A stretch of DNA of 61,423 nt from Candidatus Thermoplasmatota archaeon. Its GTDB lineage: Archaea; Thermoplasmatota; SW-10-69-26; JACQPN01; JAJPHT01. The notes beneath the pieces are model-generated. The model saw nothing but the letters and a program-made list of their open reading frames with translations. It was not told the DNA's origin and made no database searches. Below are positions 1 to 61,423 of this stretch, piece after piece. The translations under genes were made by a program, and so were the position numbers. Positions within the stretch are counted from its first letter, which is position 1. Every line of letters starts with the position of its first letter. The DNA lies in contig DATLGO010000096.1 of the NCBI GenBank assembly GCA_035540375.1, positions 1-61,423 of the forward strand, read 5' to 3'.

Positions 1-1
1 G

Positions 2-640
2 GCCGAGCCCGTCCCGGAGCCCGAGCCCGCCGTCGAGGCGGTCCCCGCCGACCCTCCCGTCGAGGCCTCCTCGCCCGTCGACGACGCGTGGCGCCCGCCC
101 GAACCCGAGCCCGCGCCCGCGGAGCCCGCAACGCCGAGCGCGGCCGAGCTTTGGCCCGAGGAGCGTCTGCCGGCCTCGATCGAGGAGGTCGTCCCCTTCG
201 AGCCCGTCCCCGAGGACGAGGGCGTCCAGACCTTCGAAGTCCTGCCGGACGACGCGCCCGCGGCGGGCGGAACCCCCGTCGACGCGCTCGAAGGGGTGGG
301 CCCCCTCTACGCCACGCGCCTGCGCGAGGCCGGGCTGTCGAACGTGGAGGATTTCCTCGGCCGCGACGCGTGGCAGGTCGCGAACGCGACCGGCATCAGC
401 ATCAAGCTCCTCGAGCAGTGGGGCGTCGTCGCGCGCTTCGTCACCCTCGGCGCGTCCGTCGCGCACGCGGAGGCGCTCGCGCGCGTGGGTCTCGCGTCCA
501 CGGCCGACCTCGCGGCGGCCGACGCGGGGGATCTCGTGACGCGGCTCAATGCCCACCTCGGCGCGGCGGGCCGCCTCGGCGAGGTGCCGGCCGTGACCGA
601 CTTCGACGTGCGACGGTGGCAGGCCGCCGCGCGGAGCTGA
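2..640 (+). CDS. C-terminal part of a helix-hairpin-helix protein (5' end cut off)
   Basis: The window edge removes the start; 212 codons remain. About the first 95 visible residues are nearly all Pro, Glu, Ala, Val and Asp, which looks like a long disordered acidic linker. From about residue 97 a compact domain begins with GVGPLYATRLREAGL, a helix-hairpin-helix of the kind found in DUF4332-like domains, followed by a second similar unit (ALARVGLASTADL). Such units usually bind DNA or mediate protein contacts; the role here is not known. The membrane protein at 24299-25279 ends in a similar domain, so the two may be paralogues. It faces hjc convergently. Confidence 0.75.
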   Translation, partial: AEPVPEPEPAVEAVPADPPVEASSPVDDAWRPPEPEPAPAEPATPSAAELWPEERLPASIEEVVPFEPVPEDEGVQTFEVLPDDAPAAGGTPVDALEGVGPLYATRLREAGLSNVEDFLGRDAWQVANATGISIKLLEQWGVVARFVTLGASVAHAEALARVGLASTADLAAADAGDLVTRLNAHLGAAGRLGEVPAVTDFDVRRWQAAARS

Positions 641-761
641 CCCCCGGCCCTCGGATCCCGCAATCGTCATCCATCCGGAATTTCAGGCGTCGGCCGAAAC
701 CCCCTTCCCGCCGGATGCGGCGTCCGTCGATGAGGGGGCCAGGCGCCCGTCGAGTCTCGAC

Positions 762-778
762 CGAACATTCATATACAT
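762..778 (+). promoter_or_regulatory. Probable archaeal promoter of the candidate small RNA
   Basis: An A/T-rich TATA-like element (TTCATATACAT, 768-778) with a purine-rich BRE-like stretch before it stands out in GC-rich DNA. Its centre is about 25 bases before position 797, exactly where a perfect inverted repeat begins. No protein gene starts within reach: the next gene is on the other strand. This makes it a promoter candidate for a non-coding transcript. Confidence 0.5.
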
Positions 779-796
779 CGTAGGCCCACGTCCGGT

Positions 797-871
797 ACGG
801 AGCAGGGAATAAACGGTTGACTTTCAACCGCCGCTAACAAGTATCCTCCATGATGCGATTCCCTGCTCCGT
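797..871 (+). ncRNA. Candidate small structured RNA, about 75 nt
   Basis: Positions 797-810 (ACGGAGCAGGGAAT) and 858-871 are perfect reverse complements, giving a 14-bp closing stem. Inside lies a second perfect hairpin, 814-820 pairing with 824-830 (CGGTTGA/TCAACCG) around a 3-base loop, plus about 27 unpaired bases. The 5' arm starts at the transcription start expected from the TATA element at 768-778, and the 3' arm is followed by a pyrimidine-rich tract. No T-loop or box C/D pair is visible, so it is not an obvious tRNA or C/D guide RNA. It could instead be only a terminator or protein-binding palindrome between two convergent genes. Confidence 0.45.
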
Positions 872-894
872 CCCTCTTCTACCCCTCCGTCATT

Positions 895-1407
895 TCATCG
901 GCAGAGGTAATCCAGGAAACGTGAGAGGCTCAGCCCTTCGCTCCAGCGCAGGACGTAGAATCCGCCGGGGGAGACCGCGACCTTCGGGAGCCGATCGTAG
1001 AGCACGGAGAGGCGGGGGGGCAACCCCTCCGTGGGCAGCGTGAACACGCGCCATGGGTCGCCTCCCCGCACGCCTTTGAGCCTGTAGGCATAGAGCGGGA
1101 TGACGGAGGCGCGCGCGCACTCCTTCCGCATCGCCTCGGCCTGCGCATGGTTCGCGCCCGACGCGTCGCTGAAATGGATCACGTCCCGCGAGGCCGATTT
1201 GACCTCGATCGGGAAGGACACGTCGCCGCGCAGCGCCACGAGGTCGACGCCGAGCGAGCCCGCGCCCCGCACGACGAGGAACGGGCGCTCGACGGCCGCG
1301 CGGTAGCCCGTCTGCTCGGACGTGGGGAACGTGCGCGCGGCCTTGCCGATCACGTCCGCGTCGCCGCCGAGGATGCCCTTGAGCTCCCGCTCGTACGCGC
1401 TGCTCAC
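895..1407 (-). CDS. hjc: Holliday junction resolvase Hjc family nuclease
   Basis: A 170-residue protein with the archaeal Hjc pattern: an N-terminal acidic residue in YERELK (Glu6), then RGAGSLGVDLVAL (Asp55) and FPIEVKSA (Glu68, Lys70), the metal-binding D-ExK core of this endonuclease fold. Hjc cuts four-way DNA junctions symmetrically as a dimer. About 25-30 extra residues lie between the first motif and the core compared with the usual short form, and the C-terminal part is long. The start is GTG. The recombination genes herA, nurA, mre11 and rad50 are about 12-20 kb away in the same window, so it is not part of their operon. Confidence 0.82.
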   Translation of the reverse strand: MSSAYERELKGILGGDADVIGKAARTFPTSEQTGYRAAVERPFLVVRGAGSLGVDLVALRGDVSFPIEVKSASRDVIHFSDASGANHAQAEAMRKECARASVIPLYAYRLKGVRGGDPWRVFTLPTEGLPPRLSVLYDRLPKVAVSPGGFYVLRWSEGLSLSRFLDYLCR

Positions 1408-1529
1408 GGCCGCGCCAAGGCCGGCGGGCCCTCATGAGCGTATCGAAGGGCTCGCCAAAAGTGGATCCGCGCGTGAACCCTTAAGCGCCTTCCTCGCGCA
1501 TACGATCGCGGGCCCAGGGAGTTGCCTCG

Positions 1530-2312
1530 ATGAAAGTCAAGGAGATCATGACCCGCGACGTGGTGACCGTCGACAAGGACGAGAAGCTCGAACGCGTGGT
1601 CTCGCTCATGGAGAAGCACCGCATCTCGAAGGTGCCCGTGGTCGAACGCGGCGGCCTCGTGGGCGTCGTCACGGACGGCGACGTCGTGGACGAGCTGGGC
1701 GCGATCCGCAACAAGGCGACGACCGCGAACAGCCTGCACGTCTCCTCCGCGATGCGGCGGAACCCCCTCACGATCAACCCCGACGCCGACGTCGAGGACG
1801 CGGTGGACGTGTTCCGCGAGAACGGTCTCGGCCTCCTCCCCGTCGTCCACGACCGCTCGCTCGTGGGCGTCGTCACCAAGAGCGATCTCCTCCCGCTCGT
1901 CGAGGCGACGAAGCCGCTGAGCGCGATCATGATCTCGCAGCTCCACGCGGTCGAGCCCGGCGAGCGCGTGATCCACGCCCGACGCCTCATGCTCGACCAC
2001 GAGATCGAGCACCTCCCGGTGCTCCTCGGCGGGCGGCTCGTCGGCATCCTCTCGGAAATGGACATCGCGATCGGGCTCGCCCGCTTCAAGGACTCGGTCC
2101 CCGTGAACCGCCAGCACGCGCAGCTCAAGGCCTTCCTCGTGGACGAGATCATGGTGAGGAACGTGACGACCGCGACGCCCGACATGCCCGCGAACGAGGC
2201 CGCCCGGCTCATGCGCGCGAAGGACGTCGGCGCGCTCCCCGTCATCGCGCCCGCGGGGAAGATCGCGGGGCTCGTGACCCGCAGCGACCTGCTGGGCCTC
2301 GTCGAGACCTGA
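1530..2312 (+). CDS. CBS-domain protein with four CBS motifs
   Basis: 260 residues made of four CBS motifs in two Bateman pairs, roughly residues 1-58, 70-125, 130-186 and 205-258. Each repeats the pattern V.DIM.R.V.TV ... L.GVVT..DLL (for example MTRDVVTV near residue 7 and VTRSDLLGL near the end). CBS pairs bind adenine nucleotides or S-adenosylmethionine and usually sense energy or cofactor state; there is no attached enzyme domain, so it is a stand-alone sensor of unknown target. The start is ATG. A CTTAAG TATA-like element at 1480-1485 predicts a short leader of about 20 bases. The next gene begins 8 bases after the stop. Confidence 0.88.
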   Translation: MKVKEIMTRDVVTVDKDEKLERVVSLMEKHRISKVPVVERGGLVGVVTDGDVVDELGAIRNKATTANSLHVSSAMRRNPLTINPDADVEDAVDVFRENGLGLLPVVHDRSLVGVVTKSDLLPLVEATKPLSAIMISQLHAVEPGERVIHARRLMLDHEIEHLPVLLGGRLVGILSEMDIAIGLARFKDSVPVNRQHAQLKAFLVDEIMVRNVTTATPDMPANEAARLMRAKDVGALPVIAPAGKIAGLVTRSDLLGLVET

Positions 2313-2319
2313 CGGATTC

Positions 2320-2814
2320 ATGGGGGGGAACGGCGAATCCAGCCACGTGAGCGCGGATGCGCCCGATCAGCCCACCCGTCGGCGACCGACCGACGAGGCC
2401 GTCGTCGCGGCCGCCGTGAAGGTCCTCCTCGCGCGCGGCACCGTCGAGAGCCAGCGGCGGCTCTGGGAGCTCGTGGTGCGGGAGCTCAAGCGCCAGGACC
2501 CGGCCTTCGCGGTCGGCCCCGCCCGCGTGCGGACCCTCGTCCTGAGGAGCGGCCTCGTGAACGCGGAGATCAAGGCCCGCATCAAGGGCGTCACGGGCGA
2601 CCTCGCCGCGTGCCCCGTGTGTCGCTCGAAGCTCGCGCGCACGTCGAACCGGACCCTTGCCGGCGCGACGACGGCGCTCGGCTACCGGTGCACGCGCTGC
2701 GCGTGGTGGACGGGCCGCGACCTTCGCGAGCCGCACCGCTACGTGTTCCACGCGAAGCTCGAGCGCCGCGCCAAGCAGGCCGTCTTCCGGGGGTCCCGCC
2801 AGGTTGAGCTCTGA
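2320..2814 (+). CDS. Conserved-looking zinc-ribbon protein, function unknown
   Basis: 164 residues. After a polar N-terminus, residues 25-90 are helical and basic and could form a winged-helix-like unit (RRLWELVVRELKRQDP). The C-terminal half has two Cys pairs, CPVC and CTRC, spaced about 25 residues apart, typical of a rubredoxin-knuckle zinc ribbon. The layout suggests a nucleic-acid or ribosome-associated protein, but I do not recognise a family. It follows the CBS gene by 8 bases and its last codons overlap the start of the NUDIX gene, so the three are probably one operon. Confidence 0.72.
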   Translation: MGGNGESSHVSADAPDQPTRRRPTDEAVVAAAVKVLLARGTVESQRRLWELVVRELKRQDPAFAVGPARVRTLVLRSGLVNAEIKARIKGVTGDLAACPVCRSKLARTSNRTLAGATTALGYRCTRCAWWTGRDLREPHRYVFHAKLERRAKQAVFRGSRQVEL

Positions 2815-3238
2815 GCCGCGCCGGAAGGTCGTCGTCATCGTGGTCGCGCGCGCCCCGCTCGCGGTCCTCGCGCTCAAGCGCCCCGAGAAGGACCCTACCG
2901 CCGCGGCGGGCGCCTGGCAGCCGGTCACCGGGAACGTCGACGACGGCGAACGCGAGGCCGACGCCGCGCCCCGCGAGGTGCTCGAGGAGACGGGCCTCGA
3001 AGGCCGCCTGCACGACCTCGGCCTGACGCTCCGGTTCACCCCCGAGAAGGGCCGCCACGCCGGGCGTCCCGTCGAGGAGCGCGTGTTCGTCCTCGAGGCG
3101 GCCTCGCGCGACGTCGAGCTCTCGCGCGAGCACGAAGCCTACGCGTGGCTCACGCCCGAGGAGGCGATTGCCCGCTACCCGTTCGCCCACCAGAAGGAGG
3201 CGACACGTCGCGCGCTTCAGTACGTCTTGGAAACGTAG
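2804..3238 (+). CDS. NUDIX hydrolase
   Basis: The NUDIX box is complete: GNVDDGE, seven residues, then REVLEETGL, matching GX5EX7REUXEEXGU. Such enzymes cleave nucleoside diphosphates linked to another moiety with Mg2+. The fold begins with KVVVIVVAR, so I place the start at the TTG at 2804, giving 144 residues and an 11-base overlap with the zinc-ribbon gene; longer readings add an Arg/Ser/Ala-rich tail that is only a shadow of that gene. AWQPVTGNV resembles dihydroneopterin-triphosphate or dATP pyrophosphatases, but the substrate cannot be told. The 3' end overlaps proS on the other strand by 22 bases. Confidence 0.82.
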   Translation: MSSEPRRKVVVIVVARAPLAVLALKRPEKDPTAAAGAWQPVTGNVDDGEREADAAPREVLEETGLEGRLHDLGLTLRFTPEKGRHAGRPVEERVFVLEAASRDVELSREHEAYAWLTPEEAIARYPFAHQKEATRRALQYVLET

Positions 3239-4674
3239 ACCGGCGTCTCGGTGGGCTTCCCGCAGTGCGCGCAGGCGCCCTTGTAGCCACGGTTCGGCAG
3301 GACGAGCGTCGATCGCGCATCCTCCGCGAAGGCCGCGCCGAACGCGACGTCGACCGGCACGCCGAGGACCGTCTTGCCGGACGTCTCCTCGATGGCCTCG
3401 CCGCACGCCTCGGCGCCGCACCATCCGACGCGCGCGACCCCCACATGGTCGCGCGCCTCGAGCGCGTCGCCCGCCTGTTTGACGTTCTCCTCGAGGAGCT
3501 GGCGCGCGCGGCGCGTCATGCCCTCGGCGACGTCCCCGAGGAGCGAGGGGATCCTCGACGGCAGATCGGCCCACGCGACGAACGCCTTCTCGCCGGAGTC
3601 GCGACGGACGACGACCGCCTGCTTCTTGTCGACGTCCCGCGGCCCGATCTCGACGCGAAGGGGAACGCCCTTCATCTCCCAATCGTTGTACTTGAAGCCG
3701 GCCGTCTCCTCGCGATCGTCGACGTGCACGCGGATGCCCGCGCCCGAAAGCGTCGCGGCGACTTCGCGCGCGGCCTCGACGACGCCGGCCTCCTTGCCCT
3801 TGAACAGGATGGGGACGATGACGGCCTGGATGGGGGCGACCCCGGGCGGAAGCATGAGGCCCTTGTCGTCGCCGTGCACGCTGATGATCGCGCCGAGGAG
3901 CCGCTCGGACATGCCGTAGGTCGTCTGGTGCGCGAACACGTGCTCGCCGGATTCGCTTTCGTACTTGATGTCGTACGGCTTCGCGAAGTTGTCCTTGTAG
4001 TGGTGGAACGTCGCGATCTGGAGCGTCTTGCGCTCGGGCAGGAGCGCGTCCGCGCCGATCGAGTAGAACGCGCCCGGGAACTTGTCCCACTCCGGGCGAC
4101 GGTTCAGCATATACGGAAGGCAGAGCTTCTCGGCGAGGCGCGCCCAGATCTCGAGGTCCTCGTGGATCTGCCGCTCCGCGTCCTCGTAATCCACGTGCGC
4201 GGTGTGCGCCTCGAAGAAGTGGATCTGGCGCACGCGCATGAACGAGCGCGTCTGCTTCGTCTCGTACCGGAAGACGTTCACGATCTGGTAGATCTTGAGC
4301 GGGAGGTCCTTGTGGCTGCGGACCCAGAGCGCGAACATGGGATACATCGCGGTCTCGCTCGTCGGGCGGACGACGAGCGGGATGTCCAGCTCGTTGTCGC
4401 CGCCGTGCGTCACCCAGTAGACCTCGCTCCCGAAGCCCTTGATCTGGTCCGCTTCCTTCTGGAACTCCGTCTTGGGGATGAAGAGCGGGAATTCGACCTC
4501 GTCGTGCTTCGTGCGCTGCATCTCCTCGTGGATGAAGCGGTCGATCGCGCGCATCGCGGCGAGGCCGTACGGGCGCCACACGTCGAGACCCTTGATGGGA
4601 TAGCGCTTGTCGATGAGGTCCGCCTTCTCCACGATGTCGTTGTACCACTCGCTGAAGTTGTCGGACTTGCCCAT
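3217..4674 (-). CDS. proS: Prolyl-tRNA synthetase, archaeal/eukaryotic type
   Basis: 485 residues with the class II core: RPTSETAMYPMFALW, then FRYETKQTRSFMRVRQIHFFE (motif 2) and HGDDKGLMLPPGVAPIQ. An anticodon-binding domain follows, then the C-terminal zinc domain with Cys in WCGAEACG and CAHCGKP and the tyrosine terminus (SKTY) typical of archaeal ProRS. It charges tRNA-Pro. The ATG at 4674 (MGKSDNFSEWY) matches the usual N-terminus; an upstream extension reading into the intergenic region is not credible. A TTTTTCAC element near 4711 could be its promoter, separate from trmJ upstream. Confidence 0.96.
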   Translation of the reverse strand: MGKSDNFSEWYNDIVEKADLIDKRYPIKGLDVWRPYGLAAMRAIDRFIHEEMQRTKHDEVEFPLFIPKTEFQKEADQIKGFGSEVYWVTHGGDNELDIPLVVRPTSETAMYPMFALWVRSHKDLPLKIYQIVNVFRYETKQTRSFMRVRQIHFFEAHTAHVDYEDAERQIHEDLEIWARLAEKLCLPYMLNRRPEWDKFPGAFYSIGADALLPERKTLQIATFHHYKDNFAKPYDIKYESESGEHVFAHQTTYGMSERLLGAIISVHGDDKGLMLPPGVAPIQAVIVPILFKGKEAGVVEAAREVAATLSGAGIRVHVDDREETAGFKYNDWEMKGVPLRVEIGPRDVDKKQAVVVRRDSGEKAFVAWADLPSRIPSLLGDVAEGMTRRARQLLEENVKQAGDALEARDHVGVARVGWCGAEACGEAIEETSGKTVLGVPVDVAFGAAFAEDARSTLVLPNRGYKGACAHCGKPTETPVYVSKTY

Positions 4675-4736
4675 CGGTTCGCCCGGGGCTCGGAGAGGCC
4701 GCAGCGTGAAAAAGGTTTCTTTGCGGGCGGAAGTCC

Positions 4737-5498
4737 CTACCGGGGCTCCTCGGGGTCGCCCGCGTCGTCGGGCTCGGCCCAATCCGCGAGATCCTTCACG
4801 GGCCACTTCTTGAGCCGCTTGAGGGTCCCCGCCTGCACGCCCATGAGCCGGTGGTATTCCCACTTCGAGAGGACCGCGCGCCCGATGACGCGCCGGAACA
4901 TGGTCTCCGTGTGGATCTTGCGGTGCTCGGGTAGCCCGATCGCGTCGAGCACCGCCGCGAAGGCCTTGAACAGCACGGCCTTCTCGGCCTCGCTCGCGGG
5001 CGGCACGTTCGCGGCCGCGAAATCGGTCGAGAACAGCTCGTACATCGCGACCCCGACCGCGTGGCTGAGGTTCATCGACTTGTAGGCGGGGGACGTCGGG
5101 ATCTGCATCACGACGTCCGCGAGCGCGACCTCCTCGTTCGAGAGGCCGTCGTCCTCGCGTCCGAACACGAGCGCGACGTTCCCCTCGATCGCGCGGAGCT
5201 TCGGGGCGAACTCGCGCAGGTAGACCGGATTCCGGAGGTGGCTCCGGTCCTTCGCGAACGAGCGCGCCGCGAACGCGGCGATGAAATCCATCCGCTTCGC
5301 GACGTCCCCGAAGGAGTCAGCGATCACGGCCCCGTCGAGGACGCGCTGCGCGTGCACCGCGCGATCGCGGGCCTCGTTGTCGATCGGGCACGGCTTGACG
5401 AGGACGAGCTTGTCGACGCCGAAGTTCAGCATCACGCGGGCGACCGCGCCCACGTTGCCGGGATACTGGGGCTCGACGAGAACGACGTGGAGCGGCAT
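4737..5498 (-). CDS. trmJ: tRNA 2'-O-methyltransferase of the TrmJ/SpoU family
   Basis: 253 residues. SPOUT-fold signatures are present: VLVEPQYPGNVGAVARVMLNF at the N-terminus, LVFGREDDGLSNEE (motif 2) and MNLSHAVGVAMYEL (motif 3), which together form the knotted S-adenosylmethionine site. Archaeal TrmJ methylates cytidine 32 in tRNA anticodon loops. The C-terminal 90 residues form the family's extra helical region. Its ATG lies 4 bases after the stop of the small membrane-protein gene, so it is translated from that message. Confidence 0.92.
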   Translation of the reverse strand: MPLHVVLVEPQYPGNVGAVARVMLNFGVDKLVLVKPCPIDNEARDRAVHAQRVLDGAVIADSFGDVAKRMDFIAAFAARSFAKDRSHLRNPVYLREFAPKLRAIEGNVALVFGREDDGLSNEEVALADVVMQIPTSPAYKSMNLSHAVGVAMYELFSTDFAAANVPPASEAEKAVLFKAFAAVLDAIGLPEHRKIHTETMFRRVIGRAVLSKWEYHRLMGVQAGTLKRLKKWPVKDLADWAEPDDAGDPEEPR

Positions 5499-5502
5499 CG
5501 TC

Positions 5503-5916
5503 TCAGGTGCTGCGCCGCGACTGGGACTTCATCTCGGCTTCGCGCTCGCGCACGCGGGCGCGGTAGCCGTCGGGAAGGCGCTTCGCGAGCGCCTCGATGT
5601 CGCGCAGGTTCGAAAGGAAGTCGCCTTTCTTCTTGACTTCCATGAGGCGCTCGAAGCGGCGCCGCAGGACGAGCTGCTCGCCCGCGTAGAAGAGGCCCAT
5701 GATGAGCACGATCGGGCCCACGATCATCGGGATGAGGTTGTAATCCCCGTCCTCGAGGTCGTGGAAGTTCGCAAGCGGCTCATACGACGCGAGCCATCCG
5801 GTCCGCGCGTCGCCCACGTCCCATGCCCAGGACCAGCTCACGACGGTGAGGAGGAGGCCGACGACCGTCAGCGCGAGGCCGATCTCCAGCATGTGATTCT
5901 TCGTGAACTTCGCCAT
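5503..5916 (-). CDS. Two-helix membrane protein, function unknown
   Basis: 137 residues: a first hydrophobic helix at about 10-30, a polar loop with acidic residues, a second helix at about 61-80, then a 55-residue strongly charged tail (RRRFERLMEVKKKGDF ...) that should be cytoplasmic. No family recognised. The ATG at 5916 follows a good promoter (CCTTAATTATGG read on the plus strand, 5943-5954). It heads a two-gene unit with trmJ, 4 bases downstream. The function may relate to the membrane alone; co-transcription with a tRNA methylase does not prove a shared role. Confidence 0.75.
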   Translation of the reverse strand: MAKFTKNHMLEIGLALTVVGLLLTVVSWSWAWDVGDARTGWLASYEPLANFHDLEDGDYNLIPMIVGPIVLIMGLFYAGEQLVLRRRFERLMEVKKKGDFLSNLRDIEALAKRLPDGYRARVREREAEMKSQSRRST

Positions 5917-5942
5917 GGGACCGGACGCTGGAAGCGGGACCT

Positions 5943-5954
5943 CCTTAATTATGG
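5943..5954 (-). promoter_or_regulatory. TATA-box promoter of the membrane protein-trmJ unit
   Basis: On the minus strand the sequence reads CCATAATTAAGG, preceded by CGAAAC as a BRE-like element. It is one of the most A/T-rich spots in the area. Transcription should start near 5922, leaving only a few bases before the ATG at 5916. Confidence 0.6.
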
Positions 5955-5995
5955 GTTTCGGTGGGGGCGGTTTGGGGCCTCCAGCGGCGCGCTCC

Positions 5996-6151
5996 GTGGC
6001 ATGCGTTTCACACCTCGGGCCGCGCTCGCGCGCGACCCTCGGCGCATGCCACTTTGTGCCGGGGAGGGGGCGCTGCGCGCGCCCCTTTCTGGACGCTCTC
6101 CCCAGCGCCAGGGGGCTGCCGCCCCCTGGACCCCCATCCGGACCCGCGTTT
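5996..6151. repeat. Dispersed hairpin repeat, copy 1
   Basis: Positions 6050-6151 match the reverse complement of 50638-50740 at roughly 85-90 % identity by eye. The core contains the perfect hairpin CCAGGGGGC-TGCC-GCCCCCTGG (6108-6129) and an imperfect G/C-rich hairpin before it (about 6059-6096). In front of the matching part lies another perfect 10-bp inverted repeat (GTGGCATGCG, 5996-6005, with 6043-6052). No coding frame is believable. A weaker third relative lies at 18470-18521. The copies look like a non-autonomous or structural repeat family. Confidence 0.7.
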
Positions 6152-6261
6152 GATTCTCGAACCCACGTTTCCCTACCCGCGCCTTTCGCGGGAGGCGTGG
6201 GGGCCGCGCGGGAGTGCCTCTCGCGATGCCCAACCTTGGGACCGGGCGCGCGCACCGGACG

Positions 6262-6460
6262 CGGTCCCGGTCCCGGACCCGGTCCCGGACCCGGACCCGG
6301 ACCCGGACCCGAAGCCCGGTCCCGAATCCCGACGCCCGACACCCGGTCCCGAAGCCCGGTCCCGACACCCGACACCCGGCTCCCGAGGCCCGGTCCCCGG
6401 CGCCCGGTCCCGGACCCGGCGCCCGGTCCCGGACCGGCGCCCGGTCCCGGCACCCCGGCG
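6262..6460. repeat. CCCGGN degenerate hexamer array 1
   Basis: About 200 bases of imperfect tandem CCCGGT, CCCGGA, CCCGAC and CCCGAA units with occasional one- or two-base slips. On the minus strand this is GGG runs separated by three bases, so it fits the G3N3 G-quadruplex pattern many times over. Long Pro/Gly/Arg or Arg/Ser translations exist in several frames only because of the repeat. From 5917 to 6564 I see no gene; this array and the hairpin repeat fill most of it. Confidence 0.9.
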
Positions 6461-6530
6461 CCCCCACGCGGTCACGCTCGACCGTCGGCGGTGCCTCGCC
6501 CTCGAGGCGGCCGCAATGCATTTAGCAACG

Positions 6531-6540
6531 GCCATATAGG
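6531..6540 (+). promoter_or_regulatory. TATA box of the WYL-like gene
   Basis: GCCATATAGG is centred at about 6536, some 29 bases before the ATG at 6565, directly after the repeat region. It predicts a transcript with almost no leader. Confidence 0.6.
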
Positions 6541-6564
6541 CGCGCCCGCTTTTCGTCCTCCGGG

Positions 6565-6894
6565 ATGCCTATGCCAATGACGCTCGAGGACGCCTGGATC
6601 AAGGCGGCTGTGGAGCACCGCCTCGTCACGATCAGCTACAAGAACCCGGACACGGCGCTCGTGTACACGAAGCGCGACGTCCGCCCGGACTGGGTGGGTC
6701 CGGACAACCGCGGCTCGACCGCGCTCTGGGGCATGCTGAACCACAACCCCTTCGTGGGCCACAAGTCGTTCGCGCCCCAGAACTTCCAGTTCTTCCAGGT
6801 CACGAACCAGAAGTTCCAGCCCGCGCCCGACGGGCGCTGGAAGGAGCTGACCACGCTCTACCAGGAGCGCGGTCTCGACAAGATGACCTTCTGA
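6565..6894 (+). CDS. Small WYL-like domain protein
   Basis: 109 residues. ALKAAVEHRLV-type opening (IKAAVEHRLVTISYKNPD) followed by strand-rich sequence and conserved-looking aromatic residues (RPDWVGPDN, FQFFQVTNQKF) resembles the WYL/Sm-like sensor fold, in which a short beta barrel binds nucleotides or nucleic acid. The match is by pattern only. There are three in-frame ATGs (6565, 6571, 6577); the TATA at 6536 favours the first. There is no attached DNA-binding domain, unlike bacterial WYL regulators. A hairpin terminator follows at 6914. Confidence 0.7.
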   Translation: MPMPMTLEDAWIKAAVEHRLVTISYKNPDTALVYTKRDVRPDWVGPDNRGSTALWGMLNHNPFVGHKSFAPQNFQFFQVTNQKFQPAPDGRWKELTTLYQERGLDKMTF

Positions 6895-6913
6895 CGCTTG
6901 CGCGCGTTGTCCC

Positions 6914-6950
6914 CCCGGACCCTCCGAGGAGGGTCCGGGCGTTCCTTTTC
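6914..6950. terminator. Hairpin terminator between convergent genes
   Basis: A perfect 12-bp inverted repeat (CCCGGACCCTCC, 6914-6925, with 6928-6939) is followed on the plus strand by CGTTCCTTTTCTCC. It lies between the WYL-like gene and the site-2 protease gene, which converge here. Confidence 0.65.
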
Positions 6951-6979
6951 TCCCGGCCGCCGCCCGGGTTTTTCGTTCC

Positions 6980-8488
6980 TCACGTGAGCAGCTTGACCAC
7001 GTTCGGTCCGATGATGGGCAGGAGGATGAGGCCCAGGATGAAGAACCCGACCGTCATCGTGATGCGCTTCGTGAACGCGAGCGCGCGGTCGAGGCGCGCC
7101 TGCGTCTCGGGGTCGGCGCCCGAAAGGGGCATCGCGCCGGGCGCGGGGCTCGGGTTCACGAGGATGCGCGCGCGGTCCACGCGGAAGAGCCGGTAGCTCC
7201 ATTCGCGGAGCGTCGTCCTGAGCATCTGCCCGCCGTCGAGGGGACCGGCGGGAAGGGCGTTGAACGTGCCGAGCATCAGGTTCAGCCAGAAGAGCCAGTA
7301 GAGCGCGTTCGCGACCATGAAGAACGCCCAGGCGGGCATGCCCGCGAGGGGGCCCTCCACGACGAAGAAGCTCGTGTAGGGCGCGTTCAGGACGTCGACG
7401 CCCGTGAGGAGGACGAAGAACGGGTAACTGATGTAGACGATGAACGCGCCGCGGCCCGGGTCGAAGCTCCCGAGGCCGTCCTGGAAAGGCGCCTCGAGGC
7501 GGCTGTGGACGCGTTCGGCGATCCCGAGGTCGAAGCTCGAAACGCCGATGAAGCCCTTCCCCTTGTATTCGGCCTTGTTCAGGGACGGGTCCTGCGATTG
7601 GATGTACTCGTACTTGTCCGCGAGGACGACGCTCGTGAACACGTGCTTGCCGTCGCGGATGAGCTCGACGGAGACCTGTTGACCGGCGCGCGTCCGGTTG
7701 AGCACCTGCGTGAAGCTCGGCTGGTCCGTGACGGCCGTGCCGTCGAGCTTCACGAGGACGTCGCCCGCGCGGATCCCCGCGGCCGCGGCGGGGGAGTCGG
7801 GGATGGTCGCGGCGACGCCGACGCCCTCGCCGTCGTTCACGACGGCCATGGACCCGACGAAGGCCATGCTGAAGAGGCTGCCCGCCACGAGCGCGAGAAC
7901 GAGGTTCGACATGGGCCCTGCCGCGAAGACGCGGTTCTTCGCGCGCGCGGACGCGGGCTCGAGGTCGCGTTCGTCGGGCTCGACGAACGCGCCGATGGGG
8001 ACGATGAAGAAGACGAGGCCGAGGCTCTTCACGCCGATGTTCTGGGCCCGCGCCAGGATGCCGTGGCACCCTTCGTGCACGACGAGCGCCACGAGGAGGC
8101 CGAAGATGCCGTACCAGATGGGAATGAGCGGATTGACGCCGGGAAGCCCGATGAGGAATTGAGGCGGAGGCGCCGTGTCCACGACGAGCTTCGGAACGGT
8201 GACGAACAGGTAGAGCTGGTAGAGGAGGAGCGCGAGGACGAGAAGGCCCGCGACCCAGGTGACGTAGATGGCGACGTCGCCGAAGAAGCGCCAGAGCCCG
8301 CGCGCCTTCGCGATGCGGTCGATGAGACGCTTGCCCGACTGGGTGCGCCACAGGATGAGCGGTCCGGCAAGATCGAAGCCGGATCCCGTGACGGACGAGG
8401 GGGGTTCGCTCGTCTTGCGCTTCGCGAGGCGGTACGCGAGGAAGAGGTACGCGGCAAGAAGGATGCCGAAGACGAGAACGCCGTTCAA
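6980..8488 (-). CDS. Site-2 protease family intramembrane metalloprotease with PDZ domain
   Basis: 502 residues. Several membrane helices surround the zinc motif VVHEGCHG (His138, Glu139, His142); a PDZ-like domain at roughly 205-300 (AATIPDSPAAAAGIRAGDVLV) follows; and NALPAGPLDGGQ near residue 420 supplies the third zinc ligand. S2P enzymes cut transmembrane helices of regulators or leftover signal peptides within the lipid bilayer. The start is TTG at 8488, 27 bases from a CTAAAAAG element (8512-8519), so the mRNA is probably leaderless. A second S2P family gene lies at 10680-11846. Confidence 0.92.
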   Translation of the reverse strand: MNGVLVFGILLAAYLFLAYRLAKRKTSEPPSSVTGSGFDLAGPLILWRTQSGKRLIDRIAKARGLWRFFGDVAIYVTWVAGLLVLALLLYQLYLFVTVPKLVVDTAPPPQFLIGLPGVNPLIPIWYGIFGLLVALVVHEGCHGILARAQNIGVKSLGLVFFIVPIGAFVEPDERDLEPASARAKNRVFAAGPMSNLVLALVAGSLFSMAFVGSMAVVNDGEGVGVAATIPDSPAAAAGIRAGDVLVKLDGTAVTDQPSFTQVLNRTRAGQQVSVELIRDGKHVFTSVVLADKYEYIQSQDPSLNKAEYKGKGFIGVSSFDLGIAERVHSRLEAPFQDGLGSFDPGRGAFIVYISYPFFVLLTGVDVLNAPYTSFFVVEGPLAGMPAWAFFMVANALYWLFWLNLMLGTFNALPAGPLDGGQMLRTTLREWSYRLFRVDRARILVNPSPAPGAMPLSGADPETQARLDRALAFTKRITMTVGFFILGLILLPIIGPNVVKLLT

Positions 8489-8581
8489 CGGGCCGTGTTA
8501 ACCCCCCGTCCCTAAAAAGCCTTGGCCGAAGGGGGGGCGCGACCCCCACATCTCAAGCCGCGCCGCCGCCATGCGCGGATC

Positions 8582-8920
8582 ATGCAGGACGACGACGTCG
8601 TCTCCGTCTACGTCACGGCCGCTTCCCCGGAGGAGGCGCGCGCCCTCGCCCGCGCCGTGCTCGCGCCGCGCCTCGCCGCGTGCGCGAACGTGGTGCCCGC
8701 CGTGGAGTCCCTCTACTGGTGGGACGGTCGGCTCGAGGAGGCGCGGGAGGCCGCGGTCGTGTTCAAGACGCGCCGCGACCGGGTGGACGCGCTCGCCGCG
8801 ACGGTGCGCGCCGCGTCCTCGTACGACGTCCCGTGCGTGGCCGTGTGGCCGGTCGTCGGCGGGAACGCCGCCTACCTCGATTGGGTCAGGTCCGAGGCGC
8901 GTCCGCGACCGGAACCGTGA
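8582..8920 (+). CDS. cutA: CutA divalent-cation tolerance family protein
   Basis: 112 residues with the CutA pattern: VYVTAASPEEARALARAVL at the start, LAACANVVPAVESLYWWDG in the middle and VKSS-like trimer region KTRRDRVDALAATVRA, then YDVPCVAVWPV. CutA1 forms very stable trimers of ferredoxin-like fold; its real role beyond copper tolerance in bacteria is unclear. The ATG at 8582 is 27 bases from CTCAAG (8552-8557), consistent with leaderless mRNA. Its end overlaps the MptE-like gene on the other strand by 35 bases. Confidence 0.92.
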   Translation: MQDDDVVSVYVTAASPEEARALARAVLAPRLAACANVVPAVESLYWWDGRLEEAREAAVVFKTRRDRVDALAATVRAASSYDVPCVAVWPVVGGNAAYLDWVRSEARPRPEP

Positions 8921-9545
8921 GGTCCGCGAGGAGTCGACGCGCCCAGGCGAGCTTCGCGGCCTTGGCGGGTCCTCGCGCGGCCTTGGCCGCGTCCGGGGCG
9001 GGGGCGTCCCAGTCGAAGCCCGCAAGCAGGATGCGGCGCGCGCCGAGGGCCTCCGCGAGGAAGCAGGCGCGGTCGCCGTCCGTGAAGCCGCCGAAGTTCA
9101 GGACGTTTCCGAGGGGCGCGCACTGGCACGTTCCGACCACGGGTCCCGGAAAGCGCGGCACCCAGGCTTCGAGGGCCGCGCGGTTGTCCGCGTGGGCGTG
9201 GACGACGAGCGGAACGCCCTTCGCGTTGAGGTCGCGCTGCGCGTCGACGTCGCCGTCGAGGTCCGTGACGACGGCGTCGATGCGGAACCCGCGGGCGAGG
9301 GCGCGCGCGACGGCCGAATCGGCGGCGACCACGGGGCCGCGCGGCGGCGCGGCGCGCTCGAGGCTCGCCCCCGCGCCGAGGACGGTGACGTCGGCGCCCT
9401 CGAGGAACGCGAGGCGGTCGAGGGGCGGCGGCGGGGAGGGGAGTAGCGACGCGAGAAGGTCGCGCGCGGCCTCGTCGTCGGCTTCCCGCCATCCGAAGTC
9501 GGCGAGGATCGCGCGATAGCGGGGGGCCCACCGGTTCCAGTCCAT
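8886..9545 (-). CDS. mptE: MptE-like (DUF115) 6-hydroxymethylpterin diphosphokinase family protein
   Basis: 219 residues. Features of the archaeal DUF115/MptE family: VTVLGAGASLERA near residue 47, then DSAVARALARGFRIDAVVTDLDGD and LVVHAHADN, the ATP- and pterin-binding motifs. The archaeal enzyme transfers pyrophosphate from ATP to 6-hydroxymethyl-7,8-dihydropterin in folate or methanopterin synthesis. The ATG at 9545 overlaps the stop of the DUF373 gene (TGATG), so the two are translationally coupled. Assignment to this exact substrate is inferred from family resemblance. Confidence 0.85.
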   Translation of the reverse strand: MDWNRWAPRYRAILADFGWREADDEAARDLLASLLPSPPPPLDRLAFLEGADVTVLGAGASLERAAPPRGPVVAADSAVARALARGFRIDAVVTDLDGDVDAQRDLNAKGVPLVVHAHADNRAALEAWVPRFPGPVVGTCQCAPLGNVLNFGGFTDGDRACFLAEALGARRILLAGFDWDAPAPDAAKAARGPAKAAKLAWARRLLADLTVPVADAPRT

Positions 9546-10639
9546 CAGCCGGGCCTCTCGGCGCGGACCGCGGAGGGGTGGCGCTCCTTCACGTACGCGT
9601 TCGTGACGGCCCCGATGAGCGCGAAGCCGAAGCCCGCGGCAAGGGCCGCGAGCTCGTCGAGGCCGACCGCGTTGTCGACGCCGAGAAGCGCGTTCTCGCT
9701 GACCGCGAGCGATGCGTGCAGGATGAGGCCCACCGCGACGACGCTGAAAGGGAGCGTGAGGTAGTTCCAGAGCACCACGCGTTCGCGGACGTAGACGTCC
9801 GCGACCTTGCCTCCGATCGCGATGAGGCTCGCCGCGACCGCGAAGGGCGCGAGCCCTTCGATGGCGCGGACCGCAAGCAGCGACCACACCACCTGGTCGC
9901 GCAGCTCGTAGATCATGCGCGCGGAGAGGATCGCGCCGAGGAGGAGGACGAGGATCGCGAGGATGCCCGCGAAGAGCGTGATGCGGCCTCCCGTGAGGCC
10001 GGCGTACGTGTCCGCGAGGAGGCGCCGCGCGACGGCGACCATGTGCGAGACCTTGACGAGGAAGTAGACGCCGACCGTCATCGCGATCGCGCCGAAACCC
10101 TTCTCCGCGTTGCCCGTCACGGCGAAGATGCCGTACATGAAGAGGCCGAGGGCGATCGGCATGACGAGCGTGCGCTGCAGCTTCTCGTCGTCGAGCGCCT
10201 TCTTGATGATGTAGTACGTGGATTCGAGATCCGCGGCCTGCTTCACGATCACGCGGCGGACGGCATCGACGCGGACGCGGCTCGTCACGACGGGGAGGAG
10301 ATACTCGTCCTCCGCGCCGTCCGTCACGAGGATCGCGCGGTCGGCCTTCGTCGCGGCGATCACGTGGTCGAGGTCGCGCGCGATGCGGCGGTCGGAGACG
10401 GGCCCGACGCGGCGGTCGCCGCACACCGTCGCGATCGCGACGTCTTCGCCCTCCGAGACGAGCTCGTCATGCAGCTTCACGGCCGCGAAGAGCGAGTTCG
10501 CGTCCGAGTCCTCGGGGTCGGCGAGCGCGAGCGCGGTCGCGGCGGCGAGATTCGCGGCGCGCCCCACGATGGGGCTTGCGACCCCGGCCTTCTCGCCGAA
10601 GTCGTTGTCGCGGTCGATCGAGAGGACGAGGAGGGTCAT
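9545..10639 (-). CDS. DUF373 family membrane protein
   Basis: 364 residues. The first 145 are soluble, starting TLLVLSIDRDNDFGEKAG with a Rossmann-like look and the DxDxDFG signature of archaeal DUF373 proteins; VIAATKADRAILVTDG follows. Residues from about 165 to the end hold six or seven membrane helices. The family is widespread in euryarchaea and has no proven function. The ATG at 10639 lies about 29 bases from CTTAAAAA (10666-10673). It is coupled with the MptE-like gene downstream. Confidence 0.88.
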   Translation of the reverse strand: MTLLVLSIDRDNDFGEKAGVASPIVGRAANLAAATALALADPEDSDANSLFAAVKLHDELVSEGEDVAIATVCGDRRVGPVSDRRIARDLDHVIAATKADRAILVTDGAEDEYLLPVVTSRVRVDAVRRVIVKQAADLESTYYIIKKALDDEKLQRTLVMPIALGLFMYGIFAVTGNAEKGFGAIAMTVGVYFLVKVSHMVAVARRLLADTYAGLTGGRITLFAGILAILVLLLGAILSARMIYELRDQVVWSLLAVRAIEGLAPFAVAASLIAIGGKVADVYVRERVVLWNYLTLPFSVVAVGLILHASLAVSENALLGVDNAVGLDELAALAAGFGFALIGAVTNAYVKERHPSAVRAERPG

Positions 10640-10679
10640 GCCCGGTTCCCTATCGCTCCGCCGTGCTTAAAAATCATCC

Positions 10680-11846
10680 TCAGCCGGTCGAGAACGGGAC
10701 GGGCGTGAAGCACAGGACGAACATCGCGACCCCGACGGCGCCGTAGAAGACGCGCGTCCGGTCGACACCGCTCACGGAGTCGAGCGTGGGCGGGTGGTTG
10801 ATGCCGAGGAAGGCGATGACAAGCGCGAACATGAGCCACCCGTCGTAGGGCGCGATCCCGAGGAAGGGGAGGCCGAAGAGGCCGAGCACGACGAGGAGGG
10901 CGACGGTCGCGTAGGAGAGGAAGCGCGCGCGGTCGCCGAGGAGCGCGGAGGCGACGTGGCCCCCGTCGAGCTGCCCCGCGGGGAAGAGGTTGATCGCCGT
11001 CACGAAGAGGCCCACCCAGCCCGCAAGGACCGTGGGGGTCGCAAGCTGCGTCTCGGGGAAGCCGAAGGGCGCCGCGAGGAGGTCGTAGATGAGCGGGGTG
11101 CCGAGGCGCGCGACGGACCCCGGCTCGGCGTCGATGTGGACGGGGTGCGCCTGCATGAGGAGCATGCCCACGACGAGGACCGGGATCGCGACGATGAAGC
11201 CCGCGATGGGGCCCGCGATGCCGATGTCGAGGAGCGCCTTGCGGTTCGGCATGGGCTCGCGCATGCTGATGAAGGCGCCGAGCGTACCGAGGGGGAGGCC
11301 CCCCGAGAGGATCGGGGGGAGGGGGATGAAGAACGGGAGCGACGCCTCCATGCCGTGCCGGCGCGAGAGGACGTAGTGCCCCATCTCGTGGACGGTGAGG
11401 ATGAGCATGAGCGGGAGCGCGAACGTGAGGAACCCGCCGACGAGATGCGGCGCGGAGACGGCGAGCGCCCAGCGCTCCCAATACCCGACCTCGAGGCCGG
11501 GATGCGTGTAGCCGAGGTGGATGATGGCGCCCGCGAGGGTCGTCGTGATCCACGTCAGGACGAAGAGGACGAGGTTCACGCGCGTCGAGCGGAAGCGGCG
11601 CTGCGGCTTGTGGACGACGTAGATGGAGTGCTCGCCGCCCTCGTAGCGCAGAAGCGGGACGAGACCGACGCGCTTGAGGTCGTCCTTGAGCGCCGAGAAC
11701 TGCGCCTCGAGCGTCGCGGGGTCGGGCGTCACGTAGAGGTGGACGACGTGCTCGTCGAAGCGCATGTCGTAGACGGGAAAGCGCACTTCGACGACGCGCC
11801 GGATGTCGGCGACGCTCCGGACCGAGGTGCCCGCGGGTTCGTCCAC
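10680..11846 (-). CDS. Site-2 protease family membrane metalloprotease (no PDZ domain)
   Basis: 388 residues. An N-terminal soluble region of about 100 residues (VVEVRFPVYDMRF ... LRYEGGEHSIYVVHKP) precedes the membrane core. The zinc motif is LTVHEMGHYV and the distal ligand motif is NLFPAGQLDGGH; NRKALLDIGIAGPIAGFIVA is also typical. This is the archaeal/plant EGY-like branch of S2P proteases. I choose the GTG at 11846 because the TATA CTTTTAAG (11869-11876) is centred 26 bases away; a longer reading would overlap the HD gene and lacks support. Substrates are unknown. Confidence 0.92.
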   Translation of the reverse strand: MDEPAGTSVRSVADIRRVVEVRFPVYDMRFDEHVVHLYVTPDPATLEAQFSALKDDLKRVGLVPLLRYEGGEHSIYVVHKPQRRFRSTRVNLVLFVLTWITTTLAGAIIHLGYTHPGLEVGYWERWALAVSAPHLVGGFLTFALPLMLILTVHEMGHYVLSRRHGMEASLPFFIPLPPILSGGLPLGTLGAFISMREPMPNRKALLDIGIAGPIAGFIVAIPVLVVGMLLMQAHPVHIDAEPGSVARLGTPLIYDLLAAPFGFPETQLATPTVLAGWVGLFVTAINLFPAGQLDGGHVASALLGDRARFLSYATVALLVVLGLFGLPFLGIAPYDGWLMFALVIAFLGINHPPTLDSVSGVDRTRVFYGAVGVAMFVLCFTPVPFSTG

Positions 11847-11854
11847 GGCGTCGC

Positions 11855-13054
11855 CTACAGGCTTCCCGCTTTTAAGCCTTGGCCTCGGGCGAGGACGTCG
11901 CGCGCGGCGCGCGCCACGCGCGGGCGGTCCGCCGCCCACGCGAAGACCCTTAGACGCCAGTGGTCCCGCTGCGCCTCGCCGAGGTGCGCGACGAGATGGC
12001 TCGCGTCCGCGAGCGACGTCACGTTCCCGTCGTCGTCCACGACGCGCACGTCGGGGGGCGCGGCGACGGGCGGCTCGGCGGCGTCCACGATGACCGCATG
12101 GGGAGGGACGCCCGCCCGCGACGCGATGGCGGCCTCGGCGCGCGCCGCGGCCGCCGGATGGTCGACGAGGGGCCCGAGCGCCTCGGGCGCGATCTCGTCC
12201 GCCGCGAACGCGGATGCGAGCTTCATGAGGTCGCGCCGGTCGAGCGCTTCCTGGAGCCCGCGCGCGGGCGTCGCCGAGCGACGGAGCGCGACGAGCACCT
12301 CGGCGTCGTCGAGCGTCGGGAGCGCGCGGGGTTCGATCTCGCCCGCTTCGACCGCAAGCATGAGCGCGCGCTCCTGCATGCCTTCCGCGATGCGGCAGGT
12401 CGGGTGGAAGTACACGGTCGTGTACATCATGAAGCGCGTCGTGAGGAGCATCTCGGCGGCCGCGAGGCCCGAGACGTGGAGCGCGAGGCCGTCGCGCGTG
12501 AGGCGGAACTCGTGCACGAGGCGGTGGAGGTCGACGCCGATGTTGACGCCCGTGTAGTGGCCGTCGCGCACGAGGTAGTCCATGCGGTCGACGTCGATCG
12601 CGCCCGCGATGAGCTCCCCGAGGCGACCCTTGCCGACGAGGAGGTCGGCGACGCGCACGGGATCCGCGCCGCGCGCCGCGAGCGCGTCGCGGAAAGGCTC
12701 GCCGAGGACGAGGGCGCGGGAGATGCCGACGTGCTCGTGCCCGAAGCTCTCGCGCAATATCCGGTCCGTGAGATGGGATAGCGGTCCGTGACCGACGTCG
12801 TGCAGGAGCGCGGCGAGCGCGAGGTCGAGCGCCTCGTCGGCGGGGACGCCGAGGGCGCGGCCCGCGAGGCGCGCGAGGTGATACGCGCCGAGGCTGTGCT
12901 CGAAGCGGCTGTGGTTCGCGCCGGGGTACACGAGGTTCGCCGTGCCGAGCTGGTGGACGCGGCGCAGGCGCTGGAAGCGCGGCGTGTTGATGACGGCGAG
13001 GGCCGCATCGTCGACCTCGATGTAGTTGTGGATCGGGTCACGGATCTTCTTCAA
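11855..13054 (-). CDS. HD-domain phosphohydrolase, dNTPase/SAMHD1-like
   Basis: 399 residues. The N-terminus KKIRDPIHNYIEVDDAAL and the metal-binding series NHSRFEHSLG, LLHDVGHGPLSH and DVDRMDYLVRDGHYTG identify the SAMHD1/dGTPase-like HD branch. These enzymes hydrolyse dNTPs to nucleosides and triphosphate or act on other nucleotides. About 130 residues at the C-terminus are Ala-rich and less conserved. The start is TTG at 13054, near a CTTAAG element at 13081-13086. The real substrate cannot be deduced. Confidence 0.88.
   Translation of the reverse strand: MKKIRDPIHNYIEVDDAALAVINTPRFQRLRRVHQLGTANLVYPGANHSRFEHSLGAYHLARLAGRALGVPADEALDLALAALLHDVGHGPLSHLTDRILRESFGHEHVGISRALVLGEPFRDALAARGADPVRVADLLVGKGRLGELIAGAIDVDRMDYLVRDGHYTGVNIGVDLHRLVHEFRLTRDGLALHVSGLAAAEMLLTTRFMMYTTVYFHPTCRIAEGMQERALMLAVEAGEIEPRALPTLDDAEVLVALRRSATPARGLQEALDRRDLMKLASAFAADEIAPEALGPLVDHPAAAARAEAAIASRAGVPPHAVIVDAAEPPVAAPPDVRVVDDDGNVTSLADASHLVAHLGEAQRDHWRLRVFAWAADRPRVARAARDVLARGQGLKAGSL
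11869..11876 (-). promoter_or_regulatory. TATA box of the second site-2 protease gene
   Basis: CTTTTAAG, centre 11872.5, is 26 bases from the GTG at 11846. It sits inside the last codons of the upstream HD-domain gene, so the protease gene has its own promoter despite being only 8 bases downstream. Confidence 0.65.
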
Positions 13055-13118
13055 CGCCCCCGCGGACGCCCGCGCCCTCCCTTAAGGGCTCTCCTTCCTT
13101 TGCGGCCTCGGGGAGAGC

Positions 13119-13124
13119 CTTTAG
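13119..13124 (+). promoter_or_regulatory. TATA-like element of the phosphodiesterase gene
   Basis: CTTTAG centred 26-27 bases before the GTG at 13148. The divergent HD gene has its own CTTAAG at 13081-13086, so the 93-base spacer carries two back-to-back promoters. Confidence 0.55.
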
Positions 13125-13147
13125 GGCGGCCGCGCCATGCGGGGGGC

Positions 13148-13855
13148 GTGAACGCCTGGCGGACCCGACCGCCGCTCATCCTCGCGCACCGCGGCGCGAG
13201 CCACGCCGCGCCCGAGAACTCCTTCGCCGCGTTCGACCTCGCCCTCGACGAGGGCGCCGACGGGTTCGAGCTCGACGTGCGCCTCACGCGGGACGGCGTG
13301 CCCGTCGTGATGCACGACCGCGACCTCCTCCGGACGACCGGGAAGGCGGGCCTCGTGGACCTCCTCACGGCCCGCGAGATCGAAGCGTACCGGATCGACG
13401 ACGCGCCCGTCCCGACGCTCGCCGCGGTCTTCGACCGCTACAAGGGGCGCGCGCTCTTCGACGTGGAGCTCAAGAGCTGGGACGCGGAGCAGCCGGGCCT
13501 CGTGCGCGCCGTCCACGAGGCCGCGCGTCGCGCGGGCGTCCTCGATGACGTGCTCGTCACGAGCTTCGACCCCTTCGCGTGCGCCGCCTGGCGCGAGACG
13601 GGGGGCCTCGCGGGCCTCCTCGTGGGGGCCGCGCCCGGGCCCGAGGAAGCCGCCCTCGCCGCGGCGAGCTTCGACGCCCTCCTCCCGCCCGCGGTAGACC
13701 TCACGGCCGAGACGGCGATGGCCGCGCTCAACGCGGGCGCGCTCCTCTACGTGTGGACCGTGAACGATCCGGCGGTCGCGCGCGACGCGCTCGCGCTCGG
13801 CGCGCACGGCGTCATCACGGACGAGCCGCGGCGCATCCGCGACGCCCTCAGGTGA
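13148..13855 (+). CDS. ugpQ: Glycerophosphodiester phosphodiesterase
   Basis: 235 residues. The GDPD motifs are intact: ILAHRGASHAAPENSFAAF (His and Glu of the active site), GFELDVRLTRDGVPVVMHD and the distal YVWTVND. The enzyme hydrolyses glycerophosphodiesters to glycerol phosphate and an alcohol; in archaea it may serve lipid head-group turnover. The GTG start at 13148 matches the leaderless spacing, and any longer reading runs into the promoter region of the HD gene. The 3' end overlaps the exonuclease gene on the other strand by 8 bases. Confidence 0.92.
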   Translation: MNAWRTRPPLILAHRGASHAAPENSFAAFDLALDEGADGFELDVRLTRDGVPVVMHDRDLLRTTGKAGLVDLLTAREIEAYRIDDAPVPTLAAVFDRYKGRALFDVELKSWDAEQPGLVRAVHEAARRAGVLDDVLVTSFDPFACAAWRETGGLAGLLVGAAPGPEEAALAAASFDALLPPAVDLTAETAMAALNAGALLYVWTVNDPAVARDALALGAHGVITDEPRRIRDALR

Positions 13856-14618
13856 AGGCCGCGAGCGACCGCCGCGAGAGGTGCGGCGCGACGGTGGCGT
13901 CGCGCAGGTGCCGCGCCGCGTACGCCGCAAGCGGCACCATGTTCTCGACGTCGGCGCGGTTGTAGGCGAGGAGCGTGTCGAGCGCGCCGCGCTCGCCGCG
14001 CTCGTGGCGCGCCCACAAGATGAGCGCGTCGTAGCCCGAGAGGCCGTCGAGGGCGTCGTCGCGCGCGAGGCCGAGCTGCCGCTCGATGGACTTGAGGCCG
14101 CCGCGCAGGCCGAGCTTGCGGAGCGCGTGCATGAGGTCGAGGTGCGGCACGGCGGGCATCGCGCAACCCGCGCGCGTAAGGACAGGGAGGTCGAAGCTCG
14201 CGCCGTTAAACGTGACGAGCATCGTCGCGCCCGCGAGCGCCGCGCCCACGGCGTCGGCCGTGAGGTCGCGGCCGCGCACGAGGAGCGTCGTCCGCCCGCG
14301 GCGGTGGACGCCCACGACGGTGACCCCGCCGTCCTGCGCCGTCTCGATGTCCACGTAGGCCGCGTCCGCGCCGAAGGCCTCGAACGCGCGCCAGTGCTCG
14401 GCGAGCGGGAGGACGCGCGCGAAGAACGCGGGGTCGCGCGGGAGCGCGGCGCGCGCAACGGCGAGCACGGCGTCGTGCTGCGCCTTCGCGACCGCGCCGA
14501 TGCCGCGCACGCGCCGCGCCGCGCGGTAGTCCTCCCACGTGAGGAGGCCGTCCGTCCAGAGCCGCCGCTCGCGCGCGGCCCCGATGCCGGCGAGGAAGGA
14601 GAAGGAGTGCTCGAGCAC
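13848..14618 (-). CDS. RNase H-fold 3'-5' exonuclease-like protein (YprB family)
   Basis: About 256 residues. A helix-hairpin-helix-like start (FLAGIGAARERRLW) is followed by the three DEDD exonuclease motifs: YVDIETA, LVTFNGASFDLPVL and LLAYNRADVENMVPLA. Archaeal members are probable single-strand or structure-specific exonucleases. The GTG at 14618 gives the family's usual N-terminus (LEHSF) and lies 28 bases from TTCAAG on the minus strand (14644-14649); TTG 14639 and ATG 14699 are alternatives. It is divergent from nurA, which begins about 105 bases away, so it forms a neighbourhood with the DNA-end-processing genes. Confidence 0.85.
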   Translation of the reverse strand: MLEHSFSFLAGIGAARERRLWTDGLLTWEDYRAARRVRGIGAVAKAQHDAVLAVARAALPRDPAFFARVLPLAEHWRAFEAFGADAAYVDIETAQDGGVTVVGVHRRGRTTLLVRGRDLTADAVGAALAGATMLVTFNGASFDLPVLTRAGCAMPAVPHLDLMHALRKLGLRGGLKSIERQLGLARDDALDGLSGYDALILWARHERGERGALDTLLAYNRADVENMVPLAAYAARHLRDATVAPHLSRRSLAAFT

Positions 14619-14723
14619 CGCGCGCGCATGCGCGTCCAACCGTCTTGAACCCCCGCGCGGCCGCGGCGAAAGTACCGGCCGGCCGGGCGCGACATCCATG
14701 ACCCCCCGCGACCATCGCGGCGC

Positions 14724-15659
14724 GTGAGCCTCGACGTCACGGCCGAACGCCTCGCGCGCCTCCTTCTCGAGCGGCCCGTCCGCGACGTTCCCGTCGCGAC
14801 GTTCGTCCCGGGCGACGTCCCGCGCCGCGTCGCGGCCGTCGACGGGAGCCACGCGCTCCTCCTCGAATCGGGACGCCTCGCGGTGGGCGCGTGGCGGGCC
14901 GCCGTCGTCCGCATCGAGCGGGGCGTCCCCGAGCGGCCGCCCGCGATCGTCCCCGAGGTCGCGCTCCTCGACGGCGTCACCGCGCCCGCGCTCGTGGAGA
15001 CGCGGCTCGCGGCCCTCGGCGCGCCCGCGCCCAAGGTCGAGGTCGAAGGGGCCCGAGCGCTCGAGGCGCTGCGCGCGCTCGCCGAGTTCGAGGCCGCCCG
15101 GGGCGCTCTTGCGGGGCTCGAGGCGGGCGATCTGCTCCTCCTCGACGGGCCGCTTGCGCCGCGCGAGCCCGCGCCCCCCGCCGCGCTCCTCGGGGCGCTC
15201 CTTTCGGACGCCCGCGCGCGCGGCGTGGACGTCGCGGGCGTCGCGAAGTCCACAACGGCGACGCTCTCCGGCGTTCCCGCGCTTGCCGCCGCCGAGCGCG
15301 TGGGCCGCGGCGTCCCGGCGCCGTGGGCGATCGAGCTCCCGCCGCGGGCGCCCGGCGTCCTCTCGCGCGCCGTGCGCCTCAACGTGGCGGGCCGCCGCGT
15401 CTTCCGCGTCGACGTCGCCGCCGCGGAGGGTCGCTTGGAAGCCGTCCTCGGGACGCTCGCCGCGCTCTCGGTGAATCCCGGCTATCCGGGGTACCCGTAC
15501 CCGCTCGCGCTCGCGCACAACGCGGCCGTCCTCACCGAGGAGGAGCAGAAGGACCTCGTCGAGCGCCTGCGCGCCCGCGCCGCGCGGCGCGGCCTTTCCG
15601 AGGCGGCCTGGGAAGCCGCGTTCCACGACTACCACGAGGAGCTCGAGCGCGGCCAGTAG
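14724..15659 (+). CDS. nurA: NurA 5'-3' nuclease, HerA partner
   Basis: 311 residues. The RNase H-like NurA motifs are visible: VAAVDGSHALL near residue 38 (first metal Asp), DLLLLDGPL near 139 and the C-terminal GYPYPLALAHNAAVL with the conserved His. NurA dimers dock on the HerA hexamer and degrade DNA ends during recombination. The start is GTG. herA follows after one unrelated lipoprotein gene, and mre11-rad50 come next, the order expected for the archaeal resection machinery but with an insertion between nurA and herA. Confidence 0.92.
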   Translation: MSLDVTAERLARLLLERPVRDVPVATFVPGDVPRRVAAVDGSHALLLESGRLAVGAWRAAVVRIERGVPERPPAIVPEVALLDGVTAPALVETRLAALGAPAPKVEVEGARALEALRALAEFEAARGALAGLEAGDLLLLDGPLAPREPAPPAALLGALLSDARARGVDVAGVAKSTTATLSGVPALAAAERVGRGVPAPWAIELPPRAPGVLSRAVRLNVAGRRVFRVDVAAAEGRLEAVLGTLAALSVNPGYPGYPYPLALAHNAAVLTEEEQKDLVERLRARAARRGLSEAAWEAAFHDYHEELERGQ

Positions 15660-15699
15660 CCCGCGAAGGGTTTATCGCCCGACGGGACCACCCCCGTCC

Positions 15700-16809
15700 G
15701 TGCGCGCCGTCCTCGTCGCCCTGCTCGTCCTGGCCGCGCCCCTCGCGGGGTGCCTCGACGCGCTCCAGGGGTCGAGCACCCCCTCCGGGACGCGCGACGG
15801 CGGGTCCGTCTCGATCGCGCTCGGGTCGGACCCGAGGCACGTGGCCCGCCTCGCGGCGGGTCTGCGCGGCCTCGATCCCACGACGTGGACGACCCCCACG
15901 ACGCTCGTCCTCGCGGTGACCGACGCCTCCGGCGCGAGCGTTCTCCTGCAGAAGGTCGCGATCGGCGAGACGGCCGCCCACGTCCACTTCACGCCCGGCC
16001 CCGCCGCCTTCGAAGGCCTTGGCGCGGGGTACGAGATCCGCCTCGCGGGGGGCCTCGTCTCGCAGAACGCGTCGGGCACCGTGACCGTCGCGCGCGACGA
16101 GACGCCCGAGCCGCCCGCCACGCAGCTCGCGCGCGTCCTCGGCCGGGCCGGGGGCCTCGGCCTCCTCGGATCGGGGATCGATCCGCTCCAGAACCTCTCG
16201 CGCCTCACCATCGTGCCGTGCGGCACCGACTGCCTCGAGTGGCGCTCGGTGGCGCCGACCTTCTTCGGGGTCGTGGGGACGAAGAGCCGCGGGCAGGCGT
16301 GGTTCGAGGACGACCGCATCGTCCGCCTCGAGAACCGCGTCAACCTCTCCTCGCCGAGCCCCGTCCGGCACCTGCTCGTCGACATCCTCGTCGGCGACGG
16401 CACCGAGGAATTGCCGGCGCCCCACGCCGCGCCGCGCGCGCCCCTCGCCGTTCCGGTCCTCCACTCCACCTCGCCGGGCGACCTCCAGGTGCTTGTCGCG
16501 GAAGACGCCTGGATGGACGGTCGCCTCGACGATCTCACGCTCGTCGTCCTCGAAGGCGACCGGGAAGTCCTTGCGCTTCCCCTCGCGAACGGCACCGGGT
16601 CGGTCGCGGGCGAGGCCGGCATGCTCGCGTTCACGGACGAGGGACGCGCGTCGCTCCTCGACGCGCGCGACCTCCTCTCCTTCACGACGAGCGCGGCCGC
16701 GGAAAGCGTCGTCCGTCATCTCGCCCTCCGCGACGCGTGGGCGGGCGGCGCGTACGTCCTCTGGCGCGACGCGGACGGCGCCGTCGCCGACCGCCTGCGC
16801 GTCCCGTAG
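15700..16809 (+). CDS. Predicted lipoprotein, function unknown
   Basis: 369 residues. Signal peptide MRAVLVALLVLAAPLAGC ends in a lipobox (LAGC), so Cys18 should be lipidated and the protein anchored outside. The rest is beta-rich with Thr/Gly/Asp and no domain I recognise; there is one Cys pair (PCGTDC). GTG start at 15700 with GTTTATCG 26 bases upstream (15670-15677). It stands between nurA and herA but has its own promoter and a different cell location, so a shared function is unlikely. Confidence 0.8.
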   Translation: MRAVLVALLVLAAPLAGCLDALQGSSTPSGTRDGGSVSIALGSDPRHVARLAAGLRGLDPTTWTTPTTLVLAVTDASGASVLLQKVAIGETAAHVHFTPGPAAFEGLGAGYEIRLAGGLVSQNASGTVTVARDETPEPPATQLARVLGRAGGLGLLGSGIDPLQNLSRLTIVPCGTDCLEWRSVAPTFFGVVGTKSRGQAWFEDDRIVRLENRVNLSSPSPVRHLLVDILVGDGTEELPAPHAAPRAPLAVPVLHSTSPGDLQVLVAEDAWMDGRLDDLTLVVLEGDREVLALPLANGTGSVAGEAGMLAFTDEGRASLLDARDLLSFTTSAAAESVVRHLALRDAWAGGAYVLWRDADGAVADRLRVP

Positions 16810-16861
16810 CTTCGGTCGCCTGGGGACAAACGCTTTCAGGTCGCCCAGCGGTGGACGCCGC

Positions 16862-18421
16862 GTGGCGAGCGAGGGCGAGGAGCTCGGACGCATCATCGGC
16901 GACAGCGTGACGCACCTGCAGTTCCGCTGCCGCAACGACCGCGACGTCTTCGTCGGCGACCTCGTCGTCGCCGAGGACGAGGCGACCGGCACGCGCTTCC
17001 TCTTCCGCGTCACGAACGTGCGCCACGGCGCCGAGGCGATGGGCCCGGACTGGATGGCGCGCACGGCCGGCGCGATGATCGCGATGGACGACCACGGCCA
17101 GGAGCACCGTCTCCACGAGGCCGACCAGCGCCTCTACAAGGTCGGCCTCGGCGTGCCGCTCGGCTACGTGAAGGAGGGCGCGTTCCGCAAGGCGAAGTCG
17201 CTTGCGCCCCATTTCGGCGTCGTGCGCCGCGCGGCCTCGGACGACTACAAGTTCCTCGCCGAGTTCATGGGCGACATCGAGGTCGGATACCTCCGCTCCG
17301 GCGAGACCCATGTTGCCTTCCCCGTCGGCATCGACGGCGCGAAGTCCTTCCCGTACCACGTCGGCATCTTCGCGACCACGGGCATGGGCAAGAGCAACCT
17401 CATGAAGGTGCTCGCGGGAAGCGCCCTCGAACGCGGCCGCTATGGGGTCCTCCTCGTCGATCCGCACGGCGAATACTACGACGGCGGCGCCGCGGGCCGC
17501 AAGGGCCTTCGCGACCACCCCGCCGCCCCCGGCCGGCTCTCGGTGTACTCGACGCGCGACCTCAAGGGCCCGCACCACCGGCTCACGTTCAGCGCGCACG
17601 AGATCGAGACGACCGACATCCTCAACCTCTTCGAGATGTCGAGCGCGCAGAAGGACTTCATCGACGCCGCGCGCGGCCACTACGGGCCCGCGTGGATCGT
17701 GGAGCTCGGCGAGAAGACCGAAGCGCAGGTCATGGCCGAGGTCCCGGGCCGCTTCCACGAGGGCACGGTCGCGGTCGTGAAGCGCAAGCTCCGCCGCCTC
17801 GTGCGCAACGGCATGGTCCACAAGGACGCGAAGGTCACGGTCACGAAGCCGATCCTCGCCGACCTGCGCGCGGGCAAGGTCGTGCTCGTCGACTCCTCCG
17901 GTCTCACCGAGGCCGAGGAGCTCCTCGTCTCGACGGTGCTTGCCCGCTTCATCCTCGAGGAGAACAAGAAGCTCTTCGGCGACGCGGCCTTCGACGCCAT
18001 GCCGCCCGTCCTCATCACGCTCGAGGAGGCCCAGCGCGTCCTCGGCGGCGGCGAAGGCCGTCAGAGCGTCTTCGCTCAGATCGCGCGCGAGGGCCGGAAG
18101 TTCAAGACGGGCCTCTGCGCGATCACGCAGCAGCCGAAGCTCCTCGACCGCGAGGTCGTGAGCCAGTTCAACACCCTCTTCATCATGGGCCTCGCGGACA
18201 AGCGCGACCGCGACATCCTGCAGGACTCCGCGAAGCAGGACGTGAGCGCGCTCGAGAACGAGATCCAGATGCTCATGCCGGGCGAGGTGCTCATCACGAG
18301 CCCGTACGCGCCCTTCGCGGTCCCGGGCCTCGTCCACCTCTACGAGCGCCACCTCGAGACGCGCCCGAAGCGCGACGAGCCGGCCCCGGCGGCGAGGCCC
18401 CCGCCCGCGGACTTCTATTAG
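16862..18421 (+). CDS. herA: HerA DNA helicase/translocase
   Basis: 519 residues. An N-terminal HAS barrel of about 150 residues (DRDVFVGDLVVAED) precedes a RecA/FtsK-like core with Walker A TTGMGKSN (172-179), LVDPHGEYYD, and Walker B-type VLITLEEAQRVLG. AITQQPKLLDREVVSQFNT is a HerA signature. The hexamer pumps DNA and works with NurA and Mre11-Rad50 to make 3' overhangs. The start is GTG, with CTTTCAG 26 bases upstream (16833-16839). The tail is Pro/Ala-rich. A 560-base gene-free repeat region follows. Confidence 0.95.
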   Translation: MASEGEELGRIIGDSVTHLQFRCRNDRDVFVGDLVVAEDEATGTRFLFRVTNVRHGAEAMGPDWMARTAGAMIAMDDHGQEHRLHEADQRLYKVGLGVPLGYVKEGAFRKAKSLAPHFGVVRRAASDDYKFLAEFMGDIEVGYLRSGETHVAFPVGIDGAKSFPYHVGIFATTGMGKSNLMKVLAGSALERGRYGVLLVDPHGEYYDGGAAGRKGLRDHPAAPGRLSVYSTRDLKGPHHRLTFSAHEIETTDILNLFEMSSAQKDFIDAARGHYGPAWIVELGEKTEAQVMAEVPGRFHEGTVAVVKRKLRRLVRNGMVHKDAKVTVTKPILADLRAGKVVLVDSSGLTEAEELLVSTVLARFILEENKKLFGDAAFDAMPPVLITLEEAQRVLGGGEGRQSVFAQIAREGRKFKTGLCAITQQPKLLDREVVSQFNTLFIMGLADKRDRDILQDSAKQDVSALENEIQMLMPGEVLITSPYAPFAVPGLVHLYERHLETRPKRDEPAPAARPPPADFY

Positions 18422-18469
18422 ATAGAGCTTTGCGCGGCCCTCCGTCGATCCGCGCTCGGAAGAACCCCC

Positions 18470-18521
18470 GCGGGCTGCCGCCCCCGACTCCCGACCCAAC
18501 CTGCGTCTCTTTCTCGAACGG
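18470..18521. repeat. Degenerate third copy of the dispersed repeat
   Basis: GGGCTGCCGCCCCC followed after about 15 bases by ACCTGCGTCTCTTTCTCGAAC resembles the same two blocks of the repeat at 6110-6170. The match is partial, but in both places the block is followed about 100 bases later by a CCCGGN array, so the arrangement is shared. Confidence 0.4.
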
Positions 18522-18617
18522 CCGGGTCTCTCAGTTCCCGACCGCGTGAGCCGGTGGGGCGCGCGGGGCTGCCTCCCGCGCCGCCCGACCACACACACGG
18601 GCGCGAACACCGGCTTC

Positions 18618-18920
18618 GGTCCCGGTCCCGGTCCCGGTCCCGGTCCCGGACCCGGACCCGGACCCGGACCCGGCGTCCGGCGTCCGGCACCCGGTCCCGA
18701 AACCCGGCTCCCGGTCCCGGTCCCGGGACCCGGCACCCGGTCCCGACTCCCGGGTCCCGGCACCCGACACCCGGCTCCCGGTCCCGGTCCCGGGACCCGG
18801 CACCCGGTCCCGACTCCCGGGTCCCGGCACCCGGTCCCGGTCCCGGCGCCCGACACCCGGTCCCGGCACCCGGCGCCCGGTCCCGAAACCCGGCTCCCGG
18901 CTCCCGGCGCCCGGTCCCGC
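18618..18920. repeat. CCCGGN hexamer array 2 with 67-bp higher-order duplication
   Basis: About 300 bases of CCCGGT/CCCGGA/CCCGAC-type units. A 67-bp block starting at 18706 is repeated in tandem from 18773, almost unchanged over more than 55 bases, showing recent slippage. The minus strand carries GGGACC units, a dense G-quadruplex pattern. It ends 64 bases before mre11. The region 18422-18983 contains no gene I can support; apparent Arg/Ser- or Pro/Gly-rich frames are repeat artefacts. Confidence 0.9.
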
Positions 18921-18983
18921 TACTTTCGTTCTCCGCCCTCCTCCGGGAAGCGTTCTTGTGCCCCGGGCCCGTTGGGCGTCTCC

Positions 18984-20105
18984 TTGCGCTACCTGCACGT
19001 TTCGGACACCCACGTCGGCTTCTCGCAGCACGCGAAGCTGAACGCGCATGGCCTGAACGTGCGGGAGCAGGACTTCTTCGACGCGTTCCGGCGGGCGGTG
19101 GACATCGCCCTCGAACGGCGCGTCGACTTCGTGCTCCATTCGGGCGACGTCTTCGACGCGGTGCGTCCGTCGAACCGGGCCGTCGCGCACGTGATGGAGC
19201 AGGTGAAGCGCCTCGGGGAAGCGGGGATCCCGTTCGTCGCGATCGCGGGGAACCACGAGGCCCCGAAGCTCCGCGAAACCGGGTCCGTGCTGCGTTTCCT
19301 CGATTTCCTGCCGGGGACGCACGCGGTCTACAAGGGCCGTCGCGAGACGGTGCGGCTCGGCGACGTCGCGATCCACGCCGTCCCGCACGTTCCCTCGAGC
19401 GAGGGGCTCCTCGCGGAGATCGACGCGGCGAGGCCCGACCCTGCCGCGCGATGGAACGTGCTCGCGTTCCACGCCGGCGTGATCGGCGTCGCGGACTTCA
19501 CGGGCGGCGAGTTCAACGAGGTGAACGTGCCGACCTCGGCGCTCCGTCGCGACATGGACGACATCGCGGTCGGCCACTACCACAAGGCGACGCGGCTTGC
19601 GGAGAACGCGTGGTACGCGGGGGCCACCGAGCGCACTTCCTTCAAGGAGCGCGCGGAGCCGAAGGGGGTCCGGCTCGTGGATCTCGCGCGGGGCACGAGC
19701 GAGTTCGTCGAGATCCCGACGCGGCGCATGCTCGATCTCCCCGCGATCGAATGCTCGGATCTCGCGGAGGTCGAGATCGCGCCCGCGATCCTGCGCGCGC
19801 TCGGCGAGGCGGACCTTGCGGGCGCGGTGGCGCGGCTCGTCGTGCGCGACGTCCCGACGCACGTCGTGCGGACGATCGACCACGGGGCGATCCGCCGCCT
19901 CGCGGAGGCCGCCGTCCATCTGAACGTCGAATACGAGCGCGTCTCGACCGAGCGCGCGCCGGGCCAGGCGCCGGAGGCGATCGGCGGACTCCGCGCGGAG
20001 TTCGGGGCGTTCATGGACGCCGCGGTCGTGCCGACGCAGAAGGAACGCCTGAAGGCGATGGGCCTCGATTACCTCGAGGCGGCGGAGCGGGGGGACCCGG
20101 CGTGA
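18984..20105 (+). CDS. mre11: Mre11 DNA double-strand-break nuclease
   Basis: 373 residues. The phosphoesterase motifs are complete: YLHVSDTHVG (Asp8, His10), VLHSGDVFDAVRPSN, IAGNHEAPK, LAFHAGVIG and IAVGHYHKA. With Rad50 it clips DNA ends and hairpins. The TTG at 18984 gives the standard N-terminus directly before the first strand; longer frames run back into the CCCGGN array and are not real. Its TGA overlaps the GTG of rad50 by 4 bases, so the two proteins are translationally coupled. The promoter is unclear; a TTCTTG at 18953 has the right spacing. Confidence 0.95.
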   Translation: MRYLHVSDTHVGFSQHAKLNAHGLNVREQDFFDAFRRAVDIALERRVDFVLHSGDVFDAVRPSNRAVAHVMEQVKRLGEAGIPFVAIAGNHEAPKLRETGSVLRFLDFLPGTHAVYKGRRETVRLGDVAIHAVPHVPSSEGLLAEIDAARPDPAARWNVLAFHAGVIGVADFTGGEFNEVNVPTSALRRDMDDIAVGHYHKATRLAENAWYAGATERTSFKERAEPKGVRLVDLARGTSEFVEIPTRRMLDLPAIECSDLAEVEIAPAILRALGEADLAGAVARLVVRDVPTHVVRTIDHGAIRRLAEAAVHLNVEYERVSTERAPGQAPEAIGGLRAEFGAFMDAAVVPTQKERLKAMGLDYLEAAERGDPA

Positions 20106-22531
20106 GGCTCGGCTCGCTGAGGCTCGTCAACTACCGTCGCTTCCGCGACGCGACCCTCGAATTCCCCGACGGCGTCACCGCGCTCGTCGGCAAGAACGGG
20201 GCCGGCAAGAGCACGCTCCTCGAGGCGCTCGCGTGGGCGATCTACGGGCACGACGCGGCGCGCACCGGGAAGGACCTCATCAAACGCCGCGGCGCGGGGC
20301 CCGCGGAGGACGTGCGCGTGGAGCTGCGCTTCACGCACGCGGGTAACGCGTACGAGGTCGTGCGGCAGCTGCGCGGGGCTTCGCAAAGCCACGTCGCGGA
20401 GCTCTCGGTGGACGGCCGCGTCGTGGTGCCCGCGGGCGCGAACGCGCACCGCGAGGTGACGGCCTACCTCGAGCGCGCGCTCCATCTCGACAAGCACGCG
20501 TTCTTCACGAGCCTCGTCGCGCGCCAGCGCGACCTGAACGCGCTTTCGGACATGACGCCGGGGGCGCGCAAGAAGGTGGTCCTCGCGATGCTTCGCATCG
20601 ACGCGGTCGACGACGCCGTCGCGCGGGCGCGCGCCGACCGCCGCGACCGCCTCGTCGCCGCGGCGACCCTCGCGGAATCCCTCGCGGACCCGAAGGCGCT
20701 CGAGGCGCGCCGCCTCGCGGCCGCCGAAGCCCGCGCGGTTGCCGCTTCGCGGCGCGACGCCCTCGCGGTCGAGGCCGAGGGCCTGAACGCCGTCGTCGAG
20801 GCCGCCCGCTCCGACGTGCGCGCGCTCGAGGCGAAGGCGCGCGACCACCACGTCCTCGCGTCGCGTCTCTCGGAGGCGCGCGGCCGCCTCGCAGCCCTCG
20901 ACGGCGAGCTTGCGACCCTCGCGCGCGAGGCGGCCGCCGCGGAGGCCGCGCGCGCGGAGCTCGCGACCTTCGGCGAAGCCGAGGCCGCGTACGACGCGGC
21001 CCGCGTCGAGGTCGAACGGCGACGCGCGGCCGCCGAGAAGCGCGCGGCGCGCGCGCGGCGCGTCGCGGAGCGCGACCGGCTCGCGGCCTCGCTCGCCGCC
21101 GTCGAACGCGACCTCGTCGCGAAACGGGGCGACCTCGAAGGCCGCGGCGCGGAGCGTCGCCTCCACGATCGCGCCGTCGCCGCGCTCGCGGCCGCGCGCG
21201 AGGCCCGGGCCGCCATCGCCCGCGAGCGCGCCGTCGCGCTGTCGGAGGCCCGCGGCCACGCCGAGGTCGCGGTCCGGGCGCGCGACCGTCGGGCGCGCAT
21301 CGAGTCGCTCGGGCCCGCGACGGCGTGCCCGACGTGCGCGCGACCGCTGGGCGCGCACCTCGACGAGGTCCTCGGGACGTTCGACCGCGAAGTCGAGGCG
21401 GCCCTCGCCCGGGAGCGCGAGGCGAAGGCCCGGGCCGCCGCGAAGGAAGCCGAAGACGCCGCGAAGCGCGAGGAGGAGCGCGCCCTCGTCGAGCGGGAGG
21501 CCGAGCTCGCCCGCAAGGTCCGGGACCTCGCGATGCTCGAGGGAGCCGTCCCCGCCCTCGCCGCGCGCGTCGCCGAGGAGCGCGCGCGCCTCGACGCGCT
21601 CGACCTCGACCTCGACCTCGCCCGGGACGTCCTCGAACCCGACGACCCGCAAGGCGACCGCGCCGCAAGCGAGGCGCTCGCGGCCGCCCTGAGGCGGCGC
21701 GACCGCGCGCGGGCGCTCGCGCCCGTCGCCGCGCGACGCGACGCGATCGCGGAGCGGCGCGCCGTCCAGGCCGAGGTCGCGCGGGGGCTCCAGGTCGAGG
21801 CCGAGGAACTCGGGAGGCGTCTCGCCGCCCTCGCCTTTAGCGATCGCGCGCTCGCGGACGCGTCGGACCGCTTCGACCGCGCGAAGACGGCGCGGGAGGA
21901 GGCGCGCATCGGGATCGAGCGGGCGCAGGCCGCCGTCGACCGCGCGGATGCGGACCTCGCGGCCGTCGCGCGCGAAGTCGAGGCGAACGCGGCGCGCTCG
22001 CGCGAGCGCGACGAGCATCTCGCCGCGGCGGCGCTGCTCGAACGCCTCGCGGGGGACCGCGACCAGGGGCTCCTCGTCGAGTTCAAGAACAGCCTCGTGA
22101 GCCGCATCCGACCCGCGCTCGGTCTTTACGCGGGCGCGCTCTTCCGGGAGCTCACGGAGGGTCGCTACGCGGACATCGAGGTCGACGAGGACTACGATCT
22201 CGCCGTCGTCGACGACGGCGTCCCCTACCCCCTTGCGCGCTTTTCGGGCGGCGAGGGCGACCTCGCGAACCTCTGCCTGCGCCTCGCGGTGAGCCAGGTC
22301 CTCGCCGAGCGCGCGGGCGGCGCGGACTTCGGCTTCCTCGCGCTCGACGAGGTCTTCGGAAGCCAGGACGACGCGCGGAAGGCCAACATCCTCCGCGCGA
22401 TGGGGCGGTTGTCGTCCCAGTTCAGGCAGATCCTCCTCATCACGCACGTGGACGACGTGAAGGAGAGCGTCGACCGTGTCGTGCGTGTCGTCGACCTCGC
22501 GGACGGGTCGAGCGACCTCGAGGCCTCGTGA
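20102..22531 (+). CDS. rad50: Rad50 ATPase
   Basis: 809 residues. Walker A is GKNGAGKST (30-38); the zinc hook is CPTC at residues 409-412 in the middle of two long Ala/Arg/Glu-rich coiled coils; the C-terminal ATPase half has the signature FSGGEGDLANLCLRL and Walker B LALDEVFGSQDD. Rad50 dimers tether DNA through the hook and control Mre11. The coiled coils are somewhat short relative to bacterial SbcC, as usual in archaea. GTG start within the mre11 stop. Confidence 0.96.
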   Translation: MRLGSLRLVNYRRFRDATLEFPDGVTALVGKNGAGKSTLLEALAWAIYGHDAARTGKDLIKRRGAGPAEDVRVELRFTHAGNAYEVVRQLRGASQSHVAELSVDGRVVVPAGANAHREVTAYLERALHLDKHAFFTSLVARQRDLNALSDMTPGARKKVVLAMLRIDAVDDAVARARADRRDRLVAAATLAESLADPKALEARRLAAAEARAVAASRRDALAVEAEGLNAVVEAARSDVRALEAKARDHHVLASRLSEARGRLAALDGELATLAREAAAAEAARAELATFGEAEAAYDAARVEVERRRAAAEKRAARARRVAERDRLAASLAAVERDLVAKRGDLEGRGAERRLHDRAVAALAAAREARAAIARERAVALSEARGHAEVAVRARDRRARIESLGPATACPTCARPLGAHLDEVLGTFDREVEAALAREREAKARAAAKEAEDAAKREEERALVEREAELARKVRDLAMLEGAVPALAARVAEERARLDALDLDLDLARDVLEPDDPQGDRAASEALAAALRRRDRARALAPVAARRDAIAERRAVQAEVARGLQVEAEELGRRLAALAFSDRALADASDRFDRAKTAREEARIGIERAQAAVDRADADLAAVAREVEANAARSRERDEHLAAAALLERLAGDRDQGLLVEFKNSLVSRIRPALGLYAGALFRELTEGRYADIEVDEDYDLAVVDDGVPYPLARFSGGEGDLANLCLRLAVSQVLAERAGGADFGFLALDEVFGSQDDARKANILRAMGRLSSQFRQILLITHVDDVKESVDRVVRVVDLADGSSDLEAS

Positions 22532-22566
22532 GGACGGAGGGGGGACCTGCCTTTCCTCGCACAACG

Positions 22567-22574
22567 CTTTTATC
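22567..22574 (+). promoter_or_regulatory. TATA box of pgk
   Basis: CTTTTATC, centre 22570.5, is 25-26 bases before the ATG at 22596, the clearest example in the window of the leaderless spacing. Confidence 0.7.
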
Positions 22575-22595
22575 GGGCCACCGGAATGGGCGGGC

Positions 22596-23855
22596 ATGGC
22601 CGCCCCACCGGTCAAGCCCTACCTGACGATCGAGGACCTCCCGCTTGCCGGGAAGACCGCCCTCCTCCGCCTCGACATCAACGCGCCCATCGTCAATGGG
22701 CGCATCCAGGGCAAGGACCGCATCGAGGCCGCGGCCGCGACCGTCGACGCGCTCTGCTCGAAGGGCGCGAAGGTCGTCATCCTCGCCCACCAGGGCCGCA
22801 AGGGCGGCGACGATTTCACGAGCCTCAAGGAGCACGCCGAGGTGCTCGACGGATTCGCGACCGCCAAGGTGGGCTTCGTCGCCGACGTCGCGGGCCCGGA
22901 AGCGATCGCGGCGATCAAGGCACTCCCCCGCGGCGAGGCCCTCATGCTCGAGAACGTCCGAGGCCTCGACGACGAGTCGAAGAAGGGCAAGCCCGCGGAC
23001 CTCGCGAAGCTCCCGTTCGTCGTGGCGCTCGCCTCCGTCGCGGACCTCTACGTGAACGACGCGTTCTCGGCCGCGCACCGCGCGCAGACGAGCCTGGTCG
23101 CGTTCCCGGAGATCCTTCCCTCCGCCGCCGGCCTCACGATGGACCGCGAGCTCACCGCCCTCGCGAAAGCCGTCGACGAGCCCGAGCGGCCCGCGGTCTA
23201 TTTCCTCGGCGGGGCGAAGCCCGAGGACTCGATCGCCGTCATGAAGGCCAACTTCGCGAAGGGCACGCTCGACACGGCGCTCCTCGGCGGCCTTGTGGCG
23301 AACCTTTTCATGCTCGCGCGCGGCCACGAGCTCGGCAAGCCGAACGTCGAGATCCTCGAGCGCAAGGGCATCCTCAAGCTCCTCCCCGAGGCGCAAGCCC
23401 TCCTCGAGGAGTACGACGCGGGCATCGTCACGCCCGACTCGGTCGCGATCAAGGACGGGCACGGGAAGCGTGTCGACCTCTGGCTCGAGGACCTTCCGAC
23501 GAACCATCCGATCCTGGACCTCGGCGACGAGTCCATCGCGACCTACCTCGACATCATCGCCGACGCGGGCTCGCTCATGATGAACGGCCCCGCGGGGCTC
23601 TACGAGGACCCGGCCTTCGCGAAGGGAACGAAGGCCGTCATCGGCGCGTTCGCGGAATCGGACGCGTTCTCGCTCATGGGGGGCGGCCACACGGTGACCG
23701 CGATCGGCCAGTTCGGGCTGACCTTCGAGGACTTCGGCTACGTGTCGCTTGCGGGCGGCGCGCTCATGAGCTATCTCACCGGCGAAGAGCTGCCGGCCGT
23801 CAAGGCCCTCAAGGACGCGGCGGCCCGCCACCGCGCCCCTTCGCCCTCCCCGTGA
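22596..23855 (+). CDS. pgk: Phosphoglycerate kinase
   Basis: 419 residues, near the archaeal norm. N-terminal LLRLDINAPIVNGRIQGKDRI holds the substrate-binding Asp and Arg; ILAHQGRKGG, LMLENVRG and VALASVADLYVNDAFSAAHR follow; the nucleotide-binding half has YFLGGAKPEDSI and MMNGPAGLYED, with LMGGGHTVTA near the end. It converts 1,3-bisphosphoglycerate and ADP into 3-phosphoglycerate and ATP. The gene has its own promoter after rad50. GAPDH and triosephosphate isomerase genes are elsewhere in the window, so the pathway is not clustered. Confidence 0.96.
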   Translation: MAAPPVKPYLTIEDLPLAGKTALLRLDINAPIVNGRIQGKDRIEAAAATVDALCSKGAKVVILAHQGRKGGDDFTSLKEHAEVLDGFATAKVGFVADVAGPEAIAAIKALPRGEALMLENVRGLDDESKKGKPADLAKLPFVVALASVADLYVNDAFSAAHRAQTSLVAFPEILPSAAGLTMDRELTALAKAVDEPERPAVYFLGGAKPEDSIAVMKANFAKGTLDTALLGGLVANLFMLARGHELGKPNVEILERKGILKLLPEAQALLEEYDAGIVTPDSVAIKDGHGKRVDLWLEDLPTNHPILDLGDESIATYLDIIADAGSLMMNGPAGLYEDPAFAKGTKAVIGAFAESDAFSLMGGGHTVTAIGQFGLTFEDFGYVSLAGGALMSYLTGEELPAVKALKDAAARHRAPSPSP

Positions 23856-23858
23856 CGC

Positions 23859-24155
23859 TCACACGTCGCCGAAGATGAAGCCCACGCCGTCCGCGGCGTC
23901 GCTCTCCTCGGCCTTGATGTGCGCGATGACCGCGTCCTGCTCGGGCATGCGGCGGCCGAAATCGAGAATGAGGCCCTCGGCCCGCAGGATCCCCGCGTCG
24001 CTCCCCTCGACGAGCACCGCGAGCGTGTCGCGATCGACGCCGACCGACTTCGATTCCCGGATCACGATGCTCTGACGCGAGAGCGTGTCGTCCGCGAGGG
24101 CGGCCTCGAGGAGGGGGCGGTCCTTCGGGCGGATCTCGAAGACGCGGGCGGGCAT
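23859..24155 (-). CDS. Small protein of unknown function
   Basis: 98 residues, acidic and without membrane helices or Cys. The pattern SRQSIVIRESKSVGVDRDTLAVLVEGSD looks like a small alpha/beta fold; no family recognised. The ATG at 24155 lies about 28 bases from a CTTAGCG element, which supports an expressed leaderless gene. It converges with pgk; the stops are 3 bases apart. Confidence 0.68.
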   Translation of the reverse strand: MPARVFEIRPKDRPLLEAALADDTLSRQSIVIRESKSVGVDRDTLAVLVEGSDAGILRAEGLILDFGRRMPEQDAVIAHIKAEESDAADGVGFIFGDV

Positions 24156-24298
24156 GGCCTCGCGAAGGCGCGTGCGCTTCTTAGCGCTTGCCGTTCGAGA
24201 CCCGTCGCGCAGGATGCCGTTTTTCCCGCAGGAACGTCGCCCTCGGGGCGTACCAGATGCGTTAACCCGACAGAGGTCGAGCAGAACAGGGTGTCAGC

Positions 24299-25279
24299 GT
24301 GGCATTGGTCGATCGGCGAGCGGACGACGAGACGGGACGACGCGAGGGCGTCGGGAACGGGGAGCGCGAACGCTATGGATCCCGCGAGCGCGGGGAAAGG
24401 GAGGGTGACGCCGCGGACGCGGGGGTCTGGACGTGGCTCGTCGGGATCGCGGGCGGGCTCGTGGCCGTTGCGGGTCTCGTGGCGGCCGTCCTCGTCTTCG
24501 CGGGCGGCGAAGCGGCGGGGGCCTCCAACGTCACCATCCTCGCCGCGCTCGCGGTGGCGACCGCCGTCATCGCCGGCGGAGGACTCGTCGTCGCCGCGGT
24601 GGTGCTGGGACGCTACGCGCGCGCGACGTCCATCGCGGACGCGCTCGAACGCCGCCTCGACGAAAGCGTGCCCCGGCACGCCGTCGCGCGTTCGGTTCTC
24701 GATCGATCCTTCGACGCGCGCTTCGCCGCGCTCGAGGCGGGCGCAGCCGACCTTCCCGCCATTCGATCGGCCGTGGCGGATCTCGATTCCCGCGCGACCG
24801 AGGCGGGGCGGGCGCTGAGCGGCGGCGACGAGGGAGCGTCGGAGGAGGGCGAAGCGTTGCGGCGTATCCCGACCTCGGCGCTTGCGGGCGTCACGGACGC
24901 GCAGGTCCGTCGCTACCGCGACGCGGGCGTGCGCACGACGTGGGAGCTTGCGGCGTCGGACCCGAGCGACCTCTCCCGGCGCGCGGACGTTCCTGAATCG
25001 ACCGTCCGGCGGCACCAGGCGATGGCGGAGCTCCTCACGCTCGACGACGTGGAGCCGGAGGACGCCGCCACGCTCGTTGCCGCGGGCGTCACGAGCGTGG
25101 AGGAGCTTGCGGGATCCGATCCGGATCGGCTCGCGGACGCGATCGCCGAGACGCCCGCCCCGTCCGGCGCCTCCACCATCTACATGCGCGACGTCGAGGC
25201 CTGGGTCGAGGGCGCCCGGCGCGAGCGCGCGCGCCTGAGCCGCCGCACCGAGGTGCCCGCGGGCGTCGAGCGGCCGTAG
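24299..25279 (+). CDS. Membrane-anchored helix-hairpin-helix protein
   Basis: 326 residues. A charged 40-residue N-terminus (Arg/Glu/Gly-rich) leads into two hydrophobic helices at about 43-68 and 78-102, then a helical cytoplasmic stretch, and at about 200-295 two DUF4332/HhH-like repeats (ALAGVTDAQVRRYRDAGV and DAATLVAAGVTSVEELAG). This arrangement could tie DNA or a protein partner to the membrane. It resembles the C-terminal domain of the partial protein at 2-640. Start GTG 24299; a GTTAACC element near 24263 may be the promoter. Confidence 0.75.
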   Translation: MALVDRRADDETGRREGVGNGERERYGSRERGEREGDAADAGVWTWLVGIAGGLVAVAGLVAAVLVFAGGEAAGASNVTILAALAVATAVIAGGGLVVAAVVLGRYARATSIADALERRLDESVPRHAVARSVLDRSFDARFAALEAGAADLPAIRSAVADLDSRATEAGRALSGGDEGASEEGEALRRIPTSALAGVTDAQVRRYRDAGVRTTWELAASDPSDLSRRADVPESTVRRHQAMAELLTLDDVEPEDAATLVAAGVTSVEELAGSDPDRLADAIAETPAPSGASTIYMRDVEAWVEGARRERARLSRRTEVPAGVERP

Positions 25280-25333
25280 GCCCCTGGTCCCCTGGCCGAC
25301 AGCCTGATGCTTGCGCGCGGCGGAGCGGTATCC

Positions 25334-25798
25334 ATGACCGCGGCTCCGCCCGCACCCCCGACGCTCGTCGCGCTCCTCAACGAGGAGGCCGCGCTCTCGC
25401 GCGGCCTCGCCGCCGCGGCCTCGCCCGATCGCGCGCGGGCGCGCGCCCTCGACGCGATGAGGAGCCGCGTCGCGTTCCCTTTCCGCGCCGTCTTCAAGGC
25501 GGTCGTGGTGGGCGAGCGCATCCTCGCCTCGGGACCGCTCGCGGTCGGCGAGGCCGGGCAGCGCCGGATGAAGATGCAGCCCGACCAGCGTTACCTCGAG
25601 GTCGCGCCCGAGGGCCTGACGCCGATCGCCTTCGAGATCCTCGGCCCCATCCTGGTGCCGAGCGCGCGGAACCTCATGGAAGGATCCGTGATCATGGCCG
25701 CGCTCGACGTGCTCGACCCTTCAAGGTACCCGATCGAGGGGCCGGGCCTCGTCGCCGACCTTCTCGACCTCAAGGTCCTGGTCGCGGTCGAGCCGTAG
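25334..25798 (+). CDS. Protein of unknown function
   Basis: About 154 residues. Codon use looks like its neighbours and the translation has mixed secondary structure: an N-terminal helix (LVALLNEEAALSRGLAAAA), then strand-rich sequence with conserved-looking MKMQPDQRYLEVAP and AFEILGPILVPSARN. There is no signal peptide and no known motif. ATG 25334 is chosen; ATG 25307 is possible. It overlaps the antiporter gene tail to tail by 78 bases, which supports the reading only weakly. Confidence 0.62.
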   Translation: MTAAPPAPPTLVALLNEEAALSRGLAAAASPDRARARALDAMRSRVAFPFRAVFKAVVVGERILASGPLAVGEAGQRRMKMQPDQRYLEVAPEGLTPIAFEILGPILVPSARNLMEGSVIMAALDVLDPSRYPIEGPGLVADLLDLKVLVAVEP

Positions 25799-27031
25799 GG
25801 TCGACCCGCGTCGCGCGAGGGCGACCTTCAGCGCGGGCGGCGTCACGAACGTCGTCACGATCACGACGAGGATGATCGCCGAGTATTCGGCCGCGCCGAT
25901 GCCCAGCGCGGTGAGCCCGAGACCGGCGAAGATGAGGCCCACCTCGCCGCGCGGAACCATGCCGACGGCGACGACGAGCTTCGAGACGCCCTTCTCCACG
26001 ACGCCGAGGCCGGCGGCGAGCTTGCCGAGGATGGCGATGACCGAGAGGAAGAGGCCGACCGCGATCATGAGGGGCCCGCCCGCTGCGAGCGCGCCGAGGT
26101 CCACGTGGAGGCCCATGACCGCGAAGAAGAACGGCGTGAAGATGGTCGCAAGAGGCCTCACGCCTTCGCGCAGCTCGCGGATGGGCGTGGACCCCGCGAG
26201 GACGAGGCCGGCCGCGAAGGCGCCCACGACGGCCGCGAGCCCCGTTTCGACCGCGAGGAAGGCGTAGCCGATCGCGACCGCGAAGCCCGCGGCAAGGGCG
26301 CTTCCCGCCGCGCCGTGGCGTTGCGCCCAACCGACGATCCGCGGCGCGAGGGCGAGCCCCGCGCCCACGAGGAGAACGAGGAAACCGACCGCGAGGCCGA
26401 TCTTGAGCGCGAGGCCCTCGGGCGAGAGCGCGCCGGCCGCGAGGGCCGAGACGACGGCAAGGATGATGAGGCCGACGACGTCGTCGAGGACGGCCGCGCC
26501 GAGGATGACGCGCGCATCGGGCGTCGAGAGGCGACCGAGATCCGCGAGGACGCGCGCCGTGATGCCGACGCTCGTCGCCGTGAAGGTCGCGCCGATGAAC
26601 ACGTGGAAGATGGCGGCATCGGGCCAGACGCCGAGCCTCGCGAGCAGCACGCTCGCTCCCACGCCCGCCGCGAACGAGACGACGACGCCGAGGATCGCGA
26701 CGAACACGGCGCTGCGGCCGACGCGCGTCATCTCGCGCAGATCGCTCGTGAGGCCGACCTCGAAGAGCAAAAGGATGACGCCGAGCTCGGCGACAAGGAG
26801 GAGCGCCTGCGAGGAGAGGATGAGGCCCCCGTCCCCCGAGGCGAGCGCGGAGCCGAGGTCCGGCGGCGCGATCCAGCCGAGAAGCGACGGCCCGAGCGCG
26901 ACGCCCGCAAGCAGCTCCCCCACGACGGCGGGTTGCCCGATCTTCTCGGCGACGACGCCGAGGAGGCGCGCGGCCGCGAGGACGACGAGCAGGTCGAGGA
27001 GGACCGCCCCCATCGCGCCGCCGCCAGCCAT
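25721..27031 (-). CDS. Cation/proton antiporter, CPA2 (KefB/NapA-like) family
   Basis: 436 residues with about twelve membrane helices. GQPAVVGELLAGVALGPSLLG near the start and the ion-binding pair in FIGATFTATSVGITARVL and VLDDVVGLIILAVV (two adjacent acidic residues) are typical of CPA2 exchangers. It probably exports Na+ or K+ in exchange for protons. There is no TrkA nucleotide-binding domain at the C-terminus; the last 30 residues are charged. ATG 27031 is chosen from CATAAAAG at 27056-27063 (28 bases away), rather than the upstream in-frame codons. Confidence 0.92.
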   Translation of the reverse strand: MAGGGAMGAVLLDLLVVLAAARLLGVVAEKIGQPAVVGELLAGVALGPSLLGWIAPPDLGSALASGDGGLILSSQALLLVAELGVILLLFEVGLTSDLREMTRVGRSAVFVAILGVVVSFAAGVGASVLLARLGVWPDAAIFHVFIGATFTATSVGITARVLADLGRLSTPDARVILGAAVLDDVVGLIILAVVSALAAGALSPEGLALKIGLAVGFLVLLVGAGLALAPRIVGWAQRHGAAGSALAAGFAVAIGYAFLAVETGLAAVVGAFAAGLVLAGSTPIRELREGVRPLATIFTPFFFAVMGLHVDLGALAAGGPLMIAVGLFLSVIAILGKLAAGLGVVEKGVSKLVVAVGMVPRGEVGLIFAGLGLTALGIGAAEYSAIILVVIVTTFVTPPALKVALARRGSTLRLDRDQDLEVEKVGDEARPLDRVP

Positions 27032-27113
27032 CGCGGGGGCGATGGTCGAAGGCGGCATAAAAGCGTGCTCTTGCGCTCGCAACCTTCAGGTCCCCGGGAG
27101 GTCTCATGGACGC

Positions 27114-27728
27114 GTGCGGTTCGCGCAGCTCAAGCTTGGCCCCATGGCGAACTTCTCGTACGTCTTCGGGGACGACGCGGGTCGCGGGGCGATCGTCGAC
27201 CCCGGATTCGAGCCCGAACGCCTCCTCGCGGAGGCCGACCGCCTCGGCCTCGCGGTGGAGCGCGTGCTGATCACGCACGGCCACGACGACCACGTGCGCG
27301 GCCTCGACCACGTCGTCCGCGCCACGCGCGCGAAGGTGGTGGCGCACCCCGATTCGCGCCTCCCGTTCGACGTCGCCACGACGCACGGAGGCGCCTTCCA
27401 CGTCGGGGCGCTCGAGGTGCGCGCTTGGCACACGCCCGGCCACCAGCCCGACGCGGTCTCCTTCGAGGTCGACCGCCGTCTGCTCTTCACGGGCGACACG
27501 CTCTTCATCGGGGAGTGCGGCCGCGCGGACCTCCCCGGGTCCGACCCGCGCGCGCTCCACGCGAGCCTCCTCGGCGTCCTCGCGTCCCTCCCCCGGCACC
27601 TCGAGGTGTATCCCGGCCACGACTACGGGCCCCTCCCGCACGCGACGCTCGGGCACGAGTTCGAATCGAACTACACCCTCGAGCCGCGCGATGTCGAGGC
27701 CTTCGTGCGCTTCATGGCCGAGCCGTGA
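27114..27728 (+). CDS. Metallo-beta-lactamase fold hydrolase, glyoxalase II-like
   Basis: 204 residues. Metal motifs: LITHGHDDHVRGL, the downstream His in WHTPGHQPDAV, Asp in LLFTGDTLFIG, and VYPGHDYGP. The arrangement and the CGRADLPGSDP segment are typical of glyoxalase II and persulfide-dioxygenase-like enzymes. The true substrate in archaea is usually not known. GTG 27114 follows a GGGAGGT ribosome-binding site, unlike the many leaderless genes here. The EamA gene follows, separated by 40 bases. Confidence 0.88.
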   Translation: MRFAQLKLGPMANFSYVFGDDAGRGAIVDPGFEPERLLAEADRLGLAVERVLITHGHDDHVRGLDHVVRATRAKVVAHPDSRLPFDVATTHGGAFHVGALEVRAWHTPGHQPDAVSFEVDRRLLFTGDTLFIGECGRADLPGSDPRALHASLLGVLASLPRHLEVYPGHDYGPLPHATLGHEFESNYTLEPRDVEAFVRFMAEP

Positions 27729-27768
27729 GCGGGAGAAGACTCAAGGCGGAGTGGCCCGTCACGCCGAC

Positions 27769-28644
27769 GTGGCCGAGCGCGCCCCCCTCCGGGTCCACCT
27801 CGTCATGCTCGCGGTCGTCGCGACGTGGGGCGCCGCCTTCACGGCGATCAAGATCGGACTCGAGGCGCTATCCCCGTGGCATCTCACGCTCTACCGCTTC
27901 GCGGTCGCCGCCCCCCTGTTCGCGGCGCTCCTCGTCCTCGCGGGCGTCCCGCGCTTCGACCGCGCGGACCGGTGGAAGATCGCGTTCGTCTCGGTCTTCT
28001 CCGTCGCGGGCTACCACTTCGCGTTGAATTACGGCGAGACGGCGGTGAGCGCGGGGACGGCCGCGATCGTCGTCGCGACCAGCCCGCTCTGGACCGCCCT
28101 CATCTCGGCCCGCCTCCTGCGGGAATCGATCACGTCGTTCAAGCTTGCGGGCATCGCGCTCGCGCTCGCGGGCGTCGTCGTCACGGTGACGCTCGGGGCG
28201 GGACGCGCGATCGACGTCTCGTACGGGTTGGGCGCCCTCGTCGTGCTCATGGCGCCCATCGTGTGGGCCTGCGTGAGCGTCGTCTCGAAGCCGCTCGTGC
28301 TGCGCTACGGAGCCATCCCGTTCTCGGCGTCGACGACGCTTCTCGGCACCGCCCTTCTCCTTCCCATCCTCGCGCTCGGGCCCGGGCCGGTCCTCGCGCT
28401 TCCCGCGGGAGCCGCGCTCGCGGTGCTCTTCCTCGGCCTCTTCGCGACCGTCGGCGGGTACGTCGGCTTCAACTACGCCCTCCGCCATCTGACCCCGACG
28501 GAGACCATGGCCTACGTCTACCTCAACCCGCTCTTCGCGCTCCTTTGGGGCGCGCTCTTCGCGGGCGAGGCGCCCACCGCGTTCGTCCTCGCGGGCGCGG
28601 CCCTCGTGCTTGCGGGCGTGGCCCTCGTCAATTGGAGGCGCTGA
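27769..28644 (+). CDS. EamA/DMT family transporter
   Basis: 291 residues with ten hydrophobic helices arranged as two EamA repeats; ATWGAAFTAIKIGLEALSPW near the start and ALRHLTPTETMAYVYLNPLFA in the second half are typical. The family exports metabolites such as amino acids or their derivatives. GTG 27769 lies 26 bases from CTCAAG at 27740-27745; GTG 27751 is an alternative with a shorter spacing. The Cys/Met PLP enzyme starts 1 base after the stop, so amino-acid export could be linked to it. Confidence 0.9.
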   Translation: MAERAPLRVHLVMLAVVATWGAAFTAIKIGLEALSPWHLTLYRFAVAAPLFAALLVLAGVPRFDRADRWKIAFVSVFSVAGYHFALNYGETAVSAGTAAIVVATSPLWTALISARLLRESITSFKLAGIALALAGVVVTVTLGAGRAIDVSYGLGALVVLMAPIVWACVSVVSKPLVLRYGAIPFSASTTLLGTALLLPILALGPGPVLALPAGAALAVLFLGLFATVGGYVGFNYALRHLTPTETMAYVYLNPLFALLWGALFAGEAPTAFVLAGAALVLAGVALVNWRR

Positions 28645-28645
28645 C

Positions 28646-29830
28646 GTGACGACGTGGCGGGAAGCGACGAAGAGCGTGCACGGCGACGACACGGGTCCGC
28701 GGGAAGGACCCGTCACGACCCCCATCGCGCAGACGAGCACCTTCGGATTCCTGGACACGCAGGCGATCGACGACCTCTATGAAGGACGCCGCGAGGGGCA
28801 CGCCTACTCGCGGTACTCGAATCCCACCGTCGCGTCGGCCGCGCGCCGCGTCGCCGTGCTCGAGGGCGGGGAAGCGGGGATCCTCACGGCCTCGGGCATG
28901 GGCGCGGTCACGGCCATCGTCCTCGCCCATGCGAAGGCCGGGGGCCGCATCCTCGCGGTCCAGGACACCTACGGGGGGACGACCGCGCTCTTCGAGCGGA
29001 TCCTTCCCCGCTTCGGCGTCAGGGTCGACCGGTTCCCGACGGCCGACGCGAAAAGCCTCGAACGGGCGCTCGCGGACGGGGGCGCCGACCTCGTGTGGCT
29101 CGAAAGCCCCACGAATCCCACGCTCCGCCTCGTCGATCTCGACGCCGTCTCCGCCATCGCGCGCGACGCGGGCGTCCCGACGGCGATCGACAGCACGTTC
29201 GCGTCGCCGATCAACGCGAAGCCCCTCGCGCACGGCATCGACGTCGTGATGCACAGCGCGACGAAATACCTCGGCGGGCACGCGGACCTCACGCTCGGCG
29301 CGATCGTCGCCTCGCGAAAGCGCCTCGCGGCGATCGAGGCGGTCGCGAGGACGCTCGGCGCGACGCCGGATCCCCACGCGGCCTTCCTCCTCGAGCGCGG
29401 CCTCAAGACGCTCGAGCTGCGGGTGAAGCGCGCGAACGCGAACGCGCAGTCGCTCGCCGAGTGGCTGGAGCGCCACCCCAAGGTCGCGCGCGTCCACTAC
29501 CCGGGCCTCCTGTCGCACCCCCAGCACGCGCTCGCGCGCCGCGTCATGCCGGGCGGCGGGGGCGGCGTCGTCTCCTTCGACCTCAAGGCGGGGACGAAAG
29601 CCGCCGCGGTCGCCTTCGCCGACGCGCTGAGGCTCGTCCGCAACGCCGCGAGCCTCGGCGGGGTCGAGAGCCTCGTGACGCTGCCCGTCGTGCAGTCGCA
29701 CCGCTCGCTCTCGCCGCAGCAGCTGGCCGCCTCCGGCATCACCCCGGGGACCGTGCGCCTCGCGTGCGGCGTCGAGGACGTGGGCGACCTCCGGGCGGAC
29801 CTCGACCAGGCGCTTGCGAAGGTCCCGTGA
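28646..29830 (+). CDS. Cystathionine gamma-synthase/gamma-lyase family PLP enzyme
   Basis: 394 residues. Motifs of the trans-sulfuration family: YSRYSNPTVASAARRVAVLEGG, the phosphate-binding ASGMGAVTA, WLESPTNPTLRLVD and the PLP lysine in MHSATKYLGGHAD; VESLVTLPVVQSHRSL lies near the end. Members make or break cystathionine, homocysteine or methionine; the exact reaction cannot be fixed. GTG 28646 has GGAGG ten bases upstream. It is probably co-transcribed with the EamA transporter. Confidence 0.92.
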   Translation: MTTWREATKSVHGDDTGPREGPVTTPIAQTSTFGFLDTQAIDDLYEGRREGHAYSRYSNPTVASAARRVAVLEGGEAGILTASGMGAVTAIVLAHAKAGGRILAVQDTYGGTTALFERILPRFGVRVDRFPTADAKSLERALADGGADLVWLESPTNPTLRLVDLDAVSAIARDAGVPTAIDSTFASPINAKPLAHGIDVVMHSATKYLGGHADLTLGAIVASRKRLAAIEAVARTLGATPDPHAAFLLERGLKTLELRVKRANANAQSLAEWLERHPKVARVHYPGLLSHPQHALARRVMPGGGGGVVSFDLKAGTKAAAVAFADALRLVRNAASLGGVESLVTLPVVQSHRSLSPQQLAASGITPGTVRLACGVEDVGDLRADLDQALAKVP

Positions 29831-29913
29831 TCGCGATTCCGGCGGTCGACCGCGAAGATTCAAATAGCGGGCGGCGATAGGGAAGGCCAGCAAACCCAGG
29901 CTCACGAAAGAGC

Positions 29914-29926
29914 AGTGTTTAAATAT
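29914..29926 (+). promoter_or_regulatory. Strong TATA box of psmB
   Basis: GTTTAAATATCG is the most canonical TATA box in this part of the window. Start of transcription is expected near 29947, leaving a leader of about 33 bases with a GAAGGGA ribosome-binding site before the ATG at 29980. Confidence 0.75.
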
Positions 29927-29979
29927 CGTCGCATTGATGGCGGCGTGCTCGTTCTGAGTCATTTTTGAAGGGAGCATCC

Positions 29980-30636
29980 ATGCAGCCGTTCACCCAGGAC
30001 CCCATCCAGGCCACCAAGACGGGAACCACGACGGTCGGCATCGTCTGCAAGGACGGCGTCGTCATGGGCGCCGACATGCGCGCCACGATGGGGCACCTCA
30101 TCTCCCACAAGGAGACCCAGAAGCTCTTCCGCATCGACGACCACCTCGGCATGACCATCGCCGGCCTCGTCGGCGACGCGCAGGTCCTCGCCCGGTGGCT
30201 CACCGCGGAAGTCGAGCTCTACAAGGTCAAGCGCAACGCCGACATGAGCGTCAAGGCCGCGGCGACCCTGATGAGCAACGTCATGAACCAGCGCAAGTTC
30301 GCGCCGTTCTACGTGCAGCTCCTCGTCGGCGGCATCGACCTCGAAGGCGGGCACATGTACTCCCTCGACGCGGCCGGCGGCTCCATCCCCGACAAGTACG
30401 CGACGACGGGCTCCGGCTCGGTCTTCGTGTACGGCGTCCTCGAGGACCGCTACGAGGACGACCTGAGCGTCGACGACGGCCTGAACCTCGCGATCCGCGG
30501 CATCAGCGCCGCGATGAAGCGCGACAGCGCCTCGGGCGACGGCATGTCGGTCGCGGCCATCACCAAGAAGGACGGATTCAAGCGCCTCGAGAAAGAGGAG
30601 ATCGACCGCAGGAAGAAGAAGATGGGCCTCAAGTAA
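29980..30636 (+). CDS. psmB: Proteasome beta subunit
   Basis: 218 residues. A 15-residue propeptide ends in TKTG, and the mature chain would begin at Thr16 ([20 protein letters not shown]), the N-terminal nucleophile, with Asp and Lys of the active site in [12 protein letters not shown] and the following KLFRI region. [16 protein letters not shown] and the tail [13 protein letters not shown] are also typical. It forms the catalytic rings of the 20S proteasome. The alpha subunit is not in this window. A hairpin spanning the stop codon and U-rich tracts follows. Confidence 0.97.
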
Positions 30637-30668
30637 GGCCCATCTTTTCCCTGTTTTCTCCTCTTTTC
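30621..30668 (+). terminator. Stop-codon-spanning hairpin plus U-rich terminator of psmB
   Basis: GATGGGCCT (30621-30629) pairs perfectly with 30636-30644 around the loop CAAGTA, so the TAA stop lies in the hairpin. It is followed by TTTTCCCTGTTTTCTCCTCTTTT (several T runs up to 30667), which fits both intrinsic and aCPSF1-dependent archaeal termination. The gene for aCPSF1 is the next one downstream. Confidence 0.7.
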
Positions 30669-30708
30669 GGGCGCCTCACCAGCCCCACGCTCCAAGAGTT
30701 GTTCAACC

Positions 30709-32619
30709 ATGGGTGTCGAAGACCTGCTCCGCGAGATCTCCGAGGAAGTCAAGAAGGAGATCCCGGCCTCCGTCGAGATCACGGACATCGAATTCGAGGC
30801 CGCCGTCCTCGTCATCTACACGAAGCACCCCGAGCGCTTCGCCTCCGACGAGGACCTCGTCCGCCGCCTCGCGAAGAAGCTGCGCAAGCGCGTCGTCGTG
30901 CGCCCGGACCCGAGCGTCCTCGCGCCGCTCGAGAAGGCCGAGAAGCGCGTGCGGGACATCGTTCCCGCCGAGGCGGAGATCACGGAGCTCTATTTCGAGC
31001 CCGACATCGGCGAGGTCATCATCGAGGCCCGCAAGCCCGGTCTCGTCATCGGTCGGCACGGCTCCACGCTCAACGACATCAAGAAGGAGATCGGCTGGGC
31101 GCCGCGCGTCGTGCGCACGCCCCCCATCCCGTCGAAGACGGTGAAGGAGATCCGCGACTATCTGCGCACGGTCTCCGACGATCGGAAGGACTTCCTCCGC
31201 AAGGTCGGCCGCCGCATCTACCGCGGCTCCGTGAAGGAGGAGCAGTGGGTCCGCTGGACGAGCCTCGGCGGCTACCGCGAGGTCGGCCGCTCGTGCCACC
31301 TCCTGCAGACGCAGGACTCGAAGATCCTCATCGACTGCGGCGTCAACTTCTCGAACGACGACAAGGCGACCCCCTACCTGCACCTCGGCGAGGTCTGGCC
31401 CCTCTCGAGCCTCGATGCGGTCGTGCTCACGCACGCCCACATGGATCACTGCGGCCTCATCCCGCTCCTCTACAAGTACGGCTACGACGGGCCCGTGTAC
31501 TGCACGCCCCCGACGCGCGACCTCTCGGTGCTCCTGCAGATGGACTACATCAAGATCGCCGCGGCGGAGGGCAAGAAGCCCCCGTACGAGTCCGACCACA
31601 TCCGCAAGTGGGTCCAGAACGCGATCACGCTCGACTTCGGCGACACGACCGACATCGCGCCCGACGTGAAGCTCACGTTCTCGAACTCGGGCCACATCCT
31701 CGGATCCGCGGTCTCGCACTTCCACATCGGCGACGGCTTCTACAACGTGTGCTGCACGTCGGACATGAAGTACGAGCGCACGTGGCTCTTCAACCCCACG
31801 AACAACAAGTTCCCGCGCCTCGAGGCCCTCATCATGGAGGCCACGTACGGCGGGCGCAACGACTTCCAGCCGACCCGCCAGCAGGCGACCGAGCAGCTCA
31901 AGGAGATCATCGCCCGCACGATCAACCGCGGGGGGCGCGCGATCATCCCGTGCTTCGCGGTCGGCCGCAGCCAGGAGGTCATGATCGTGATCGAGGAGCT
32001 CGTGAAGCGCGGCGACATCCCGCGCGTCCCGACCTACCTCGACGGCATGATCTGGGAAGCGACCGCGATCCACACGGCGTACCCGGAGTACCTGAACAAC
32101 CAGCTCCGCAACCAGATCTTCCACGAGGGCGAGAACCCGCTCCTCTCGGACATCTTCATCCGCGTCGACTCCCAGGAGACGCGCCGCAAGATCCTCGCCT
32201 CCGAGGAGCCCTGCATCATCCTCGCGACGTCGGGCATGATGACGGGCGGCCCCGTCATGGAGTACTTCAAGGAGTGGGCGGGCGACCGCCGCTCCACGCT
32301 CGTGTTCGTCGGTTTCCAGGCCGCGGGCACGCTCGGCAAGCGCGTCCAGCAGGGCATGGGCGAGCTCCCGATGGCCGAGGGCGGCAAGAGCCGCGTCCTC
32401 CGCATCGAGTGCGGCGTCGAGACCATCGACGGCTTCTCGGGCCACTCCGACCGCCGGCAGCTCATGAACTACGTGAACAACATCTCGCCGAAGCCCGACA
32501 AGGTCATCACGATGCACGGCGAGGAGTCGCGCTGCGTGGACCTCGCGTCGTCCATCCACAAGAAGTACCACATCCAGACGTGGGCGCCCTACAATTTGGA
32601 AACGATTCGCCTCAAGTAG
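30709..32619 (+). CDS. aCPSF1 / FttA, KH-domain beta-CASP ribonuclease and transcription terminator
   Basis: 636 residues. Two N-terminal KH domains (about 1-70 and 75-145, with VIGRHGSTLNDIKKEIGW) precede the metallo-beta-lactamase core: LTHAHMDHCGLIPLL, SNSGHILGSAVS, CTSDMKYE, then the beta-CASP insert and GFSGHSDRRQL, VITMHGEESRC. The protein cleaves nascent RNA at U-rich sites and releases RNA polymerase. Length and order match the archaeal family. It ends in the motif LETIRLK; the last codons and stop are part of a 65-bp palindrome that is repeated just downstream. Confidence 0.97.
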   Translation: MGVEDLLREISEEVKKEIPASVEITDIEFEAAVLVIYTKHPERFASDEDLVRRLAKKLRKRVVVRPDPSVLAPLEKAEKRVRDIVPAEAEITELYFEPDIGEVIIEARKPGLVIGRHGSTLNDIKKEIGWAPRVVRTPPIPSKTVKEIRDYLRTVSDDRKDFLRKVGRRIYRGSVKEEQWVRWTSLGGYREVGRSCHLLQTQDSKILIDCGVNFSNDDKATPYLHLGEVWPLSSLDAVVLTHAHMDHCGLIPLLYKYGYDGPVYCTPPTRDLSVLLQMDYIKIAAAEGKKPPYESDHIRKWVQNAITLDFGDTTDIAPDVKLTFSNSGHILGSAVSHFHIGDGFYNVCCTSDMKYERTWLFNPTNNKFPRLEALIMEATYGGRNDFQPTRQQATEQLKEIIARTINRGGRAIIPCFAVGRSQEVMIVIEELVKRGDIPRVPTYLDGMIWEATAIHTAYPEYLNNQLRNQIFHEGENPLLSDIFIRVDSQETRRKILASEEPCIILATSGMMTGGPVMEYFKEWAGDRRSTLVFVGFQAAGTLGKRVQQGMGELPMAEGGKSRVLRIECGVETIDGFSGHSDRRQLMNYVNNISPKPDKVITMHGEESRCVDLASSIHKKYHIQTWAPYNLETIRLK

Positions 32620-32648
32620 AGGCGAATCGTCGGAAAATTGGAGGGTGC
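32584..32648. repeat. 65-bp palindrome across the aCPSF1 stop codon, copy 1
   Basis: Positions 1-14 of this element pair with 52-65 and positions 19-29 with 37-47, leaving a symmetric GGA/GGA internal loop and a 7-base loop that contains the stop codon. The first 36 bases encode APYNLETIRLK and TAG. It aligns without gaps to 32672-32736: 46 of 65 positions are identical. Six of the changed pairs are compensatory. It probably forms an RNA hairpin at the mRNA 3' end. Confidence 0.85.
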
Positions 32649-32670
32649 GAACGAGCCCGCAGGCTCGTTC
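32649..32670. repeat. Perfect hairpin with CGCA loop between the two palindromes
   Basis: GAACGAGCC-CGCA-GGCTCGTTC is a perfect 9-bp inverted repeat that sits exactly between the two 65-bp copies. The same CGCA loop recurs in the hairpin cluster at 50743-50879. Confidence 0.75.
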
Positions 32671-32671
32671 A

Positions 32672-32736
32672 GCGCCGTATAACCTGGAGACGATCCGGCT
32701 CAAATAGGCCCGGATCGTCGGAAGGTCATACGGCGC
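32672..32736. repeat. 65-bp palindrome, downstream copy 2 with an orphan coding tail
   Basis: It still reads APYNLETIRLK-stop with nine silent differences from copy 1, although no gene precedes it. It folds into the same two-part hairpin. A competing hairpin, TACGGCGC (32729-32736) with 32742-32749, would use its 3' arm. It may be the remnant of the 3' end of a diverged aCPSF1 gene left after gene replacement or duplication. From 32620 to 32895 there is no protein gene. Confidence 0.85.
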
Positions 32737-32895
32737 GACCGGCGCCGTAGGTCCCACCGTCGCCGTCAGACTGCACAATCGAGTTTACGGGCTCGCCGGG
32801 TGCACCTTCGCCGGGGCGGGGACGCAGGTGCGGCGCCCGACGCTCAAGGGCATCACCACAAAGGTTTCATTTTCCATCCGCCTGCCTCGCACATC

Positions 32896-34191
32896 ATGCG
32901 CGTGATCGCCGTCGTGCCTTGCGTGGCCGTCCTCCTCGCGGGCTGTCTTCTGGGTGAGGCCCCCGGCGCCGCGACGCAGCCGCCGCCCCCGCCTCCGACC
33001 ATGGGCGAGTTTGTAACGCTGCCCACAGGTCTCGCGTGCCGCTCGGCGCCATGCGAACCCACCGTCGCCGTCGACGGCGCGGGGCGCCTCATCGTCCTCG
33101 GCAATGACGGCCTCGGTGTCTCCCTCGACGAGGGGCGCTCCTTCGAGAAGCGCCCACGGCCGCCGATCCCGCCCCCCGCCCCGCCGGGGAGCTTCGACAA
33201 CGACGCCACCCTCTACGTGGATGCCTCCGGGAAGCTCTACTACCACGCCCTCGTCACGACCTTCGAACCCAATGCGCGCGCGCTGATTCTCCATGGCATC
33301 CACGTCGCCGTCTCGGCGGATGCGGGCGTGACATGGCCGGTGAACACGCATCTCTCGCTCGCGAGCGCCACCCCACGCCAGACGCTCGGCTCGGATCGCC
33401 AATGGTTGGCGGCGGACGGGAACGCGACCGTGTACCTCTGGTATGCTCGCGTATCGCCCGCCTTCGCCGTCGCCTCACCCGTGGGCACGCCATCGCCCGT
33501 GGGCGGCGTCATGCTCGCGCGCTCCGACGATGGCGGGCGCACGTTCGGGGACTTCCGGCCCGTCGCGCCGGACCAGCCGGACGCTGCGTGCGCGAACGGC
33601 CCCGGTGTCGTGGATCCGGCCGGCCGCCTCCACATCGCCTTCCGTTGCTCGCCGCGAGCCGCGAGCCTCGATCGCACGACGGGTTTCGTCGTCGCCACTT
33701 CCTCGGACCGGGGCCAAACGTTCACGCGGAGCCTCGTCAACGCGACCGCCAACTGGCTGCCGGTCCTCGACCGCGCGCGCGATGGCGCAGTCCATGCCGC
33801 GTGGGTCTCCGTCCCGAACGGGCAGGTGGCCACCTCCACCTCCCGCGACGGCGGTGCGACATGGAGTGCCCCCGTAGGTTGGACGGAGGCCAATGAGCGC
33901 GGAGCGCCTGGACCATGGGTTCTTGCCCGCGCGGACGGCCGCCTCGACGTGCTCCTCTATCTCGAAACGGCGCCCCGCCAATACCAGGTCGTGCTCGCGC
34001 GCGGCTTCCCCGACGGCTCGGACGCGACGCGCGCGGTGCTCGTGCCGAAGCTCGATGTAACGTCGGGCCGCGCCGGCAACACCGACTTCGCGCACTTCGC
34101 GCACCTCCCGGACGGGCGCGTCGTCGCCGTGTGGGGCGAAGCGCGCGAGGTACTCATTGCGGTAGAACAACGGATCGTCGCCTCGGTGTGA
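32896..34191 (+). CDS. Sialidase/BNR-repeat lipoprotein
   Basis: 431 residues. The signal MRVIAVVPCVAVLLAGC has a lipobox, so the protein should be anchored on the cell surface; a Pro/Thr linker follows. Four Asp-box-type repeats are visible: SADAGVTWP, SDDGGRTFG, SSDRGQTFT and SRDGGATWS, the mark of six-bladed sialidase-like propellers. The catalytic residues of true sialidases cannot be confirmed, so this may be another glycosidase or a binding protein. Third codon positions look less strictly G/C than in the neighbours, a weak hint of different origin. Confidence 0.8.
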   Translation: MRVIAVVPCVAVLLAGCLLGEAPGAATQPPPPPPTMGEFVTLPTGLACRSAPCEPTVAVDGAGRLIVLGNDGLGVSLDEGRSFEKRPRPPIPPPAPPGSFDNDATLYVDASGKLYYHALVTTFEPNARALILHGIHVAVSADAGVTWPVNTHLSLASATPRQTLGSDRQWLAADGNATVYLWYARVSPAFAVASPVGTPSPVGGVMLARSDDGGRTFGDFRPVAPDQPDAACANGPGVVDPAGRLHIAFRCSPRAASLDRTTGFVVATSSDRGQTFTRSLVNATANWLPVLDRARDGAVHAAWVSVPNGQVATSTSRDGGATWSAPVGWTEANERGAPGPWVLARADGRLDVLLYLETAPRQYQVVLARGFPDGSDATRAVLVPKLDVTSGRAGNTDFAHFAHLPDGRVVAVWGEAREVLIAVEQRIVASV

Positions 34192-34296
34192 GCCGTCGCA
34201 AGCACGAGAGGCGAATCGACGTGGCGCCGCAAGGTTCCAAGGCGCGCGCGAGGCAGGAGCCCGCCAAGCGAGGTTGACCCATCGAGTCGAGCCAGT

Positions 34297-35595
34297 TCAG
34301 CCCACGATCTTCTCCCACTTCCTGAGCTTCAAAACCTTGGAGAGCGAGCTCCCGCGCTCGATCTCCGCGCGAAGCCGGTCCTCCTGCTCCTTCACGTCAA
34401 CGGCGCGGTTCGCGATCTCCTGCGCGCGCTCGCGCGGGACGACCACGATGCCGTTGTCGTCCGCGACGATCCAGTCGCCCGCGCGCACGCGCTGACCGCC
34501 CGCGAGGATCTCCGTTCCAATCTCGCCGAAGCCCTTCGGGTCGCCCGCGTTCGGGCGCTCGACGGCGGCCCAGGCGGGGAACGCGATGCGGCGGATCTCG
34601 TCCACGTCCCGGATCGCGCCGTCGATCACGACGCCCGAGACGCCCTTGAGCTTCGAGGTGTGGCTTGCGAGCTCGCCCCAGACGGCCTTGTTCGTGCCGT
34701 CCACCTGGATCACGAGCACCGAGCCCGGGGGGCACTCGTCGATGGCTTCGACGGGCTTCGCCCAGTCGCCGTCCATCGTGTGCACCGTCACCGCCGGGCC
34801 GATCGCCTTGAGGCCCTGCGTGACGGGGCGCAGGCCCGTCATCGCGCCTTCCCGGTGCATCGCGTCCGAGACGTTGGGCGTCGAGGCGATCTCGAAGGCC
34901 TTGCGGAGGTCCGAAGCCGCGAACTTGCGCATGCCCTCGCTGGCGACGACCTTCACGTGGTCGACCGCCTCGCGCAGGCGCCGCGTCGCGTTCGTCGCGT
35001 CGGCGGCCTTCGTGATCGCGCCGCCCACGACGAGGATGCTCGCGCCGGCCTCGATGAGCGGCGCGAGGGTCTCGCTCGTGAGGCCGCCCGCAACCGCGAT
35101 CGGAAGCGAGGTCGCGGCGCGGACATCCCTCACCATCTGCACGGGGGATCGGCCCTGCATCTGCTCGTCGACGCCCACGTGGAGGCCCACGAAGTCGACG
35201 CCGAGCGCCTCCGCCTCCTTCGCTCGCTTCGGCTTGTCGGCGACCGCGATGAGGTCGATCATGATCCTGCCGCCGTACTTGCGCGCGGCCTCGACGCCTT
35301 CGCGGACGGTGCCGTCGTCAGCCGCGCCGAGGATCGTGACGATCGACGCGCCGGCCTTGATGGCCATCTCCGTCTCGAGGCCGCCCGTGTCCATGATCTT
35401 CATGTCGGCCACGATGAGACGATCCGGGAAGGCTCGCTTGAGCTCGCGCACCGCGTCGAGCCCCTCGCTCTTGATGAGCGGCGTTCCCGCCTCGATCCAG
35501 TCGACGCCGCCAAGAACGGCCTCGCGCGCGATCTCGAGCGCGCGGTGCGCGTTGTACACGTCGAGCGCCACCTGGAGGATGCGGCGGTCCTGCAT
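34297..35595 (-). CDS. 3-hexulose-6-phosphate synthase fused to an RraA-like domain
   Basis: 432 residues. Residues 1-210 are an orotidine-decarboxylase-type barrel of the HPS family (LQVALDVYNAHRALEIA, IVADMKIMDTGG, IAVAGGLTSETL, ILVVGGAIT). Residues about 235-432 are an RraA/aldolase-like domain (TPNVSDAMHREGAMTG, GVSGVVIDGAIRDVDEIR, WIVADDNGIVVVP). In archaea lacking the oxidative pentose pathway HPS splits hexulose 6-phosphate into formaldehyde and ribulose 5-phosphate. The RraA half may be an aldolase rather than an RNase regulator. Starts with ATG 35595. Confidence 0.92.
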   Translation of the reverse strand: MQDRRILQVALDVYNAHRALEIAREAVLGGVDWIEAGTPLIKSEGLDAVRELKRAFPDRLIVADMKIMDTGGLETEMAIKAGASIVTILGAADDGTVREGVEAARKYGGRIMIDLIAVADKPKRAKEAEALGVDFVGLHVGVDEQMQGRSPVQMVRDVRAATSLPIAVAGGLTSETLAPLIEAGASILVVGGAITKAADATNATRRLREAVDHVKVVASEGMRKFAASDLRKAFEIASTPNVSDAMHREGAMTGLRPVTQGLKAIGPAVTVHTMDGDWAKPVEAIDECPPGSVLVIQVDGTNKAVWGELASHTSKLKGVSGVVIDGAIRDVDEIRRIAFPAWAAVERPNAGDPKGFGEIGTEILAGGQRVRAGDWIVADDNGIVVVPRERAQEIANRAVDVKEQEDRLRAEIERGSSLSKVLKLRKWEKIVG

Positions 35596-35620
35596 GGAGC
35601 GGAGTCGTCCGACCCCGTCA

Positions 35621-36121
35621 TCAAGGCTTCGGCGCCGCGGCCGAGGCGACGGCGAGGGCCGACGCGTCGTCCGCCGCCTCGCGGACCCATTCGAGATGCC
35701 GCCGCTCGTCGTCGGCGGCCTCCTCGAGCGCGTCTCTCGCCTCCGCGGGAAACTCGGCCTCGAGCCGGCGCTCGTACGCGGCGAGCGCGAGGCGCTCGTG
35801 CACGACGAGGGCGCGGAGCACGCCCGCGGTGTCCATCTCCCCCAGAAGCGCGATGGCTTCGAAGCGACCGAGGGCCGTGGGGCCCGAGGGTTGGAAGGTC
35901 GCCCCGCCGACGGCCCGCGCGGCCGCCGCGAGGCGGTCGGCGTGTCTCTCGTGGTCCGAGCGGAAGGCTTCGAGGGCCTCGACCCGCGCTTCGCCCCCCA
36001 GGACCGCGCAGGCGACGTCGAGGAGCGCGACGGCGTTCGCCTCCCTCTCGATGAGACGATTCAGCTCGGCGATCGCCACGCGGTCGTCGAGCGCCCGTTC
36101 GTCGAGCGTTCGCTTCGCCAT
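35621..36121 (-). CDS. Ferritin-like domain protein
   Basis: 166 residues, almost entirely helical. EREANAVALLDVACAVLGG with FRSDHERHADRLA and, later, HERLALAAYERRLE with DDERRHLEWV give two E...ExxH-type pairs, the pattern of a four-helix di-iron bundle (rubrerythrin/ferritin-like). It could store iron or handle peroxide, but it may also be a structural member of the fold. The ATG 36121 is preceded by a weak GCAAGG promoter element at the right spacing. Neighbours are carbon-metabolism genes with their own promoters. Confidence 0.72.
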   Translation of the reverse strand: MAKRTLDERALDDRVAIAELNRLIEREANAVALLDVACAVLGGEARVEALEAFRSDHERHADRLAAAARAVGGATFQPSGPTALGRFEAIALLGEMDTAGVLRALVVHERLALAAYERRLEAEFPAEARDALEEAADDERRHLEWVREAADDASALAVASAAAPKP

Positions 36122-36171
36122 CGTACGCCTTCGCTTTGGGGCTGCCTTGCGGCTTGCGACGGCGACGTCGA

Positions 36172-36843
36172 TCAGGAGAGGCCCGAAAGGAGGCCCGCAA
36201 GCGCCTTCGCGGGGTCGGCCGCTTTCACGATGCCCGACGCGAGAAGCACGCCATCGCAGCCGAGCGCGAGCGCGGCGCGGAGATCCTCGCCGGTCTTGAC
36301 TCCGGCGCCGCAGAGGACGGGGACGTCGGGCGCCACGCGTTTCGCCGCCTCCACGCTCGCGCGCACGATCGCGGGGTCGGCCGTCGTGACGGATACGTCC
36401 CCGCCGATGAGCTCGGGGGGCTCGAACGCGACCCAGCCCGGCTCGAGGGCCGCCGCCGCCGCGGTCGTCGCGGGGTCGCTCGTGCAGACCACGGACGCGA
36501 GGCCGGCTTCCTTGAGTCGCGCGACCGCGGTCGCGATCTCCGCGAGCGTGAGCTTCCGCTCCGCGTGGTTCACGAGGCTTCCGCGCGCGCCCGCCTCGGC
36601 GAGCGCCTCGGCGAGCGCCGCGCCCGTGCCGACGCCGGGCTTCGCGCCGTCCGCGTGCTGCGCCCACACGGGAAGGGGGGTCGCGCCCGCGACGAGCCGG
36701 ATGTCGGCGGCCTGGACGGCGACGGCGACGTCGGCGCGCGCGCCCGCCGCGGCCGAGGCGAGGGCGCGCGTCAGGTCGAGCGCGCGCCTCCCCGTGGATT
36801 CGCGGTAGATCTTGTAGTTCACGAGGACGAACGGCTTCGCCAC
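36172..36843 (-). CDS. tpiA: Triosephosphate isomerase, archaeal type
   Basis: 223 residues, the short archaeal length. VLVNYKIYRESTG holds Asn and the catalytic Lys, SLVNHAERKLT the catalytic His, and VAFEPPELIGG the catalytic Glu; VLCGAGVKTGEDLRAAL binds phosphate. It interconverts glyceraldehyde 3-phosphate and dihydroxyacetone phosphate. The GTG start at 36843 is 27-28 bases from GATAAGC on the plus strand (centre 36871), located in the 40-base gap to the upstream gene, so it has its own leaderless promoter. Confidence 0.95.
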   Translation of the reverse strand: MAKPFVLVNYKIYRESTGRRALDLTRALASAAAGARADVAVAVQAADIRLVAGATPLPVWAQHADGAKPGVGTGAALAEALAEAGARGSLVNHAERKLTLAEIATAVARLKEAGLASVVCTSDPATTAAAAALEPGWVAFEPPELIGGDVSVTTADPAIVRASVEAAKRVAPDVPVLCGAGVKTGEDLRAALALGCDGVLLASGIVKAADPAKALAGLLSGLS

Positions 36844-36883
36844 GCTCCGGCGAAGGGGCGCGCGCGGGATAAGCGCTTCGGGA

Positions 36884-37525
36884 TCACCGTAGGCGCGCGC
36901 GGAGGAGGTCCGCATGGAGGGCGCATCGGGCGAGGGCGACGGGGTCGCGGGCGAGGTCAAGCGCCCGCGCGACCGGACCGTCCCGGGCGCCCGCGTCCGC
37001 GAGCGCGGCGCGGACGAGGTCGCGGGCCGCCTCGTGCGCGCCCATCGCGAGCGCGTTCGCGACGAGCGGCGTCGTCGCGCGGACGCGCGCCGGCGATTCC
37101 CCTGCCCATCGCGCGACGGCGTCGAGCGCGCGCGTCGCGGCATCCTCGAGCCGGACGAGCGCGCGCGTGGCCTCGACGGCGGCCTCGGCGGCCGAGGCCG
37201 TCCGCCAAGCGGGCGAGGCGAGCGCCTGTCTCGTCGCGAAGGCGGCGCCCGAGGCGTCTGCGACCGATTCCGCGACGAGGGCGCGCGCCCACGCATCGCG
37301 GTCGATCCCGCGGCGAAGCGCGCCGGCGATCGCCTCGCCATCGGCAAGCGGCGGCGCGTCGGAGGCTCCGACGGCGAGCGCGGCGTCCGCGAGGCCCCGC
37401 TCGAGACCGTCGACGAGGGCGCGGGCGCGCTCGGGTCCGTCGCGCGGGAAGCGCCCGAGGGCCTCAAGATGCGCCCGCACGAGGTCGCGCAGGGCGGCCG
37501 CGATCGCGTCACGGTCGGCGTCCAC
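36884..37525 (-). CDS. Alanine-rich helical protein of unknown function
   Basis: 213 residues dominated by Ala, Arg, Asp, Leu; all helix, no membrane segment. Patterns such as AAALRDLVRAHLEALGRFPRD and ALASPAWRTASAAEAAVEA do not match a family I know. The GTG start at 37525 is exactly 26 bases from CTTTAAG at 37548-37554, which also serves truA on the other strand, so expression is likely. It precedes tpiA in the same direction. Confidence 0.68.
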   Translation of the reverse strand: MDADRDAIAAALRDLVRAHLEALGRFPRDGPERARALVDGLERGLADAALAVGASDAPPLADGEAIAGALRRGIDRDAWARALVAESVADASGAAFATRQALASPAWRTASAAEAAVEATRALVRLEDAATRALDAVARWAGESPARVRATTPLVANALAMGAHEAARDLVRAALADAGARDGPVARALDLARDPVALARCALHADLLRARLR

Positions 37526-37547
37526 GCCGCTCGATCCGCGGCGCGGG

Positions 37548-37554
37548 CTTTAAG
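37548..37554. promoter_or_regulatory. Shared symmetric TATA element for two divergent genes
   Basis: CTTTAAG, centre 37551, is 26 bases from the GTG of the minus-strand gene (37525) and 27 bases from the GTG of truA (37578). It is nearly its own reverse complement. No second A/T-rich site is present in the 52-base spacer, so one element should drive both directions. Confidence 0.65.
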
Positions 37555-37577
37555 GGATGCGACCCCGGTGGCCGCGC

Positions 37578-38405
37578 GTGCCCCGCGTCGCGCTCCGCGT
37601 CGCCTACGACGGCTCGGCCTTCCATGGCAGCCAGCGCCAGCCGTCCCTGCGCACCGTCGAGGGGGAGATTCTCGCGGCGCTTTCGGCCGTCGGCGCGGTC
37701 GCGGATCCGCGCTCGTCGCGCTTCCAGATGGCTAGCCGCACGGACGCCGGCGTCTCGGCGCGCGCGAACGTGTGCGCCGTCGACGCGGCGCTCGAGCCCG
37801 TGGAACTCGCGCGGGCCGTGACGGCGAACGCGCGCGACCTCTGGATCCTGGAGGCGGCCGCCGTCGACGACGCGTTCCATCCCCGCAGCGCCGTCGCGCG
37901 ACGATACCGTTACCACCTTCCGGCCGCGGGCCTCGACGTCGAGCGCTTCGCCGAGGCGCTCTCCGTTTTCATGGGGCGGCACGATTTCACCTCCTTCGCG
38001 CGCCTCGAACCCGGCGTCGATCCTGTGCGCGACCTCCGCGAGGCGCGCGCGGTCTCCGATGGTTCCTTCGTCGTTGCGACGTTCGTCGCGCCGTCCTTCC
38101 TGTGGAACCAGGTCCGCCGCATGGTGGCGGCCGCCCGCGCCGTCGCCCGCGACGAGATCGAGGCCGGCGCCGTCCGCGAGGCGCTCGCCGGGAGGCGCGA
38201 CCTCGACCTCGGCCTCGCGGCGCCCGAGGGGCTCGTGCTCGACGACGTTGCATATGATCCTCCCGTCGCGTGGCGATCTGCGGTCGGTCCCCGCGCGCGC
38301 GACGATCTCCGCGATCGTCTCGCGCGGCTCGACCTCGCCCGGGCCGTCCACGCGGACCTCGCCCGAAACCTTGACGGCCTCGCGCCTCCTCGCGACGCGC
38401 GATGA
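37578..38405 (+). CDS. truA: tRNA pseudouridine synthase TruA
   Basis: 275 residues from the GTG at 37578. VALRVAYDGSAFHGSQRQP at the start, the catalytic Asp in MASRTDAGVSARANV, RRYRYHLPA and the C-terminal FLWNQVRRMVAAA are TruA motifs. It modifies uridines 38-40 in the anticodon arm. ATG 37557 would give seven more residues but would lie too close to the shared TATA element. The stop overlaps the ATG of the next gene (ATGA). Confidence 0.93.
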   Translation: MPRVALRVAYDGSAFHGSQRQPSLRTVEGEILAALSAVGAVADPRSSRFQMASRTDAGVSARANVCAVDAALEPVELARAVTANARDLWILEAAAVDDAFHPRSAVARRYRYHLPAAGLDVERFAEALSVFMGRHDFTSFARLEPGVDPVRDLREARAVSDGSFVVATFVAPSFLWNQVRRMVAAARAVARDEIEAGAVREALAGRRDLDLGLAAPEGLVLDDVAYDPPVAWRSAVGPRARDDLRDRLARLDLARAVHADLARNLDGLAPPRDAR

Positions 38406-38818
38406 CCGTGTACCACGCCGCCGCGACCCTCGCGCTCGCCTACGGCGCCGGCGCGAGCCTCTTCTGGACCGCCGTCGCGACGCCCGCGCTCTTCCGCAGG
38501 CTTCCGCGCGAAGCCGTCGGGGCGGCCGTCGCGGCCGTGTTCCCGCGATATTTCGAATCACAGACCCTCGCCGCGGCGGCCGCGCTCGTGGCCCTTGCCC
38601 TCGCGAACGCGGTCGGGGGCGGCGCTTCGACGCTCGCGGGCCCGCTCGTCGTGGTCGCGGGCGCGGCCGCCGCGGTCAACCGCTTCGTGCTCCTCGCGCG
38701 GACGCGCGCGGCCGAGCGGGGGACCGACGCATTCCGTCGGGCCCACGGGCTTTCGGCGCTCGCGAACCTCGCGACGACGCTCGCCTTCGTCGCGGCGCTC
38801 GCGGCCCTCGCGCTTTGA
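38402..38818 (+). CDS. DUF4149/TMEM205-like membrane protein
   Basis: 138 residues with four hydrophobic helices. The opening LALAYGAGASLFWTAVATPALFR, followed by AVFPRYF, resembles DUF4149/TMEM205-like proteins of unknown role. The ATG lies in the truA stop (ATGA), so it is translated from the same message. It ends next to the ALDH gene on the other strand, stop to stop. Confidence 0.75.
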   Translation: MTVYHAAATLALAYGAGASLFWTAVATPALFRRLPREAVGAAVAAVFPRYFESQTLAAAAALVALALANAVGGGASTLAGPLVVVAGAAAAVNRFVLLARTRAAERGTDAFRRAHGLSALANLATTLAFVAALAALAL

Positions 38819-40366
38819 TCAGACCACGTCGAAGCGGATGCCCTGCGCGAGCGGCAGTTCCTTCGAGTAGTTGATCGTGCACGTCTGCCGACGCATGTAC
38901 TGCTTCCAGGAATCGCTTCCCGCTTCCCGGCCGCCGCCCGTCTCCTTCTCGCCGCCGAAGGCGCCGCCGATCTCTGCGCCGCTCGTCCCGATGTTCACGT
39001 TCGCGATGCCGCAATCCGACCCGTTCGCCGCGAGGAAGCGCTCGGCTTCGAGGAGATTGCGCGTGAAGATCGCGCTCGAGAGGCCCTGCGGGACCGCGTT
39101 CTGGATGCGGATCGCCTCCTCCACGCCGCCCTCGAATCGCATGAGATAGAGGATCGGCGCGAAGGTCTCGATCGCGACGATGTCCATGTCCGGTTTCGCC
39201 TCGACGATCGCAGGCTCGACGTAGGTCGCGCCCAGGTCCTCGCGGCGCTTGCCGCCGGCCACGAGGCGGCCGCCCTGCTTCTTTGCGGTCTCGAGCGCGG
39301 ACATCATCTCCGTCACCGCGTCCTCGTCGACGAGAGGGCCCATGTGCGTCGCGGGGTCGAGCGGATTGCCGATGCGGACCTGACCGTAGGCCCGCGCGAG
39401 GCGGTCCCGGAGCAGGTCGGCGACCGAGTCGTGAACGATGATGCGGCGCGTCGTCGTGCAGCGTTGGCCCGCGGTGCCGACCGCGCCGAAGACGATCGCG
39501 CGCGCCGCGAGGTCGAGGTCGGCGTCCTTCGTGACGATGATCGCGTTGTTGCCGCCGAGCTCGAGGATCGTCCGACCCAGGCGCTCGCCCACGGTCGCGG
39601 CGAGCCGGTAGCCCATCGCGCACGAGCCGGTCGCGGAGACGAGGGGCACGCGGCGGTCCTTCGCGAGGCGGTCGCCCACGACCGATCCCGGTCCGACGAG
39701 CGTGACGAAGATGCCCGGGTGGCCGTGGCGCGCGGCAACCTCGTTCGCGATGCGCGAGACCGCGATCGCGGTGAGGGGCGTCTTGCTCGACGGCTTCCAG
39801 ATGCACACGTCTCCGCAGACGGCGGCGATGAAGGCGTTCCAGCTCCAGACGGCGACCGGGAAGTTGAACGCGGTCACGACGCCCACGAGCCCGAGCGGGT
39901 GCCATTGCTCGTACATGCGGTGGCCGGGCCGCTCGGAATGCATGGTGTTCCCGTAGAGCTGTCGGGAGAGGCCGACCGCGAAGTCGGCGATGTCGATCAT
40001 CTCCTGGACCTCGCCGAGACCTTCCTGGAGGATCTTGCCCATCTCGAGCGTGACGAGACGGCCGAGCGCCTCCTTGCGCGCCCGCAGCTCGATCGCGATC
40101 TCGCGGACGATTTCGCCGCGCTTCGGCGCGGGAACGAGGCTCCACTTCGCGAACGCCTCCTCGGCGGCGCGGACCACGCGCTCGTAGTCCTCCTCGGACG
40201 CCTGGCGCACGCGCGCGACGATCGCGCCGTCGATCGGGGAACGGACGTCGAGGAGGCGGCCGGAACCGAACCAGGCGCGACCGTCGGTGGAGCCGTCGAG
40301 GACGCCCGAGGCGTCGGGGACGAGGCCCGCCTCTCGGAGGATGTCGGCGGGAGCGTGACGCTGCAT
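38819..40366 (-). CDS. Aldehyde dehydrogenase, ALDH7 (antiquitin)-like
   Basis: 515 residues. NAD(P) fold motifs: VVTAFNFPVAVWSWN, WKPSSKTPLTA, VSATGSCAMGYRLA, and ELGGNN with the catalytic Glu; the nucleophile is in TAGQRCTTTRR. The C-terminal stretch GTSGAEIGGAFGGEKETGGG with DSWKQYMRRQT is specific to the ALDH7 branch, which oxidises alpha-aminoadipate semialdehyde/piperideine-6-carboxylate in lysine breakdown. In an archaeon this may equally be a broader semialdehyde dehydrogenase. ATG 40366. Confidence 0.92.
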   Translation of the reverse strand: MQRHAPADILREAGLVPDASGVLDGSTDGRAWFGSGRLLDVRSPIDGAIVARVRQASEEDYERVVRAAEEAFAKWSLVPAPKRGEIVREIAIELRARKEALGRLVTLEMGKILQEGLGEVQEMIDIADFAVGLSRQLYGNTMHSERPGHRMYEQWHPLGLVGVVTAFNFPVAVWSWNAFIAAVCGDVCIWKPSSKTPLTAIAVSRIANEVAARHGHPGIFVTLVGPGSVVGDRLAKDRRVPLVSATGSCAMGYRLAATVGERLGRTILELGGNNAIIVTKDADLDLAARAIVFGAVGTAGQRCTTTRRIIVHDSVADLLRDRLARAYGQVRIGNPLDPATHMGPLVDEDAVTEMMSALETAKKQGGRLVAGGKRREDLGATYVEPAIVEAKPDMDIVAIETFAPILYLMRFEGGVEEAIRIQNAVPQGLSSAIFTRNLLEAERFLAANGSDCGIANVNIGTSGAEIGGAFGGEKETGGGREAGSDSWKQYMRRQTCTINYSKELPLAQGIRFDVV

Positions 40367-40452
40367 GCGGGGGGATGGACCGCTCCCGCTTCAGCCTTTT
40401 GCGTTGGAAAAGGAAAGGGGGCGGGCAGGGGCCCGCCCCGGGTGCTTCACGT

Positions 40453-41046
40453 TCAGCGGAGCGAGACCGTGGTCTCGGTGCCGTACGTGGGCGGCGTCGT
40501 GAAGTCCGCCGGGATCGAGGCGCCCGATTCGGGGATGAAGAGCACCTGGACCGTCTTGCGCTCGGCGATCTCGACGGGGACGTCGATCGCGAACTCGACG
40601 AGGTCGCCCGCGCTCATGACCTTGTTCGTCGCGCCCGTGCCCGTGACGTCGCGGAGCCACGTCGCGGTCCAGATGGGCGTGCCCGAGTAGTCGTACTCGC
40701 GAACGCGGACACCGTCCGAGTAGCGCATGACGACCTTCTGGACGTCGAGCGGGGGCGCGCCGGCCGAGAGCTCGACGTTGAACTTGAGCTGGTAGAGGTC
40801 GTCCGTGGACGCCGTGCCGTTGCGGATGCCGTAGATACCGACGACCTTGAGGTTGCTCGAAACCTCCTGGGTCGCGGCCTTGCCGGTCTGCGAGGCGCGC
40901 TGCTGCAGGACGCCGCTCGTGTTGATGAGAACGGCGGCCGCGACGGCGGCGACGAGAACCATGGCGATGAAGACGATGAGCGTACCGACGCCCACCTCGC
41001 CGCGGTCGTTCATGTTGCTGTGCTTGGAAAGGCGGTTGGCCTTCAT
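40453..41046 (-). CDS. Archaellin (flagellin-type type IV pilin)
   Basis: 197 residues. The class III signal MNDRGEVGVGTLIVFIAMVL has a basic/charged lead and the cleavage site RG/EVGVGTLIVFIAMVLVAAVAA typical of archaellins cut by the prepilin peptidase FlaK/ArlK; the hydrophobic helix forms the filament core and the C-terminal beta domain lies outside. No other archaellum gene (arlC-J) is in the window. The ATG at 41046 has an AGGTGA ribosome-binding site, and a GGCATAAGCC promoter lies 95 bases upstream, so unlike its neighbours this gene has a leader. Confidence 0.9.
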   Translation of the reverse strand: MKANRLSKHSNMNDRGEVGVGTLIVFIAMVLVAAVAAAVLINTSGVLQQRASQTGKAATQEVSSNLKVVGIYGIRNGTASTDDLYQLKFNVELSAGAPPLDVQKVVMRYSDGVRVREYDYSGTPIWTATWLRDVTGTGATNKVMSAGDLVEFAIDVPVEIAERKTVQVLFIPESGASIPADFTTPPTYGTETTVSLR

Positions 41047-41196
41047 GGGGTCACCTGAGCCCTCGATGCGCGGGGGTCCGACAAGGCCGTGACGCAATCG
41101 GGACCCGTCCATCGTTCCCCACGGGAATCCTCGACAGGCTTATGCCGGTCCGTCGGCGCGCGAAGGTCTTTTCCCCCGGAGGCCGGTTGGGCCCGC

Positions 41197-41958
41197 GTGA
41201 CGGATCTTCTCTGGATGCCCGCGTGGGACCCGCTCCGGGGGGACGCCCCCGGGACGAACCCGAATTATCTGCGGACGTTCGAGGCGCGCGTGCAGAAGGT
41301 CCTCGACGACTGGATCCTCCTCGACCGCACCGCCTTCTACGCGGAAGGCGGCGGGCAGCCCTCGGACCGCGGCCTTCTCACCTGGGACGGCGGCGAGGCC
41401 CGCGTCGTCTCCGTCACGAAGCGCGGCGCCGTGAAGCACGTCCTCGAAGGCGAGCGTCCGCCGCCGGGAACGCTCGTTCGAGGCGAGATCGACTGGGACC
41501 TGCGCCACAAGCACATGCGCAACCACACGAGTCAGCATATCCTGAGCGCGATGGTCTGGAAAACGCGCCGCGTGGGCACCGTCGGGAACCAGATCGGCGC
41601 GGAAGGCTCGCGCGTGGACTTCGCGACGCGGTTCGACGCCTCCGCGCTCAAGGATCTCGAGAACGCCGTGAACGCGGTCTTCGCGAAGGACCTCCCCATC
41701 CGTATCTACGAAGAGGACCGGACCGCGCTCGAACGCCGATCGGGCGATCGCGCGCTCCTCAGCCTCGTTCCCGCGAGCGTGAAGCGCCTGCGGGTCGTCG
41801 AGGTGATCGACCCCGCGGAGGGGGACGTCGTGGACGTGTGCCCCTGCGCGGGAACGCACGTCATGCGGACGGGCGAGGTCGGCCGCATGGAGATCCTCGG
41901 GCGGGAGTCCAAGGGCGCCGACGCCGACCGCGTGAGCTACCTCCTCCGCCAACCTTGA
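41197..41958 (+). CDS. alaX: Alanyl-tRNA editing protein AlaX
   Basis: 253 residues. The editing-site zinc ligands are in RNHTSQHIL and CPCAGTHV; an N-terminal TGYPxxGGQ-like barrel (RTAFYAEGGGQPSDRG) precedes them. AlaX removes Ser or Gly from mischarged tRNA-Ala. Length matches the AlaX-M group. GTG 41197 is 27 bases from GTCTTTTCCC (centre 41170). Longer frames upstream are not supported. Confidence 0.93.
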   Translation: MTDLLWMPAWDPLRGDAPGTNPNYLRTFEARVQKVLDDWILLDRTAFYAEGGGQPSDRGLLTWDGGEARVVSVTKRGAVKHVLEGERPPPGTLVRGEIDWDLRHKHMRNHTSQHILSAMVWKTRRVGTVGNQIGAEGSRVDFATRFDASALKDLENAVNAVFAKDLPIRIYEEDRTALERRSGDRALLSLVPASVKRLRVVEVIDPAEGDVVDVCPCAGTHVMRTGEVGRMEILGRESKGADADRVSYLLRQP

Positions 41959-41986
41959 AGGGGGGGAGGGCCCATGCGGCCTCGCC

Positions 41987-42163
41987 ATGGCCCCCTCGAC
42001 CCCCTGGACCTTCCTTGCGGTCTTCGTCCTCCTCCCCGCGCTCGCCGTCCTCGTCGCCATCCTTGCGCTGAACGCGCACCTCTTCCTCATCCTCGGCGCC
42101 CTCGTGTGGGCCGGCATGGGCCTCACCCTCGCGCCCGGCGCCCTCACGGGCGAATCGGGGTGA
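41987..42163 (+). CDS. Small two-helix membrane protein
   Basis: 58 residues (positions 41987-42163): a hydrophobic helix (FLAVFVLLPALAVLVAILAL), a short turn NAH, and a second helix LFLILGALVWAGMGLTL. The frame is open, with consistent G/C in third positions, and starts at an ATG about 30 bases from CTTGAAG (41954-41960). Too short for a family match; similar small membrane proteins often sit next to tRNA or lipid genes without a known role. It lies between alaX and the thioesterase gene. Confidence 0.62.
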   Translation: MAPSTPWTFLAVFVLLPALAVLVAILALNAHLFLILGALVWAGMGLTLAPGALTGESG

Positions 42164-42194
42164 GGTTCAAGCCCCGTCGGCGCGATGGCGCCGC

Positions 42195-42653
42195 GTGACG
42201 GGCGTCCAGGACATCTACGCGCCGAACAACCGCTGCTTCGGCTGCGGCCCCGCGAACCCGAAAGGCCTCCGAATCCGGAGCGAGGAGGCCGGCGACGGTT
42301 CGCTCGTCGCCCGCTTCACGCCCGAACCCCACCACGAGGCGTTCGAGAACGTGATGAACGGCGGCATCGTCGGCGCGCTTCTCGACTGCCACGGGAACTG
42401 GACCGCGGCGATGGCGCTCATGAGGGACCGGAAGTCGGACGCGCCGCCGCCCACCGTGACGGCCGAGTTCACGATCAAAATGCGTCGTCCGACGCCGATG
42501 CGCGAGGTCACGCTCCGCGCGCGCCCCGTCGAGATCGCGGGCGACCGCGTCGTCGTCGAAGGCACGCTCGGCCCCGGCGACGAGGTGACCGCCACCCTGC
42601 GCGGCGTCTTCGTCGCCGTGAAGCCGGGCCACCCGGCCTACCACCGCTGGTAA
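42195..42653 (+). CDS. Hotdog-fold thioesterase (PaaI-like)
   Basis: 152 residues. CFGCGPANPKGLRI near the start and FENVMNGGIVGALLDCHGNW (the hotdog helix with its catalytic Asp/Asn region) indicate the PaaI/4HBT thioesterase group. The substrate, probably an acyl-CoA, is not clear. GTG 42195 is 26 bases from TTCAAG (42166-42171). Confidence 0.88.
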   Translation: MTGVQDIYAPNNRCFGCGPANPKGLRIRSEEAGDGSLVARFTPEPHHEAFENVMNGGIVGALLDCHGNWTAAMALMRDRKSDAPPPTVTAEFTIKMRRPTPMREVTLRARPVEIAGDRVVVEGTLGPGDEVTATLRGVFVAVKPGHPAYHRW

Positions 42654-42696
42654 CCGGCCACAAGGTCCTTCCCGGGTGCGCCGCGAGCTTTCAAGC

Positions 42697-42903
42697 ATGC
42701 TCCGCGAACACTGGCCGGAGGGCCTCATGGTCCTCGGCCTCGCGCTCGTCGTCCTCGGGGTCTCGGGCCTCGTTCCCGACATCTCGGTCCCCCCCGGATC
42801 GGGGCCCATCCTCGTCGCGGTCGGCTTCGTGGCGATGGTGATCGGGCTTTCGGCGGCCGAGTGGCTCCTCCCCGCGCCGAAGCGGCCGGGCGAGCGCGCA
42901 TAG
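42697..42903 (+). CDS. Small membrane protein
   Basis: 68 residues from ATG 42697: two hydrophobic helices (GLMVLGLALVVLGVSGL and ILVAVGFVAMVIGLSAAEW) joined by a Pro/Gly-rich turn, with a basic C-terminus. No family recognised. A GTG at 42676 would add seven residues. The promoter signal is weak. Confidence 0.62.
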   Translation: MLREHWPEGLMVLGLALVVLGVSGLVPDISVPPGSGPILVAVGFVAMVIGLSAAEWLLPAPKRPGERA

Positions 42904-42934
42904 GCTCAAGTGGGAAGTCCCCTTTCGAGGGGCC

Positions 42935-43171
42935 GTGCCCATCCGATACTGCGAGTTCCAGCCGTCCCAGCACCGCAACAAGCGCACGGCGACGCTCCTC
43001 TTTCTCGACGACGAGCACGACAAGCACCCGATGGCGATCTGCGACGTCTGCTCGATGAAGCTCAAGCAGATGCGGCCGGACTCGATCCTCCGCCCCCTCC
43101 ACGAGAAGAAGGCGAAGAAGGACGCGGCCGCCGCGGCGCCGGGAAGCGACGAAGCGCCGCCCGCGCCGTGA
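42935..43171 (+). CDS. Small Cys-containing protein, possible zinc finger
   Basis: 78 residues. YCEF, then about 30 residues later CDVCSMK, provides three Cys with nearby His (QHRNK, DEHDKHP) that could bind zinc; the C-terminal third is Lys/Ala-rich and probably disordered. GTG 42935 lies 27 bases from CTCAAG (42905-42910). Function unknown; the basic tail would suit RNA or ribosome binding. It converges with dph2 (stops adjacent). Confidence 0.68.
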   Translation: MPIRYCEFQPSQHRNKRTATLLFLDDEHDKHPMAICDVCSMKLKQMRPDSILRPLHEKKAKKDAAAAAPGSDEAPPAP

Positions 43172-44290
43172 TCACACGTCCGCGACGCGGGCCCTGCCCT
43201 TCGGGGCGGGCTTCGTCCCCTTGAACTCGTCGAAGGCGTAATCCTCCCACGATCGGCGGCCGAGCACGATCTCCAGCTCCTGGGGCGTGAGCATCGGCAT
43301 CGGATAGCGCGCGTAGTCGTCCGTCGTCACGCGCGGGCACCCCGTGTTCACGAGCGCGTCGAGGTGGCGGAAGTACTGGAGATTGTCCCACGAGAAGAAG
43401 TCGAGCGCGATGATGGTCGCGCGCCGCCCCGACTGCTCGAGGAGCCGCTTCAGACCCTTCGCGAGGAGCATCCGCTCCTGCCCGACGCGCAGCGACACGA
43501 GGATGCCGACCGACTTCGCGTCGCGGGCGCGGGCGATCGCCGCGTGCCGCTGCCGCAGGAGGAGGTCCATCTTGCCGCCGAGGTCGCGCACCTCGTTCGT
43601 GTAGGGATCCGCGAGGACGACCGGCTTCTTCGTGCCAAACGCGATCGCGATCGGGTGGAAGTCGCCGGACCCGATGTAGACGAAGCCATCGACGAGGGGC
43701 TCGACGCTCGTCCCCGCGGTGAAGTTGCAGCCGAGAAGCTGGGCGGCGCCCGCGACGCGGTTGTCGCCGACGCCGACGACGGGTTCGAAGCCGGCCTTCC
43801 GCAGCGCTTCCGCGGCCTCCTTGAGCTGATGCGCGTGCTGCGCCGTGGTGAGGAGCCCCACGCGGCGACCCGGCAGCTCGCCCGCGGCCTTGACGGTCAC
43901 GGCCGAGACGTCCGCGCGATGCCGCGCGGGCACGAAGATGACGGGCATCGTGTGCAGATGGTTGATGGAGGGCATCTCCGTGTGGCCGAAGTGGACGAGC
44001 ACGTCCACCCACTTCTGCATGTTGAGCGCGAGGTCGCACGCGCCGTAGCTCGGGTCGGCGTTCACGACGACCGCGACGCCCGGAAGCTCGCCCTCGAAGC
44101 GTTGGGCGATCTCGGCCGCGTAATCGCGCAGGCCGTCGGGGAACTGGAGCCCGACGGTCTTCAGGTCCGGCCAAGCGCGGAGCTTCGCGAGCGTGCCCGC
44201 AAGGTCGAGGTCGTAGCTCGAGAACACGCTCGGCGCGGCGGGCGTTTCGAGGGGGGAGTCGGGATTCGTGCGCGACAGGGTGTTCACCAT
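43172..44290 (-). CDS. dph2: Diphthamide synthase Dph2
   Basis: 372 residues. QFPDGLRDYA, DPSYGACDLALN, LLGCNFTAG and NTGCPRVTTDD carry the three Cys that bind the [4Fe-4S] cluster, and the fold is three repeats. The radical enzyme moves the aminocarboxypropyl group of S-adenosylmethionine to His of elongation factor 2. The ATG overlaps the stop of hpt (TGATG), so the two are coupled. Confidence 0.95.
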   Translation of the reverse strand: MVNTLSRTNPDSPLETPAAPSVFSSYDLDLAGTLAKLRAWPDLKTVGLQFPDGLRDYAAEIAQRFEGELPGVAVVVNADPSYGACDLALNMQKWVDVLVHFGHTEMPSINHLHTMPVIFVPARHRADVSAVTVKAAGELPGRRVGLLTTAQHAHQLKEAAEALRKAGFEPVVGVGDNRVAGAAQLLGCNFTAGTSVEPLVDGFVYIGSGDFHPIAIAFGTKKPVVLADPYTNEVRDLGGKMDLLLRQRHAAIARARDAKSVGILVSLRVGQERMLLAKGLKRLLEQSGRRATIIALDFFSWDNLQYFRHLDALVNTGCPRVTTDDYARYPMPMLTPQELEIVLGRRSWEDYAFDEFKGTKPAPKGRARVADV

Positions 44291-44847
44291 CAGAGGGGGA
44301 CGACGCGGTCGCCCGCGACCGCGATGCGCTGGAGGCTCTTGATCGGGCGGCCCGTGGCCTTCTCGACGAGGGCCCGGCCCTCGCCCTTCTCGAAGACGAT
44401 GACGACGTCCTTCACCATGACCCCATGGGCGCTCAGGGCGGCGAGCACGGGGGCGAGGGTCCCGCCGGTGCTGATGACGTCGTCGACGAAGAGGACCCGG
44501 TCGCCGCGCGCGAGACCGTTGATGTGGAGCGCGCCCTTGCCGTAGCCCGTCGTCTGGTCGAGCGTCATCTCGCCCGGGAGCCCGTAGCGGCGCTTGCGGA
44601 TGACGGTCATGGGGATGCCCGTCGCGAGCGAGAGCGCGGTGCCGAGCGGGATCCCCATTGCCTCGACGGTGACGATCTTGTCGACGTCGAGGTCCGCGAT
44701 CGCGACGATCTCGGCGACGACCTCGGCGAGGACCGCGGGGTCGAGCGCGGGGATGCCGTCGGTGAGCGGATGGATGAAGTACGGGTAGTCCCCGAAGCGC
44801 ACGACGGGCGCCTCGGCGAGCGACGCGCGCAGCTTCTCGCCCGTCAT
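44290..44847 (-). CDS. hpt: Hypoxanthine/guanine phosphoribosyltransferase, archaeal type
   Basis: 185 residues. The N-terminus RFGDYPYFIHPLTDGIPALD is characteristic of archaeal Hpt; the PRPP loop is RVLFVDDVISTGGTL. It salvages hypoxanthine and guanine. ATG 44847 has GGGAGGTGGG immediately upstream and overlaps the stop of the decarboxylase gene (ATGA). It forms a tight three-gene operon with mfnA-like and dph2. Confidence 0.93.
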   Translation of the reverse strand: MTGEKLRASLAEAPVVRFGDYPYFIHPLTDGIPALDPAVLAEVVAEIVAIADLDVDKIVTVEAMGIPLGTALSLATGIPMTVIRKRRYGLPGEMTLDQTTGYGKGALHINGLARGDRVLFVDDVISTGGTLAPVLAALSAHGVMVKDVVIVFEKGEGRALVEKATGRPIKSLQRIAVAGDRVVPL

Positions 44848-46004
44848 CCCACCTCCCGGACGACGTCCGCGAGGTCGGGGACGAAGGCGTCCACGGCCTC
44901 GCGCGTGACGTGCGGCATGCAGACGATCTTGACGCCGCGGGTGAGCGGCGCGAGGTTCACGTACCATCCGCGCTCGCGCAGGCGCGCCCGCACGGCGACG
45001 GGGTCCGCGACGGGGACGACGACGATGGGCGTTTCCGGGGCGCGGGCGATCGCAAGGTCGCGCTCCGCAAGGCGCCTCACGAGGTGCTCCGCGGTCTCCC
45101 ACGCGCGCTTCACCACGTCCGTGTAGCCCGCGACGCCGAGGTGCTCGATGACGGCCCACGTCGCGGCGGCGGCCGCGCCGGGCCGCGTGCCCGCGAGGGT
45201 GGGCTGGCGCTCGACGCTCACGTACGGGGAGGGCGTGGAGACGCGGCGGAAGTCGGCCGCGTCGCGCGCGAAGACGACGCCGGACGGGATGGGCGCGAGG
45301 CCCATCTTGTGGGGATCGAGCGCGATCGTTGTCACGCCCTCGACCGAGAAGTCGAAGTCGGGAAGCGCGTGGCCGAGACGCTTGAGGAACGGGACGACGA
45401 AGCCGCCGTAGGCCGCGTCCACGTGGAGCGCCGCCCCCGTCGCGCGCGCGACCTCCGCAAGCGCGGGGACGTCGTCCACGACGCCGTGCTCCGTCGATCC
45501 TGCGAGGGCGACGATCGCGGCCGTCCGGGGGCCCGCGAGCCGACGCACGTCGTCCACGTCGACCTTGAAGTCGGGCCCGACGCGCGCGTGGCGCGGCACG
45601 AGGCCCAGGTAATCGCACGCCTTGTCGAACGAGAAGTGGGCCGATTCCGGAAGGACGATCTCGCGGCGGCCCGCCGCGCGGCGCGCGGCGATGCGCAGCG
45701 CCGTGAAGTTGCCTTCGGACCCGCCCGAAACGAAGGCGCCGAGGGCGGCGGGCGGCGCCGCGACGAGGTCGCCGAGGGCCGCGAGCGCGCGCGCTTCGAG
45801 CGCGTGCGCGCCGGGGAAGAGCGCGGGGTCGCCGAGGTTCGTCTCGAGGAACCGGAGATAGGCCTCCCGCGCGACGGGGTGCGGCGCCGTGCACATGCTT
45901 CCCAGGATGCGGCCCGAGGCGAAGGAGACGTCGCGGCCGCGTTCCCGCGCGACCTCCGCGAGGACGTCCTCGGCGGGACGCCCCTTCTCCGGGAAGCGGC
46001 TCAC
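44844..46004 (-). CDS. mfnA: PLP-dependent group II decarboxylase, MfnA-like (tyrosine/aspartate)
   Basis: 386 residues. FVSGGSEGNFTALRIAARRA, VDAAYGGFVVPF and the PLP lysine in ALDPHKMGLAPIPSG define the archaeal MfnA branch. Members decarboxylate tyrosine for methanofuran or aspartate to beta-alanine for coenzyme A; in a non-methanogen the second is more likely, but that is inference. GTG 46004 is 26 bases from CTTGAAAAGG on the plus strand (46026-46035). Confidence 0.9.
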   Translation of the reverse strand: MSRFPEKGRPAEDVLAEVARERGRDVSFASGRILGSMCTAPHPVAREAYLRFLETNLGDPALFPGAHALEARALAALGDLVAAPPAALGAFVSGGSEGNFTALRIAARRAAGRREIVLPESAHFSFDKACDYLGLVPRHARVGPDFKVDVDDVRRLAGPRTAAIVALAGSTEHGVVDDVPALAEVARATGAALHVDAAYGGFVVPFLKRLGHALPDFDFSVEGVTTIALDPHKMGLAPIPSGVVFARDAADFRRVSTPSPYVSVERQPTLAGTRPGAAAAATWAVIEHLGVAGYTDVVKRAWETAEHLVRRLAERDLAIARAPETPIVVVPVADPVAVRARLRERGWYVNLAPLTRGVKIVCMPHVTREAVDAFVPDLADVVREVG

Positions 46005-46012
46005 GGCGTCGC

Positions 46013-46963
46013 CTAGGCGGGTCCGCTTGAAAAGGCTTTGGGCCGTCCGCGCGGGGTTTCGGCGGGGCGCGGCGCGGGCGGTTTCGGGGGCGGAAGCCCG
46101 CGCGCGAGGAAGTCGGCGAGGATCGCGTTGAAGCGGTCGGGCCGCTCGATGGGCGGAAGGTGGCCGCAGCCGGGGACGACGGCGACGGCCGCGCGCGGCA
46201 TCCGGCGCGCCGCGCGGAAGGCGTGGCGAAGGGGAAAGACGCGGTCGCGCGCGCCCCACACGAGAAGCGTCGGCTGGGGCACGAAGGGGAGGGCCCGCGT
46301 CTGCGGGTGGCGTTGGCCGAGCGCGTCCACCTCGAGGCGCAGGGCCTCGATCGCGACGAGCGCGCCCGGCTCCGAGAGAAGCTCCAGGTGGCGGTCGAGG
46401 AGCGCCGGCGTCACGCGCGCGGGGTCGTCGACCGCGAGCTTCCAGAGCCTCTCGACGCCGGCGCGATCCACGCTCGAGAGGCGCTCTCCGAGCAGGGGCG
46501 ACCCGAGCGCGCGGTAGAGCGGATGGATCGCGCGACCCAGGCCCATGGATCCGACGAGGACGAGACGGTCCACGCGGTCGCCGGCCGCCCGCGCGAGGCG
46601 CAGCGCGAGGGCGCCGCCGAAGCTCGCGCCCACGAGCGTGGCGCGCTCCACGCCGACCGCGTCGAGGAACCGCTCGAGGAACGCGACCTCGACGGAGGTC
46701 GCGTCGTCGCCCTCGAGGAGGCTCGGGTCCGGCTTCGAGGTGAGGCCGAAGCCGAGCATGTCGGGCGCGAGGACGCGGTGGTCCGGGGCGAGCGCCGCAA
46801 GCGTCGGCGTCCAGGTCACCTCGGCCCAGGCGCCGAAGCCGTGGAGGAGGACGACGGCCTCGCGCGCCTTCGAGGGGCCGGCCTCGAGGTACGTCGCGAG
46901 GTCGCGACCCACCCGGACGCAGGCGCTCCGGTGGGTCGGGGACGGCTCCGGCGGGGAGGCCAT
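46013..46963 (-). CDS. Alpha/beta hydrolase
   Basis: 316 residues. VVLLHGFGAWAEVTW forms the oxyanion loop, LVGASFGGALALR the nucleophile elbow with Ser, and VVPGCGHLPPIE the catalytic His; LLVWGARDRVFP gives the acid. The substrate is unknown; C-C hydrolase and esterase activities are common in this branch. A Pro-rich C-terminal tail of about 30 residues is unusual. ATG 46963; promoter possibly ACAATAGGA near 47001. Confidence 0.9.
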   Translation of the reverse strand: MASPPEPSPTHRSACVRVGRDLATYLEAGPSKAREAVVLLHGFGAWAEVTWTPTLAALAPDHRVLAPDMLGFGLTSKPDPSLLEGDDATSVEVAFLERFLDAVGVERATLVGASFGGALALRLARAAGDRVDRLVLVGSMGLGRAIHPLYRALGSPLLGERLSSVDRAGVERLWKLAVDDPARVTPALLDRHLELLSEPGALVAIEALRLEVDALGQRHPQTRALPFVPQPTLLVWGARDRVFPLRHAFRAARRMPRAAVAVVPGCGHLPPIERPDRFNAILADFLARGLPPPKPPAPRPAETPRGRPKAFSSGPA

Positions 46964-47128
46964 GAGCTATCCTGTGTCCCCGGGAACAAGACACTTTCCT
47001 ATTGTATCTGGCACAGCGTCGAACTCCCGCAGGGGGTGGTCACGGCGCCGTGCCACATCGTCACTCGCCGTCGTGAATAGGAGTAAAATTCATGCAGGCC
47101 CCCGCGTCTCGGCGGCCGAGGGATCCGC

Positions 47129-47371
47129 TTGGCTGCGAAACCCGTGAAGACGAACCCGCTGAGCCACCTCGGCCGCGCCGAGCCCGCCTACGACCTCGAA
47201 TGGGAGGTCCTCGACGCCGCCGTCCGGAGCCCGGTCGTCCGCCGTCTCGACGACCTCGCCCCGGAGGACCGCCTCGCCCTCGGCCTGACCGCGACCCCCC
47301 GCGCGCGCGAGGAGAGCGGCGCCCCGCGCGACGCCGTGAGCGCCCTCCTCAAGGCCACCCGGGCGCGGTGA
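47129..47371 (+). CDS. Small protein of unknown function
   Basis: 80 residues from TTG 47129: PLSHLGRAEPAYDLEWEVL followed by helical VRRLDDLAPEDRLALGLTA. It has ordinary codon periodicity and a clear A/T-rich promoter (GTAAAATT, 47083-47090) about 40 bases upstream. No domain recognised. It could be a small regulatory or adaptor protein; the next small frame starts 4 bases later. Confidence 0.5.
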   Translation: MAAKPVKTNPLSHLGRAEPAYDLEWEVLDAAVRSPVVRRLDDLAPEDRLALGLTATPRAREESGAPRDAVSALLKATRAR

Positions 47372-47375
47372 TCGC

Positions 47376-47462
47376 GTGATCCCCCGTCCCGGAGAGCCGG
47401 ACTGGTCGCTCGAGTTCCTCGCCTGGTACGGCGTCGAGCTCCCCGCCCCGAGAGAGGCTTGA
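47376..47462 (+). CDS. Possible 28-residue small protein
   Basis: GTG at 47376 opens a 28-codon frame ending in TGA at 47462 (PDWSLEFLAWYGVELPA in the middle). It follows the 80-residue gene by 4 bases and its end overlaps the CTTGAT element used by the next gene. The amphipathic Trp-rich stretch looks protein-like, but the length makes chance possible. Confidence 0.3.
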   Translation: MIPRPGEPDWSLEFLAWYGVELPAPREA

Positions 47463-47487
47463 TCCCGCTCCGTCTCCTTCCCGCCGC

Positions 47488-48345
47488 GTGAACCCCTACC
47501 CGCGGCGCCCGACCGACGCCCGCAAGGGCGACTTCGGGCACGTCCTCGTCGTCGGCGGAAGCCCCGTCTTCCACGGCTGTCTCGTCTTCAACGCGAAGGG
47601 CGCCCTCGCCGCCGGCGCGGACCTCGTCACGGTCGCGGCGCCGCGCCGCGCCGCCGACCTCGCCGCGTGCGGCAATCCCGACCTCATCACGGTCCCCTTC
47701 GAGGCATCGCACCCCGATGCGGCCGCGCGGCGCGCCGTCCTCGCGCTCGCCGATCGGTTCGACGCGGCCGTCGTCGGCGCGGGCGTCGAGCGAACGCCCG
47801 CCGCCCACCGCGGGATCCTCGCGCTCGTCGCCGCCCTCGAGGTTCCGCTCGTCCTCGACGCGGAGGCGCTCCGGGCCCTCGCGAAGGATCCCGGCGCGAT
47901 CGCCGGCCGTCGCGCGCTCCTCACACCCCACGGCGGCGAGTTCGAGGCGCTTGCGGGCGATCGCGTCGCGGACCGGCCGCTTGCGGCGAGAAAGGAGGCG
48001 GTGCGGCGCGCGGCGCGGCGCCTCCACGCGACCGTCCTCCTCAAGGGCGCGCGGGACGTCGTCTCCGACGGGCGCCGCGTCGCGGTCGATCCGTACGGGT
48101 CGCCCCTCATGACGAAGGGCGGCTGGGGCGACCTCCTTGCGGGGGTCGCGGGCGCGCTCCTCGCGCGCGGCCTCGCGCCGTTCGACGCGGGGCGGCACGC
48201 GGCCGCGATCGTGGGCCGCGCGGGGGAGCGCGCGGGACGCGCGCTCGGCGAAGGCGCCGTCGTCTCCCGAGCGCTCGACGAGGTGCCGCGCGCGATCGGG
48301 GACCTGTTCCAAAGGAAGGGGACCGGGAGAAAACGAAAAACTTAG
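47488..48345 (+). CDS. nnrD: ADP/ATP-dependent (S)-NAD(P)H-hydrate dehydratase (NnrD/CARKD-like)
   Basis: 285 residues of ribokinase-like fold. HVLVVGGSPVFHGCLVFNAKGAL, LLTPHGGEFEALAG and LLKGARDVVSDG are the family motifs, and the active-site loop reads KGGWGDLLAGV where GTGDVLAG is usual, a slight deviation. The enzyme repairs hydrated NADH/NADPH. No epimerase domain is attached. GTG 47488 is 27 bases from CTTGAT. The related gene at 48371-49306 follows. Confidence 0.88.
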   Translation: MNPYPRRPTDARKGDFGHVLVVGGSPVFHGCLVFNAKGALAAGADLVTVAAPRRAADLAACGNPDLITVPFEASHPDAAARRAVLALADRFDAAVVGAGVERTPAAHRGILALVAALEVPLVLDAEALRALAKDPGAIAGRRALLTPHGGEFEALAGDRVADRPLAARKEAVRRAARRLHATVLLKGARDVVSDGRRVAVDPYGSPLMTKGGWGDLLAGVAGALLARGLAPFDAGRHAAAIVGRAGERAGRALGEGAVVSRALDEVPRAIGDLFQRKGTGRKRKT

Positions 48346-48370
48346 GCGCACCGTCCCGAGTGCGGGGGCG

Positions 48371-49306
48371 ATGGGAGGCACCCTGCCCTTCGACCTCACG
48401 AAGCTCTATCCCGAGCGAACGCCGGACTTCACGCCCTTCACGGGCGGTCACGCGCTCGTGCTTGCGGGAAGCGACCGCGCGACGGCGCCCGCCGTGCTCT
48501 CCGCGGCGGCGACGCTTCGCGCCGGCGCGGACGCCGTCACGGTCCTCGCGCCGCCCGGCGCGGCCGAGAGCGTGCGCGCGCACGTCGCCGAGGCCGAGAC
48601 GGTGTCCCTCGCGGGCCCCGTGTTCTCGGGCCTCGACGTCGAGCTCGTCGTCGAGGAGGCCGAAGTCGCGGACGCGGTCCTCATCGGCGGCGGCCTCGGG
48701 ACGCGCGACGAGACGGTGCGCGCGGTGCGCGCGCTCATCTCCGAGCTGGACGTCCCCATCATCGTGAACGGCGACGTGACGCCCGCGCTCCACGGCCACG
48801 AGGACCTCGTGAAGGGCCGCGCCGCCGTCATCGCGCTCTCGGCCCGGGCGCTCGCGCACGGCGCCGGCAAGGAGACGCCGAAGACGATGGACGACCTCGT
48901 CGCCCTCGCGAACGCGGAGGCGCAGCGCCTCCAGACAACCCTCCTCGTCGAGGGGCCGCGCGCCGTCGTCGCCGACGCGAAGCGCCACCACGTCGCGGGC
49001 CTCGCGAGCGCGTACGCGGCGAAGACCGGCCACCACTGCGTCGTGGAAGGCGCGACCCTCGCGCTCCTCGCGCGCGGCGTCCCCGCCTACGAAGCCTCCT
49101 CCGCGGCGGCCCACCTCGGCGCGTTCGCCTTCGACCTCGCCGCGCTCACGCTCGGCGACGGCCTCCTTGCCGCCGACGCCGTCACGTTCCTCCCGCGCGC
49201 CCTCGTCGAGGCGCGCCGCCGCGCCGCGACGACGCACCTCTCGAACGGCATCGTGACGCCTTCGCCGCTCGCGCCCGCGCCCGCGACGCCGGCCCCGCCG
49301 AGCTGA
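48371..49306 (+). CDS. NAD(P)H-hydrate dehydratase-like paralogue, active site altered
   Basis: 311 residues. It shares the N-terminal GGHALVLAGSDRATAPAVLSA and the glycine-rich middle with the upstream gene, but the NPGE/PHGGE and GDxLAG motifs needed for catalysis are not recognisable; instead VAGLASAYAAKTGHHCVVEG occupies the last third. It may be a pseudoenzyme, a regulator of the first protein, or a kinase-fold enzyme with a different substrate. ATG 48371 lies 27 bases from ACTTAGGC (48340-48347). Confidence 0.75.
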   Translation: MGGTLPFDLTKLYPERTPDFTPFTGGHALVLAGSDRATAPAVLSAAATLRAGADAVTVLAPPGAAESVRAHVAEAETVSLAGPVFSGLDVELVVEEAEVADAVLIGGGLGTRDETVRAVRALISELDVPIIVNGDVTPALHGHEDLVKGRAAVIALSARALAHGAGKETPKTMDDLVALANAEAQRLQTTLLVEGPRAVVADAKRHHVAGLASAYAAKTGHHCVVEGATLALLARGVPAYEASSAAAHLGAFAFDLAALTLGDGLLAADAVTFLPRALVEARRRAATTHLSNGIVTPSPLAPAPATPAPPS

Positions 49307-49309
49307 GGC

Positions 49310-50236
49310 TCACCGGCGCGCGACCTCGACCGCGCGCGGCGGCTCCGCGAGCGGCTTTGCGCGCGGGGCGAGCGCCACGACGGCGACGCCCGCGACGACG
49401 AGCGCGCCGCCCGCGAGGGCGTGGACGGACACTCCGCCGAGCCCGAGGGCGACCGTGAGCACGACCGTGACCGCGGGCGAGAGCGTCCCGGTCGCGGCGA
49501 CGGTCGCGGCCTCGCCGCGCGCGAGCGCAACGGCGAGCGAGCCGTAGAGTCCGACGGTCGCGAGCACGAGGTAGAGGACGGCGACCGTCTCGACGCCGGG
49601 CGCGAGCGCGACGCCCTCGACGAGCGCGCCCGCGCCGGTCATGATCGCACCGGAGAGGAGCACGAGCGCGAGCACGGGGAGGCTCCCCGCGCCGCCGAGC
49701 CGCTTCTGCGCGAGCGCGTAGCCGCTCCACGCGAGGGCGCTCAGCACGATCACGAGGGCGCCCGCAAGGCCCGAAGCCTCGGTCGCGAAGGCGCCGAGGG
49801 AGCGTCCGTTCCAGGCGACGATTGCCGCCCCGACGACCGCGGCCGCGAAGCCCGCAAGCCGCCGCGTCGTCCAACGCTCGGCAAAGAAGAGCGCGCCCCA
49901 GAGCGCGAGGAAGACGCCCGCCGTCTGGAAGAGGATCTGCGCGGCGACGGGGCCCACGAGATCGAGGCCCCAGAGGAAGGTGACGTAGTTCGTCGCGAGC
50001 GCGACGGCCGCGAGGCCGATCGTCGCGGCGTCGGCGCGGGCGCGCTCGACGACGGAGCGCGCGCGTCCGAGGGCGACGAGGACGGCGAGGAGGACGAGCG
50101 CGGCGCCCGCGAAGCGGGCGGCCGTGAGCGTCCACGGCTCGGCGACGCGGAGGGCGATCGCGCCCGCGACCGGGATCGTGCCTCCGAAAAACGCCGCAAG
50201 GAGCGCGAAGGGAAGTCCCCGATCCAGGCCCGCCAC
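49310..50236 (-). CDS. EamA/DMT family transporter
   Basis: 308 residues with ten helices in two EamA repeats (FFGGTIPVAGAIALRVAEPW; ALSALAWSGYALAQ). It is distinct from the copy at 27769-28644. GTG 50236 is 26 bases from CATAAG at 50260-50265. The substrate is unknown. Confidence 0.9.
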   Translation of the reverse strand: MAGLDRGLPFALLAAFFGGTIPVAGAIALRVAEPWTLTAARFAGAALVLLAVLVALGRARSVVERARADAATIGLAAVALATNYVTFLWGLDLVGPVAAQILFQTAGVFLALWGALFFAERWTTRRLAGFAAAVVGAAIVAWNGRSLGAFATEASGLAGALVIVLSALAWSGYALAQKRLGGAGSLPVLALVLLSGAIMTGAGALVEGVALAPGVETVAVLYLVLATVGLYGSLAVALARGEAATVAATGTLSPAVTVVLTVALGLGGVSVHALAGGALVVAGVAVVALAPRAKPLAEPPRAVEVARR

Positions 50237-50259
50237 GCGCGGGCGAGCCCCCGGCGGCC

Positions 50260-50265
50260 CATAAG
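50260..50265. promoter_or_regulatory. Probable shared promoter element for divergent genes
   Basis: CATAAG lies 26 bases from the EamA start (50236) and about 31 bases from the small membrane protein start (50294). The 57-base gap holds no other A/T-rich site. Confidence 0.5.
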
Positions 50266-50293
50266 GATTCCCCGAGCGACGGCTTCATGACGG

Positions 50294-50560
50294 GTGAGGG
50301 CGGATGCGGTGGCGTTGCTCGACGACGGCCGCCTCTTCTGGAGACGCGTCGGCCTCACGTGGGGCGCCCTCGCGGTCCCGGGCCTCATCGCCGTCGTGTG
50401 GGCCGCGGCGTTCTCGTCCCCGCGCAGCCTCGAGGAAGGGCTCCTCGGCGCGGCGGGACTGCTCTGGTGCCTCGGCGCCTTCGCCGCGGCCTTCGTCCTG
50501 ACGGTCGCGCGCTACCTGCGCGACGCCGCGGCCGCGACCCCGCGCCGCGTCGGGCGGTGA
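50294..50560 (+). CDS. Small membrane protein
   Basis: 88 residues: a charged N-terminus, two helices (LTWGALAVPGLIAVVWAAAF and GAAGLLWCLGAFAAAFVLTV) and a basic tail. No family. GTG 50294 is in reach of the shared CATAAG element. It is followed by the hairpin cluster. Confidence 0.65.
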   Translation: MRADAVALLDDGRLFWRRVGLTWGALAVPGLIAVVWAAAFSSPRSLEEGLLGAAGLLWCLGAFAAAFVLTVARYLRDAAAATPRRVGR

Positions 50561-50637
50561 GATTTGAATCAGGCAGCCCCGCCTGCGCGACCCGCACGCG
50601 ACGAGGGGGCGTGAAGCGCTACCGCTGTTCGAGAGGA

Positions 50638-50894
50638 TAACGTGGGTCTCGATGGGGGTCCAGGGGGCGGCAGCCCCCTGGCGCTGGGGACGGAGTCCAG
50701 AGGAGGGGCGCGCGCAGCGCCCCTCCTCTGGCACGGAGTGATCCGCGGCGGTCGCAACCGCCGCGGCGGCGACGTTCTGCGGAACGTCTTCGCCTTGCGT
50801 TCTGCGGAACGCTGCGGCGTGCCCGACCCGCAGGTCGGGCGGACATGAGCCGAGGCCTCGCCCGCAGGCGAGGCCTCGGTGTGAAACTCATGTC
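50638..50894. repeat. Inverted copy of the dispersed repeat plus a chain of perfect hairpins
   Basis: 50638-50740 is the reverse complement of the 6050-6151 repeat. Seven perfect inverted repeats follow each other: 50660-50681 (loop GGCA), 50697-50731 (15 bp, loop GCGCA), 50743-50766 (CGCA), 50772-50787 and 50797-50812 (TGCG), 50821-50840 (CGCA) and 50850-50879 (13 bp, CGCA). GACATGAG (50842-50849) and CTCATGTC (50887-50894) extend the last one. The interval 50561-50924 has no gene; the whole lies between convergent genes, so it may end transcription from both sides. Confidence 0.8.
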
Positions 50895-50924
50895 ACGGAG
50901 TGCACCGCTGTAACGCCCCGGCCC

Positions 50925-51989
50925 TCACCACTCCTTCAGCAGGTACGGGTCGAACGCGGCCATGCGCTTCTCCCAGTCGTCCGGGTAGAGCATGCGCGTC
51001 GCAAGGGCGATGTTCGACAGGAGGACGTTGCCGTCCTGCGGCGTGAAGGCGAAGCCCGTGACCTCGCGTCCGTTCGGGTGGACTGCCACGGAGGGCACGC
51101 TCACGACCGTCTGGTTCAGGATGCGGCCGTAGGGACCGTGCTCGCGGGCGAAGGCGAACACCGTGTTCGTCGCGTCCTTCTCCGTGAGACCGATGTACTT
51201 GTAGCCCGCGAGCTTCGCCATGATCTTGTCCTTCGTCGTCGGCTCGTCGAGACGGAGGTTGAACCAGAGCGTGTGCATGTACGGCGTGTTCAGCTTCATC
51301 GCCGACGAGTAGAGGTCGAGGTCGACGTTGATCGTCTTGTAGAGGTTCACGACGTCGGTCGCATGGTGCGTGCCGTTCGCCTCCTTGTGCTTCTCGACCT
51401 TCGGGGCCTGGATGAACTTGACGTCGCCGACGTCGCCCGCGCGGCGGATCGCGACGAACCGGCCCTCCTTGAGCCTCACGCGCTCGCCCTCGAGGCCCAG
51501 GGCCTTCACGAGGACGCTGATGTTGTGCGTATTGCACGAGACGACCTGGAAGAACTGCTCCTCGCGCTTCACGGCCTGGTCGTTGATGCCGAGGGCGAAC
51601 ATCGTGCCGAAGCCTTCTTCGGAGCCTTGCGCGAAGAAGCGCTTCGTCTTGTCCTTCGCCGCGAGCGCCTTGTACTTCGTCTCCTTGTTCTCGAGGCCCG
51701 AGTCCTCGGGCGTGCAGTCGATGACGATGGACGCGCGCTCGAGCGCCTCCGTCGCGGTGAGGTCGGCCTTGATGCCGAGCTTCTCGAAGTCGGCCTTCTT
51801 GTCCTCCGCGACGGCGAGGCGGGCGCCCTCGTGGCGGAGGGCCACGATCATGGGGCGGTCGGTGGCGCGGGGCGAGTGCTTGTAGAACGTGACCTCGTCG
51901 ATGCCGAGGTCGCGGCGGTGGCGGGAGAGGAGCCCGACGAGGGGCTCGCCGATGGTTCCGGTACCGACGACGTGGACGATCTTCGCCAT
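50925..51989 (-). CDS. gap: Phosphorylating glyceraldehyde-3-phosphate dehydrogenase, archaeal type II
   Basis: 354 residues. VVGTGTIGEPLVGLL starts the NAD(P) fold; the nucleophile is in VVSCNTHNISVL; FTPQDGNVLLSN and the end LLKEW belong to the archaeal class. It oxidises glyceraldehyde 3-phosphate with phosphate to 1,3-bisphosphoglycerate. ATG 51989; TTCTTATG on the minus strand near 52026 gives a short leader. Pgk and TpiA are elsewhere in the window. Confidence 0.95.
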   Translation of the reverse strand: MAKIVHVVGTGTIGEPLVGLLSRHRRDLGIDEVTFYKHSPRATDRPMIVALRHEGARLAVAEDKKADFEKLGIKADLTATEALERASIVIDCTPEDSGLENKETKYKALAAKDKTKRFFAQGSEEGFGTMFALGINDQAVKREEQFFQVVSCNTHNISVLVKALGLEGERVRLKEGRFVAIRRAGDVGDVKFIQAPKVEKHKEANGTHHATDVVNLYKTINVDLDLYSSAMKLNTPYMHTLWFNLRLDEPTTKDKIMAKLAGYKYIGLTEKDATNTVFAFAREHGPYGRILNQTVVSVPSVAVHPNGREVTGFAFTPQDGNVLLSNIALATRMLYPDDWEKRMAAFDPYLLKEW

Positions 51990-52059
51990 GGTTTCACCGT
52001 CGCGCGTGCATGGCGGAGCCCCGCATAAGAATCTAACGCCTGTCTCGTCGGGGGGCGCC

Positions 52060-55000
52060 TCAGAGGTAGCCGTAGCGCATGAGCTGGACGACGACCGCGA
52101 TCGCAAGCAGCACGACGAGGAGGCCCGCGAGGACGATCCACGGCAGGTTGCGCGACACGGTGTTCGCGAGGCTCGACTGGACCTCGATCGTCGAGGCGCC
52201 GTGGCGCTCCACCGTTCCCTGGTCCTCGTAGAGGATGCGCAGGCCGACCGAGAAGGCGCCCTTGACGTCGGGCGTCCAGACGGCGGTCCACTCCCCGTCG
52301 CCCGCGACCTTGTCGCCGTTCAGGCCGTCGTCGTGGAGCGGGAGCTCGACCACGACGTCCTGCCCGCCCGCGTCGCGCGTGATGATCACGTGCGCCGTGG
52401 AGACGGGGCGGAGGAGCGTGACGCGGAAGGGGATCTCCTCGAGGAACTCGACGCGGCCCTGCGGGAGCGCCACGCCGCCGACGCCGAGTCCCGTGTTGTT
52501 CACGTCCACGAGGTGGTACGCGGAGCGACGGGCCTGGCCGTCGTCGGCCGTGAACAGGACGACGTAGCGGCCGTCGGGAACCTTCGTGGTGTCCCATCGG
52601 ACCTCGCCTCTCGCATCCCCGCCCTCGAAGAGCGTGGTCGCGGTCGCGAGGACCATCGGGCGCACGGTCGCCTGGACGGTGAAGCGGTCGCCGTCGAGGT
52701 CGGCCGCGGTCCAGCCCACCGCGACGACGCCCTTCACCTCCGAGTTGTTCGCGAGGCCGCGCGTGACGATCGTGGGGGCCTGGTTCGGGCTCACCCATTC
52801 CACGGGCTTCGCGCGCGTGCCCGCGTGGGAGACGAGGCCAAGGCGATCCTCGGCCGTGATCGCGTAGCGGACGATGGCGCCGCGCTTCACGGTCGGGAAG
52901 GGAATCCCGAACGTCTGGCCCGAGGGATCCAGGATGGGCGTGTGCTGCTCCTCCCAGAACGTTCCCGACGGGTCGGAGGAGACGAGGACGCGGAGGGCCG
53001 CGAGGCCCGATCCGCGGTCGGAGACGGCGACGAGGAGTCTTCCGTTCTCGACCCGGTGCGTGATCGCGGGGGGCGTCGCGTCGAGGATGACCCGGATCTC
53101 GCCGCCGCCGCCTGTGTTCCCCGCGACGTCGGTCGCGCGGTAGCGGACGGCGTAGAGGCCCGTCCCGCGCGCGAAGGGCGAGCTTGCGACGTCGAAGGGT
53201 CCCGCGTAGCGGATCCACGGAGACGCGGATCCCGCTTGGTCGAGGCTCTCGAGCTGCCACGCGATGCTTCTCACGCCCGATTCCTCGTCGCTCGCCGAGA
53301 GCGAGAACGTGGTCCCGTTCGTGACCGCGACCGAGGCGCCGACGTCGCGTTGGGGATCGCCGATCGCGATCGCGACCGTCGGCGCGCGCCCGTCGATCAC
53401 GAACGACCATTCGCGCTCGGCGTGGGCGCCGAGGGTGTCGTTCGCCACGACCCGCACGGTCACGAGGTCGCCGCGGAAGAAGCGCAGCGACGCGAGGGTC
53501 GCGATCGTGTCCGAGGCGCTTCCGCCGAAGGAGGGGAGCGACTCCTCGAAGACGCCCTCGACCTCGGTCGTCTTCACCTTGGTGTAGGTCCGGATCGTGC
53601 TCCGGTTCAGCGTGAGGTCGTGGATGCGGAGCGAGATCGTCGGGGTCGCGTTCGCCCACCCGCCCGGAGGGGGCGCAAGATCGTGGAACGACGGCGGTTT
53701 GCGCGCTTCGACCTCGACGAGGGTGGTGGGGCTCGTCGCGAGGTTGCCGTCGACGTCGCGCGCCTCCACCGTCGTCGCGTAGGTGTCCGCCGGAAGATCC
53801 GAGAGCGAGGCGGCCCAGCGGTTCTCGAGGCCGCGCGCCATCGGGACGCGGCGCGTCGAGGCGGCGCCCTTGAGGACGAGGTCCACCGTCAGGTTCGTGT
53901 CGTCCGTCACCGTCGCGGCGAACGCGAGGCGCGCGCCCGATTCCGACGCGAATCGATCGAGCTTGAAGACGGCGCCTTCGACCTTCAGGGCTCCCGCCAC
54001 GGGGGCCGTGACGTCGGTGACGTTGAACCGGATCGAACGACGGTCGGCGTTGCCGAACGTGTCGTTCGCGAAGAGCGTGAGGGTCCAGTTGCCCGGAAGC
54101 GTCCAGGCGCGCTCGAACCACCAGGTGCCGGCCCCGCCCGACGTGCCCGATTCGCGCGCCAGGAGCCTCAGGGGGATCACGAGGCGGTGACCGGCGGTCG
54201 AGTTCGCGTACGCGAGGACGGCGTCGAGGACCTGTCGCGAATCGTTGAGCCGCAGGGAGGCGGTGAAGTTGATCCTCGCGTTCTGCGCGAAGGGCGGCTT
54301 GCCCGCCACCTTGAGGTCCGAAAGGATCGGCTTGTCGTTGATGACGACGAGATTGTAATGGAGGGGTGCCACCTGCCCGCCGCGCGGCTCGAGCGCCGCC
54401 TCGTTGAGGTCGGTGTCGAGCGTCGTGATCGACAACCGGTATTTTCCGGCCGGGAGCGCGAGGGGGCCCTCCCTCCAGTACTCCCAGCGCTCGCCCTTCG
54501 CGCCGCCCGCGACGCTAGCGGCCGAGAAGAGGCGGCGGTTCTTGAGCGTCTCGGAGATGAAGAGGACGCCGGTCTCGTTGCGGATGAGGAGGCGGACCTC
54601 CTGGATGGCGCCGACGCCGTCGCGCGCCTCCACCGAGAGATTCACCGAGACGCGGTTCGAGATGAACGCCGTCGGGGGCCCGCTGCGGCGCCCCTCGCCG
54701 AAAAGCTCCATCTTCGACCCGTTGTACTTGATCGTCGCGTTCGCGAGCGACGGCACGTGGCGGTTCAGCTTCATCGCGAGCGCGGGCCAGCACAGGCCCT
54801 CGATCGGCGCGGAGACCTCCCGGGACGCGGTGCCCTGGCCCTCCTGCGTCCAGCGCCGCTCGAGGTAGACGGGCGGGGGGCAGTTCCCGCGGAACTGCGT
54901 GTAAGGCGTTCCGTCGGGGTTGCGCTTCGCGGAGCTGAAGAAGACGTTGCGGCAGTCGCTCATCGTCGGGCAGCTCACGCCTTCGTCCAGGATCGCCCAC

Positions 55001-55653
55001 CCGAAGCGCGATCCGTTCCCCGCGAGCCATTCCCGCGCGGAGAAGGCCACGTCGAAGCATCGCGCGCCGCTCGGGCCCCCGTTGCCGATGGGGGAGCCGG
55101 CATCCGTGTCGCCGTTGCTGCAGGTGCGTGGGCCCGAGAGGCCCGCCGCGAGGGTCGTGTTGAGGAAGTAGGATCCCGCGAGCTTGTTCCAGGTGACGTT
55201 CTCCTCCTCCCAGGGGAGGATGATCTCGCGGGCGGTCAGGATGCGGTCGCGCGCGCTCGCGCGCTGGGGGTCCGCGGTGCCGATCCCGCCGCAGCCCCCG
55301 TAGTACATGCAATCGAAGTAGAGGTTGAGCGTCGCCCATTCGATCGTCACGTTCGGGGGGAAGTCGGCGCGGTCGAAGGCGAGGAGGATCATTTCGGCCT
55401 TCGCGCCGTCCGCGGGTCCCGTCACGTTCAGGTAGGTCTGCCGGTCGTGGTTGAAGTCCGGCCGCGCCTTCGCGATGGTGACGTCGCGGCTCCAGGGGAC
55501 GAGCTTGCCGGAGGGGTCGAGGCGCAGCTCGGACGGGACGAGCACACACTCCGTCGGGGACGGGCAGTGGAGCCGGCTCTCGGCTTCGGCCGGCCCGGCC
55601 GCGAACGCGACCAGGGCGAGAAGCCCCCCGAGGACGATGAGGCGGGCGAGCAC
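52060..55653 (-). CDS. Large secreted, membrane-anchored surface protein with Ig-like repeats
   Basis: 1197 residues. Signal peptide (LIVLGGLLALVAFAAGPAEA), an N-terminal DNRLRE-type beta domain (about 60-230, ending ILPWEEENVTWNKLAG), then many Ig/cadherin-like or bacterial Ig units rich in Asn glycosylation sites (NVT, NAT, NDT), with VDGNLATSPTTLVEV and VDINNTGLG-type elements. One helix near the C-terminus (NLPWIVLAGLLVVLLAIAVVVQL) fixes it in the membrane with a very short inside tail. It could be an adhesin or S-layer-associated protein. GTG 55653 lies 24-26 bases from AGAAAAGTC. Confidence 0.85.
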   Translation of the reverse strand: MLARLIVLGGLLALVAFAAGPAEAESRLHCPSPTECVLVPSELRLDPSGKLVPWSRDVTIAKARPDFNHDRQTYLNVTGPADGAKAEMILLAFDRADFPPNVTIEWATLNLYFDCMYYGGCGGIGTADPQRASARDRILTAREIILPWEEENVTWNKLAGSYFLNTTLAAGLSGPRTCSNGDTDAGSPIGNGGPSGARCFDVAFSAREWLAGNGSRFGWAILDEGVSCPTMSDCRNVFFSSAKRNPDGTPYTQFRGNCPPPVYLERRWTQEGQGTASREVSAPIEGLCWPALAMKLNRHVPSLANATIKYNGSKMELFGEGRRSGPPTAFISNRVSVNLSVEARDGVGAIQEVRLLIRNETGVLFISETLKNRRLFSAASVAGGAKGERWEYWREGPLALPAGKYRLSITTLDTDLNEAALEPRGGQVAPLHYNLVVINDKPILSDLKVAGKPPFAQNARINFTASLRLNDSRQVLDAVLAYANSTAGHRLVIPLRLLARESGTSGGAGTWWFERAWTLPGNWTLTLFANDTFGNADRRSIRFNVTDVTAPVAGALKVEGAVFKLDRFASESGARLAFAATVTDDTNLTVDLVLKGAASTRRVPMARGLENRWAASLSDLPADTYATTVEARDVDGNLATSPTTLVEVEARKPPSFHDLAPPPGGWANATPTISLRIHDLTLNRSTIRTYTKVKTTEVEGVFEESLPSFGGSASDTIATLASLRFFRGDLVTVRVVANDTLGAHAEREWSFVIDGRAPTVAIAIGDPQRDVGASVAVTNGTTFSLSASDEESGVRSIAWQLESLDQAGSASPWIRYAGPFDVASSPFARGTGLYAVRYRATDVAGNTGGGGEIRVILDATPPAITHRVENGRLLVAVSDRGSGLAALRVLVSSDPSGTFWEEQHTPILDPSGQTFGIPFPTVKRGAIVRYAITAEDRLGLVSHAGTRAKPVEWVSPNQAPTIVTRGLANNSEVKGVVAVGWTAADLDGDRFTVQATVRPMVLATATTLFEGGDARGEVRWDTTKVPDGRYVVLFTADDGQARRSAYHLVDVNNTGLGVGGVALPQGRVEFLEEIPFRVTLLRPVSTAHVIITRDAGGQDVVVELPLHDDGLNGDKVAGDGEWTAVWTPDVKGAFSVGLRILYEDQGTVERHGASTIEVQSSLANTVSRNLPWIVLAGLLVVLLAIAVVVQLMRYGYL

Positions 55654-55821
55654 GGGACCTCCGGACCCGCGGGGACTTTTCTTGACGGTCTTAAGTCTTG
55701 CGTCGGGCGCGGAGGCCGCGCCCGCCGCGCGCGCCGTCGCCGCCGCGCCCGCCGCGGGGCCGGGTCCTCCGCCGCGGCGACCTGAGAAGGGTTATGAGCG
55801 CCCGGCCGAATGCGGTGGGCC

Positions 55822-57051
55822 GTGTCCCGCCTGCGGTCCCTCCGGGCCCTCGCCCTCGTCCTCCTCGTTCTCCTCCCGGCCCTCGCCCCGTCCGCGGCGG
55901 CCGGCGTTCCCCGCGCCCCCGTCGTGCGCGTCCTCGATGCCTGGATGGACCGCGCGGAGGCGGCCGTCGACGCCCACGCGGCCGCGGCGAGCGACAACCT
56001 GTCGGCGCACCGCGCCCAGCTGGCCTTCGGCCGCGCCCGCGCGGAGGCGGGGGACGCCGCCGGCGTGCACGCCGTCCTCGCGGCCGTCCTGCCCGACCTC
56101 GCGTACAAGCGCGCCTTCGCGGAGGCGAAGCGGTCCGGCGACGCGCGCGGCCACCTCCTGAACGCGAGCCGGGCCCTCTCGGCCGACGCCGAAGCGAACC
56201 TCACGGCGGCCCGCGCCGCGTTCGTCGCGGCGGAAACGACCGTGAAGACGACGCTCGGGGTCGAGTATCTCCACCTCGCGGCCCGCGCGTACGTCGCCGG
56301 TTCGCACTACCGGGAATCGCTCGAGACCTACGAGCGGGAGCTCGCGGGCTACTTCCGCTACGACGTCGACACCGAGGCGTTCCAGCGCAACGCGCGCGGG
56401 GTCGTCACCGTTCCGCTCGCGGCGGCCGTCGCGTCCGCTTTGGCGCGCGACCTCGCGGCCGCCGCGCTCGAGATCGACCCGCTCGGCAAGCGCGCGGTCG
56501 CGCCGGGCGCCCTCGCGTGGGCGAACGAGCGGCTCGTGCGGCGTCTCCTCGAATCGCCCGTGAGCGGGCCCCACCAGGGCACGTTCCTCGAAGCGGGCGC
56601 GCGCGAAGCGAACGCGGGCGCGCGGCTCCTCGCTGCGGCGGAGTACTTCTCCTATGTCGAGGTCAACGCGTTCGAATCGCTCTCGTTCAAGTCCTCGCGC
56701 GGCACGCTCACGCCCGCCGACGCCGCGCGCGACGCGAGGGTCCTCCACAACGCCACGGCGGGGCTCGCGGCGACGCTCGCGCACCACGGCGTGGACGGCC
56801 TCGTCCTCGCGTCGGCGCTTCCGATGACCCGCTCGGCCTTCGGGGCCCGGCCCGATTTCAACGCGGTCGCGGCCGAGACGGGCCAGCTGCGCATGGCGGC
56901 GGAAAACGCGATCTGGATCCAGGAGCTCTCGACCGGCGAAGTCAAGGTGAACCCGTCCTCGGTCCCGATCGCCTCGGTCGCGATCGCCGCCCTCGGCGTC
57001 GCCGCCATCCTCGGCGTCGCCGGTCTCCTCGTCGTCCGTCGACGCGGGTAG
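55822..57051 (+). CDS. Secreted helical protein with C-terminal anchor
   Basis: 409 residues from GTG 55822 (ATG 55810 gives four more). Signal peptide ALALVLLVLLPALAPSAAA, then a helical domain rich in Ala, Arg, Glu and tetratricopeptide-like spacing (EYLHLAARAYVAGSHYRESLETYERELAGY), then a C-terminal helix AIAALGVAAILGVAGLLVV followed by RRRG. The function is unknown. GTTATG centred at 55793 supports the GTG start. It is divergent from the large surface protein. Confidence 0.78.
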   Translation: MSRLRSLRALALVLLVLLPALAPSAAAGVPRAPVVRVLDAWMDRAEAAVDAHAAAASDNLSAHRAQLAFGRARAEAGDAAGVHAVLAAVLPDLAYKRAFAEAKRSGDARGHLLNASRALSADAEANLTAARAAFVAAETTVKTTLGVEYLHLAARAYVAGSHYRESLETYERELAGYFRYDVDTEAFQRNARGVVTVPLAAAVASALARDLAAAALEIDPLGKRAVAPGALAWANERLVRRLLESPVSGPHQGTFLEAGAREANAGARLLAAAEYFSYVEVNAFESLSFKSSRGTLTPADAARDARVLHNATAGLAATLAHHGVDGLVLASALPMTRSAFGARPDFNAVAAETGQLRMAAENAIWIQELSTGEVKVNPSSVPIASVAIAALGVAAILGVAGLLVVRRRG

Positions 57052-57134
57052 CGCGCGACCGAAACCCTTTTCACGCGAGAGCCCGACTGCCACCGGTCCC
57101 GGAGGCTCGCTCCACGGGACGCCCGGGTGTTGTC

Positions 57135-59297
57135 ATGATCCACGCCAGCCCGCTTTCCCGCCGCGTCGCGCTCGTCGCCGCGCCCGTCCTCCTCGCGCTC
57201 CTCGTCCTCGCCGCGCCGGCCGGCGCGCAGGTCGCGCCGAGCGACCGCTGGCAGTTCGAGTCCGTCCCGCACGACACGTTCGAATACGAGTGGACGGACT
57301 GCAAGGGCCGCACCGAGACGTACGGCCTCGCCTCGGCCGTGTGGAACGACGTCGCCTACAACCCCGCGCCGAAGGACCCGAACGATCCCGAGGCGCTCCT
57401 CGTGGGCGGCTTCCCGGGATGCGAGGCCGATCCCGCAGGCGGCTTCGCGGTCGTCGCGCTCGTGAACCGGACCGGCGTGCACAAGGTGCACGTCGAAAGC
57501 CCCGCGTCGACGCTCTACAAGGTCTCCTGGGAGCCGAGCGGCAGGTACGCGGTGATCGTCGGCGCCTACGACAAGATCATGAAGTACAAGGACGGGGTCG
57601 TGAAGGACATCTTCACCGACTCCGAGTTCTTCAACATCACCGTGAGATCCGCGAGCGCGCACTTCCACGGTCGCGACGTGAAGTTCAAGCCGAACGGCCA
57701 GTACGCGATGATCACCGGCACGGACATCATCCTCGCCTACAACGAGTCGGACGGCCTCAAGCCCATCTTCATCCCGTCGAAGATCCCCGGCGTGAAGGAA
57801 TCCTATCTGCTCAAGACCGTAGGATGGGCCCCGAACTCGAGCTTCGCGTTCGTCTCCGGCGCGCGCAAGCACGCGAACAACACGATCGAGCTCGGCTCGC
57901 TCATGCTCTGGAGCGAGGAATCGTGGAAGTGCAGCCAGTACAAGCTCTCGGCGCCGTGCATGGTGTACCTTTTCCCGTACGGCCGCTTCACGCCGTGGCT
58001 CACCGACATCAACGGCATCACGTTCGAGCCGAACGGTCGCACCGCTTGGATCGTCGGCTTCGAGGCGAACCTCAAGGGCACGGTGCTCAAGTGGTGCCAC
58101 GGCGGCTGCACGCGCAACGGCCACGAGTTCCAGTGGCACCCCTACACGCACCCCTCGGACCTCAAGGGCGTCGCGTGGCAGCCCTCGGGCAACCGCGGCC
58201 TCATGATCGGCCTCGAGAGCAACTTCACGCTCAACATGGAGGCGAACGCGATCACGCCGATCCTCGACAAGGATCTCTGCCGCCAGGTGCTCCCGCCGCG
58301 CCCGTGGCTCAACAACACGACGATCCCGCGCAGCTGCGGCCGGTTCCACGGCGTCGCCTGGTCGCCGAACGGCCTCGAGGCGCTCATCGTCGGGCAGGGC
58401 AACCGCGACATCTCGCAGGTCCTCCGCTACACGCTGAACGTCACGCCGACCCTCACGGTCACGACGCCCGTCGAGGGCCAGGTGTACCGCTCCGAGGTCC
58501 TCGCCTTCACCGGCGTCGCGAACGCGTTCGCGCCGAACCGGCCCGTGAACAAGGTCGAGTACGCGATCGACGACGGCGCGTGGCGCGAGGCGTTCGTGTT
58601 CCCCGCGGGCCACGTCACGACGTGGTTCGTCTCGTGGAACGCGACGGCGGACAACGCGACCTACGGCAACCACACGCTGCGCCTGCGCGGCCACGACGGC
58701 GTCTCGTCGACGGCCGTGAAGTCGGTGCGCTTCCAGCTCCGCGAGGCGCTCGCGGCGCTTCCCGCGCCCGCGCTCGCCTCCGCGCGCGACCTCGGCACGG
58801 GTCTCGAGGTCAACGCGACGAAGGGCGGATTCTTCAACCTCACGTGGTCCCTCGTCGAGGGCGCGACCCTCTACGAGGTGCAGGAGACGACCGCGAACAC
58901 GGACACGGGCTGGGCGCTCGCCGCGCGCGAGTTCCGCGCCTCGCCCCCGTTCGACGTCTTCTGCCGCGCGAAGGGCCACTACTGGTTCCGCGTCGTCGCG
59001 CGCGGCGAGGCCCCGGCCTCGATGCCCTCGAACGTCGTCGGCGTGAACGTGACGGAGGGATGCACGTCCTCCTCGACCACGAAGCCCCCGATCGACCCGA
59101 ACCCGACGACGCCGACGAAGCCCACGGGCCCGACGGGGCCGAGCACGATCCTGCTGCCGGGCAACAACACGAACGAGACGCCTCCGCCCGACGTCAAGCC
59201 CCCCAAGACGGGCATCCCGGGGTTCGAAGTCCTCGCCCTGGTCGCGGCGATCGCCGTGCTGGTGGGGGTCGGCCCCCGTCGTCAGGCGAAACGTTGA
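57135..59297 (+). CDS. Secreted beta-propeller protein with PGF-CTERM anchor
   Basis: 720 residues. Signal peptide VLLALLVLAAPAGAQ; about 400 residues of WD40/TolB-like propeller repeats (VSWEPSGRYAVIVG, VGWAPNSSFAFVSG, ITFEPNGRTAWIVG, VAWSPNGLEALIVG); then two Ig/fibronectin-like domains with NVT/NAT sites; a Thr/Pro linker; and a C-terminal GIPGFEVLALVAAIAVLVG-RRQAKR. PGF, a helix and a basic tail match the PGF-CTERM signal cut by archaeosortase A. ATG 57135. Confidence 0.88.
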   Translation: MIHASPLSRRVALVAAPVLLALLVLAAPAGAQVAPSDRWQFESVPHDTFEYEWTDCKGRTETYGLASAVWNDVAYNPAPKDPNDPEALLVGGFPGCEADPAGGFAVVALVNRTGVHKVHVESPASTLYKVSWEPSGRYAVIVGAYDKIMKYKDGVVKDIFTDSEFFNITVRSASAHFHGRDVKFKPNGQYAMITGTDIILAYNESDGLKPIFIPSKIPGVKESYLLKTVGWAPNSSFAFVSGARKHANNTIELGSLMLWSEESWKCSQYKLSAPCMVYLFPYGRFTPWLTDINGITFEPNGRTAWIVGFEANLKGTVLKWCHGGCTRNGHEFQWHPYTHPSDLKGVAWQPSGNRGLMIGLESNFTLNMEANAITPILDKDLCRQVLPPRPWLNNTTIPRSCGRFHGVAWSPNGLEALIVGQGNRDISQVLRYTLNVTPTLTVTTPVEGQVYRSEVLAFTGVANAFAPNRPVNKVEYAIDDGAWREAFVFPAGHVTTWFVSWNATADNATYGNHTLRLRGHDGVSSTAVKSVRFQLREALAALPAPALASARDLGTGLEVNATKGGFFNLTWSLVEGATLYEVQETTANTDTGWALAAREFRASPPFDVFCRAKGHYWFRVVARGEAPASMPSNVVGVNVTEGCTSSSTTKPPIDPNPTTPTKPTGPTGPSTILLPGNNTNETPPPDVKPPKTGIPGFEVLALVAAIAVLVGVGPRRQAKR

Positions 59298-59371
59298 CAC
59301 CATGCCATGATGTGGCGTGTGACGGAGGCTCGCCCGGTTCATTGAGCCGCGGCCTCCTGGGAGACACACGC

Positions 59372-61036
59372 ATGCTACGCACGACACGAGCGGCGGCCAC
59401 GGCCCTCGCGCTCCTCCTCCTGGGCGGCGCGGTCGGCACGGTCGTCGCGGACCACCGTCCGATCCACGCCCACAATGCCGTGAAATGGGAAGTCGAAGAG
59501 AGCGAACGCCTGAAGCGCGCGGCCGAGGGCCAGGCGAACAACCTCGACACGCTGCCCTCGGAGCCCACGCGGATCCTCGACTCCGTGTACCTCACGCACG
59601 GACTCCTGACGAACCTCGCCGGGCCCCGGTACACCGTGAACCGCAACGGCGGGGAGGAGACCCTCGACGGGGACATCCTCCTGCCCGGACCGGGCCAGTT
59701 CTTCGCCTGGTACGGCTTCTGGGTGGACGTCGACGGCGACGGCCTCGTCGACTACAACGCGACGTGCGCCGAAGCCATCTGCACCGCGAATCCGGCGAAC
59801 GAGTTCGGCGCGACCAAGAATGGAACGAGCGCGGGCATGAACGACGTCGGCCCGACCCCCGGCGCGACCATCGTGGCCTTCGTCGACCCCGGGTCCCACC
59901 CCACGATCGACTCCAACTCGAACCCGACGCCGCAGCAGCCGGACTTCTACTACACGTACTTCGCGTTCGCGTCCTCGCCGGCCGAGTACCTCGACCGCGG
60001 CTACCCGTCCATCTATGTCGACGGATCGCTGCTCCAGACGTACCGCGTCGCGACGATGGCGAACGGGATGCTCTTCCCCGACCCGGAGACGGCGCGTCCC
60101 TTCACGTGCCCCGACGAGGACGACGCCTGCCTCGTGGACATCGATGTCTACCCGGCGGTCGCACCCGGGCCCATCGCCACCCTCTACGGCAGCACGGCCG
60201 CACCGATCGTGAACGAGCTGCCGGCGATCGACTTCTGGGCCGTCAACTCGCTTGCGCACGACGGGGGCAGCTGGCTCCCGGAGCCTGTGAAGCCCGTCGC
60301 GGGCCCCACGTGGGGAACGCTCACGCCGGGCTACCGCCTCGAGCACGAGGACCCCGGCTCGAGCGCCCACAACGTGACGATCGAGGGGTACCAGGCGGAT
60401 TACCACGCCTGGATCGACGTCCAGGGCTACTGGATGCAGACGGGCTTCGCGGTGCAGACGTACAACCTCTTCGGGTTCGGCGGCGCAAGCGGCCGGGAGC
60501 AATCCGCCTTCCCCGGCGCCTTCGCCGTCGGCGCCCACACCGGCGTCTGGAAGGACCTGAACGAGGACCGCGTCATCGGCGTCGCGCCCGACCCGTCCGA
60601 TCCCTACCAGAAGGGGACGAAGGTCGACCCGAACAATTACCACGACGGCACGGGCGAGTGGTTCGGCTGGTTCCCGTCCTCGGGATGCGAGGATCAAGAG
60701 AAGGCCGTCTACAACGTGACGCTCACGCCCCTCGCCCCGGGCGGGTGGGGAACGATCGGCGTGCTCGTCATCGACTACTTCGCGAACGAGCCGGACCGGT
60801 GGCACGTCGTCACCGGCGAGGAGCCCATCGTCGTCCCGATGGTCTGCTACACGTCCGACCCGAACCTCGGGGTCTGGTACGGCTACGACGCCGTCGTGTT
60901 CCCGACCGGCAACCGCGACACCTCGATCGAGATCGCGATGAGCCCGGCCGAGATCCGGTACCGGAGCAACGGCCTCAACGTGAAGGAGTCCGTGTGGGAC
61001 GTGGACATCATCGAGGCGCTCAACCCGTCGGTCTGA
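59372..61036 (+). CDS. Secreted protein with a calcium-loop motif, function unknown
   Basis: 554 residues. Signal peptide TALALLLLGGAVGTVVA; then a mostly beta domain with WVDVDGDGLVDYNA, an EF-hand-like DxDxDG calcium loop of the dockerin/thrombospondin-3 type, and a second one at DLNEDRVIGV. Cys pairs (CAEAIC, CPDEDDAC) may form disulfides, consistent with an outside location. No C-terminal helix, so it should be released or bound by other means. ATG 59372 has GGGAG upstream. A strong terminator follows. Confidence 0.8.
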   Translation: MLRTTRAAATALALLLLGGAVGTVVADHRPIHAHNAVKWEVEESERLKRAAEGQANNLDTLPSEPTRILDSVYLTHGLLTNLAGPRYTVNRNGGEETLDGDILLPGPGQFFAWYGFWVDVDGDGLVDYNATCAEAICTANPANEFGATKNGTSAGMNDVGPTPGATIVAFVDPGSHPTIDSNSNPTPQQPDFYYTYFAFASSPAEYLDRGYPSIYVDGSLLQTYRVATMANGMLFPDPETARPFTCPDEDDACLVDIDVYPAVAPGPIATLYGSTAAPIVNELPAIDFWAVNSLAHDGGSWLPEPVKPVAGPTWGTLTPGYRLEHEDPGSSAHNVTIEGYQADYHAWIDVQGYWMQTGFAVQTYNLFGFGGASGREQSAFPGAFAVGAHTGVWKDLNEDRVIGVAPDPSDPYQKGTKVDPNNYHDGTGEWFGWFPSSGCEDQEKAVYNVTLTPLAPGGWGTIGVLVIDYFANEPDRWHVVTGEEPIVVPMVCYTSDPNLGVWYGYDAVVFPTGNRDTSIEIAMSPAEIRYRSNGLNVKESVWDVDIIEALNPSV

Positions 61037-61044
61037 AGCCTTCG

Positions 61045-61084
61045 CGGACGGCCCGCCCTCCGGCGGGCCGTCCGATGCTTTTTT
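61045..61084 (+). terminator. Intrinsic-type terminator
   Basis: CGGACGGCCCGCC (61045-61057) pairs perfectly with 61062-61074 around the loop CTCC, and TTTTTT begins at 61079. It lies 9 bases after the stop of the secreted-protein gene. Confidence 0.8.
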
Positions 61085-61152
61085 CTGCCCATCCCGAGAC
61101 CCCGACAGCGCATCGCACGGGCCTCCCGCAAACCGGTCCACATCCCGGAACA

Positions 61153-61207
61153 GTTTATATGGCGGCCAGAGCGGGCTGGCGAGCCGTCGCGCCGCAAAGC
61201 TTAATAC
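61153..61207 (+). promoter_or_regulatory. Tandem TATA elements before the last gene
   Basis: GTTTATAT (61153-61160) and GCTTAATAC (61199-61207) are both good TATA candidates, with starts near 61183 and 61230. The first codon of the next gene is at 61298, so leaders would be about 70-115 bases. This is the opposite of the leaderless pattern elsewhere. No gene lies in 61037-61297. Confidence 0.55.
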
Positions 61208-61297
61208 TCGTTACTCCGGGTCTCCCGCCGGAGGCATTCGAGCGGGCTCTCGTCCGGACGGGTACCGGCGTGCCCGGATCCAGCCTCTTACCGTGAG

Positions 61298-61423
61298 GTG
61301 TGTCGACTGAAGAACCGTACCGTCCGCGTCAAGGCGTGGTCCGTCGCCTTCGTGCTCATCCTCCTCGGCAGCACCGCCGCCACCGGCGTGGCCGTGGTCG
61401 GCCCGACGACCCCTCCCCTCGAC
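61298..61423 (+). CDS. Start of a secreted protein (3' end cut off)
   Basis: 42 codons from GTG 61298 to the window edge. After LKNRTVRVKAWS a hydrophobic stretch VAFVLILLGSTAATGVAVV looks like a signal peptide or first membrane helix, then PTTPPLD. The product is unknown; it continues the block of surface-protein genes. The start is uncertain, as the leader is long. Confidence 0.55.
   Translation, partial: MCRLKNRTVRVKAWSVAFVLILLGSTAATGVAVVGPTTPPLD

Follow-up and report, generated by a model that had tools for sequence, protein, structure and literature searches.

The locus analysed here raises the question of why the gene for aCPSF1/FttA is followed by a second copy of its own palindromic end. 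The window, by which we mean the whole stretch of 61,423 nucleotides that was analysed, comes from the metagenome assembly of a Thermoplasmatota archaeon (genome G000; L-numbers denote individual loci), and the palindrome copies were taken as assembled. The gene (30709 to 32619; like the features of its end described below, on the forward strand) is an open reading frame of 636 amino acids with KH_TffA, metallo-beta-lactamase, beta-CASP and RMMBL domains (Pfam PF17214, PF10996 and PF07521). A proteasome beta gene lies directly upstream, and its own stop codon is spanned by a perfect 10-bp palindrome (AAGATGGGCC-TCAAGTAA-GGCCCATCTT, 30619-30646) followed by a T-rich run. That palindrome resembles a terminator that overlaps the stop, and no second tail accompanies it.

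At the aCPSF1 end, the present gene tail (T, 32584-32619) reads APYNLETIRLK-stop and forms the 5' arm of a first hairpin, the 3' arm being an inverted tail copy directly after the stop codon (T', 32620-32648). A second hairpin (H, GAACGAGCC-CGCA-GGCTCGTTC, 32649-32670), perfect over its 22 nt, ends 1 nt before an orphan tail (T2, 32672-32707), which still reads APYNLETIRLK-stop and is followed by its own inverted copy (T2', 32708-32736). A possible third, decayed tail start, GCGCCGTA, equal to the first 8 nt of T2, is seen directly in the sequence at 32742-32749; this match is weak and may be due to chance. The two tails are separated by 52 bp, which leaves no room for an open reading frame.

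A first, sequence-only reading of this DNA had described a duplicated 65-bp palindrome, and our recomputation confirms it. Copy 1 (32584-32648) and copy 2 (32672-32736) align without gaps and are identical at 46 of 65 positions, with two-sided paired changes at exactly the element positions it had listed as compensatory swaps (6/60, 9/57, 12/54, 13/53, 24/42 and 27/39). Six further pairs differ, two of them kept paired by a one-sided change and four unpaired in one copy; compensation between the copies is strong yet partial. A GGA/GGA mismatch is retained in both. Within the 36 coding nucleotides, stop included, every difference is silent, as had been claimed, although there are eight (positions 6, 9, 12, 13, 18, 24, 27 and 33) and not nine, and the tails share 71% DNA and 100% protein identity. 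The key feature of the locus is the 22-nt hairpin H between the palindromes, which the earlier reading had left out of its unit. Copies 1 and 2 fold at -38.8 and -42.9 kcal/mol, respectively, and the 88-nt unit at 32584-32671 folds at -56.5 kcal/mol (z = -10.1). Over a span of -36 to +52 around the stop, the aCPSF1 end has a z-score of -6.9, the lowest among 763 sampled gene ends of the genome (median -0.2), which excludes chance as the source of the structure.

Relatives of the organism do not share this arrangement at aCPSF1. Neither the palindrome nor a second tail was found in the family-mate (one genome, 83% aCPSF1 identity) or in the other order members, so that the conserved stem and the orphan copy that the earlier reading had suggested looking for in close relatives are both absent there. 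Inverted-repeat scores at the aCPSF1 end were 14-22 in order members and most class members, compared with 36 in the window's genome; one class member, G005, reaches 30. Its aCPSF1 3' flank (L023) is hairpin-rich, with a repeated unit having ACGAACC...GGTTCGT stems and broken by an N run, and no second tail was seen in that flank.

The same layout was found, on the other hand, at further genes of the window's own genome. About 1.1 of its 3.1 Mb was scanned by comparing the last 60 nt of each gene with the next 350 nt, and of 752 gene ends, 13 reached a tail similarity score of at least 32, where about one was expected. Low complexity or plain tandem repetition, as in the genuine simple tandem at L255, accounts for several of them. 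Three genes stand out beyond the low-complexity, plain tandem and chance-level cases, namely aCPSF1, EF-1alpha (L283) and L284, an unrelated protein gene. Each has an inverted tail copy after its stop, and all three ends are within the top 11 of 763 for folding (chance about 2e-6). At EF-1alpha (...AAGLCLDLEER-stop), a 25-bp T is followed by a 12-bp T', by H (GCACGAACC-CGCA-GGTTCGTGC), by one base and then by a T2 having a single, silent difference. L284 has T, T' and T2 without H, and its orphan lacks a stop. Simple tandem duplication was considered for the aCPSF1 layout, and is ruled out by the different flanks and the silent-only divergence.

As a control, 1193 gene ends outside this genome were compared in search of tail repeats. 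Five strong ones were found: two at aCPSF1, two in repeat proteins, and one at another gene in a Micrarchaeota locus (a secreted or pilin-like protein, L182 2640-2990), where a 54-bp tail copy lies 166 bp downstream. The TPR and repeat-protein matches (L179 214-982, L147 and L309) were set aside as internal repeats. We do not claim aCPSF1 as a unique target, because conserved genes are over-represented partly through conserved tails staying recognisable. The architecture is matched in part at tRNA-Phe (L270 15500-16000, contig C18 of G000), which has partial tRNA-Phe copies on both sides; the copies carry hairpins of H-like sequence (ACGAATC...GATTCGT) between the anticodon arm and the T arm, within an array of anticodon-arm repeats.

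Hairpins of the H type have 9-bp stems and a CGCA loop, and belong to a lineage-specific family with a CCYGCRGG core. With paired stems, 16 such hairpins are intergenic in the sampled 1.1 Mb, and their density is about 25 per Mb in loci of this genome compared with about 1 per Mb elsewhere (about one in 1.9 Mb of other genomes). In all three cases in which H and T2 occur together (aCPSF1 and EF-1alpha in G000, EF-1alpha in the family-mate G001), H ends 1-2 nt before T2. Since this placement is very unlikely by chance, H is read as the junction of an insert. The clearest example of the architecture is EF-1alpha of G001 (L315, about 1050-1330), where a 60-bp tail is followed by a hairpin and T-rich run, by a double hairpin (GCGCGGCC-GCCA-GGCCGCGC / GGCCGAACC-CGCA-GGTTCGGCC) ending 2 nt before the orphan, and by a 60-bp orphan. 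Tail and orphan are identical at 55 of 60 positions, all five differences are silent, and each copy has its own downstream hairpin and T-rich run. A decayed orphan remnant is present at EF-1alpha of G002, and no clear EF-1alpha orphan was found in more distant relatives.

To place the aCPSF1 locus in a wider context, about 220 further aCPSF1 3' flanks were surveyed. Displaced second tails were found in two other Thermoplasmatota families (G025 and G034) and in Micrarchaeota (L182, L171 and L179). In G025, the gene tail lies in a perfect inverted repeat of 14 bp that spans the stop; a second hairpin comes next, and then N-(frameshift)-ETIQLR-stop, while G034 has a short insert followed by the remnant IRLR-stop. 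In L182, a hairpin array precedes DSRAPMNLDTIRIK-stop; its sister L179 has a shorter tail remnant, and L171 has an exact 38-bp tail repeat around 38 bp. The insert hairpins of L171 and G034 are not significant (z about 0 and -1), and these inserts may reflect a different process. In another Micrarchaeota genome, G447 (L242; G447:C1 8441-13268), the 3' end of aCPSF1 is repeated exactly and in direct orientation over 166 bp, and the two copies enclose about 4.6 kb with genes for Fic, radical SAM and methyltransferase proteins; no integrase is among the recognised genes of G447. This is a possible integrated element without a recognised integrase, and its repeat may likewise be due to another process. 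In G568 and G455, the second tails proved to be contig overlaps or strain variants and not insertions, and a search for long-range second tails in Thermoplasmatota gave none beyond noise. The insert units are mostly 44-220 bp, those in unrelated lineages being uniformly under about 220 bp.

The native copy can be told from two of these relatives. Six family members of G034 have the flank TAATTTATAAATAA... immediately after their aCPSF1 stop; in G034 itself, this flank comes after the orphan instead. Similarly, the flank that L182 shares with L179 follows the orphan and not the present gene end. The orphan in both therefore sits in the native flank, as the old end in the old place, and the present tail came with the insert. 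By analogy with these two loci, copy 2 in the window is probably the displaced native tail of aCPSF1, and copy 1 an inserted, synonymously recoded one.

The kind of divergence between tails and orphans bears on their history. Across the four well-preserved orphans, 23 of 24 differences are silent (8 at aCPSF1 in G000, 5 at EF-1alpha in G001, 1 at EF-1alpha in G000 and 10 at aCPSF1 in L182), compared with about 22% silent among random single changes in the aCPSF1 tail. The copies therefore diverged as functional gene ends and were later brought together, in agreement with the earlier suggestion that both had evolved as working ends. Free drift of an orphan produced by local duplication is ruled out, because the differences are almost all silent.

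The tail of the gene, in many cases as the 5' arm of a hairpin that spans the stop, then a hairpin and then the displaced old tail form an architecture that recurs at essential genes and in unrelated archaea. We think it probable that it arose by a short insertion unit, of 88 bp at aCPSF1, with the 3' ends of conserved genes as its target; the unit would have replaced the gene's tail and displaced the native one. Such a unit would carry the synonymously recoded last 12 codons (stop included), which form the 5' arm of the first hairpin T-T', and then H. It would join the gene in frame ahead of the native tail, keeping the protein intact and leaving that tail downstream as an orphan. The unit may move, or be copied, as a hairpin-forming piece; candidate movers would be a recombinase acting in trans or recombination with incoming DNA. 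The second palindrome at aCPSF1 might then reflect an earlier round at the same site. The sequence-only reading had offered a diverged aCPSF1 gene that replaced the original and left its tail. Replacement of the tail, with the original left behind, fits our data; the short length of the displaced piece, in every case just the last ~5-20 codons, makes replacement of the whole gene less likely.

The unit itself has no transposase, endonuclease or recombinase and is too small to encode a casposase (Cas1). In the 97% complete genome, tyrosine recombinases (PF00589) gave no match, not even an Xer-like one, while all 14 control genomes were positive. A search for tail-bearing elements in viral contigs (IMG/VR), phages and plasmids, using tail-mimic patterns, gave nothing meaningful; two matches, MNLETIRLN and MNFETIRLN, lie inside frames with stops. 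A diversity-generating retroelement was rejected, as the differences are silent and not A-to-N. Integron attC sites were likewise rejected, as no RYYYAAC/GTTRRRY boxes were found by eye and the genome lacks PF00589.

The units may instead be remnants of larger mobile elements, of the tyrosine-recombinase or casposon type, that integrated at the 3' ends of genes through an att site restoring the tail, and whose interior was later lost. Thaumarchaeal elements occupy 3'-distal regions of protein genes and casposons sit at EF-2 (PMC6563490), the G447 locus has its exact repeat around kilobases of cargo, and the partial tRNA-Phe copies with H-like hairpins would fit att arrays. We nevertheless regard this origin as unlikely, given that the genome has no PF00589 protein, that G447 itself lacks a recognised integrase, and that the inserts in unrelated lineages are all small, whereas random deletion should also leave kb-scale ones. 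It is less probable still that homologous recombination with DNA from a related lineage replaced the gene, or its end, and finished in an illegitimate join at the hairpin, no dedicated element being involved. This would account for the silent-only divergence and for the separate terminator-like flanks of both EF-1alpha ends in G001; it does not explain why the displaced piece is so short in genes of more than 400 codons, why the same hairpin type adjoins the orphan each time in this family, or why T' goes with T in several lineages. Both of these explanations share the central inference that the gene's tail is foreign and that the native one was displaced.

Explanations that dispense with a foreign tail fare worse. 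Template-switch errors at hairpins (direct-inverted-direct copying) would give the order T-T'-T2 and the exact 38-bp repeat of L171, and repeated correction would keep the arms paired, giving the swaps without selection. Indeed, such correction inside a palindrome can yield covariation, and the compensatory swaps here may come from correction of a quasi-palindrome rather than from RNA function; the GGA/GGA mismatch in both copies argues against pure correction of this kind. As an origin of the whole locus, the mechanism is very improbable, as it cannot give 29% divergence, silent-only in the coding part, in an orphan freed from coding selection. Furthermore, H is a repeat family and not a local copy, and the EF-1alpha copies in G001 have different downstream flanks. 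Finally, the earlier reading had suggested an autoregulatory 3' element, and an aCPSF1 RNA element for autoregulation or mRNA ending might have been duplicated and kept. The high stability of the hairpin across the stop and its two-sided pair changes would suit it, as would the stop-spanning hairpin of the upstream proteasome gene. An Rfam search of the aCPSF1 end gave no match, and no T-rich run follows either palindrome copy. Because order relatives lack the palindrome and the layout is shared with EF-1alpha, an unrelated protein gene and, partly, tRNA-Phe, this is not an aCPSF1-specific RNA element, and we find a functional role of that sort hardly credible.

Returning to the inserted unit that we favour, its closest parallel is in fungal mitochondria, where mORF elements (Allomyces atp6; Glomus atp6, atp9, cox2 and nad3) replace C-termini in phase, with the native end downstream (PMC3630166). 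Both systems have an in-phase inserted C-terminus and a displaced native one (the native position being seen in G034 and L182, and presumed for the window), and the values of 71% DNA and 100% protein identity at aCPSF1 are close to those between mORF-inserted ends and the ends of a close relative (64-81% and 94-100%; PMC3630166). They differ in that the mORF elements span hundreds of bp and carry a LAGLIDADG or GIY-YIG endonuclease ORF (PMC3630166), whereas the archaeal units are tens to about 220 bp of hairpins with no ORF and a tail of 5-20 codons, and no homing endonuclease ORF lies between the window's tails. Among archaeal integrated elements, 14 of 68 thaumarchaeal ones are in 3'-distal regions of protein genes, one of which was shown to restore the stop, and casposons target EF-2 (PMC6563490). 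Here the likeness lies in the targeting of conserved gene ends, including translation factors, in the restored gene end, in the direct repeats of that end bounding the insert and in tandem re-use of one site. Those elements are, in contrast, kb-sized, with an integrase or casposase and a short att/TSD, whereas the units described here are tiny and hairpin-based.

H also resembles REP/REPIN extragenic palindromes in being a short, repeated intergenic hairpin family, often just after genes; no REP is known to us that copies the end of its target gene or pushes a native tail aside. Mitochondrial double-hairpin elements consist of two GC-rich hairpins; they are small, look mobile and lie in or near organelle genes. 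The archaeal units share with them the paired GC-rich hairpins near genes and differ in their tail mimicry, which we know of in no double-hairpin element. In a limited literature search, we found no description of a tiny, hairpin-only, endonuclease-free form at aCPSF1 or EF-1alpha. It is tempting, as a tentative suggestion that we hold to be somewhat doubtful, to see these units as a distinct class of tiny, hairpin-only archaeal insertion units, in which the 5' arm of the first hairpin supplies the final codons of a conserved host gene and so makes the insertion harmless. Such a class would span at least two archaeal phyla, with genes for translation and RNA processing as repeated targets, and its units would be moved by an enzyme that perhaps acts on folded single-stranded DNA.

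If the insertion reading is true, small mobile DNA replaces gene ends not only in fungal mitochondria, where this is known, but also in archaeal chromosomes, with hairpins standing in for the endonuclease. The most conserved genes would then be natural targets, since their ends are ones that can be mimicked from one species to another. The locus also carries a caution, in that strong covariation in a stop-spanning palindrome need not mean RNA function. It offers as well a searchable signature, a tail followed by a hairpin and a second tail with silent-only changes.

Other repeats were noticed in the course of this analysis. At L263 429-710 (contig C11), 77 bp from upstream of tRNA-Arg and from its 5' end are present as a partial copy, with a run of hairpins between this copy and the intact gene. 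An interspersed intergenic multi-hairpin repeat of ~200 bp (GTGGCACGAGCC-TGCG-GGCTCGTGCCAC ... GGGGGCTATCCGCCCCC ...) is present in several copies in G000 (L285 about 15300, L289 about 15570, L292 about 8580 and L266 about 8500). The same genome has minisatellite-like CCGGGACCGGGCGTCGGG arrays at L261 (about 7350), L265 (about 16120) and L277 (about 1140-2135).
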